From positions 1 to 38,976 of the forward strand of contig CAIYZV010000011.1 of the NCBI GenBank assembly GCA_903930765.1: a stretch of 38,976 nucleotides of DNA, read 5' to 3'. Source of the stretch: an uncultured Pirellula sp. (lineage in GTDB: Bacteria; Planctomycetota; Planctomycetia; Pirellulales; Pirellulaceae). The notes beneath the pieces are model-generated. The model was not told the origin of the DNA and made no database searches. It was given only the letters and a program-made list of their open reading frames with translations. Of this stretch, positions 1 to 38,976 are shown piece after piece (the first letter of the stretch is position 1; the number at the start of each line of letters is the position of its first letter). The position numbers and the translations under genes were made by a program.

Positions 1-527
1 GAGGTCGCATCCAGCGGATGAGCAACCTAACGTGTATTGATGACAGCCAGTAGGGGATAACAAATATAGAGAGTATCCACGATGGTATGGGGGAATCCAA
101 GACCCATGGGAGCCGATCAACGCCCTTGTTCCTTTCGTTTTCGTAAGGGTAACCCCATGTTCATGTGGGAGGCTTGGGAAGAAAAAACGGCTTGAAAACG
201 AAACACTCGATACGGAGTGGTGTTTGAATCAGTGTCTCGAGGCGATGCTTTTCAGGAAGTGTTGCACCGGCGGCAAGTTATCGTTGCTCGCTTCCAAGCA
301 AGCAACGCTAGCAAAAACGAACCGCACGAAAGTTAGTGGCTCTCGTGCGGTTCTGACCAAAGCCTCTGCGCTGTAACAGGGGAAATGGCTGCGCCTAGTT
401 TAGTGCCAACAGATTGCTTGGATCAAGCGTTTCTTGGGTGGGGGCAGTTCGTTTTCCGAAGTCCGCATCGGAGTGCGGGAACGCGAGGGGTTCGAGCCAC
501 GAACGGATCAACCGGGGTGGCTAGCCA
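1..527. other. Non-coding left edge with two strong hairpins
   Basis: I see no convincing gene here. Two adjacent hairpins are visible. One lies at about 282-307 (CGTTGCT pairing with AGCAACG, with GCTT/AAGC inside). The other is an 11-bp perfect stem, GAACCGCACGA at 319-329 with TCGTGCGGTTC at 343-353, around a 13-nt loop. The stretch from 1 to about 210 and the hairpin tail faintly recall the non-coding parts of a bacterial group II intron. The 34-nt domain V with its two-base bulge and GNRA tetraloop is not present in recognisable form, so I do not call an intron. An unidentified structured RNA, an intron remnant or plain intergenic DNA are all possible. Confidence 0.3.
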
Positions 528-1295
528 ATGCGGCGCGTTTTGCAAAAAATTCTGATGACCGTTTTGGGTCTGTTGGGGATCGGTTCCTCGCTTGCCGTTT
601 TTGCGACTCCCTTTTTGCGACCCGAAGAGGCCGGCGTCAGATTGGAGCAATTCAAGGCTGTTGCGGCCAGTTTCGCGGCCAACGACCATTTCCCAGTCGG
701 TCGAGCGAACCGATTCGTGCATGCGATTACGACGCATAGTATTGATCGTCGGATCATGCTTCGAGAGAACTGGGTGCAGTGGTTCCTAGGGCAGTTCTAT
801 CCCCCTCTTCTCAGGATTCAGAATCCCTTGCGCATCGTGGAGGGGGGGGCCGGAGACTGCTCCGAACGTGTCGCCGTCCTGCAGTGGATTGCTAGGCAAT
901 CCAAGTGCCCGACCCGAATTGTTGGGCTAGGTGGGCACGTCGTATTGGAAGTTTTCGCGAAAGGCAAATGGGTCGCTGCAGACCCAGACTATGGAATCAC
1001 CTTTTCGACCGACGTGAAAACGTTGACCCATGGAGGAGCCAAGTACGTGGCATGGCAACTGCAACGATCAGGGGTCGGTGAACCAACGATCGAGAACTAC
1101 CTTTCGATCCTTCAGTCGTCCGAAGACAACATTTCCATGGGAGTCAATGAACCACTCAGCCCCCGATTGAAAGTCCTCGAGGAATGGTGCGAGATTGCTC
1201 GGGTGTCACTACCGTGGTTTTTCTTTGGGATGTTCTTGATCGTTCCGTTGGCATGGCCAAGCCAACGCTTGGCTTTGGCAGATTCGAAGCGGTGA
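528..1295 (+). CDS. Transglutaminase-like membrane-anchored protein
   Basis: A 255-residue protein with a hydrophobic N-terminal segment (about residues 7-29), a central transglutaminase-like region and a second hydrophobic segment near residues 229-243. The papain-like triad is visible in order: Cys111 in GDCSERV, His137 in GGHVVLEV and Asp152 in ADPDYG. This is the usual arrangement of the transglutaminase-like fold, whose members act as proteases, cross-linkers or amide hydrolases. The substrate cannot be told from sequence. The two hydrophobic ends suggest the catalytic domain is exposed outside the cytoplasmic membrane. The ATG follows GGGGTGG at 514-520, which supports the start. It has no close operon partner: the next gene starts 263 bp later. 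Confidence 0.75.
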   Translation: MRRVLQKILMTVLGLLGIGSSLAVFATPFLRPEEAGVRLEQFKAVAASFAANDHFPVGRANRFVHAITTHSIDRRIMLRENWVQWFLGQFYPPLLRIQNPLRIVEGGAGDCSERVAVLQWIARQSKCPTRIVGLGGHVVLEVFAKGKWVAADPDYGITFSTDVKTLTHGGAKYVAWQLQRSGVGEPTIENYLSILQSSEDNISMGVNEPLSPRLKVLEEWCEIARVSLPWFFFGMFLIVPLAWPSQRLALADSKR

Positions 1296-1558
1296 GCATT
1301 TTCGCCCACGTGCCCGGAGCCTGTTCTAGAGGGCTTGGATGCGTTTCATAGCGATTTTCTCGGCATTCTTTGCGTTACGGATGCTGCTTTGAACCCCTGT
1401 TGATGGGATACACCCAGGGGAGTGAGGGACTTTCGGAGCCCGATTCCAGAGGTTAGGATTTTCCGAAACATGGTGTTGGCGGTAGATGGCGTTGGCGGTG
1501 TACCGTGCAAGCCATCGCGTGGTTCCTTGGATTCCGCAGAAAATGAGCGAGAGGTCTT

Positions 1559-3637
1559 ATGTCAATTCGATTCGGTGCGTGGTTGGAAAGACGAACGGCA
1601 TGGGTTTCCCAAAGTGCTTTGGTGGCAGGATTGGGCTTCGGTTTGATCGTTGCCGGCCATGCGATTGGACAAGAGCGGGGAACTGCGAAGGGAGTCTCGG
1701 GGGTCGAAAAGGCGAACTTCAGCACGACGATCAAGGCTGACGAGGACTTCTTTCGGTTCGTGAACGACACGTGGCTTACAACCACAGAGATTCCAGCCGA
1801 TCAATCCAACTATGGATCGTTTACGGTTTTGGATATTGAGACGAAGGCGGCCATCCGCGAGATCATCGAAAAGGCGGGTCGATCGGAGTCGCCATCTCCA
1901 ATCGCTAAGCAAGTCGGCGATTTTTATCGTTCCTACACCGATTTAGAAGCCCGCAATGCGGCGGGAATAACCCCGGTTGTCCCCGCTGTTCAAGAGATCC
2001 GTGCGATCTTGAACAAGCCGATGTTGTTGGCATACGCCGGTCAGTTATCTCGACGCGGTGTCGCAAGTTTCTTCGGTGTTGGAATCGAACCCGACGCCCG
2101 ACGTTCGGATCAGTATGCGGTGTATGTCGGTCAAGACGGCACATCGCTGCCGGATCGCGATTACTACCTTTTGGACGAACCGCAGTACGTGGAGATTCGC
2201 AAGGCGTATGTCGCATTCGTGGCGGAAATGCTCGGAAAGATCGGTTGGGAAAACTCCGAAAAAGCAGCCCAGGATATCGTCGCGTTGGAGACAAAATTTG
2301 CGGCATGCCAATGGGATAAGGTCGCATTGCGCGATCCGGTGAAGGCCTACAACAAGCTCGAGGCGGCCAAGTTTGCTGCCGACCATCCTGGACTTCATTG
2401 GAATGCCTATGCGGAGTTTGTCGGCATCCCCGAAGTGAAGGAACTCATCGTCGGGCAGCCGAGTTTCTTCGAAGAAGCGCAAAAGATTCTCGAAGAAACG
2501 CCAATCGATACATTGAAGGCCTATCTGGCCTTTCAAGTCATCGATACCTATGCGCCGGTTTTGACGGAAGAGATTGAGAAGATCCATTTCAACTTTCACG
2601 AAACCACCCTCAGCGGAGTTGCGGAACAAGAGCCATTGTGGCGGCGCGGGGTCGACGCCTGTAATGCAATGCTAGGGATGCCTGTTGGCCAACTGTACGT
2701 GGAAAAGCATTTCAGTCCCAAGGCCAAAGAACGCATGAACGAGTTGGTGGGTAACTTGCTCAAGGCATTCTCGGAACGCATCGATCAATTGCCATGGATG
2801 GGGAATGGAACCAAGGCACAGGCGCGTGAGAAATTGTCCAAGTTTACGCCGAAGATCGGGTACCCAGATAAATGGAAGGACTACTCTTCGGTGTCGATTG
2901 ACGGCAAGAACGTTGTTGGCAATTTGACCAGGATCGCCGAGTTCGAGCATACGTACGCGATCGGTAAATTGGGCAAACCCATCGATCGGACGGAGTGGTA
3001 CATGCCACCGCAAACCGTCAATGCGTACTACAACCCGTTGATGAACGAGATCGGATTCCCTGCTGCGATTCTCCAGCCCCCCTTCTTCAATCTAGAGGCC
3101 GATGATGCGATCAATTACGGCGGCATCGGAGCGGTGATCGGGCATGAAATCAGCCATGGGTTCGACGACTCTGGAAGCAAGTTCGATGGACAAGGCAACC
3201 TGAGGAATTGGTGGACGGCCAATGATGAAAGCGAGTTCGAAAAACGATCGCAGCAATTGGTTTCTCAGTACGATGCTTACCAACCGATCCCGGGGATGAA
3301 TCTCAGCGGTAAATTCACGTTGGGGGAAAACATCGGGGATCTCGGCGGATTGAGTGTCGCCTACACCGCTTACAAGCTGTCGCTCGATGGCAAGCCTTCG
3401 CCAGTTATTGACGATTATACGGGGGAGCAACGCTTCTTCATTGGTTGGGCTCAGGTGTGGCGTCGCAAGTACCGCGAAGCGGAAATGCGAAAGAGGATCA
3501 AAACCGATCCGCACTCGCCCAGCCAATACCGATGCAACGGAATCGTATCCAACCTTGACGGATTCTATGATGCCTTTGACGTCAAATCCGGTTCGGCAAT
3601 GTTCATCGCTCCCGAAAAGCGCGTTCGAATCTGGTAA
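1559..3637 (+). CDS. M13 family zinc metallopeptidase (neprilysin/PepO-like), secreted
   Basis: A 692-residue protein of the length typical for M13 endopeptidases. The N-terminus is basic, then hydrophobic (about residues 20-36), ending near GHAIGQ, consistent with a signal peptide and an extracytoplasmic enzyme. The zinc site is complete: HEISH at residues 529-533 supplies two His ligands and the catalytic Glu530, and GENIGD at 589-594 supplies the third ligand Glu590 and the supporting Asp594. NAYYNP upstream and the C-terminal sequence ending RVRIW are also family hallmarks. Family members cleave oligopeptides of up to about 40 residues. The start is preceded by GAGAGG. The gene is monocistronic as far as can be seen, and the remnant of a GGDEF protein begins almost at its stop codon. 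Confidence 0.93.
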   Translation: MSIRFGAWLERRTAWVSQSALVAGLGFGLIVAGHAIGQERGTAKGVSGVEKANFSTTIKADEDFFRFVNDTWLTTTEIPADQSNYGSFTVLDIETKAAIREIIEKAGRSESPSPIAKQVGDFYRSYTDLEARNAAGITPVVPAVQEIRAILNKPMLLAYAGQLSRRGVASFFGVGIEPDARRSDQYAVYVGQDGTSLPDRDYYLLDEPQYVEIRKAYVAFVAEMLGKIGWENSEKAAQDIVALETKFAACQWDKVALRDPVKAYNKLEAAKFAADHPGLHWNAYAEFVGIPEVKELIVGQPSFFEEAQKILEETPIDTLKAYLAFQVIDTYAPVLTEEIEKIHFNFHETTLSGVAEQEPLWRRGVDACNAMLGMPVGQLYVEKHFSPKAKERMNELVGNLLKAFSERIDQLPWMGNGTKAQAREKLSKFTPKIGYPDKWKDYSSVSIDGKNVVGNLTRIAEFEHTYAIGKLGKPIDRTEWYMPPQTVNAYYNPLMNEIGFPAAILQPPFFNLEADDAINYGGIGAVIGHEISHGFDDSGSKFDGQGNLRNWWTANDESEFEKRSQQLVSQYDAYQPIPGMNLSGKFTLGENIGDLGGLSVAYTAYKLSLDGKPSPVIDDYTGEQRFFIGWAQVWRRKYREAEMRKRIKTDPHSPSQYRCNGIVSNLDGFYDAFDVKSGSAMFIAPEKRVRIW

Positions 3638-3651
3638 GCCTTTATCGCCTT

Positions 3652-3982
3652 GGCTGCCGTTTGGTTAGGTTCCTTCGCGACATGTACTTGCTCCCACGTT
3701 ACGGTGGCGAAGTGTACGCTGCGGTGCTCCCTGGGATCGACTTGGAGCACCCTCGATTGGCTGCGGAACGGATTCACTCTGCGGTGGAGCCGGAGGAGAT
3801 GTGGAGCCGGAGGAGATGTGGAGCCGGAGGAGATTCCGTGGGATAATCTCAAACTGTCAGCGACGGTGAGCGTGGGTGTTTCCAAAGCGAACAAATTGGA
3901 TGCACCCGATTCGGTTTCAAAGCAGGCCGATTCGGCGTTGTACGACGCCAAGCGAGCCGGAAGGAATCGTTGTTTCTTCTGA
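3652..3982 (+). pseudogene. Broken C-terminal half of a GGDEF (diguanylate cyclase) domain
   Basis: Reading from about 3652 gives RDMYLLPRYGGE followed by VYAAVLPGIDLEHP, which aligns with the RDxxxRYGGEEF core and following strand of GGDEF domains. After a frame change near 3800 the reading continues as LKLSATVSVGVSKAN and ADSALYDAKRAGRNRCFF, the domain's normal end. The half carrying the N-terminal strands and the DxxD/N metal and nucleotide site is absent; homology begins within about 20 bp of the upstream stop codon. GGEEF appears as GGEVY, as if one codon were lost. The frame change is caused by three exact copies of a 17-bp unit (3784-3834). With a single copy the two halves read through. 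A working cyclase cannot be made from this DNA. Confidence 0.8.
3784..3834. repeat. 17-bp direct repeat, three exact tandem copies
   Basis: The unit GTGGAGCCGGAGGAGAT occurs at 3784-3800, 3801-3817 and 3818-3834 without a mismatch. It lies inside the GGDEF remnant. Because 17 is not a multiple of three, the two extra copies (34 bp) shift the reading frame. One or four copies would keep it. Confidence 0.97.
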
Positions 3983-4134
3983 GAGTGCGGCAACGATAGT
4001 TCCGAGCAAATTCTTGGTGCGAGTGGTTCGCTGACTCGAAGCGGCATTGGCAATTCAAGCGAACTCACGAACTCATTTGACTTTGCCGACGGTAACTTTG
4101 TTCTTCCAGAGATGTTGATTCCGTTGTGTTTCGA

Positions 4135-4824
4135 TCAACGTCTCATGGATTGCGATTCGTTTTTTCCTGCGGTTAGCTCGAAGGAGCGGCTAGCGGTCGT
4201 CGAAGGAATCTGGATGAGTGTTTCGCTCGTACCTGTGTGTTGCTTGATTTGGTCCGCAACGGAGCCTGACAATACGGGGCCGCTTCCCATCATCGTCCAG
4301 TGCTGATGATCGCTGCGGGCAAGGCTGAAGCCGGAGTTGATTACGGGCTGCTTGGACTTTGTGTCGGTGGCCACCAAAACCAATTTGGCGGTCCCCATCG
4401 CTTTCTTTCGCTCATAAACGTTGACTTTAGGAATGCTGCCCATAATTCCAAGTGGGATTTCAGGGGAGCCGACGGTGAGGTCGGTCCGGTCGGTCCCCAC
4501 CCCGCCCGATGCAATCTCTAGCAGAATGTCCGCTTCGTCGGGTTTATCCATCAGTTCGCAGTGATTCGCTAACAGCTTCGAGCGTGTCGTCAGGATGATG
4601 TAGTTCTTGTCGACGCAGTCGAGCAAATCGGTTTTGAGATGGACTTTGGCGCCGGCGATGGGGCGAAAATCAACTTTGGCCAACGACTGGTCGATCGCGC
4701 TGCTGATGAGGAGTTGCTCAAGTCCGGTTCGAGAGGTATCGGACTCTTTCATCGAGGAGCAACCAAGGATAGAAGCGTTTAGGCTGGCGATCACGAGGGC
4801 AAACCATGAATTTCGGCGAATCAT
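4135..4824 (-). CDS. Lipoprotein resembling planctomycete DUF6655 proteins
   Basis: A 229-residue protein beginning MIRRNSWFAL. The signal sequence ends in a lipobox-like SILGC, with Cys22 as the probable lipidated residue, so it should be a membrane-anchored lipoprotein. The following part (EQLLISSAIDQSL, then VDFRPIAGAKVHL) matches my memory of the DUF6655 family of planctomycete lipoproteins, whose role is unknown. A longer reading from an ATG at 4857 would put charged residues before the signal peptide, so I prefer 4824. No strong ribosome-binding site precedes it. It is transcribed towards the GGDEF remnant, and its neighbours give no hint of function. Confidence 0.72.
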   Translation of the reverse strand: MIRRNSWFALVIASLNASILGCSSMKESDTSRTGLEQLLISSAIDQSLAKVDFRPIAGAKVHLKTDLLDCVDKNYIILTTRSKLLANHCELMDKPDEADILLEIASGGVGTDRTDLTVGSPEIPLGIMGSIPKVNVYERKKAMGTAKLVLVATDTKSKQPVINSGFSLARSDHQHWTMMGSGPVLSGSVADQIKQHTGTSETLIQIPSTTASRSFELTAGKNESQSMRR

Positions 4825-4977
4825 TTTTCTTGGATCCCTGGAATGAACGGAGAGCAAGCGGAGAAAATATCGCTTGGTCGCAGTGGCTCAACAAGCGGCA
4901 TTGAATCGCCGTTTCTCATCCCAGGTTTGCTGGGATGCGTCAAGATTACAACATGGGAATGCCGTTCGAAGTCCCGA

Positions 4978-5009
4978 ATTTCGACCCCTTGCGATTTCGA
5001 CCCCTTGCG
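4978..5009. repeat. 16-bp tandem duplication
   Basis: ATTTCGACCCCTTGCG occurs twice in a row, at 4978-4993 and 4994-5009, without mismatch, in intergenic DNA. Confidence 0.95.
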
Positions 5010-5467
5010 CTTTGCTGTGTACCAGCTCGCGGTGTCGTTTTATCGCGATGTGTCCATCTCGCTATTTCGGGAATATCACGTGGTCGGCGTTGAGCGTCGA
5101 AAGGAAATCAACCCCAGAATCAACTGGGCGAGACATTCAGGGATTGAAAACCGCTGCGATGGCTAGCAAACGACCATGAATCTCGAGGAAAATGGCCGTT
5201 AAAAAATGTTTGGTTCTATTTTCCGCGAGGCAGTCAGGAATCTCGACTCTCGAGTACTGAGGGCGTTTTGGGAATTTCTTCGATCGGAATGGGTTGCGTA
5301 GATTTTGCCGATGGCGTGCGGCAACCTATCGGTTTTCGTAAGCTTTTACAACGTATTTGCGTGAAGGTCGCTGATGGTTCGGCACGCCGTCGCTGGGAGT
5401 GGATCGCATTTTGCTTGAGGCGGGAGGGGGCGAAGGAAAAAAGCGTGCCAAAGCCGTCAATTAACCC

Positions 5468-5497
5468 TTGCAGAGATTGGCTGGCTGTGGGTACACT
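5468..5497 (+). promoter_or_regulatory. Possible sigma-70 type promoter of the rpsM operon
   Basis: TTGCAG (5468-5473) and TACACT (5492-5497) are separated by 18 bp and lie 111 bp before rpsM. Each differs from the bacterial consensus at two positions. This is pattern matching only; planctomycete promoters are poorly characterised. Confidence 0.4.
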
Positions 5498-5608
5498 TTT
5501 GGGCTTCGCAGACCCAACGGCTTGGGTTTGCTCCCCATTTGTGGGTAAGAAGAGATTTCTGTCGTTTTTATAAATCCCAGTCGGGAAAAGGTTTAGGAGT
5601 AGGCACGT

Positions 5609-5992
5609 ATGCCGCGTCTTCTCGGTGTCGACATTCCCAACGACAAACAGGTCGTTTATTCACTTCAATACTTGTACGGCGTTGGACCGGCCATTGCTCG
5701 GGATGCGTGTGTCAAGACGAAGATCAATCCGGCCAAAAAGGCTCGTGAGTTGGACGAGGACGAGTTGAGCCGTTTGGCTAGCTTGCTCGAGCGTGACTTT
5801 ACGGTCGAGGGTCCATTGCGACGCCAGGTAGGCCAAGCGATTCACCGATTGCGTGAAATCAAGTGCTACCGCGGCATGCGCCACAAACTTGGCTTGCCAG
5901 TTCGTGGTCAGCGAACCCGAACGAACGCTCGGACTCGAAAGGGGCCTCGGAAGACGGTTGCTGGCAAGAAGGGGGTCAAGGACTTGCGATAG
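5609..5992 (+). CDS. rpsM: 30S ribosomal protein S13
   Basis: A 127-residue protein matching S13 along its whole length. It opens with MPRLLGVDIPNDK, has the helix-hairpin-helix segment YGVGPAIARD and ends in the basic RNA-binding tail with GLPVRGQRTRTNARTRKG. S13 sits in the head of the small subunit and contacts the P-site tRNA and protein S19. A good ribosome-binding site (AGGAGT) precedes the ATG. It is the first gene of rpsM-rpsK-rpoA-rplQ, and the next gene starts 136 bp later, a wider gap than usual for this operon. Confidence 0.98.
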   Translation: MPRLLGVDIPNDKQVVYSLQYLYGVGPAIARDACVKTKINPAKKARELDEDELSRLASLLERDFTVEGPLRRQVGQAIHRLREIKCYRGMRHKLGLPVRGQRTRTNARTRKGPRKTVAGKKGVKDLR

Positions 5993-6128
5993 TCCTCGAC
6001 GCGGCTTGACGGGAGAACCTGCGTTTGGCCTGGATCGATCGGTTTGGAATGCTGGTCGGTCGCTAGGAAGGTCAGCGTGGGTCGAAGGATTTGAATCAGC
6101 TTTAGCAAGTTAAATAAAACAGAATATC

Positions 6129-6536
6129 GTGGCGAAACAACAACAAAACAAACAAGACGCGGCTAACAAGCGGCGCAAAATTCGGCGTAATGTCACGTCG
6201 GCGATCGCGTTCGTCAAGGCGACCTTCAACAACACGCAAGTGACGATCACCGATACCAAGGGTGACACGATTTGTTGGGCGAGTGCGGGAACGTGTGGGT
6301 TTAAAGGTTCGCGGAAGAGCACGCCGTTTGCTGGTCAGATGGCGGCCCAGCAAGCTGCTGAAAAGGCTGCGAAGTACGGGGTCAAGGAAATCGAGGTTCG
6401 CGTGAAGGGACCGGGTTCTGGCCGCGAATCGGCGATCACCGCGTTGCAAGCTGCCGGGATCACCGTCAAGCTCATTGAAGATACAACGCCGATTCCCCAC
6501 AACGGATGCCGACCTCGCAAGCGGCGACGAGTCTAG
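6129..6536 (+). CDS. rpsK: 30S ribosomal protein S11
   Basis: A 135-residue S11 protein. Diagnostic parts are [35 protein letters not shown] and the C-terminal block with [27 protein letters not shown] and RRV. S11 forms the platform of the 30S subunit near the mRNA exit channel. The start is GTG at 6129, reading VAKQQQNKQ. No Shine-Dalgarno sequence is visible; the preceding bases are A/T-rich (TTAAATAAAACAG). The N-terminal tail is lysine- and glutamine-rich. It is followed by a 202-bp spacer before rpoA in which no rpsD (S4) is present. Confidence 0.98.
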
Positions 6537-6541
6537 GTTGC

Positions 6542-6573
6542 ACCGTGGAATGGGGCGACCGTGGAATGGGGCG
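6542..6573. repeat. 16-bp tandem duplication between rpsK and rpoA
   Basis: ACCGTGGAATGGGGCG occurs at 6542-6557 and again at 6558-6573 without mismatch, just after the rpsK stop codon. Confidence 0.95.
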
Positions 6574-6738
6574 TTCGGGCGAGCTTTTTGGTTTTGTGAA
6601 ACGAAGAGCGAGTCTCGGTGCCTTGCAAATTCGGCGGGCCGGCTGGGTTGGCTTGCCGAGTGTGGCTCGGGGATGATTTAGCGATGGCGAATGTTTGGAA
6701 GCACAGTTTCGAATTGGAATTTACTCGGAGTTAATCAT

Positions 6739-7725
6739 ATGCACGTTCGTTGGCGTGGTTTAGAGCTGCCCAGCCAAGTCAGCGTTGATAGAGCAACGTT
6801 GACCTCCAGTTATGGCAAGTTTACGGCGGAGCCTTTCGAGCGCGGTTTCGGCGCAACGATTGGCAACAGTCTGCGTCGAGTGCTTTTGTCCAGTTTGGAA
6901 GGAAGTGCGATCACTCAGATCAAGATCCGTGGTGCTCAGCACGAGTTCAGCTCGATCCCGAATGTCTTGGAAGACGTCACCGAGATCGTTTTGAATGTAA
7001 AGTCGTTGGTGGTAAAGAATCACAGCGAGAACACGCGTGTTCTGACCATCATGCGGAGCAAAGCGGGTCCGATCACCGGGGCTGACGTTCAGACGGACTC
7101 CGACGTCGAGATCATCAATCGAGACCACGTGATCGCCACGTTGACCGGCGATACCGATTTCATGATGGAAATGGTTGTCGAGAATGGTCGAGGATACGTG
7201 CCTGCATCCGAACACAGTTCGGGAGACCATGAAATCGGCATTATCCCCGTCGACGCGGTATACAGCCCTGTCGTCCGGGTCCGATATACGGTCGAAGAGA
7301 CACGCGTTGGGCAAAAGACCAACTACGATCGGTTGATCATTGAGATTTGGACCGATGGGTCGTTGCAGCCTGAGTTGGCGATGGTCGAAGGGGCAAAGAT
7401 CCTTCGCAAGCACTTGAATCCGTTCGTGCAATCGAACGAGTTGGGCCGTCAAGTCCACGCCGTGGCACGTGGCGGTCCTGGAAGTGCCGAAGCGCAATTG
7501 GAAGCCAAGCTGAACATGCTGGTGAACGATTTGAAGCTTTCGGTTCGAGCGAACAATTGCTTGGAGAGCGAAGGCATTCGCTACGTTCGAGATCTGGTCC
7601 AACGAACGGAAGACCAGCTTTTGGAAGTGCGAAACTTTGGAGAAACGACCCTTTCCGAAGTTCGCGAAAAGCTCTCTGCGATCGGATTGCATCTCGGGAT
7701 GCGAATTCCGTCGTCGATGCGTTAG
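6739..7725 (+). CDS. rpoA: DNA-directed RNA polymerase subunit alpha
   Basis: A 328-residue alpha subunit of normal length. The N-terminal assembly domain shows [17 protein letters not shown] and the [13 protein letters not shown] block used in dimerisation and in binding beta and beta-prime. The C-terminal domain (from about residue 250) has [19 protein letters not shown] and [19 protein letters not shown], the helix-hairpin-helix that contacts UP elements and activators. I chose the ATG at 6739 because CGGAG lies at 6726-6730. An upstream in-frame start at 6691 would add 16 residues unlike the family. It stands between rpsK and rplQ, the normal order except that rpsD is missing. Confidence 0.98.
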
Positions 7726-7774
7726 GCGTTCATTTAAACTTTTAGATTTTTGAAAACTGTTGGACTGATAAATC

Positions 7775-8341
7775 ATGAGACACTTACGTAAAGGTCGCGT
7801 GCTCGGGCGGAGCCCATCCCATCGAAAAGCGCTCTTCCGAAATTTGGCATCGGCGATTTTCTTGACCGAACGTGAAACCACCGAATTGGATACCAACGCA
7901 CCGAAGGTGCCTGGACGGATCATCACCACGATTGAAAAGGCGAAGGAAATTCGCCCGATCGTCGAAAAGTGCATCACGATCGCTCGCAAGGGGTTGGCTG
8001 CCGAAGCCGAGGCGACTCAGTTCGCCACCACCGCGGAACGAAATAGTGAAGAGTGGAAGAAATGGCGAAAGAGTGAAGCATGGCAGAAGTGGGCACAAGC
8101 TCGTTCGCCAGGCGTTACCGCACGTCGTCGCGTTCTCACCATGCTCGGTGACAAAGAAGCGGTTCGCGTGTTGTTCGACAAGGTTGCTCCGCGGTTTACC
8201 GACCGGCCAGGTGGGTACACTCGGATCATGCGTTTGGCAAAGCCACGCGTTGGCGACAACGGCACCCGTGCGATCCTTGAGTTTGTAGGTAAGAACGATC
8301 GAGTGTCGAAAAAGTCCAGCAAGCCAGCGTTCGAAGGCTAG
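7775..8341 (+). CDS. rplQ: 50S ribosomal protein L17, extended form
   Basis: A 188-residue protein. The start (MRHLRKGRVLGRSPSHRKAL) and the block ending GGYTRIMRLAKPRVGDN are clear L17. Typical bacterial L17 is about 115-130 residues. The excess is a central insertion at about residues 80-115, rich in Trp, Lys and Glu (SEEWKKWRKSEAWQKW), together with a short C-terminal tail. I recall longer L17 in other planctomycetes but have not aligned them. L17 lies at the exit side of the large subunit. The gene closes the operon and is followed by a strong terminator. Confidence 0.96.
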   Translation: MRHLRKGRVLGRSPSHRKALFRNLASAIFLTERETTELDTNAPKVPGRIITTIEKAKEIRPIVEKCITIARKGLAAEAEATQFATTAERNSEEWKKWRKSEAWQKWAQARSPGVTARRRVLTMLGDKEAVRVLFDKVAPRFTDRPGGYTRIMRLAKPRVGDNGTRAILEFVGKNDRVSKKSSKPAFEG

Positions 8342-8374
8342 TGGCTGTCGCTCGACGCGAACCTAATGATTGAG

Positions 8375-8399
8375 AACGCCGGGGCAACCCGGCGTTTTT
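8375..8399 (+). terminator. Rho-independent terminator after rplQ
   Basis: A 9-bp stem, AACGCCGGG (8375-8383) with CCCGGCGTT (8388-8396), closed by a GCAA tetraloop. The right arm runs into five T residues (8395-8399), with five more at 8402-8406. Confidence 0.9.
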
Positions 8400-8682
8400 C
8401 GTTTTTGGAGCCTGCAAATCCGTTAGTCATCTTGGGTTTGTTGTTCGACTAACATTGCGTTTAGGCTAAGCGCATCACGGTGTTTGGGTTAAGCTAATAG
8501 CACTCCAACTCGCGAGGAAATCCAACCCGCGAGGGAAGTCGCGAGAGAAATTCGCGTCAAGGTTTTTGCTTCCTCGGATCGGAAGGCCTTGCGCGACGTA
8601 CCGGTTTCGGAGGGGATGCTCTGAGGTGAACGGAGACGGTTCCCGGTGCGGGGCGTTGGAGATTCGATAGAGAAATTAGATC
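8400..8682. other. Intergenic region between rplQ and metH
   Basis: No gene seen. At about 8510-8555 there are three degenerate copies of a short CGCGAG(G/A)GAAAT-like unit. I looked for a cobalamin or SAM/SAH riboswitch ahead of metH and could not recognise the conserved boxes. The region nearest the start is purine-rich (GATAGAGAAATTAGATC) without a clear ribosome-binding site. Confidence 0.5.
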
Positions 8683-11600
8683 ATGGGTCGACAGACATCG
8701 AGTAACGAACTTCCAGGGTTGATCCGTGAGCGGATCCATGTGCTCGATGGGGCCATGGGCACGATGATTCAGCGTCTCGAGCTGAATGAGGCTGCGGTGC
8801 GCGGTGAACGTTTCGCAGGGCATCACAAGGATCTGGTCCGATTCAGCGATTTGCTTTGTTTGACGCGGCCTGACGACATTACGGATATCCACTACGCCTA
8901 TCTTCAAGCGGGCGCCGATATCGTCGAGACCAACTCGTTTGGTGCCTCCCCCATCGGCATGGCAGAGATGGAGCTGCCGACGGAATTGGTGCGGGAGTTG
9001 AACTATGCCGCCGTGGATTGCGCCCGCAAGGCGATCGATCGCGTTCTGCGCGAGGATCCGTCGAGGCCGCGTTATGTTGCGGGAAGTATTGGCCCGACGA
9101 CCAAGCAATTAGCGATCAGCACCAAGGTCGAGGATGCTGCCAATCGGGATGTCGATTTCATGGAGATGGTGGAGAGCTACAAGGTTCAGATCGCCCATTT
9201 GGTGGAAGCAGGCGTTGACATTCTGCTCCCTGAAACGGCGATCGATACTTTGAATCTCAAGTCATGTCTCTTTGCGATCAGCGAATACTTCCGTGAGTCC
9301 GGACGTCGGGTACCCGTGATGGTCAGCGCTACGTTCGACAAAGGTGGACGCACCTTCGTCAGCGGTCAAACCGTCGAGGCGTTTTGGAATGCGGTAAGTC
9401 ATTTTCCGATGCTTAGCGTGGGCATGAACTGCGCGATGGGGCCAGATATCATGCGTCCGCACATCGAGGAGATGTCTAGGGTGTCGAGCGTTGGGATCTC
9501 TTGCCATCCCAACGCGGGTTTGCCCAACGCGTTTGGCCAGTATGACTTGACCCCATCCAAAATGGCGGACTACATCGAGGATTTCGCGTCGAGCGGATGG
9601 TTGAACATCGTCGGCGGTTGTTGCGGTTCCAATCCGGACCACATTCGGGCTATCTCGGAACGGGTCGCGAAGATCAAGCCTCGGGTGGATCCTGAGCCCA
9701 TCGTATGGACGCGGTTGAGCGGTCAAGAAGCCACGACCTTGAGGCCGGAAACGCAATTCACGATGGTGGGTGAGCGCACGAACGTTACCGGTTCGCGAGC
9801 CTTTGCGAACTTGATTCGGAACGACAAGTACGAGGAGGCCGTTGAAGTTGCGCGGCACCAAGTCCAAAACGGTGCCACGATCATCGATATCAATATGGAT
9901 GATGCGTTGCTCGACGGAGCCGCGGCCATGACGCGATTCCTTCGGCTGATCGCTGGTGACTCGGTCGCTGCGTCGGTACCTGTGATGATCGATTCCTCGA
10001 AATGGGAAGTGTTGGAAGCCGGGCTGCAGAATGTTCAAGGCAAGGCGATTGTCAACAGCATCAGCCTCAAGGATGGTGAAGAGGAGTTTCTGCGTCGGGC
10101 CCGGTTGGTGCGTCAGTACGGTGCTGCCGTCGTGGTGATGGCTTTCGATGAAAACGGACAAGCCACCGAGTCGTCGGAGAAGGCGAGGATCTGCGAGCGA
10201 GCTTATGATTTGCTCATCGATCAAGTCCATTTCCAGCCACAGGACATCATATTCGATCCTAACATTTTGACGGTCGCCACGGGGATTGAGGAGCACGATA
10301 ATTACGCGGTGAACTTCATTGACGCGTGCCGATTGATCAAGAAACAATGTCCGAGGTCGCGTATTTCTGGTGGGGTCAGCAACATCAGTTTCTCGTTCCG
10401 TGGCAATGACGTCGTGCGCGAAGCGATGCATTCCGCGTTCCTGTACCACGCCATCCAAGCGGGAATGGATATGGGGATTGTGAACGCTGGGCAATTGGCG
10501 GTTTATGAGGATATCCCGAAGGAGCTTTTGGAGCATGTCGAGGATGTGCTTCTCAATCGCCGGTCGGACGCCACCGAGAGATTGCTCGTCCTGGCTGAGT
10601 CGTACAAAGGGTCCGGTACGAAGAAGTCGGTAGGTGAGAATCTCGAATGGAGAGACAGGACCGTTCATGAGCGATTGAAGCATGCCTTGATTCACGGCAT
10701 CGACAAGTTCATAGAGGTCGACACGGAAGAGGCCAGGCAATCCTGCACAAGGTGCTTGGAAGTCATCGAAGGGCCGCTGATGTCAGGCATGAGCGTCGTC
10801 GGAGACTTGTTCGGTGCCGGTAAGATGTTCTTGCCTCAGGTGGTCAAAAGTGCCCGTGTGATGAAGAAGTCGGTGGGCTATTTGCAACCGTTCATGGAGA
10901 AAGAGAAACAAGAGGCTGGATTGGAAGGTCAAGCGTTTCGTGGCAAGGTCTTAATGGCCACCGTGAAAGGGGACGTCCACGATATCGGGAAAAACATCGT
11001 AGGCGTGGTGCTCGGCTGCAACAACTACCAAGTGATCGATCTGGGGGTGATGTGCTCGTGCGAGAAGATTCTCGAGGAAGCTGTCAAGCATGGCGTTGAA
11101 GTGATCGGTTTGTCCGGATTGATCACCCCGAGCCTCGATGAAATGACCCACGTTGCGAGAGAGATGCAACGCACTGGAATGAAGATTCCGTTGCTGATCG
11201 GAGGTGCCACCACATCGGCAAAGCATACCGCTGTAAAAATAGCCCCGCATTATCAAGAGCCCGTGGTGCATGTGCTCGACGCATCCCGATGCGTTGGAGT
11301 GGTTGAGTCGTTGTGCAGTAAGCAGTCCAAACCCTCGTATGTAGAGAACAATCGCAAGCTGCAGGAGGAGTTGAGGGCGAGTTACGAGGCGAGGCAGATC
11401 AAGTTGGTGCCGTACGCCGAAGCGTTGTCCAAGCGGTTTGCGACCGATTGGAGCACGGTTCGCATCGACAAGCCATCCTTTATTGGTCCTCGCGTTATCA
11501 AGAATTACTCGCTGGAGAAAATCGCGAAGTACATCGACTGGTCTCCGTTCTTCATGGCCTGGGAACTGCGAGGAAAGTATCCAAAGATCTTTCAGGATGA

Positions 11601-12381
11601 TGTGGTCGGGACGGAGGCGAAGAAGCTCTTTGATGATGCCAATAAGATGCTATTCGATTGCATCACCCAAGGCCGATTGGTAGCCAATGCGATCTACGGT
11701 TTCTGGCCTGCAGCCTCCGACGGGGATGATGTGGTGCTGTACACCGATGAATCGCGCAACGTCGAGTTTCGCCGGTTTCATTTCTTGCGGCAGCAATGGG
11801 AGCGCAAAGGGCAAACCGACTTCCGTTCGTTGGCGGATTACATCGCCCCGATTGGTTCCGGGCGGCAGGACTACATGGGGGCGTTCGTGGTCACGGCTGG
11901 GCAAGGAGCCGATGAAATCGCCAAAGAGTTCGAGAGCAAGCATGACGATTACTCATCGATCATGGTCAAAGCGATCGCGGACCGGTTGGCGGAGGCGTTT
12001 GCCGAACTGATGCACGAGCAAGCCCGATTGGATTGGGGATATGGAATCGAAGAACAGCTGACCAATGACCAACTGATCGAGGAAGAGTATCGTGGCATCC
12101 GCCCCGCGCCCGGTTACCCAGCGTGTCCGGACCATACCGAAAAGAAGATTCTTTTTGAGATGCTCGACGTCGAGAAAGAGATCGGAGTCAAACTGACCGA
12201 GTCGTGCGCGATGTGGCCTGCGGCGAGCGTGAGCGGTTTCTACTTTGGACATCCCGAGTCGCGGTATTTTGCGGTCGATCGAATCACCAAGGACCAAGTC
12301 GATGCGTACGCGTTGCGAAAAGGGATGAGCGTTCGGGAGGTGGAGCGTTGGCTCTCTCCCAATTTGGGGTATGAACCTTAG
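8683..12381 (+). CDS. metH: Cobalamin-dependent methionine synthase
   Basis: A 1232-residue full-length MetH that makes methionine from homocysteine using methyltetrahydrofolate. Modules are in the usual order. The homocysteine domain (about 1-340) has the zinc ligands Cys250 (GMNCAMG) and Cys313/Cys314 (GGCCGS). The pterin-binding domain (about 355-640) starts at [13 protein letters not shown]. The B12 cap and Rossmann domains (about 660-900) carry GDVHDIGKN, with His766 as the lower cobalt ligand. The C-terminal activation domain (about 930-1232) has [12 protein letters not shown] from Arg1140, which binds S-adenosylmethionine for reductive repair. No residue of these motifs is missing. The upstream ribosome-binding site is weak. 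An NfeD-like gene starts 18 bp downstream and may be co-transcribed. Confidence 0.98.
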
Positions 12382-12399
12382 GCATCCAACGAGGGGACC

Positions 12400-12978
12400 A
12401 TGGAGACTGCGCTAGCGATTGCGTTTCTGCTGTTCATCGCCGCGTTGGTGGTGTTTGTGATCGATCTGATGATCCCGACCGGTGGGATTTTGATCGCGGT
12501 CACCGGATTGCTTGGATTTGGTGCTGTTGTGTTTGCGTTTCGGCACAGTCCTGTGAGCGGCTATTGGATGCTGATTGCAACGTTGGCATGCATTCCCGTC
12601 ATGATGTTTGTGCTCCTCTACGTTTGGCCGCATACACCGTTCGGGAAACGGATGATTGCCAAGCCCGACTCTCCGGGGGAGTTCGTCTGGTCGGACGCCG
12701 CCGCCGTTGGTGATCCGACGTTGCTCATCGGAGCAACAGGCCAAACCATGACGGAGTTTTTGCCTCACGGTTTGGTTCGAATTGCGGAAAAGAGTTACGA
12801 GGCGGTCAGCGATTCAGGGCCCATTGACCCGGGTGTTTGGGTCAAGGTGACGCGGTTGGACGTAGGTAGATTGGTGGTAATCCCTGTCCGAACACGAAGC
12901 GGAGACGAGGAACCGATGTCATCCGGTTCGGGGCTCGATCGACCGATCAGCGAACTCAATCTCGATTCGATGGAGTAA
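12400..12978 (+). CDS. NfeD-like membrane protein
   Basis: A 192-residue protein with three hydrophobic segments in the first 75 residues (about 3-22, 27-46 and 55-74). A soluble domain follows, and TLLIGATGQTMTEFLPHG and GVWVKVTRLDVGRLVVIPV within it match the C-terminal OB-fold of NfeD proteins. NfeD proteins work with stomatin-like or SPFH partners in membrane organisation; long forms carry a ClpP-like protease domain, which is absent here. No stomatin gene is nearby. It starts 18 bp after metH on the same strand, suggesting shared transcription but not shared function. The last 30 residues are acidic and serine-rich. Confidence 0.75.
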   Translation: METALAIAFLLFIAALVVFVIDLMIPTGGILIAVTGLLGFGAVVFAFRHSPVSGYWMLIATLACIPVMMFVLLYVWPHTPFGKRMIAKPDSPGEFVWSDAAAVGDPTLLIGATGQTMTEFLPHGLVRIAEKSYEAVSDSGPIDPGVWVKVTRLDVGRLVVIPVRTRSGDEEPMSSGSGLDRPISELNLDSME

Positions 12979-12996
12979 TTCGATAGAGTAAGAAGA

Positions 12997-13416
12997 TTAT
13001 TTCTCGGACTCAAAGCCGGATTTCGAGAGTTCTTCATAGCCTGGTTTGAGCGGTCGCACATCGTAGCCGTACTTCTTTAGGATTTTGGCGGCCCGAAGAG
13101 ATCGGTAGCCAACGGCGCAGTACGTGTAAACGATCTTGTCCTTCGCCACTTTTTCTCGGACTTGATCCTCTTTGATTTTGTCTTGCAAATCCCGCCAAGG
13201 AAGCAGCGTGGCCCCTTTGATGTGTCCTGCGTTCCATTCGATGAGATCGCGCACGTCGACGAAGACCGCTTTCTTGGCTTCGATGTTTTGCTTGACGGTT
13301 TCCAGGGAGTCTTTGGTGTGTTCTTTGGGCTCGTCATTTCGATCGTCTGCCATCGAAAACGAGAGTGCAATGAAGCAAAGAACAAGGGCCTGTGGGAGCA
13401 GGGCAAAGCGCATCAT
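12997..13416 (-). CDS. Secreted rhodanese-domain protein
   Basis: A 139-residue protein with a signal peptide (hydrophobic about 4-21, probable cleavage after SFSMA) and a single rhodanese domain. Visible landmarks are VFVDVRDLIEWNAGHIKGA and the active-site loop YTYCAVGYRS, with Cys100 as the persulfide-carrying residue, then RAAKILKKYGY and PGYEELSKSG. Rhodaneses transfer sulfane sulfur or act as redox or binding modules; here the location would be periplasmic. Two adjacent ATG codons (13416 and 13413) are equally possible starts. It converges with the metH-nfeD unit, leaving only 18 bp between stop codons. Confidence 0.88.
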   Translation of the reverse strand: MMRFALLPQALVLCFIALSFSMADDRNDEPKEHTKDSLETVKQNIEAKKAVFVDVRDLIEWNAGHIKGATLLPWRDLQDKIKEDQVREKVAKDKIVYTYCAVGYRSLRAAKILKKYGYDVRPLKPGYEELSKSGFESEK

Positions 13417-13952
13417 GGTAAAAAGTTTCTAAGTGCGGAAACCAGTCGAATGAAAGCAACCAATGCATCTGCCCGCACCGGTTCAGGACCGAATGGGAGA
13501 GCCATTGGGGAATAGGGCTGATTCAAAAGGACAAACGGTGGGCGCGCTCTCCGACTGACGACCGAGCCTAGCGGGCGTACAGGCAATAGATCGCGTCAGT
13601 TCTCTTTGAATCGACAGTCATTTATAGGCATCGCAGTTCAGGGTTGTCAACGACAACTTGCTCGATGGCAGGAATGAGCGGCCGACCAATCAAGTATATG
13701 TCATGCAATGCGCGCGGATATTTCCGCTTTGGAAATCGACGTGGATTGCGCGCGGTGGGTCGTACAATCGTAATATCTGTTACGAGGGAAACGGAGGGTT
13801 CTCTGATTTGTTAGGAACCGTCGGTTGATCGCAATGATTTCGATTGGGCGGCCGATGAAATTGGCGAGATAAAATAAGCGGATCGAAAGGAATCGGCCGC
13901 AGGAAAGAGATGTTGGAGTGTAAGCGATCGGGAGCAGAAAAGGAGTTCGCCC
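13417..13952. other. 536-bp intergenic region
   Basis: No gene seen on either strand; long minus-strand readings here are compositionally random. A 14-bp dyad, GCGGA-TATT-TCCGC (13714-13727), and an isolated TACAAT box (13763-13768) lie upstream of the lipoprotein gene. I could not pair the TACAAT with a good -35 box. Confidence 0.5.
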
Positions 13953-14717
13953 ATGAGATCCTTCTTTTGGTTGGCTGTGGTGTTGTCTTGTTTTTCGATG
14001 GGTTTGGGGTGCGCCCCACGGGTGCGGGTCAAATCGAATCCTGGGCCGCACGATCAAGGCATACGGTACTACAGGCCAAAGCCCTATCTGCTGATCTCGA
14101 ACATTGCAGAGAGAGTTCCTAACGAAAATGGTAAGCCAGGACGCGCGGTTTTGGATGAACGGTACGTCGATATTCAGCTTCAGTATTTGCCCGATTTCGA
14201 AGAGGAATATGCCATCGACGTACGGACGGGGTTTGGCGTCGCGGATGTCGCCATCACCCTCGAAGACGGATGGAATTTGACCGCCATCAATCAAAAGCTC
14301 GATTCGCAGACCGATGAAAATTTGAAGGCTGCCGCCGACTTGATGGGGAGTGTCGCCAGTGCTGCAGGTGCTGGATCGCGTGTTTCGGATCCCGGCAAGA
14401 CGGCATCGCCAGCGTTTCGGGTCAAGGCGACGAATGTTCCTTTGGGGTATTACGAATCGGTTATCGGTCGAGACGGTTGCGGCCGCAAGCGGCTTTATGG
14501 GTTCCGGTACGTAGGTTTTATTCCGTACCAATCGTGCCCGACATCGATGAGTGGAAGCGAATGCGGCAACTGCCAGAGCACCGAGATTTATGGCTTGGTG
14601 TTCGAAAATGATGCGATGGTCTTCCGGCCACTGCATCGCGTTGAAAGCCTTGTCAATTCCTCAGACATCGTCGAGCGAGTCTCATCGTTGGACGTGCAGA
14701 CTGGAGTTGTACGTTGA
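13953..14717 (+). CDS. Hypothetical lipoprotein
   Basis: A 254-residue protein I do not recognise. The N-terminus is a clear lipoprotein signal: hydrophobic residues 4-18, then MGLGC with Cys20 to be lipidated. The mature part has no repeats or membrane segments. It has Cys-containing stretches (GRDGCGRK and SGSECGNCQS) and an Ala/Gly-rich segment around residue 135. YRPKPYLLISNIAERV near the start of the mature chain is the most distinctive stretch. AAAAGGAG upstream of the ATG supports the start. Its 3' end overlaps the convergent zinc-ribbon gene by 36 bp. A structural or surface role is only a guess. Confidence 0.7.
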   Translation: MRSFFWLAVVLSCFSMGLGCAPRVRVKSNPGPHDQGIRYYRPKPYLLISNIAERVPNENGKPGRAVLDERYVDIQLQYLPDFEEEYAIDVRTGFGVADVAITLEDGWNLTAINQKLDSQTDENLKAAADLMGSVASAAGAGSRVSDPGKTASPAFRVKATNVPLGYYESVIGRDGCGRKRLYGFRYVGFIPYQSCPTSMSGSECGNCQSTEIYGLVFENDAMVFRPLHRVESLVNSSDIVERVSSLDVQTGVVR

Positions 14718-14945
14718 TTGGCAAGCCTGCTGCAATTGCTTGTCGGCTTGTTCGAGCAGCGTATCGACCCTTGAGTCCAGGCTTTCGCGAGGAAGTGCGT
14801 GGGGGAAGTGGGATGGAGCGCTGGTAGCGCAAAACTCGGCGCTGCACGCGTGGCAGCGAACCTGTTTGCCGTGCAGTTCGATCGGGACATGCAGTTTCCT
14901 ACCGCACGTGGGGCATGCTCCGACAAAGCGAATGGATCCTGTCAT
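14682..14945 (-). CDS. Small zinc-ribbon protein
   Basis: An 87-residue protein starting MTGSIRFVGA. It has two Cys pairs, CPTCGRK (Cys11/Cys14) and CHACSAE (Cys31/Cys34), spaced like a zinc ribbon. Between them KLHVPIELHGKQVR resembles the linker seen at the N-terminus of many planctomycete zinc-ribbon proteins. The C-terminal half (LDSRVDTLLEQADKQLQQA) is probably helical. The start is supported by AGGGAAG seven bases upstream; the reading frame is open further upstream, but that part is compositionally unlikely to be coding. It converges on and overlaps the lipoprotein gene by 36 bp. Function unknown; binding of nucleic acid or a protein is possible. Confidence 0.6.
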   Translation of the reverse strand: MTGSIRFVGACPTCGRKLHVPIELHGKQVRCHACSAEFCATSAPSHFPHALPRESLDSRVDTLLEQADKQLQQACQSTYNSSLHVQR

Positions 14946-15283
14946 CGATTTGCTTCCCTGTTTGCCAGAAAATCCTGTTTGCCCAAAAATCCTGAAAGGG
15001 GAGACGTGGTCGCTGCCGCCATCAAGGGAGCTGATTATTGTGGCGTATTCTTCCTCTGTCAATATCGTAAAGTGGTTTTCATCCCCTGTATGCCATGTGA
15101 AATTGCATGGTTGGGGTGGGGGAACAGGGGAAACCAGGGGGAAAGATGGACGGTGGGACCGGCAGAAGGACCGGCAGAGGGACCCAAGGTGTCCGAGGGG
15201 TGCCGTTTGATAGGTGGAGTCGGAGATTGGGGTTGGTTGTTGGAATGGGATTTCGAGGAATCGTGGACGACGTGCTCCTGGAG

Positions 15284-15298
15284 TGCTAGCATTGCACG
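15284..15298. promoter_or_regulatory. Inverted repeat upstream of imuA, possible operator
   Basis: GTGC-N7-GCAC at 15284-15298, 32 bp before the imuA ATG. imuAB cassettes are usually controlled by LexA, and a dyad in this place is where an SOS operator would be expected. The half-sites do not match a LexA box I know, so the assignment is speculative. Confidence 0.2.
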
Positions 15299-15329
15299 CT
15301 GAGGTGGCACTGATCCGGTGTAGGGAAGC

Positions 15330-16256
15330 ATGGCAAACGAAGCAACAGAATCGATGGCTGCAGGTAGGGCAACAGGGCATGTGACGGGTCGGCAGACGGG
15401 TCATGTTGCAGTGGGGGCCTTGGACGGTTTCGTTGCCGGAGTGGGGGAGACTCGTCAGGACCAAGTATCTCGGTTATCGCGAGAGATTCGAGCATTGGAG
15501 ACGGCTGGGCGTCCGGGAGGGGTGCGTGTTTCGAGCGGGAGTGTTGGCATGGACCGATGCCTTCCCGGTGGTGGGTATGCGAAAGGAAGCATGCTGGAGT
15601 TGGTTCATGGAGGGATGAGTCATCGCCGTGGATTGTTTTGCGGCATGGGATTGATGGGGTTGGGGGTTCGTATTGCGAAGGAGTGGATTTCCGATGGCAG
15701 GTATATGGTGATCCTCGATCGCGATCGCCAGTTTTATGCGCCAGGGGTGGCTGCGATGGGGGTGCCGTTGGAGCGGTTGATTGTGTTGCAACCCAGTTCG
15801 GAGTCGGATGCGATTTGGGGGATGGATCAAGCGTTGCGGAACAGTGCTGTCGGTGCCGTGGTGGCGTGGGTGCATCGTTTGGAGGACCGGGTGGCAAGGC
15901 GTTTGCAGTTGGCGACGGAGCATGGGGGAGGCGTCGGTGTTTTGCTGCGAGATTTTCATTCGTCCCGCACGAGTCCGAGTTGGTCGGATGTGCAGTGGCG
16001 AGTGCGAGGTTCCGGTAACGCTGCCGATCATGCTTCCCGTGGCACTGCCGATTGGCAGAAGCGTTGGTATGACATGGAGTTGACGCGAGCGATTGGGGGG
16101 CGGGTAGGAAGTCGGTTGCGTCTAGGGATAGGCGCATGTGGAGATTGGATCGAAGAATCACGGGAGTCGGGAGCCTCGCATGAGCAAAAGAGTTCTTTGC
16201 ATTTGGCTGCCCAATTGGCCCAGCCAGCGCGTAGCCGCCGAGAAATGGCGGGCTGA
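15330..16256 (+). CDS. imuA: ImuA-like protein (RecA-like mutagenesis accessory factor)
   Basis: A 308-residue protein of the ImuA family, which is distantly RecA-like and supports error-prone repair with ImuB and DnaE2. Recognisable parts are GSVGMDRCLPGGGYAKGSML (residues 71-90, the degenerate P-loop region), DRDRQFYAPGVAAMGVPLER and a following stretch with LQPSSESDAIWGMDQALR, then AVVAWVHRLEDRVARRLQLA. The first 45 residues are low-complexity (Gly, Thr, His) and unlike the family, so the true start could be later, although AGGGAAG precedes this ATG closely. It overlaps the start of imuB by 77 bp in another frame, implying translational coupling. Confidence 0.85.
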   Translation: MANEATESMAAGRATGHVTGRQTGHVAVGALDGFVAGVGETRQDQVSRLSREIRALETAGRPGGVRVSSGSVGMDRCLPGGGYAKGSMLELVHGGMSHRRGLFCGMGLMGLGVRIAKEWISDGRYMVILDRDRQFYAPGVAAMGVPLERLIVLQPSSESDAIWGMDQALRNSAVGAVVAWVHRLEDRVARRLQLATEHGGGVGVLLRDFHSSRTSPSWSDVQWRVRGSGNAADHASRGTADWQKRWYDMELTRAIGGRVGSRLRLGIGACGDWIEESRESGASHEQKSSLHLAAQLAQPARSRREMAG

Positions 16257-18060
16257 GGCCGCAGATTCGCAAGTGGTACAGGTGCCAGTACCAGTTGAGC
16301 CAGTACCAGTTGAGCCAGTACCAGATGAGCCAGTACCAGTTCGAATGGGCTTGGTCGGTCCATTGGTTTTGTATACCAATGATGCCAGGCGTGGCCGTTT
16401 GGTTGCTGCGGCCAACGCGACGGCTCGCCAGCGTGGCGTGGTACCTGGGATGACCTTAGCGCAGCTGACAGCGATCTGCCCTGAGGCTAAATGGAGCGAG
16501 CACGATCCGAGCGCGGACGTTGAGGAATTGCTGACGATTGCGGAGGGGTTGCAGCAGTTTTGCCCCTTGGTCGGGCTTGAGACGTTGGGTCGGCAATTAT
16601 GGGCAGGACGCTCCATCCATCAGTCGCAAGGTATTTTCTTAGACATCACCGGGTTGGCTGCTTGGTATGGCAGCGAAATGCGACTCGGGGTGGCGATCCA
16701 ACGTTGGTTGGCTGGTGAACGGTTGCTCTGCACCATCGGTATTGCTGGTTCTGTGGGGGCGGCATGGGCGATCGCGAATTATCGCTGCCGCCACCAGATT
16801 ACTGATGCGATGTTGCGATTGGAGTCGGGTGAGGAGTTCCCTGCTGACGGGGATTGGGTGTTCGAGGTTGCACCCGGAGCCGACATGCCGGAATCGCTTG
16901 GAAGGTACCCGATCGAATCGCTCCGATTGGAGTTGGACGTGGTTGCCAAGCTGCATCGGCTCGGGATAAAAACCGTCTCGGCGCTCCTGCAACTGCCGCG
17001 AGCTTCCTTGACCTCCCGATTTGGACCGGAGTTGTTGGAGAGAATCGATCAAACCATCCACGGGCGGGATGAGTTGATCCGAAGTTGTTCGGTGGGGACA
17101 CCGATGGAGATCGATATCGAGCTCGAGCATGTTGTGTTCGATCTGGTTTCGCTCGAAGGGATCCTTCGTCAAGCATCGATCGAGCTTTGCAAACGCCTCG
17201 ATCAGGTTGGGCATGGGGCTTTTCGCATTGTCTGTCGGATCGCGTTGGAACGCCAAAGCATCGCAGTCGATGCGAGTGATCCTCAACCCTCTGGGATGCC
17301 TTTGGCGCACGTGATTCAATTGAGTTTGTTTCAAGGCTCTCGCGACCCTGAGCATTGGGTTTGGTTGCTTTTAGGGCATCTCGCCAACAATCCCTTAAAA
17401 TTGGCTCGAGGTGCAGCCGCATCTCGAATGCGGGGCCACGGCGAGTTTGGGATCCGGGCCGTTCGAATCGAAGCCACGGCCACGGCACCGCTGCACTGGC
17501 ATCAAAACCAATTGTTTGATGGAGCGACGAATCGGTATCGCGACGATGCGGCGCGATTGATCGATTCATTGAGTTCCCGCCTCGGTCGCAATCGCGTGTT
17601 GACACCATCGATCCAGCGAGATCCTATTCCGGAGAACCAAGTCCGAATGCGTCCGCTTACAGGCTTGCGCAAGGACGGGGAGTCGCAGCGGACTAAGAAC
17701 AAAATGGGCCGCAAGCAAGGGAGCAAATTGGGCAAGGATCCCAAGCGGGATTTTTCAGACGAGCATTCGCTCGAATCGCGACCCGAGGAGTATCTTTCTA
17801 GGCCGACTCGCCTTATGTCCGAGCCTGAGCCCGTCGAGGTCGTCCAATTGGAGAACGGCGAATTGGCGTCGATCACGCATCGTCGCGAAAAGTTCGAGGT
17901 TTCTGCGTTCGCTGGTCCCGAGCGCATTGAGAGTGGATGGTGGGATGGACCGACCGAACGGCGGGATTATTTCCGAGTGGTTTTGTCGACGGGGGATTGG
18001 TGGTGGATCTATCGCGATTTGCAGCGCAAACAATGGTTTTTGCACGGCTGTTTTGATTGA
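16180..18060 (+). CDS. imuB: ImuB, Y-family DNA polymerase-like protein
   Basis: A 626-residue ImuB. The start MSKRVLCIWLPNWPSQRVAA is the family's characteristic N-terminus, where active Y-family polymerases carry catalytic acids; here they are missing, as in other ImuB proteins. Further landmarks are GMTLAQLTAICPEAKW, LGIKTVSALLQLPRASLTSR (helix-hairpin-helix) and the C-terminal block with GPERIESGWWDG and WIYRDLQRKQWFLHGCF. ImuB is thought to bind the beta clamp and recruit DnaE2 for lesion bypass. An insertion encoded by a 15-bp repeat (PVPVE units) lies at residues 36-55. A basic, Ser-rich linker covers about 490-550. dnaE2 does not follow. Confidence 0.93.
   Translation: MSKRVLCIWLPNWPSQRVAAEKWRAEAADSQVVQVPVPVEPVPVEPVPDEPVPVRMGLVGPLVLYTNDARRGRLVAAANATARQRGVVPGMTLAQLTAICPEAKWSEHDPSADVEELLTIAEGLQQFCPLVGLETLGRQLWAGRSIHQSQGIFLDITGLAAWYGSEMRLGVAIQRWLAGERLLCTIGIAGSVGAAWAIANYRCRHQITDAMLRLESGEEFPADGDWVFEVAPGADMPESLGRYPIESLRLELDVVAKLHRLGIKTVSALLQLPRASLTSRFGPELLERIDQTIHGRDELIRSCSVGTPMEIDIELEHVVFDLVSLEGILRQASIELCKRLDQVGHGAFRIVCRIALERQSIAVDASDPQPSGMPLAHVIQLSLFQGSRDPEHWVWLLLGHLANNPLKLARGAAASRMRGHGEFGIRAVRIEATATAPLHWHQNQLFDGATNRYRDDAARLIDSLSSRLGRNRVLTPSIQRDPIPENQVRMRPLTGLRKDGESQRTKNKMGRKQGSKLGKDPKRDFSDEHSLESRPEEYLSRPTRLMSEPEPVEVVQLENGELASITHRREKFEVSAFAGPERIESGWWDGPTERRDYFRVVLSTGDWWWIYRDLQRKQWFLHGCFD
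16285..16342. repeat. 15-bp tandem repeat inside imuB
   Basis: CCAGTACCAGTTGAG occurs at 16285-16299 and 16300-16314, then with one change at 16315-16329, then partially to about 16342. It encodes a Pro-Val-Glu repeat in the N-terminal part of ImuB and starts 29 bp after the imuA stop codon. The unit length keeps the frame. Confidence 0.95.
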
Positions 18061-18281
18061 TTGGCTGATTTGATGGATTGGCTGCTTGGATTGATTGGCT
18101 GCTTGCGTAGTTTGGAAGGGGCTCGGCGGTTCTAGGACGGTTCCAGAACCTTTCTTTGTCGCGTAAACTGGTAAGCAATTCAGCGGGCTCGCATGGGGTG
18201 AGGTTCCGTGTTCTCGGTGTTAGCGATGACGACTCGGGACACCGCTGGATCGATTCCCTTCCGCGATGATTGAGAACCTGC

Positions 18282-19508
18282 ATGAAGTACCTGAAGCGAG
18301 TTGAGTTATTGGCGATTGCAATTGCGATCGCAACGATCGCCCTCGGGGAAGGGTCGTTGCGTGCCCAGGATGGGGTGAAACCGACGGTAAAGGTTCTCAG
18401 GCTCGATGGGCCAGAGTTGTCTGGCGACCTCACCAGTGCATCTCAAGAAGGCATTGAGCTGACGATGGATGGAGCAAAACAACCATTAGCGGGGAACTCG
18501 CTCAGCCGCGTGGAGTTTCCCTATCGTGTTGGATCCGGAGGCGTACAACCTCTGCTGCTGGGACTCGTCGATGGTTCACGGATAGTGGGTGCAAAAATCT
18601 CAGGAAAAGAGCAAGGGTGGCAGGTTGCCGATTCCGCGGGTGGGGTGCTCACCATGGGACCGGGCAGCGTTCGATTCCTCCAAGTCCGCCCATTGAGTGG
18701 AGAGCTTAAAAAAGCGTTGGATGCAGCGATCTTGGAACCGGCAACCAGCGACTCGCTTTTGGTCGTGCGACCTGGTGACACACTGGATCGGGTGAATGGG
18801 TTGATCAAGGAGATCAAAGAGTCGAAGGTGTTGTTCGATTTGGATGGGGATGTGGTTGAGGTGTCGTTTGAGAAGTTGGCGGGGATGGTTTGGTTTCGAA
18901 AGGCGAGCGAACGTGTGAAACCCAAAGTCGCGGTAAATACTACCGATGGTGGGACCGTCTATCCCGACACGTTTCGACTTGTGGGGGACCGATTCGAGTT
19001 GCAAGGCTCCGCTGGGGATCTGTCGATTCCCATCAACCGGATCGCGTCGTTGGATTATGGCAGTGCCAATTTGCGATGGCTTTCAGAAATCGAGCTGTTG
19101 GATTCCAAAGCAGAAAAGCGAATGGATTGGAAGTTTGAATCCAAGACTCTTGGAAAGGCGCTTGCTCCTCATTTCGAAGCGAAGGATGCCGATACGGCGA
19201 CTGGTTTTGGGGTGGATCTCCTCTTTCCGATGCCGGGCAGTTACACATTCCGCGTCCCTGAAGGTTTCACGCGACTTCAAACCCGTTTGGTCCGCGGTGA
19301 CCGCGGTGAGCAACGGTCTGAGTTGACGGTCGAGGTTTGGCAGGATGACGTGAAAGTGCTCGACAAGCGATTGGCGACTTCGGAGGAAGCGTTGGAATTG
19401 GATGTGCCTTTAACGGCCGGAAAAAAGGTCCGTTTGTCCGTGCGTTCGAAGAGTCGTCTCATGGTTGGAACTGAGGTGCGGTGCCAGCAACCTCGACTGA
19501 CGCGATAG
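18282..19508 (+). CDS. Secreted protein with C-terminal NPCBM-like domain
   Basis: A 408-residue protein with an N-terminal signal peptide (hydrophobic about 8-22, then SLRAQ as a plausible cleavage site). The middle repeats a beta-rich pattern of small-domain type (KVLRLDGPELSGDL, DTFRLVGDRFELQG, IPINRIASLDYG). The last 140 residues (GSYTFRVPEGFTRLQTRLVR, LTVEVWQDDVKVLDKRL, KVRLSVRSKSRLMVG) resemble the NPCBM domain, a putative carbohydrate-binding module common in planctomycete secreted proteins. No catalytic domain is seen. I use ATG 18282; an in-frame TTG at 18270 would add four residues. No clear operon partner. Upstream (18061-18281) is non-coding, with imperfect GATTGGCTG repeats. Confidence 0.75.
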   Translation: MKYLKRVELLAIAIAIATIALGEGSLRAQDGVKPTVKVLRLDGPELSGDLTSASQEGIELTMDGAKQPLAGNSLSRVEFPYRVGSGGVQPLLLGLVDGSRIVGAKISGKEQGWQVADSAGGVLTMGPGSVRFLQVRPLSGELKKALDAAILEPATSDSLLVVRPGDTLDRVNGLIKEIKESKVLFDLDGDVVEVSFEKLAGMVWFRKASERVKPKVAVNTTDGGTVYPDTFRLVGDRFELQGSAGDLSIPINRIASLDYGSANLRWLSEIELLDSKAEKRMDWKFESKTLGKALAPHFEAKDADTATGFGVDLLFPMPGSYTFRVPEGFTRLQTRLVRGDRGEQRSELTVEVWQDDVKVLDKRLATSEEALELDVPLTAGKKVRLSVRSKSRLMVGTEVRCQQPRLTR

Positions 19509-19834
19509 CGGCTTTCAAGTCATCGATGCAAACATTAACAAATCGATGTGGGGAGGTTGGAATTTCGTCTCCGGGTTAGGTGTTTGCTAAAGATGATGCA
19601 TAGAGCAAAGGTTCTAGCGCTACCCTTTCTAGATTGCAGATAATGCGATAGGGCGCGAAGTTCCATCTAAATTTTCGGCGAGGCCATCCGATAGAATAGC
19701 TTGCCCAGCCCGCAGATTTCCACAAAGATCGATTCGCTGCTGAAAGCGAAACAGAGATTTGATGGAAGGTTTGTTAGGCTAGGCACATCGCACCTGAATT
19801 GTGGATCTGAACACTACAGCATGGGTGAGTCGAA
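19509..19834. other. 326-bp intergenic region
   Basis: Nothing recognisable: no gene, terminator or RNA that I can support. The region is richer in A and T than its neighbours, and the promoter for the small downstream gene and csrA may lie here, but no box pair is convincing. Confidence 0.5.
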
Positions 19835-20101
19835 TTGCCAAACTTGACTAATATTCGGGAAGTCGTTTTGCAGGAATTGTGCAACATGCACCAACTCCTT
19901 CCCAACGCCTTTCCATTGACCGAAAAATTATTGCGCAAGCAGGGTAACCCCTGCGGAATTTTTTACTGTTTGCATGGCCCTCGCAGCATCCGATTGACTG
20001 CGGTCTTTGACATCGAGACTGCCAGGGTCCTGTTTTACGATTCCACTGGACAGAGGTCCGGTACACGTTGCGTCAAGGACTTAGTTGTCGCCGCAATGTA
20101 A
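19835..20101 (+). CDS. Small conserved hypothetical protein (CGIFYCLHGPR type)
   Basis: An 88-residue protein. The core GNPCGIFYCLHGPRSIRLTA and the following VLFYDSTGQRSG resemble a small protein family I recall from Pirellulaceae genomes; its function is not known to me. The segment reads as beta strands with two Cys (39 and 45). The start is TTG at 19835, the first start codon after an in-frame stop at 19826, with GGGTGAG five bases upstream. The alternative is Met18 (19886). It precedes csrA on the same strand by 92 bp, so co-transcription is possible. Confidence 0.6.
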   Translation: MPNLTNIREVVLQELCNMHQLLPNAFPLTEKLLRKQGNPCGIFYCLHGPRSIRLTAVFDIETARVLFYDSTGQRSGTRCVKDLVVAAM

Positions 20102-20193
20102 CCGGTGTCGAGTCGAGTAGGAGTTGTGGGCGAATCGTTGCGACGATTCGAGGAACAAAACCCAAAACTCAATTACGGGAATGGAATCCAGTT

Positions 20194-20400
20194 ATGTTGA
20201 TATTGTCTCGTCGAGAATCTGAACGCGTTTACTTGGGCGACGATATCGTGTTGACGATCGTTCGAGTGAATGGAGACAAGGTTCGGATTGGGGTGGAGGC
20301 GCCGTCCAATGTAAAGATCCTTCGGACCGAGTTGGAAATTGCGGCCAACAAGTCCGAGGTGGTGGATGGGGCGCCGGAGTCTCGCCGAAAAGCGGCGTAA
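20194..20400 (+). CDS. csrA: Carbon storage regulator CsrA
   Basis: A 68-residue CsrA, the small dimeric RNA-binding protein that blocks or alters translation by binding GGA motifs in mRNA leaders. MLILSRRESERVYLGDDIVL covers the first strands including the RNA-contacting N-terminus, and VNGDKVRIGVEAPSNVKILR contains the conserved second binding surface. The C-terminal tail is Ser/Ala/Arg-rich. The ATG at 20194 gives the family's canonical N-terminus; the longer open frame is not needed. GGGAATGGAATC just upstream contains GGA and may serve as ribosome-binding site and autoregulatory target, which is inference. A strong terminator follows. Confidence 0.96.
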   Translation: MLILSRRESERVYLGDDIVLTIVRVNGDKVRIGVEAPSNVKILRTELEIAANKSEVVDGAPESRRKAA

Positions 20401-20460
20401 CACCTTGATCGCAGAACGAATGATCCTGCGAATAGATTCTTGAATCAATCCAAAGGCGGG

Positions 20461-20515
20461 CGCCGATTCGATGACCCAACAAACATCGAGTCGGCGTCTT
20501 GTCTTTTCTCTTTTT
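20461..20515 (+). terminator. Rho-independent terminator after csrA
   Basis: A 13-bp stem with one G-T wobble, CGCCGATTCGATG (20461-20473) with CATCGAGTCGGCG (20484-20496), has a 10-nt loop. It is followed by a T-rich tract (20497-20515) ending in five T. It points at the convergent ilvC gene. Confidence 0.88.
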
Positions 20516-20580
20516 CAGCCCCCGAGTTTGAGCGTTAAAAACGCTTGTTGGTAGGGCCAAAACAGATTGGCAATTGCAGC

Positions 20581-21588
20581 TTAATCGACAACCTTTGCGT
20601 CGATCCACTTCATCAAGCTGCGGAGTTTCTGACCGACTTGTTCCACCGGATGCTTGCGCTCCAACCGACGCGATGCCTTGAACGCAGGCGCACCTGCTTT
20701 ATTCTCGAGGATCCATTCGCGAGCGAATTGACCGGTTTGAATTTCACGGAGGATCTTCTTCATTTCCGCTTTGGTTTGAGCCGTGATGATGCGTGGGCCG
20801 CGGGTGTAATCTCCGAACTCGGCAGTGTTGGAAATGCTGTAACGCATGTAGTTCAAACCACCTTGGTAGAGGAGATCGACGATCAGTTTGAGTTCATGCA
20901 TGCACTCAAAGTAAGCCATCTCAGGTTGGTATCCCGCTTCGACCAATGTTTCGAATCCGGCCTTGACCAATTCGCTAACACCGCCGCACAAGACGACTTG
21001 TTCGCCGAACAAATCGGTTTCGGTTTCCTCAGCGATGGTGGTTTCAATGACACCTCCCCGTGTTCCGCCGATCCCTTTCGCGTAGGCCAACCCAATTTTT
21101 TTGGTGGTTTCGCTGGCTCCTGTACCGAGAGCGATCAAGCACGGGACGCCACCACCTTTGGTGTATTCGCTGCGAACCAAATGGCCAGGTCCCTTGGGGG
21201 CGACCAAAAGGGTATCCACACCCTTGGGTGGTTCAATTTGGCCGAAGTGCAGATTGAAACCGTGCGAGCACATCAGGACGTTGCCTGGAGAGAGGTTCGG
21301 CTTGATATGGGTGCGGAACAAGTCGCCTTGGACCTCGTCCGGAAGGAGAACATTGATGATGTCCGCTTTCTTGCTCGCTTCATCGATTTCCATAGGCTGG
21401 AAACCATGACTGACCGCGAGATCGTAGTTCTTGCTACCGGGGCGTTGCCCGATGATGACTTTGCAACCGCTGTCGCGCAGGTTTTGGGCTTGCGCGTGGC
21501 CTTGGGATCCATACCCCAAAATAGCGATGGTTTTATCCTTCAAAACGGAAAGATCGGCGTCGTTGTCGTAGTAAATAGTTGCTGCCAT
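20581..21588 (-). CDS. ilvC: Ketol-acid reductoisomerase
   Basis: A 335-residue class I (short form) KARI, the second step of valine, leucine and isoleucine synthesis. The Rossmann loop [10 protein letters not shown] is at residues 25-34. Catalytic-domain landmarks include [30 protein letters not shown] and [11 protein letters not shown], which hold the acidic metal ligands. I use the ATG at 21588 ([10 protein letters not shown]). A TTG at 21597 would add only three residues. It lies 155 bp downstream of ilvN on the same strand, a common pairing, and no ilvB is in the window. The gene converges with csrA. Confidence 0.98.
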
Positions 21589-21743
21589 GGGAATCAATGC
21601 TCGTGTGGGAAAGGAGACTTTCGGGAAATGGTTCGGTGGTTTTGATCGGATCGGTTTGACAGGATGGGCGAGCGGTTATCGCTCGAGATGCCACAGGCTC
21701 GTCGTTACGACGAAAGTGAGGGGGTGGGCGTCGAAGTCTCGAA

Positions 21744-22292
21744 TCAGTTGGCTTTGGTGGCCGAATTGGGGTCATCGGATTCGGTCAGCGTGTTTGGATT
21801 GCTGCCGCGGACCATCGCGATGCGGCCCGTCCGGACTAATTCGGCGATCCCATAAGGACGCATCCGCTCGATGAACGCTTGGATTTTGCTCTCGAGGCCG
21901 GAGATCTCGATCACCATCTCCTCGGGTCCGACGTCGACTACCCGTGCGCGGAAGATGTCGACCAACTCGCGGATCTCACTTCGCAGGGCCCCCGTGACCG
22001 CACGGACTTTGATCAACATCAAATCCCGTTCGACATAGTCGTTGGAGCTGATGTCCTGGACCGAAACGACGGTGACGATCTTTTCGAGCTGCTTGCGAAT
22101 TTGCTCGACAATCCGATCGTCACCTCGGACCACAAACGTCATCCGAGAAACGCCTGCGTTTTCGGTTTCACCGACCGCTAGGGAATCGATATTGTAGCCG
22201 CGGGATGCAAGCATTCCCGAGATATGGGCCAGAACGCCAGGAACGTTTTGAACAATCGCGGAAAGTACGTGCCGCATCAGTTTGGGTGCCAT
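21744..22292 (-). CDS. ilvN: Acetolactate synthase small (regulatory) subunit
   Basis: A 182-residue small subunit of acetohydroxyacid synthase. It begins with an ACT domain (MRHVLSAIVQNVPGVLAHIS, then SRGYNIDSLAVG) that senses valine, followed by the family's C-terminal domain (LMLIKVRAVTG, FRARVVDVGPEEMVIEISG). The start is ATG 22292 (MAPKLMRH); ATG 22277 (MRHVLS) also fits the family and neither has a good ribosome-binding site. It is upstream of ilvC on the minus strand. The large catalytic subunit ilvB, normally adjacent, is absent here and must be elsewhere. The C-terminal 20 residues are hydrophilic and variable. Confidence 0.97.
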   Translation of the reverse strand: MAPKLMRHVLSAIVQNVPGVLAHISGMLASRGYNIDSLAVGETENAGVSRMTFVVRGDDRIVEQIRKQLEKIVTVVSVQDISSNDYVERDLMLIKVRAVTGALRSEIRELVDIFRARVVDVGPEEMVIEISGLESKIQAFIERMRPYGIAELVRTGRIAMVRGSNPNTLTESDDPNSATKAN

Positions 22293-22415
22293 AGAGGTTA
22301 AGATGGAGTCGGCGAGCCTTTGGCTTTTCTTTTGCCGTGTGGTAAGTTCGCCGCCAAGCACGTCGAATCATAAGTCGGCTCGCATGTTTCCTCAAGGGTT
22401 CCGACCACTTAACCT

Positions 22416-23426
22416 ATGAACAGCACCCACCAAAGCTACGAGTTCATCGATTTTGGTAATGGTAGAAAGCTCGAGCGGTTCGGACAGATCGTCGTCGATC
22501 GACCTTGTCCAGCCGCCGTCGAGCCGAAATCGTCTCCTGAAGCGTGGTTATCAGCCGAGCTAATTTATGATGGCTCGCGTTTGAATGGGGGAGTTCGAGG
22601 TGGTTGGGTGTACCAAGGCCGCCGTGTCTCGGATCCGGAGGCAATCGAAAGCTGGGAGTGTGGGGCGTCCGGTTTGCGTTTTCGCGTGAAGCCTCAGCAG
22701 TCCGGACAACTCGGGCTGTTTCCCGAGCATTGGAACACATGGCCGTGGATCGAGGATCGAATCGCGGAGTGGCTCGCTGTGCGATCGGCCATGGCAGGCA
22801 GTCGAAATACTTCCGATGGACTGAACATCGATCCGGCAATCGATCCGGCAATCGATCCGGCATGTACAGATCCAGTAAGAGCAGCTCCTGAAGGTACCGG
22901 CGTGCCAAGGGTGCTTCATTTGTTCGCGTACACAGGCGCGACGACGCTCGCGATGGCTTCGTTTGGGGCTAGCGTTACGCATGTAGATGCGATGGAATCC
23001 GCGGTGGCGTGGGGGAGAGAGAACGCTCGATGTTCTGGATTGAGCGACAAGCCGATTCGATGGATTGTGGACGATGCGAGGCTATATGTTGCGAGGGAGC
23101 TGCGACGAGGCAAGCGGTATGAGTTGATCGTGCTCGACCCGCCCAGCTACGGGCATGGTGTGAAGGGGAAAGCATGGGAGATTCACCGCGACCTGATGCC
23201 ACTGATGCATGATTGCTGGAAACTCCTGTCCGACTCGCCGATCGGAATCGTATTTACCGGCCATAGCCGCGACGTGTCCATGCAAAAAATTCGGGCGGAA
23301 TTGGAGGATGCCCCAGGGACAACCACCGGTGTCTCTTGCGATGTGACTCAAGCAAAACTCATTGATTTAGCCGGGCGCGCGTTGGATTGTGGTTATGTTG
23401 CGAGTTTTGAACCTGTTCGGTTGTAG
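22416..23426 (+). CDS. Class I SAM-dependent methyltransferase (RlmI/RlmK-like)
   Basis: A 336-residue methyltransferase. Motif I is VLHLFAYTGATTLAMASFGA (residues 166-185), and HVDAMESAVAWGRENA holds the acidic residue for the adenosine ribose. Motif IV is LDPPSYGHG (240-248). The DPPSYG motif and following KAWEIHRDL are typical of the family containing rRNA cytosine and guanine methyltransferases such as RlmI and the C-terminal half of RlmL/RlmK. The exact RNA target is unknown. The N-terminal 120 residues lack a recognisable PUA domain. A linker at 138-149 is three exact IDPA units from a 12-bp DNA repeat. It is divergent from ilvN, 123 bp apart. Confidence 0.85.
   Translation: MNSTHQSYEFIDFGNGRKLERFGQIVVDRPCPAAVEPKSSPEAWLSAELIYDGSRLNGGVRGGWVYQGRRVSDPEAIESWECGASGLRFRVKPQQSGQLGLFPEHWNTWPWIEDRIAEWLAVRSAMAGSRNTSDGLNIDPAIDPAIDPACTDPVRAAPEGTGVPRVLHLFAYTGATTLAMASFGASVTHVDAMESAVAWGRENARCSGLSDKPIRWIVDDARLYVARELRRGKRYELIVLDPPSYGHGVKGKAWEIHRDLMPLMHDCWKLLSDSPIGIVFTGHSRDVSMQKIRAELEDAPGTTTGVSCDVTQAKLIDLAGRALDCGYVASFEPVRL
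22827..22862. repeat. 12-bp tandem repeat inside the methyltransferase gene
   Basis: ATCGATCCGGCA occurs three times without mismatch (22827-22838, 22839-22850, 22851-22862), encoding IDPA three times in the linker before the methyltransferase domain. Confidence 0.96.
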
Positions 23427-23460
23427 TGGGATATGCGGAACGCTTGAGCGAATCGCTGTG

Positions 23461-23505
23461 TAGAATATCGCTGTGTAGAATATCGCGGCGTAGAATATCG
23501 CGGTG
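23461..23505. repeat. 15-bp tandem repeat, three copies plus partial flanks
   Basis: TAGAATATCGCTGTG (23461-23475), TAGAATATCGCGGCG (23476-23490) and TAGAATATCGCGGTG (23491-23505) stand in tandem, with degenerate partial units on both sides (AATCGCTGTG before, TAGAGTGTG after). The array lies between two genes. Confidence 0.95.
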
Positions 23506-23663
23506 TAGAGTGTGGACGAGAACCGCTGTCTCTTTGGGAAAGCACCTTTTGGGAGATGGCGTTGAGTTAAGGTCGTTATGGCGAGTCTGTTTGACGATGA
23601 TTGCTTGCCAGTGTTGCAGTTTTTCTGGGTGCAGTTTTTGCAAAGGTCGCAGTAGGCTTGAAA

Positions 23664-24074
23664 GTGAAGCAGCACGAGACTGGTAGCACGGTGAAGCAGG
23701 ACGTCGTCCTATACGATGGGCATTGCCGATTTTGCACTCGGCAAATCGAGACCCTCAGGCGGCTGGATGGCAAGAACCGGCTTCGTTTTTTATCGTTGCA
23801 CGACCCGAGCGTCGCGACAGACTATCCCGATTTGAGTTTCGATCAGTTGATGGCGGAGATGTGGGTCATCTCCACCGATGCTGTTCGCTACGGTGGGGCC
23901 AATGCGCTGAGATATCTTTCGCGTCGATTGCCGATCCTTTGGCCCGTATCTCCTTTGTTGCACTTCCCGGGATCGATGCCTGTTTGGAGGTGGCTGTATC
24001 GCCAAGTCGCCAAGCGCCGCTATCGGATTGCTGGTCGAACCTGTGAGGATGGGACCTGTTCGCTGCATCGCTGA
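23664..24074 (+). CDS. DCC family thiol-disulfide oxidoreductase-like protein (DUF393)
   Basis: A 136-residue protein of the DCC/DUF393 family. The signature VVLYDGHCRFC, with the CxxC pair Cys21/Cys24, is followed by LRRLDGKNRLRFLSLHD, and further on by YGGANALRYLSRRLPILWPV and a C-terminal CEDGTCSLH. These proteins have a thioredoxin-like fold and a presumed redox role, with substrates mostly unknown. No ATG is available. I chose GTG 23664, seven bases after AGTAGG. GTG 23691 would give a shorter protein beginning right before the signature. There is no obvious operon partner. Confidence 0.85.
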   Translation: MKQHETGSTVKQDVVLYDGHCRFCTRQIETLRRLDGKNRLRFLSLHDPSVATDYPDLSFDQLMAEMWVISTDAVRYGGANALRYLSRRLPILWPVSPLLHFPGSMPVWRWLYRQVAKRRYRIAGRTCEDGTCSLHR

Positions 24075-24305
24075 CGCAGCCTTCGTTTTCCGCATTAAGG
24101 ATGGTCAATTGGGGGGCTTTCACGGGCGATCGTTGGTGCTAGCATTTTGGAGATCGCGAGGAATCTTGGTCGATTCCATCTTGGTTTACAGCGAGTTGAT
24201 TTGGTATTGTCTACCTCGCGACCCAAGAGGCGTGAAGTAGCAAACGGAGCGATGAGCGGGAAGGAACCTGCGGCGACTCCGAACCCCTAGGAAGGAACCT
24301 AGCTG

Positions 24306-24827
24306 ATGCCAAAGCCACTGAGTACCCAATCCTCAGCCCATATCCGATGGATGATACGCCGAGATATGCCTGCAGTTTTGGGGATTGAGAACGAGAGCTT
24401 TGAGTTTCCCTGGACCGAAGATGAGTTCATTCGTTGTCTTCGCCAACGCGACTGCATTGGGATGGTGGCTGAGTACTCCGAGCAAGTCGTCGGGTTCATG
24501 ATTTATGAACTGCACCGCACGCGCATTCATGTCCTTTCGTTTGCGGTACACCCCGATTTCCGGCGTCAGTCGGTCGGCTCCGCTATGATCACCAAGTTGG
24601 TTTCAAAGCTTGCTTACCAACGCCGCAATCGGATCGTTCTCGAAGTTCGCGAGACCAATTTATCGGCACAGCTATTCTTTCGTAGTTTAGGGTTCCGAGC
24701 CACGGGCGTACTGCGTAATTTCTACGAGGATTCGACCGAGGATGCATTCATGATGCAGTTGCAGTCGGTCACTCCGGAAGAAGCGATCGAGGCAGAGGCC
24801 GCCTATGGCCAACGCAAATCGGGTTAA
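24306..24827 (+). CDS. rimI: Ribosomal protein S18 alanine N-acetyltransferase (RimI-like)
   Basis: A 173-residue GNAT acetyltransferase. IENESFEFPWTEDEFIRCL near the N-terminus is typical of RimI. The acetyl-CoA site is LSFAVHPDFRRQSVGSAMI, with the RRQSVGSA loop at residues 86-93, followed by LEVRETNLSAQLFFRSLGFR and a conserved Tyr in NFYEDSTEDA. RimI acetylates the N-terminal alanine of ribosomal protein S18; close relatives act on other N-termini, so the substrate is inferred. The C-terminal 25 residues extend beyond the usual length. GGAAGGAACCT upstream gives a usable ribosome-binding site. The usual companions tsaB and tsaD are not adjacent. Confidence 0.88.
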   Translation: MPKPLSTQSSAHIRWMIRRDMPAVLGIENESFEFPWTEDEFIRCLRQRDCIGMVAEYSEQVVGFMIYELHRTRIHVLSFAVHPDFRRQSVGSAMITKLVSKLAYQRRNRIVLEVRETNLSAQLFFRSLGFRATGVLRNFYEDSTEDAFMMQLQSVTPEEAIEAEAAYGQRKSG

Positions 24828-24840
24828 GGATCGACGGGGA

Positions 24841-24882
24841 CGATCCCGATCGCCTCTCACTCGATCCCGATCGCCTCTCACT
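24841..24882. repeat. 21-bp tandem duplication after rimI
   Basis: A 21-bp unit beginning CGATCCCGATCGCC and ending TCTCACT occurs at 24841-24861 and 24862-24882 without mismatch. Confidence 0.95.
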
Positions 24883-24935
24883 GTCGTCTTTCATTTTGCA
24901 AAGCGTTCCCAACGTTGAAGAAAGCGTCGTGCGTT

Positions 24936-25457
24936 ATGCCTTCGAGAAAGCTCTTATTCCGTGCCAAACGGTTTGACATCGAAGAGGTTCAGGAGCGGCT
25001 CGAAAGCGGAGAACTACTGTCGAGGCATGTCGTTCGGCATCCTGGTGCGGTGGTTGTGCTGCCGTTGGTCGATCGAGAGCACATTTGCATGATCCACACC
25101 TACCGTGTTGCGGTCGATCAGTGGCAACTCGAGTTGCCGGCGGGTACGTTGGACAAGGGGCTGCCGGCATCGGAGATGGCCCATCTGGAGTTGATGGAGG
25201 AGACGGGGTATCGAGCGGGAGTGATGACGCACGTCCACACCTTTGCGATGTCACCAGGGATCCTCGATGAAAAGATGCATTTTTATGTGGCTCGGGATTT
25301 GACCCCTGGTGAATCACAGCGCGAGTTGGGGGAGCAAATGAGCAATCGCATCCTGTCGTGGTCGGCGGTGGATCGGTTGCTTCGCGATGGCGAGATCATC
25401 GACGCGAAGACGCTGGTTGGATTGCTTTGGTACCTGCGATACCGTGAGCATGCGTAG
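24936..25457 (+). CDS. Nudix hydrolase, ADP-ribose pyrophosphatase-like
   Basis: A 173-residue Nudix protein. The box runs from Gly70 (LPAGTLDKGLPASEMAHLEL) to MEETGYRAG. The metal-binding glutamates Glu85, Glu88 and Glu89 are present. Two consensus positions are changed: the Glu after GX5 is Leu76 and the Arg of REU is Leu84. The preceding QWQLELPAG is typical of ADP-ribose pyrophosphatases, so ADP-ribose or a similar nucleoside diphosphate derivative is the likely substrate. I start at ATG 24936; an upstream in-frame TTG at 24915 would add seven residues. It follows rimI by 108 bp across a 21-bp tandem duplication. Confidence 0.85.
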   Translation: MPSRKLLFRAKRFDIEEVQERLESGELLSRHVVRHPGAVVVLPLVDREHICMIHTYRVAVDQWQLELPAGTLDKGLPASEMAHLELMEETGYRAGVMTHVHTFAMSPGILDEKMHFYVARDLTPGESQRELGEQMSNRILSWSAVDRLLRDGEIIDAKTLVGLLWYLRYREHA

Positions 25458-25470
25458 CGATCGTTCGTTG

Positions 25471-25534
25471 CTGGGTTGTTGAATCGCTGGGTTGTTGAAT
25501 CGCTGGGTTGTTGAATCGCTGGGTTGTTGAATCG
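25471..25534. repeat. 16-bp tandem repeat, four exact copies
   Basis: CTGGGTTGTTGAATCG is repeated at 25471-25486, 25487-25502, 25503-25518 and 25519-25534 without mismatch. It begins 14 bp after the Nudix stop codon and ends 65 bp before the next start. Confidence 0.98.
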
Positions 25535-25599
25535 CTACCGCATCGATACCTTTGGGGGGTGCGAAATGACCCATTTCTAAGAGAGTTCAGGCAGTCGTG

Positions 25600-26472
25600 A
25601 TGGATGCTTTTAGCGTGTTGGATGCCTTTAGGTGGAACAAAGATCGATCGCGAGAGCGTCTTGCACATCCTGTCGCCGAGGTCGCAATCGAAGCGGCGTG
25701 GGCGGGTGGATTGGAGTTACTAAGGTTCTTTCGAAAGGAATTGCGGGTTCAGACCAAAGGGGTCGCCAATTTCGTCAGCGAAGCGGATTTGGCTGCGGAA
25801 TCAGCAGTGGTTTCTGCCATCCGATCCCGCTTTCCGGACCATGCGGTGATTTCGGAGGAGACGCATAGCGACCGGGCGGATTCCGAGCACCTGTGGATCA
25901 TCGACCCCTTGGACGGAACCAATAACTACTTGCATGGCATGCCCCATTTCGCAGTATCGATTGGGTATTACGAGCGGGGTGTTGGCAAGGTTGGTGTGAT
26001 CTGCAATCCTGCGGTTGGGGATTGGTTTGTGGGGGCCGAAGGGAAAGGGGCATGGGCGAACGGTGAGCGTTCTCGGGTGAGTTCCGCGAAAGGCTTGAGC
26101 GATGCGATGGTGTCGTGCGGATTTTACTACGACCGGGGCAAAATGATGCAAACGACTCTCGATACGCTCGCGGAGCTATTTCGCTCCGACATTCATGGGA
26201 TGCGTCGCTGTGGAGCGGCTGCTCTGGATCTGGCGTATCTCTCATGCGGTTGGTTCGATGTGTTCTTCGAATACCGATTGAGTCCTTGGGATTACGCGGC
26301 GGGCGGTGTTTTGCTCCGCGAAGCGGGTGGAACGCTAACCGATTGTAGCGGTGCGGAATTACCGTTGGGGCGGCATAGCAGCGTGTGTGCCACCAATGGC
26401 CAGCTGCATGATTCCATGCTTGGCGTCGTAGGGCCGCGCTGGCAACAGCTCCGATCCGAGCCACGCGTGTAA
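25600..26472 (+). CDS. Inositol monophosphatase family protein (SuhB-like)
   Basis: A 290-residue member of the Mg-dependent inositol monophosphatase superfamily. Metal-site motifs are intact: the Glu pair in ISEETHS (86-87), then WIIDPLDGTNNYLHG with Asp102 and Asp105, and SPWDYAAGGVLLREAGG with Asp231. Members hydrolyse inositol phosphates, fructose bisphosphate, PAP or similar small phosphates; this sequence is closest in look to SuhB/IMPase, but the substrate is not determined. The first 25 residues are variable. The start may be ATG 25600 or the overlapping GTG 25597. It converges with the HtrA-like gene 140 bp away. Confidence 0.92.
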   Translation: MDAFSVLDAFRWNKDRSRERLAHPVAEVAIEAAWAGGLELLRFFRKELRVQTKGVANFVSEADLAAESAVVSAIRSRFPDHAVISEETHSDRADSEHLWIIDPLDGTNNYLHGMPHFAVSIGYYERGVGKVGVICNPAVGDWFVGAEGKGAWANGERSRVSSAKGLSDAMVSCGFYYDRGKMMQTTLDTLAELFRSDIHGMRRCGAAALDLAYLSCGWFDVFFEYRLSPWDYAAGGVLLREAGGTLTDCSGAELPLGRHSSVCATNGQLHDSMLGVVGPRWQQLRSEPRV

Positions 26473-26612
26473 GCAAGTGGCGACTGGGCGTTGGAGCCTG
26501 CACTCCCCCGACGCTAGTGATGATCGAAACATTGTCATGAGCACTTCGTTAGGTTCCTCCAACCGATGGTGACGTAGAAGGCAACCGTGGAGGGCTGAAT
26601 ATTTGGCTGTCG

Positions 26613-27677
26613 TTACGAATCGGAAATAACGGGGGTAATTTCGAGCGTGATATGCTCGGAATCACGGATGAGTTTGACCGTGTACGATTTGTCGGCTGGC
26701 AGTTGTTCGACAACCCCTCTGAAGTCCTCGGGGGTAAATACTTGTTGCTGGGCGATTTCGAGAATCACGTCATCGATTTCCAGTCCCGCTTTCTGAGCCG
26801 GGCCATCGGCGGTGATGCGAGTCACCAAAACACCGCCACGAACTGGTAGCTTTAATTCATCTGCTAGTGTTTGGGTGAGTCGTTCCACCCGAAGACCAAC
26901 TTTAGCGCGACGCACTTTCCCGTACTCCACGAGTTCACTGGTGATCCACTTGACCCGCGCGCTGGGGATGGCAAACCCTACTCCTTGAAAAGCCCCATTG
27001 GTGGTCATGATCGCTGTGTTGATCCCGACTAATTCTCCCTCGAGATCGATCAAGGCTCCGCCGGAGTTGCCTGGATTGATCGCTGCATCGGTTTGAAGCA
27101 GTTGGCCTTCGACCATTCGGTTCAACGCTCGACCTTTGGAGCTGATGATCCCGACGCTTACTGTTTGTTCAAGAGCGAATGGGCTGCCGATCGCGATGAC
27201 CCAGTCTCCAACGCCGAGTCGGTCGGAATTTCCCATGGTCACGAACGGGAGCGTCGAGTCCGATTCGATGCGAAACGTAGCAAGGTCGCTCGAGGGGTCG
27301 GTCCGCAGATCGGTGCCGCTCAGTTCGCGTCCGTCTCCCAATCGAACTCGAATCCCTTTGGAGTCTTTGATGACATGATTGTTGGTGACGCAAAGTCCCG
27401 ATTCATTGATGATCACGCCGGAGCCAATGTTGAAGTTTCGTGCAGAATTTGTATCGAGCAGATCGAGTTCGTCGAGTGTTGAGTCGACATCCGCGCGTTT
27501 GGCCAGCACCGTGACAACGGACTTCATGGCTTTGCTCGATGCGTTTTGGAAAGCGATCGACAAGTTCTTCGCTTGTGTTTTCGCAAATTCGTTGATGTCG
27601 ATTTCTTGCGAAACGCAGTGGGAATGATTTGCGAGGAGCGCGAGGCCGATCGCAAGCAAGCTACGGTAGATGCTCAT
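26613..27677 (-). CDS. HtrA/Deg-like secreted serine protease with PDZ domain
   Basis: A 354-residue protein with an N-terminal signal sequence (hydrophobic about 5-17) and a trypsin-like domain. The triad is complete: His101 in CVTNNHVIKD, Asp131 in SSDLATFRIES and Ser205 in AAINPGNSGGALI. One PDZ domain follows (about 260-350: GGVLVTRITADGPAQKAGLE, then DDVILEI). Single-PDZ Deg proteases act in the periplasm in protein quality control or regulated cleavage. I use ATG 27677 because it places the signal peptide at the N-terminus; longer readings to 27773 prepend an Arg-rich stretch. No strong ribosome-binding site is seen. It is divergent from the nucleoside phosphorylase gene. Confidence 0.92.
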   Translation of the reverse strand: MSIYRSLLAIGLALLANHSHCVSQEIDINEFAKTQAKNLSIAFQNASSKAMKSVVTVLAKRADVDSTLDELDLLDTNSARNFNIGSGVIINESGLCVTNNHVIKDSKGIRVRLGDGRELSGTDLRTDPSSDLATFRIESDSTLPFVTMGNSDRLGVGDWVIAIGSPFALEQTVSVGIISSKGRALNRMVEGQLLQTDAAINPGNSGGALIDLEGELVGINTAIMTTNGAFQGVGFAIPSARVKWITSELVEYGKVRRAKVGLRVERLTQTLADELKLPVRGGVLVTRITADGPAQKAGLEIDDVILEIAQQQVFTPEDFRGVVEQLPADKSYTVKLIRDSEHITLEITPVISDS

Positions 27678-27856
27678 GCGGCGAGCGACGCAATGTGTTC
27701 GGCGATCGGCTTTCGTCCGGAGGACCGAAACTGGCAGATACATGGTGGGTGATTTCGATGAACAGGAATTCATGTCGGATCCTCGTCGTGGGCATCTTCG
27801 AATGGTCGCATTTGGTCTATCATCTCATCATACGTCGTTTTCATGATACGTTGCAG

Positions 27857-27888
27857 TGGTAGGTTTCGAGGCATTGGTAGGTTTCGAG
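27857..27888. repeat. 18-bp period duplication just before deoA/pdp start
   Basis: TGGTAGGTTTCGAG occurs at 27857-27870 and again at 27875-27888, separated by four bases. The second copy ends two bases before the ATG at 27891 and supplies its only purine-rich leader (GGTAGG). Confidence 0.85.
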
Positions 27889-27890
27889 CG

Positions 27891-29183
27891 ATGATTCCAG
27901 CGGTAGTGATTGCAAAAAAGCGGGATCGGGAAGCGTTGACGCGTGAGGAGATCGATTTCATGGTCACCGGGTACGCGCGGGGCGAGATTCCTGATTACCA
28001 AATGTCCGCGTTGGCGATGGCGATCTACATCCAAGGCATGGACGCTCGCGAAATCTCAGATTTGACCGACATCATGATCGCGAGCGGAACGTGTCTCAAA
28101 CGGGTGAGTGATCGGCCGAGGGTGGACAAGCATTCGACGGGTGGGCTCGGTGACAAGACTTCGTTGATCCTCGCGCCGCTGCTCGCCTGTTGCGATCTCG
28201 ATGTTCCGATGATCAGCGGGCGAGGGCTTGGGATCACCGGTGGCACACTGGATAAGCTCGAAGCGATCCCAGGTTTCCGGTGCAATTTGACCGATGAGGA
28301 ATCGGAGAGTCAATTGCAAGAGATCGGCTGTTTCATCACCGGCGCAACGGATTTGTTGGTTCCCGCGGATAAAAAACTCTATGCTCTGCGCGACGTTACC
28401 GGGACGGTTCCATCGATCGCGTTGATTACCGCGAGCATCATGTCCAAAAAGATTGCCGAGACATTGGATGCATTGGTGCTCGATGTCAAGTGTGGTAGTG
28501 GGGCGTTTTTGCCCACGCGCGATCGAGCTGAGGCGTTGGCGGATTCGCTGATATCCAATGGAAAGCGCGCTGGCATCGCAACGACAGCACTCATCACCGA
28601 TATGAACCAACCGCTGGGTGAAATGGTCGGGAATGCGTGCGAAGTCGACGAGTCGATCCAGGTTCTAGAAAACTCGGGGCCTGAGGACGTCCGCGAGTTG
28701 ACTTTGGAGTTGTGTGCCCGACTGTTGGTGGCAACCGGAAAATCGAACGATACTGCGTCGGCGCGAAGCACTCTTTTAGGGCATCTCAGCAGCGGGAGGG
28801 CGATGGAGCGATTTGAAAGGATGGTGGCCCGCCAAGGTGGCGATATGTCGGCGCCCAGGCCGATCGCGAAGACCGTGGCGTGGCGCGCGCCGAAAAGTGG
28901 ATATTTGGTATCGATCGATGGGCAAAAGTTAGGGCAAGCAATTGTGGTCTTGGGAGGTGGACGCGCGTTTGCTGGCCAAGCGATCGATTTCTCGGTGGGA
29001 CTTCGGATGCTGGCCAGGCTCGGTGACAGCGTGACGGCTGGCGAGGAGCTGCTACACGTTTATGGTGATCGGCAGGATCACGTTACCTCTGCCGTGGAGT
29101 TGATCACCCAAGCCATTCAAATCGCCGACGAGCCGAATGCGGCACCTCTGCTTTGGACCGAGTTCGTTCATCGGCCCAGATAA
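27891..29183 (+). CDS. Pyrimidine-nucleoside (thymidine) phosphorylase
   Basis: A 430-residue phosphorylase that splits thymidine, deoxyuridine or uridine with phosphate. The family signature SGRGLGITGGTLDKLEAIPG is complete, and KHSTGGLGDKTSLILAPLLA is the phosphate-binding region. The C-terminal domain (PKSGYLVSIDGQKLGQAIVV, ARLGDSVTAGEELLHVYGD) is also typical. Whether it is DeoA (thymidine only) or Pdp (broader) cannot be settled from sequence. ATG 27891 gives the usual start MIPAVVIAKKRD, while the frame upstream to 27843 is repeat-derived. The stop codon TAA lies inside the first unit of a 17-bp tandem repeat. argG follows 149 bp later. Confidence 0.94.
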   Translation: MIPAVVIAKKRDREALTREEIDFMVTGYARGEIPDYQMSALAMAIYIQGMDAREISDLTDIMIASGTCLKRVSDRPRVDKHSTGGLGDKTSLILAPLLACCDLDVPMISGRGLGITGGTLDKLEAIPGFRCNLTDEESESQLQEIGCFITGATDLLVPADKKLYALRDVTGTVPSIALITASIMSKKIAETLDALVLDVKCGSGAFLPTRDRAEALADSLISNGKRAGIATTALITDMNQPLGEMVGNACEVDESIQVLENSGPEDVRELTLELCARLLVATGKSNDTASARSTLLGHLSSGRAMERFERMVARQGGDMSAPRPIAKTVAWRAPKSGYLVSIDGQKLGQAIVVLGGGRAFAGQAIDFSVGLRMLARLGDSVTAGEELLHVYGDRQDHVTSAVELITQAIQIADEPNAAPLLWTEFVHRPR

Positions 29184-29223
29184 CCTGACGGCCCATAGAA
29201 CCTGACGGCCCAGATAACCTGAC
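29173..29223. repeat. 17-bp tandem repeat spanning the phosphorylase stop codon
   Basis: GGCCCAGATAACCTGAC at 29173-29189, GGCCCATAGAACCTGAC at 29190-29206 and GGCCCAGATAACCTGAC at 29207-29223, then a partial GGCCC. The first and third units are identical. The gene's last sense codons and its TAA (29181-29183) fall inside the first unit. Confidence 0.96.
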
Positions 29224-29257
29224 GGCCCGTTGCTGCAAAAGGGTAGGACTGGGCTGA

Positions 29258-30658
<1,401 letters not shown>

Positions 30659-30669
30659 GCTTGTTAGGG

Positions 30670-30686
30670 GTGGCTCGTCGAGCCAC
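30670..30686. terminator. Hairpin between convergent argG and TPR gene, possible terminator
   Basis: A 7-bp perfect stem GTGGCTC-GTC-GAGCCAC lies in the 36-bp gap between two convergent stop codons. Neither side has a clear run of T, so it is not a standard intrinsic terminator. Confidence 0.4.
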
Positions 30687-30694
30687 TTGGGCAG

Positions 30695-32698
30695 CTATTG
30701 CGGGATTTCCTGCTGTTCTGTCGCTTTGGCTTCGAAGAGTGCCAAGGCTTTTTGGAGGGATGGCTGGAATGGATCGAGTGCGACCGCTCGGCGTTGTTGA
30801 TCGGCGGCTTCTCGGTAGCGTTTGAGAGAGGCGTAGCAGTGCGCCAATGTGTCCAGGTATGCCGCTCGATTTTCCATGGAGCAGGCTTTTCGGCTGAAGA
30901 AGAGAGCCTCGTCGAGGTTCCCTTCGGTGTTGGTCATCAGCCAAGCCAGCGTGTTCATTTGGTTGGCCAAGGCGCGTTGTTCGGTGGCCAAGGCCCGCGG
31001 GTTGTCCCGTTTGAGTTCTCGTTCCCTCGCATCGATTTCCGAACGCAGCGAGATTGTGATCTGTTTTTGGAGAGTTTTCCGCTGATCCTTTTGCTCGTCG
31101 GTTTCGGGCAATCGGTACATACCGATGATGGCATCGACGTTTTCCTGCGACAGTTCGATCGCTTTCAGAAAGCACTCGCGAGCTTTTTCGGGTTGTTCTT
31201 TGCGAGCGTAGTCGTTGCCTTGGAACAAGTAGTAATTCGAGACCAAGCTATCGCCACTTTGCTCGGAGACTTGGGTTCGGAACAAAGGTTCGTTTTCGAA
31301 ACGTTTGGCGAACTTCTCGATGGATGCCGCTGCTTCATCGTCCCGCTCGAGTTCATGCAGCAACTGCGATAGTTGAGTCAGGTTGATGATGGTCGCCAGT
31401 TCCGCGGCATCTTCTTGATCTTTTAAAGCCTTGCGAAGTTCCGTCTCGGCCCATGGGAATTGGCCGCGTCGGATCAGGTATTCGGCGAGGGTAGAGCGTT
31501 CAAACGCTTGGGATGCATTCCGAGCGAAAAGGAGTTCCAATTGTGGATTGAGTTGATTCTTTGGATCTTTATCTTTGATCGCGGGTTCACCGCGCGAAGT
31601 GACGGAGATGCGATCCGAGGTTCTTTCGGCGACCTTTTGAGCGAGATCCGCGTTGCCTTGTTGGATCCAGCTTTCGGCGAGCAGATAACCGAATCTCGGG
31701 TCTTGGAGGGCTGAGCGAAGGCTCTCGTGTTGTTCCTGGACCAGTTCCGGCAGATTCACGGTGAGGGCCCACTGTGCGAACTCGAGCAGTTGCTGTTCGC
31801 GTTGAACCCCCATGGATTTGAACGATTCCGGGATCGTGCGTGCGAGGTCGAGTGCAGGTGAGCGATTCGCATCGGTTCTCGGGATTTGCTGAACGACCCA
31901 TTGACGCAGTTCGTTCAGGATCTCGACGCTGGTTTCCATCGATTTGGATTGCAGCAAGTTGGATTCGCGGTTGATGATATCAAGCCATCGATCGAGTTGG
32001 AACTCCTGCGGTTTTGCTGTTTGTTCAAGGACCCAGCGGCTGGCAGAGCTTCGGGATCCATCGAGGAGCGAGGCGACCAGTTCACGCCGTTCGGTTACGG
32101 ATTGTCCAACGTTGGGCTTGCCTCGCATCACATGCAAGGCGGCGAGTTTGGCCAAGCAGCCTTGTGTCTCGTAGCGAACCAGCCTGCAAAGCGCGTTTAG
32201 CCCTTCGTCGTTTTCCAGCTGATTGAGTTGGTTGATAAAACCGGTTTTTTCATGGAGTGCCGCGGCGGTGTAGAGCGTTAGGATCCGTCGAACACGCGGT
32301 GGGTCCGATTCCCAAGCCCAATTGAATTGGTTGCTTTGAACGAGGTATCGAGCTTGGCTGGCGATTTGAGGGTCGGGATCAAAGCTCGCTTGGTGGAGTT
32401 GGTCAAGGGCCCGCACGCCGATCCGTTCCAATTCGCTTTGAGCTTGCAATCGGGTGGAGTAACTTTCGGCGCCGAGTTTTCGAATCCAGGAGGCGATCTC
32501 TTGCTGCAGAGGATCGTCTTGCTGGGCAGAGTCGGTGGTTCCGGTCGAAGTTGTTCCCGACTGGAGCGGAGCCAAACCGAAGGATCGGAGGGAGGGCAAT
32601 CCAAGGCATAGCATTGGGAAAAACACCATGATACCGACGGTGGCGATGCTCGCGCTGTGGCAGCTTTTTCGCGGGCATTTTTGTCGCGTGTTCTGCAT
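30695..32698 (-). CDS. Secreted TPR-repeat protein
   Basis: A 667-residue protein. The N-terminus is basic then hydrophobic (about 18-45), giving a signal peptide or anchor. A Ser/Thr/Gln-rich stretch is followed by an armadillo-like helical part (about 65-150, for example SYSTRLQAQSELERIGVRAL). Much of the rest is predicted helical. Clear TPR units are FERSTLAEYLIRRGQFPWAE, then SNYYLFQGNDYARKEQPEKA and AYLDTLAHCYASLKRYREAA near the C-terminus. TPR proteins mediate protein contacts; the partner is unknown. GGAGGA lies eight bases before the ATG and fixes the start. It is divergent from the PilM-type gene across 443 bp. Confidence 0.82.
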   Translation of the reverse strand: MQNTRQKCPRKSCHSASIATVGIMVFFPMLCLGLPSLRSFGLAPLQSGTTSTGTTDSAQQDDPLQQEIASWIRKLGAESYSTRLQAQSELERIGVRALDQLHQASFDPDPQIASQARYLVQSNQFNWAWESDPPRVRRILTLYTAAALHEKTGFINQLNQLENDEGLNALCRLVRYETQGCLAKLAALHVMRGKPNVGQSVTERRELVASLLDGSRSSASRWVLEQTAKPQEFQLDRWLDIINRESNLLQSKSMETSVEILNELRQWVVQQIPRTDANRSPALDLARTIPESFKSMGVQREQQLLEFAQWALTVNLPELVQEQHESLRSALQDPRFGYLLAESWIQQGNADLAQKVAERTSDRISVTSRGEPAIKDKDPKNQLNPQLELLFARNASQAFERSTLAEYLIRRGQFPWAETELRKALKDQEDAAELATIINLTQLSQLLHELERDDEAAASIEKFAKRFENEPLFRTQVSEQSGDSLVSNYYLFQGNDYARKEQPEKARECFLKAIELSQENVDAIIGMYRLPETDEQKDQRKTLQKQITISLRSEIDARERELKRDNPRALATEQRALANQMNTLAWLMTNTEGNLDEALFFSRKACSMENRAAYLDTLAHCYASLKRYREAADQQRRAVALDPFQPSLQKALALFEAKATEQQEIPQ

Positions 32699-33141
32699 TG
32701 GGGAATCCTCCGGGTCATCCTGTCAACGGGGCCTCGACGGCTAGTGTAGCGGATGTTGGTATTTTATGTTGTGTTTCACCCATGACGACCGCTAGGATCG
32801 CTGAGACCGACAATTCTAGGCAGCTTTCGGCTCTGTTGCATCTTTCGCGGGGCCGGATGCGATGCCTAATTCGATCGTGGACAAAAATGAATGTTCGAGT
32901 TTTCCTGAACATTTTCTTGGTAGGACCTCGAAAATTTTGACAGACCACCCTAGACCACGATACCATAGAGGATGACTGGATCGGGTCTTGCGCGGAGGCT
33001 TTCCAGTACTTGTTTCGCTCGTCAATAGCTTATCGATACATCCGATGCATCGTGGAACTGTCCGATGGCCGGGGGGTCGGATAGGTTTTTGGCCGAGCAG
33101 CTGCGCGAACTTGGATGAGCTGAGTGGGAGAATTTCGCACG
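32699..33141. other. 443-bp divergent intergenic region
   Basis: No gene seen. It separates the divergent TPR gene and the PilM-type gene and should carry both promoters. A good promoter-like pair for the rightward gene is at 32937-32966; I found none as clear for the leftward gene. Confidence 0.5.
32937..32966 (+). promoter_or_regulatory. Likely sigma-70 type promoter of the PilM-type cluster
   Basis: A perfect TTGACA (32937-32942) is followed after 18 bp by TACCAT (32961-32966), a four-of-six match to TATAAT. It would give an untranslated leader of roughly 170 nt before ATG 33142. No other equally good pair lies in this gap. Confidence 0.5.
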
Positions 33142-35457
33142 ATGGCGAAGAAATTGCAGCACGTTTGGGGGATCGAAATCGGCCAAAGCTCGCTGAAGGC
33201 CCTTCGTTGCCATTTGGAGGGAGATCAGATCGTCACGGATACGTTCGACTTTGTCGAGTATCCGAAGATTCTCTCGCAACCCGAAGCGGAACCGGAGGCA
33301 TTGGTTTCCGATGCCTTGGAGCAGTTTATCTCTCGCAATGATCTCAAGGGAGCCATCCGAATCGGTGTGAGTGTTCCCGGCCAAAGCGGCTTGGCCAAGT
33401 TCTTCAAGCCGCCTCCGGTAGAAGTCAAAAAGATCGCTGACATCGTCAAGTACGAAGCGAAGCAGCAGATCCCGTTCGATCTCAACGACGTTATTTGGGA
33501 CTTCCAGCAAATGGAAGGTGCGCAGATCGAGGATGGGTATGCGCTCGACAGCGAAGTCGGTTTGTTCGCGATGAAAAAGGAAGCGGTTTTCCGAGCGCTC
33601 AAGCCGTTCCGTGACAAGGCGATGGACATCGATTTGGTGCAACTGGCGCCGATCAGTCTGTACAACTTGATCTCCCATGAAAGGTTCGCCGAGAGCATGG
33701 CGAACGACGAATTTGATCCTGAGCATCCGCCGAAGAGTACGGTGATCCTGTCGATCGGTACCGACTCGAGCGACTTGATCGTGACCAATGGATTCCGGAT
33801 TTGGCAGCGAAGCATTCCGATCGGTGGCAATCACTTCACGCGTCAATTGACCAAGGACCTGAAGTTGACGTTTGCCAAGGCTGAGCATTTGAAGCGGAAT
33901 GCCATGCAGGCGGACGATCCGAAGTTGGTGTTCCAAGCGATGCGGCCTGTGTTCAACGACATGGTGACCGAGATCCAGCGCTCGTTGAGCTTCTTCAAAT
34001 CGCTCAACAAAAAGGCCGAGATCGACGGCATGTTGGTGATGGGAAATACTGCAAAAATGCCGGGATTATTGCAGTTTTTGAACAAGAATTTGGGGATGGA
34101 TGTTGAGCTTTTTGACAAGTTCCCCAAGCTGACGGGGGCTGAGGTTTTGGGAGCGCAACCGTTCAAGGAAAATGCGCCGGCTTTCGGTGTTGTCTATGGA
34201 TTGTGTTTGCAATTGCTCAATCGCGGACCGATGCGTACCAACCTTTTGCCGCGCGATATTGTCATCGATCGCGTGATCCGGATGAAGAAGCCGTGGGCGG
34301 TCGGTGCGTTATCGTTGCTGCTGGTCGGGATGGCATCTCACCATGCGATGCTCGGACAAACCTATCGACCTGTTCGACCCGAGATTTGGAAGTCTGCCGA
34401 AGGGGACGTCAAATCGGCAGAAACGACATCGAAGGATGAGATTGCCAAGGACGACAAGTACAAAGGGGATCTCACCAAGTGGAAGAACGTCGGTTCGGAA
34501 GTCAGCAAAGGGGCCCAGCGTCGTTTGATGTGCTTGGAGTTGTACGAAGCGATCGAGCAATCGTTGAATCGAAAGCCGGAGTTGCTGGAAAAGACCCCGC
34601 AAGAGCTTCAGTATAAGGACCGGATGGATTTCCATATCACTCGAGTCGAGCAGCAGTATTTTGACAATCTTGCGACGTGGTATTCCAAAGACTTGAAGAG
34701 CAATTACGCGGATGAACTCAAGTCTCGGCAACAAGCTGGTTTTGCGAAGGAAACGCGTCCTGCGGACAAGGATCCAGATCCGACGGGACCAGGTTGGGTG
34801 GTCGAGTTGCGTGGTTACCACTATTACAACGGTACCGAGAAGAAGGGTACGGAGGGGGCGGCACACGTCACCAACTATCTCATCGATTTCCTGGAGAATG
34901 GCAAGGTTACGTTGCCTTCTGACAAGCCGGGTGAGATGAAAGAAATTTCGATGTACGATCTTGGAGTACGGCGACCCGTGCTTCGCAATAAAGACGCGCG
35001 ACCCGACTACAAGTACCGCGTTAGAAATCCGGAATACGATCGAATTTTGGTGGAGCGAGGCATCACCCCACCGAGCGCAGGAGGTGCATTAGGGGGTGGT
35101 GGTAAGCCGAGTTTTGGTGGCACCGGTGGCAAGCCTAGTTTTGGAGGCACTGGCGGCGGCGGCGGCGGAAGCGGTGCAGGGACCATGATGGAGGAAGAAG
35201 GGAGTGGAGGTAACCTTGCCGGAGGTGGCTTCGGAGGCGGGTCGCTCGGAGGTGGGGCCGCTTCCGTGAATCCATCGGAACCGATCAAGGATGCTGCGGG
35301 GAATCTTGTTCCGATGGACTTTGAAGCTCCTAAATTTGAGTTTGTGGTTCAATTTGCCTGGAAACCGGGAGATTTAGCGACCGCCACAGGGCCCGCCGTG
35401 GCAGCCCCTGCGGCGGCGCCACCGACGACCATCAGCAACGACTCTGGGGATAATTAG
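33142..35457 (+). CDS. pilM: PilM-type actin-like ATPase fused to a membrane segment and C-terminal domain
   Basis: A 771-residue protein. Residues 1-370 are PilM-like, with GIEIGQSSLKAL (phosphate 1), STVILSIGTDSSDLIV (phosphate 2) and MLVMGNTAKMPGLLQFL (adenosine loop). PilM is normally about 350 residues, cytoplasmic, and binds the PilN tail. Here the chain continues through a hydrophobic segment (about 384-400, after RMKKPW) into a coiled, charged part (410-550). A beta-rich domain follows (VVELRGYHYYNGT onward), interrupted by a Gly-rich cassette at about 648-715 before a final strand (KFEFVVQFAWKP, 731-742). GspL/EpsL has a comparable actin-like-plus-membrane layout. Start ATG 33142 with GGGAG upstream. 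First gene of a three-gene cluster. Confidence 0.85.
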   Translation: MAKKLQHVWGIEIGQSSLKALRCHLEGDQIVTDTFDFVEYPKILSQPEAEPEALVSDALEQFISRNDLKGAIRIGVSVPGQSGLAKFFKPPPVEVKKIADIVKYEAKQQIPFDLNDVIWDFQQMEGAQIEDGYALDSEVGLFAMKKEAVFRALKPFRDKAMDIDLVQLAPISLYNLISHERFAESMANDEFDPEHPPKSTVILSIGTDSSDLIVTNGFRIWQRSIPIGGNHFTRQLTKDLKLTFAKAEHLKRNAMQADDPKLVFQAMRPVFNDMVTEIQRSLSFFKSLNKKAEIDGMLVMGNTAKMPGLLQFLNKNLGMDVELFDKFPKLTGAEVLGAQPFKENAPAFGVVYGLCLQLLNRGPMRTNLLPRDIVIDRVIRMKKPWAVGALSLLLVGMASHHAMLGQTYRPVRPEIWKSAEGDVKSAETTSKDEIAKDDKYKGDLTKWKNVGSEVSKGAQRRLMCLELYEAIEQSLNRKPELLEKTPQELQYKDRMDFHITRVEQQYFDNLATWYSKDLKSNYADELKSRQQAGFAKETRPADKDPDPTGPGWVVELRGYHYYNGTEKKGTEGAAHVTNYLIDFLENGKVTLPSDKPGEMKEISMYDLGVRRPVLRNKDARPDYKYRVRNPEYDRILVERGITPPSAGGALGGGGKPSFGGTGGKPSFGGTGGGGGGSGAGTMMEEEGSGGNLAGGGFGGGSLGGGAASVNPSEPIKDAAGNLVPMDFEAPKFEFVVQFAWKPGDLATATGPAVAAPAAAPPTTISNDSGDN

Positions 35458-35647
35458 CGGGCATTGGCTCAATGCCCGTTCGCCCGCTGGGAGTGGGAAA
35501 CGTGGTTTTTGGTGGAATGCCAGAAGCCGCGAATTAGCTGGGGAAAACGCGAACAGTCGGGGCAAACCGGCGGCGCGAATGCGGAAATGTACAATTCGAG
35601 CGATACGTCAAAAAAGACAAAGATACGTTTAAAAATAAGGTGAATCC

Positions 35648-37564
35648 ATGGACGATTTCAAACGTTACATGAACGAGGCGATGAAGTATTCCTTCTGGAT
35701 TGTTTCCGGATTGGTGCTGATCTTGGCTTCGGTGATTTTCTACTTGACCAAGTCCGAGTTGGATTCCGCGATCTCGAGTCGAAAAAGTACACTCGATACA
35801 GCATTTAAGAATATCCAAGCGGTGAGTTCGAAGACTTCCACCCATCCCAATGATGCTTCTCATAAGGAAATGACCAAGCGGTTGGATATCCTGAAGCAGG
35901 ATGTGGCTGAGGCGTGGAAGTTCCAATACGAACGGCAAAAAGAGTTTTTGACATGGCCAAAGGATGCGTTTTTTCAACCGAAGACCTACGAGATCTTCGA
36001 TAGCTTGAGACCGTTCGAAAAGGTCGTTCCATTTCCGTTGCCGGACAAGCCACCCGCCCCTTTGGATTTGGTAACGGTGCGGGATCGTGAAGTTTATCGA
36101 GGTTACATCGCTCCTGAGTTTCCCGAGCTTTCCAGAAGGATTGGGAGCAGCTGGAAGTATTCCATCGACGCGTTCTCTTCGGGTACCGGTCAAGGTGGAT
36201 TTGCTCCTCCGATGGGAACGGGTAGTTTCGCACCTCCGGGATTGGGTGGAGCTGCGGGAGGTACCACCGCATCCGCAGGGGCTGCAAACGATTCGAAAGA
36301 CCTTGTACGTTGGTCTGAGGCATCGCAAAAGGAGTTGGTTTCGGCAGTTTTGCCTTGGTTTTCTCGGCAAGGCCAACCCCCTTCGATTCATGAGATCTAC
36401 TATGCTCAAGAAGACATTTGGGTGATTCGTGGTTTGATGGATATCATCGCGCAGACCAACAGCGATGCTCGCGAGAATTTTCAGGCCGTCGTTCGAGAAA
36501 TCGAGTGGATTCGAACCGGTTCCAAAGTCAGCCGCGATGCTGGGGCACTGTATGCGAGCGCCGCTGCGGGAGGTGGAGGCGGGATGATGGGAATGGGTGG
36601 GATGCCTGGTATGGGGGGAGGAGGTCCTCCTGCAGGATATTCCGGCGGCGGAGCGGGTGGTGCTCCAGCGGGTTACGGTGGTGCTGGTGGTGGCAAAGGG
36701 GGATTGGTACCTGCAGCCGCAGCGCAACGGGTCGACCCGGCCGATGGTCGTTATGTGGACACCAATTTCAAGCCTTTGACGGGTGCACAGCTTCGCTCAG
36801 CAATGAATCTGGCGACTGCCAACGATGCCGTTATCGCAGTCGCAAAACGAATCCCTGTTCGGCTTCGGCTCAAGGTCGACGAGTCGCAGATTGGACGGCT
36901 GATTACCGAGTGCGGTAATGGGAAAATGATGCTCGAGGTGCTGCAACTGCGTTACAACACCGATCCGGCCCCAGCGGCCGGCGCTGCAGGGGGCGGCGGA
37001 GGTGGTGCAGATATGGCGGGTGGCAGTGCGAAGCCGTCCTTCGGTGGTGCAGGCGGGATGGGGATGATGTCCGAAGAAGGAACATCAGGGACCGGGGGAG
37101 CGGCGGCGGCGGCCGGTGCCGACGAGTCGTCCACAGGAGAAATCCCCATCGAAATTTTCGGGCTGATCTACTTGTTCAATCCCCCCCTCCAAGACCTTAC
37201 GGCGGTGCCAAACGGGGCTGCCCCCGCCAACGCGAGCCCAGCGGCTGGAGCTGCGACTGCAGCAACCCCAGCTGTAGCAAATCCGCCTGCGGGGACGGTT
37301 ACGGCACCCGCGGCACCTGCGGCACCTGCGGCACCTGCGGCACCTGCGGCACCCGCGGCAGGGGCTGGAACAACTCCAGCGAACCCGCCTGAGAACGCTG
37401 GCGCAACGACCGACCCGGCCGCAGGAACCGAGGGAACACCGGCAGGTGAGGCTCCTGCTGGGGCGCCGGACCCGGCCGCAGGATCCGGTGATGGGGGTAC
37501 CCCGGCGACACCGCCAGATGGGACCGGGACTACCGAGCCTGCGGGTGATCAAGGTGGCGGATGA
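35648..37564 (+). CDS. Single-pass membrane protein of the PilM-type cluster, PilN/PilO-like candidate
   Basis: A 638-residue protein I cannot assign to a named family. A short cytoplasmic tail (1-13) is followed by one membrane helix (about 14-33) and a charged, probably coiled segment (35-110). A domain with two Gly-rich insertions comes next (about 185-215 and 310-360). After that, VRLRLKVDESQIGRLITECG and a following MMLEVLQLRYN (404-445) and EIPIEIFGLIYLFNPP (498-513) look like strands of a small alpha-beta domain of the kind seen in PilN, PilO or GspM. The last 120 residues are Ala/Pro/Gly/Thr-rich. It follows the PilM-type gene by 190 bp. The pilus-platform role is inferred from this architecture and position. 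Confidence 0.7.
   Translation: MDDFKRYMNEAMKYSFWIVSGLVLILASVIFYLTKSELDSAISSRKSTLDTAFKNIQAVSSKTSTHPNDASHKEMTKRLDILKQDVAEAWKFQYERQKEFLTWPKDAFFQPKTYEIFDSLRPFEKVVPFPLPDKPPAPLDLVTVRDREVYRGYIAPEFPELSRRIGSSWKYSIDAFSSGTGQGGFAPPMGTGSFAPPGLGGAAGGTTASAGAANDSKDLVRWSEASQKELVSAVLPWFSRQGQPPSIHEIYYAQEDIWVIRGLMDIIAQTNSDARENFQAVVREIEWIRTGSKVSRDAGALYASAAAGGGGGMMGMGGMPGMGGGGPPAGYSGGGAGGAPAGYGGAGGGKGGLVPAAAAQRVDPADGRYVDTNFKPLTGAQLRSAMNLATANDAVIAVAKRIPVRLRLKVDESQIGRLITECGNGKMMLEVLQLRYNTDPAPAAGAAGGGGGGADMAGGSAKPSFGGAGGMGMMSEEGTSGTGGAAAAAGADESSTGEIPIEIFGLIYLFNPPLQDLTAVPNGAAPANASPAAGAATAATPAVANPPAGTVTAPAAPAAPAAPAAPAAPAAGAGTTPANPPENAGATTDPAAGTEGTPAGEAPAGAPDPAAGSGDGGTPATPPDGTGTTEPAGDQGGG
37302..37355. repeat. 9-bp tandem repeat encoding an Ala-Pro-Ala tract
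   Basis: Six units of CGGCACC(T/C)G stand in tandem from 37302 to 37355; the central four are identical. They encode the APAAPAAPA stretch in the C-terminal low-complexity tail. Confidence 0.93.
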
Positions 37565-37708
37565 TTGTGAGTTCCGGCTTGCCGCAAGAAATCCAATCGA
37601 CGCGAAACTAGTGATGAAATTCGACGCAATGGTAGTTATGCTGCTGTCGCGTCAACCTGAGACGAAAGATTCCACCAGTTTGTAGCTCTCTCCTAAAGGA
37701 TGAGTTCC

Positions 37709-38976
37709 ATGTTTGGAAAAAAGAAAAGCAAAGACGAAGCGGGTACACAGCCGGTAGAAAAAGCACCGGCCAAGGCGAAAAAGTCGAAAGCTGGGGGTAG
37801 CTTCAACGCCCAGGAGTTCATGCTCTATCACGCTGAGAAATTCGTTTTCGGTTTGATCGCATTGTTAGCTTTCGGGCTGGTTTATCTCGGCGTCACAGCT
37901 CCATCTTTCGATTCCACGAAAGATCCCCAGAAGTTGTCGGCTACATCGCGCGAGACGCTCACAAAGATCAAAGAAAACCATTGGGATGCGATCAAGAATG
38001 AAGAGGCTCGCGTCAAGGGTGTGACGGATGTCAGTTACACCGAGCGATCGGTGGAGACCACGAAAAAGATTCCAACGGACATCTACAAACCAGAGATCCC
38101 AAGGCCCGGTTCGAGGATCACGGGATTCCGTACCGACCCTGCATTGCTCGCCCCGATCAATGTTGAGTCGAATTACTACTTCGGACCGATCGTGGTTGGG
38201 AACGCGAACCAGCAACTCGTGGATTACTTGAACAAGTTGCCGGATGCGAAGGTGAAGGAAGAGAAAGAGAAAAAAGATAAAGACAACAAGGGTGGCCGTG
38301 GGTCGTTGCCGCCAGGTTATGGTGGCGAAGGTGGCGGGCCTCCGGGAATGGGTGGGCCTCCAGGTACGGGCGGCGGCAAGTCAACGGAGAACAAGGACGC
38401 AAAGCGTTATTTGGCGACCGGATATGATTTGGGTTTCCCTTCCCATACGTTGGCTGCGCCTAGCGACAAAGACAAGGAAAAGGATCCGAAGAAGAAGTTG
38501 GTCGGTCCCCGTGATATTGGCTTCGTTTCTGTAGTGGCTTTGGCCCCTCACCAAGAATTGGAAAAAGAGTACAAGTCAAAGCTGGCGCCTGGCGGAAACT
38601 TGGTGCCAGGGCGAGATACGCCGAATTACGTGGGTTACGAAGTGGAGCGGGCGGATGTTACCGATGACCCGGGCAAAGAGTTGCAGGAATCCGATTGGAC
38701 AGCACTTCCTAACGCGGGTTCGGAACGAATTCGCGAGTTGGCAAAGAGCGTCTGGGTTGGGAGCAACCAAGAGGTCTCTCAAGGAGAATGGGTCGCTCCT
38801 GGAATCTCGATGCCTATCCCCCCGGTGTTGCTCAAGGACTACCGCAAGTTTGCATCCCATCCAGATGTTCCAAGCCTAGACCAGACCGTGTCGGCGATGC
38901 CATCCGGTGGTGCGGGTTCAGGAGGCGGTATGCTCGGGGGTGGTATGCTGGGGGGATTCGGCGGTCTCGGAAACGA
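37709..38976 (+). CDS. Third membrane protein of the PilM-type cluster, 3' end outside window
   Basis: An open frame from ATG 37709 to the right edge (422 codons, no stop seen), so the gene is partial. AAAGGATG just upstream supports the start. The first 43 residues are very Lys-rich and cytoplasmic (MFGKKKSKDEAGTQ). One membrane helix follows (about 45-64, VFGLIALLAFGLVYLGVTA), then an extracytoplasmic part. That part has two Gly/Pro-rich stretches (around residues 195-225, and at the window edge with repeated GGGMLGG) separated by beta-type sequence (DIGFVSVVALAPHQELEKEY, NYVGYEVERADV). I recognise no family. Topology and Gly-rich insertions resemble the preceding protein, which suggests they form one complex. 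Confidence 0.75.
   Translation, partial: MFGKKKSKDEAGTQPVEKAPAKAKKSKAGGSFNAQEFMLYHAEKFVFGLIALLAFGLVYLGVTAPSFDSTKDPQKLSATSRETLTKIKENHWDAIKNEEARVKGVTDVSYTERSVETTKKIPTDIYKPEIPRPGSRITGFRTDPALLAPINVESNYYFGPIVVGNANQQLVDYLNKLPDAKVKEEKEKKDKDNKGGRGSLPPGYGGEGGGPPGMGGPPGTGGGKSTENKDAKRYLATGYDLGFPSHTLAAPSDKDKEKDPKKKLVGPRDIGFVSVVALAPHQELEKEYKSKLAPGGNLVPGRDTPNYVGYEVERADVTDDPGKELQESDWTALPNAGSERIRELAKSVWVGSNQEVSQGEWVAPGISMPIPPVLLKDYRKFASHPDVPSLDQTVSAMPSGGAGSGGGMLGGGMLGGFGGLGN

Follow-up and report, generated by a model that had tools for sequence, protein, structure and literature searches.

In diderm type IV pili, the NLLP-type N-terminal peptide of PilN is the site at which PilM binds. The type IV pilus cluster of Akkermansia encodes, in order, a PilM-like protein, Amuc_1100, Amuc_1099 and a secretin (PMC5332112; PMC10688800), and the secretin, Amuc_1098, carries TPRs (PMC4960237). 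C. difficile has PilM and PilN fused into a single protein (PMC6916266). Work cited in PMC11131199 reported type IV pili for Fimbriiglobus ruber. In Planctopirus limnophila, for which deletion tools are available, three pilQ-like genes have been removed, and pilQ-like genes proved dispensable there (PMC11958385). An earlier note on the DNA described here had held that its PilM-type gene cluster matches no familiar arrangement, a view not supported in light of the order of the Akkermansia cluster and the fusions in C. difficile; in outline, such an arrangement was already known from the gut bacterium Akkermansia.

The window, which is the whole stretch of 38,976 nucleotides that was analysed, is contig C11, one of 527 contigs in a 5.74 Mb draft genome. 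The contig stops at base 38976, inside the last of three genes referred to here as A, B and C, which leaves C truncated and the genes to its right unreadable. The features are as follows.

33142..35457, forward strand: gene A, 771 aa, predicted natural PilM-PilN fusion (PilMN); ATG at 33142, stop at 35457; PilM_2 97 bits
33142..34212, forward strand: PilM-type actin-like domain of A, predicted cytoplasmic (PilM_2, motifs, 5eou alignment)
34237..34254, forward strand: PilN-type cytoplasmic motif TNLLPR, A residues 366-371 (motif of orthologues; aligned to INLLP of 5eou)
34294..34359, forward strand: transmembrane helix of A, approximately residues 385-406, PWAVGALSLLLVGMASHHAMLG (sequence; hydropathy of orthologues)
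34360..35454, forward strand: periplasmic part of A, composed of a coil and an alpha/beta domain that carries a Gly-rich insert; resembles PilN in topology alone (orthologue model)
35648..37564, forward strand: gene B, 638 aa, bitopic, predicted Amuc_1100/PilO-like, helix 16-34, with loops rich in Gly and a disordered tail rich in Pro and Ala (orthologue fold)
37700..38976, forward strand: gene C, bitopic, cut by the contig end (425 aa seen), helix 48-66 (Amuc_1099 position; FN3-like beta domain predicted in orthologues)

Low-complexity sequence rich in Gly, Pro and Ala makes up much of B and occurs in stretches in A and C. Divergently upstream of A, the window encodes a TPR-containing, probably secreted protein (30695-32698, reverse strand). 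The same place in close relatives is occupied by a protein cluster of 21 loci, with members of ~700 aa that are always divergent, and in 50 loci (L052-L130) the divergent upstream neighbour of A belongs to a large protein family with a median of ~980 aa.

Scanning one genome per species yielded 79 loci. The order A-B-C on one strand was found in every Pirellulales locus with more than 3.2 kb after A (59/59), which is clustering far beyond chance and establishes that the three-gene, same-strand PilM-type cluster described in the earlier note is real. A profile that covers A from its motif through the helix to the periplasmic part detected A in all sampled genomes of the window's class (27/27) and matched 35 other genomes of the phylum, mostly over motif, helix and coil only. 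Judged by A, the combination of a PilMN platform and an Amuc_1100-type partner is no oddity of Akkermansia, as it occurs throughout the sampled class and partly beyond it.

Protein A matched Pfam PilM_2 (PF11104) at 97.1 bits over residues 10-357 (cut-off 27) and contains the actin-like phosphate and adenosine motifs WGIEIGQSSLK (residue 9), LSIGTDSSDLIV (residue 203) and GNTAKMPGL (residue 301). Its score against the PilM subfamily TIGR01175 was 132.3 bits, just under the cut-off of 133, and no GspL family in Pfam or NCBIfam matched it at E values up to 1. The NCBIfam model of the Amuc_1101 family (NF045709) scored 174 bits (E 5.8e-51), far under its equivalog cut-off of 650, and was collinear with A residues 44-477, which span the PilM domain, motif, helix and coil. 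The sequence RTNLLPRD precedes the membrane segment and ~365 extracytoplasmic residues follow it, so that A does run from a PilM-type ATPase through the membrane, as first read. A simple hydropathy cut-off narrowly misses the helix in the window protein and detects it at residues 386-404 in close orthologues.

A motif of the form (N/S)L(L/V/I)P lies between the PilM domain and the helix in 70/70 orthologues of A. Furthermore, the engineered PilM-PilN crystal construct 5eou aligned end to end and collinearly with A residues 3-370, which places its INLLP opposite TNLLP; the separate PilN encoded in the same genome starts MHVNLLPPEL. Because a PilN motif follows the PilM domain and the 5eou alignment continues through residue 370, A is, as far as its sequence can tell, a natural PilMN, which agrees with the earlier proposal that the first protein is effectively PilM joined to a PilN-like part. 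In an orthologue model, the periplasmic part of A showed an alpha/beta topology, with pLDDT mostly >90 in the folded portion. Pfam returned no match to the PilN domain PF05137 in this part, profile comparison with PilN (hhalign) was not significant, and no PilN entry was among the Foldseek candidates for the orthologue model; the predicted alpha/beta domain is consistent with PilN.

Sequence searches of B against Pfam and NCBIfam and by PDB profile search assigned no family, PDB sequence searches with profiles of B and C and with compact relatives of B returned nothing credible, and sequence profiles by themselves linked neither B to PilO nor C to PilP. Structure prediction and fold comparison of B, suggested in the earlier note, pointed to Amuc_1100 and then to PilO. 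A single-chain model of the periplasmic part of A plus the whole of B was built from orthologue L118, whose A and B genes lie in the same frame, with the stop read as Gln; L118 is 31-33% identical to the window's parts (33% to B), and 55 aligned sequences entered the model (mean pLDDT 77.5, pTM 0.72). When this model was compared with 350,542 PDB chains using Foldseek, the best eight matches were all Amuc_1100, followed by PilO, and GspM was absent from the best fold matches of B. The Foldseek E value for B against Amuc_1100, 0.25 at best, is not significant alone, and the probability reached 0.92. The B part of the orthologue model aligned with Amuc_1100 structures at Z 10.4-11.0 over 168-175 of 171-182 residues (rmsd 3.6-6.2) and with PilO at Z ~5-6. 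Because the eight top chains represent one protein, and given the probability and Z scores, we conclude that B is predicted to adopt an Amuc_1100/PilO fold that is nearer to Amuc_1100 than to PilO.

Both B and C are single-pass proteins with an N-terminal helix, as the earlier note had described them, with the correction that C is truncated by the end of the contig. The helix of C is preceded by an N-terminal tail of ~47 residues, and complete orthologues are mostly ~680-890 aa. A model from orthologue L062, which is 40% identical to C, had a mean pLDDT of 70 and featured a beta domain that resembles FN3 domains (Z up to 6.8), with no Foldseek E value <0.001. The fold search returned FN3/Ig-like entries alone, with no PilP or GspC among them, a result that excludes neither. 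The position of C corresponds to that of Amuc_1099, and C is possibly a PilP/GspC-like link to the secretin. The suggestion that the second and third proteins replace PilO and PilP is accordingly upheld for B by its predicted fold, and for C, with its predicted FN3-like fold, the assignment to PilP is conjectural.

A giant secretin of ~1270-1360 aa is encoded directly after C in 4/50 loci (L100, L114, L124 and L130). Compact loci outside the class (L203, L204 and L212) likewise have the order PilM-like protein, 1100-like protein, third protein and secretin, which mirrors Akkermansia Amuc_1101-1100-1099-1098. In L203, the proteins comprise 581 (A), 301 (B), 269 (C) and 736 aa (secretin), with L204 and L212 alike, and the L203 secretin, which is the one checked for TPRs, contains them at its N terminus. 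In the window, any secretin after C would lie beyond the end of the contig. Within the window's genus, the secretin, designated D, is encoded elsewhere in the genome and was recovered whole or in part from 9/9 same-genus relatives searched; it was not found in the window's own draft genome, which may reflect an assembly gap. In three relatives of the window's genus (L143, L144 and L146), a gene for ~340-400 aa occupies the same position ahead of the unlinked secretin D. A 1310-aa secretin on contig C284 was considered as the partner and rejected, as it groups with the secretin of contig C345 and resembles the C-linked secretins in the C-terminal domain only. That locus (L043, G000:C284, 2-5121) encodes the 1310-aa secretin and then a 371-aa probable lipoprotein.

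The genome also encodes other pilus and secretion genes, namely PilB-PilT-PilC-pilin, PilMNO and type II-like loci. Contig C400 contains genes for two PilB-type ATPases, PilT (450 bits, cut-off 319), PilC and pilins, and lacks PilMNO and a secretin. The locus on contig C285 (L004, 894-9091) is a conventional set of pilin-like protein, GspE/PilB, GspF, separate PilM and PilN, and a gene in the PilO position; its GspE/PilB carries a c-di-GMP-binding motif that scores over cut-off (48.5 vs 38 bits). The type II-like locus on contig C384 encodes pilin-like proteins and a GspL-like protein of 594 aa with a helix at 323-341; genes for two single-pass proteins come after the latter. Direct linkage of A-B-C to motor genes was found in none of the loci. 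Since the C285 and C384 loci have platform genes of their own, elimination suggests that A-B-C most likely serves the C400 motor. PilT was uninformative as a co-occurrence marker because nearly every genome of the phylum carries it (over cut-off in 193/195).

Taken together, these results make it likely that A-B-C serves a retractile PVC-type type IV pilus as its alignment platform in the inner membrane. This reading is based on the domain order and motif of A, on a conserved gene order that in some lineages extends to a secretin, on the fold predicted for B from an orthologue, and on the motor genes that the genome encodes. The actin-like domain of A in the cytoplasm would hold A's own PilN-type peptide in the PilM groove, and we propose that PilM would for this reason be unable to dissociate from the membrane part. 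One helix of A would lead to a periplasmic coiled coil and alpha/beta domain, with which B, with its predicted Amuc_1100 fold, may pair as the PilO equivalent. C would take the role of PilP/GspC and connect the platform with secretin D in the outer membrane, and the motors PilB and PilT, the platform protein PilC and the pilins would be supplied by the unlinked locus, presumably that on C400.

Alternatively, A-B-C could be a GspL-GspM-GspC platform that belongs to type II secretion and not to a pilus: A resembles GspL in combining an actin-like domain with a helix and a periplasmic domain, compact relatives of B produce weak GspM matches (E 0.016 and 0.056), and the window's genome encodes type II-like loci. 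However, the type II-like locus on C384 has its own GspL-like protein with two single-pass proteins, the family match of A is to PilM, with none to GspL, the best folds for B are Amuc_1100 and PilO without GspM, and the Akkermansia counterparts are attributed to pili (PMC5332112), which together render type II secretion improbable. We regard as more improbable still that the cluster has left the pilus for another envelope structure, for example as an anchored complex at crateriform structures or in division or scaffolding by an FtsA-like protein. A passes the Pfam FtsA cut-off as well (33.7 vs 31.8 bits), secretin and motor genes of Pirellulales are usually encoded away from the cluster, and pilus-like fibres arise from crateriform structures (PMC5394234). 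However, the PilM match of A is far stronger than its FtsA match, the secretin still adjoins A-B-C in several lineages, and PilT is near-universal in the phylum.

The reading of A-B-C as a pilus platform clearly places Amuc_1100, a protein studied as a probiotic, within the pilus machine, where it would be the PilO-like partner of PilMN. The same reading points to genes relevant to the nature of crateriform structures and their fibres. More speculatively, and in our estimate unlikely, the platform of PilMN, B and the FN3-like C, enlarged and Gly-rich, together with a giant secretin encoded elsewhere, might form the inner-membrane base of planctomycete crateriform structures, as a type IV pilus machine reshaped for the binding and uptake of macromolecules.

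Among known systems, PilMNOP of P. aeruginosa, M. xanthus and T. thermophilus shares with A-B-C the PilM fold, the PilN motif and the predicted PilO-like fold of B, but PilM and PilN are encoded there by separate genes, the fold of B is nearer to Amuc_1100 than to PilO, and no recognisable PilP lipoprotein accompanies A-B-C. GspL-GspM of type II secretion likewise combines an actin-like domain with a helix and periplasmic domain and is followed by a bitopic partner, whereas A has PilM and NLLP features in place of a GspL family match, and a separate GspL-like locus is present in the genome. The PilMN of C. difficile also unites PilM and PilN in one chain; in that monoderm, however, a different PilM-PilN contact motif is named in a review (PMC6916266), whereas planctomycete A keeps the diderm NLLP motif between its parts and a secretin belongs to the system. 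Akkermansia muciniphila Amuc_1098-1102 (MUL2 for Amuc_1099-1102) also comprises a PilM-like protein, an Amuc_1100-fold protein, a third protein and a TPR-secretin, in the same order where the planctomycete secretin is linked, and the Amuc_1101 model aligns from the PilM domain to the coil of A. In contrast to that cluster, the score of A lies far below the Amuc_1101 equivalog level, no counterpart of Amuc_1102 was identified, and planctomycete B and C are enlarged by Gly/Pro-rich loops and tails. The planctomycete system is therefore distinguished from that of Akkermansia by its size, its Gly-rich loops, the predicted FN3-like third protein of Pirellulales and a secretin that is encoded apart in most of them.
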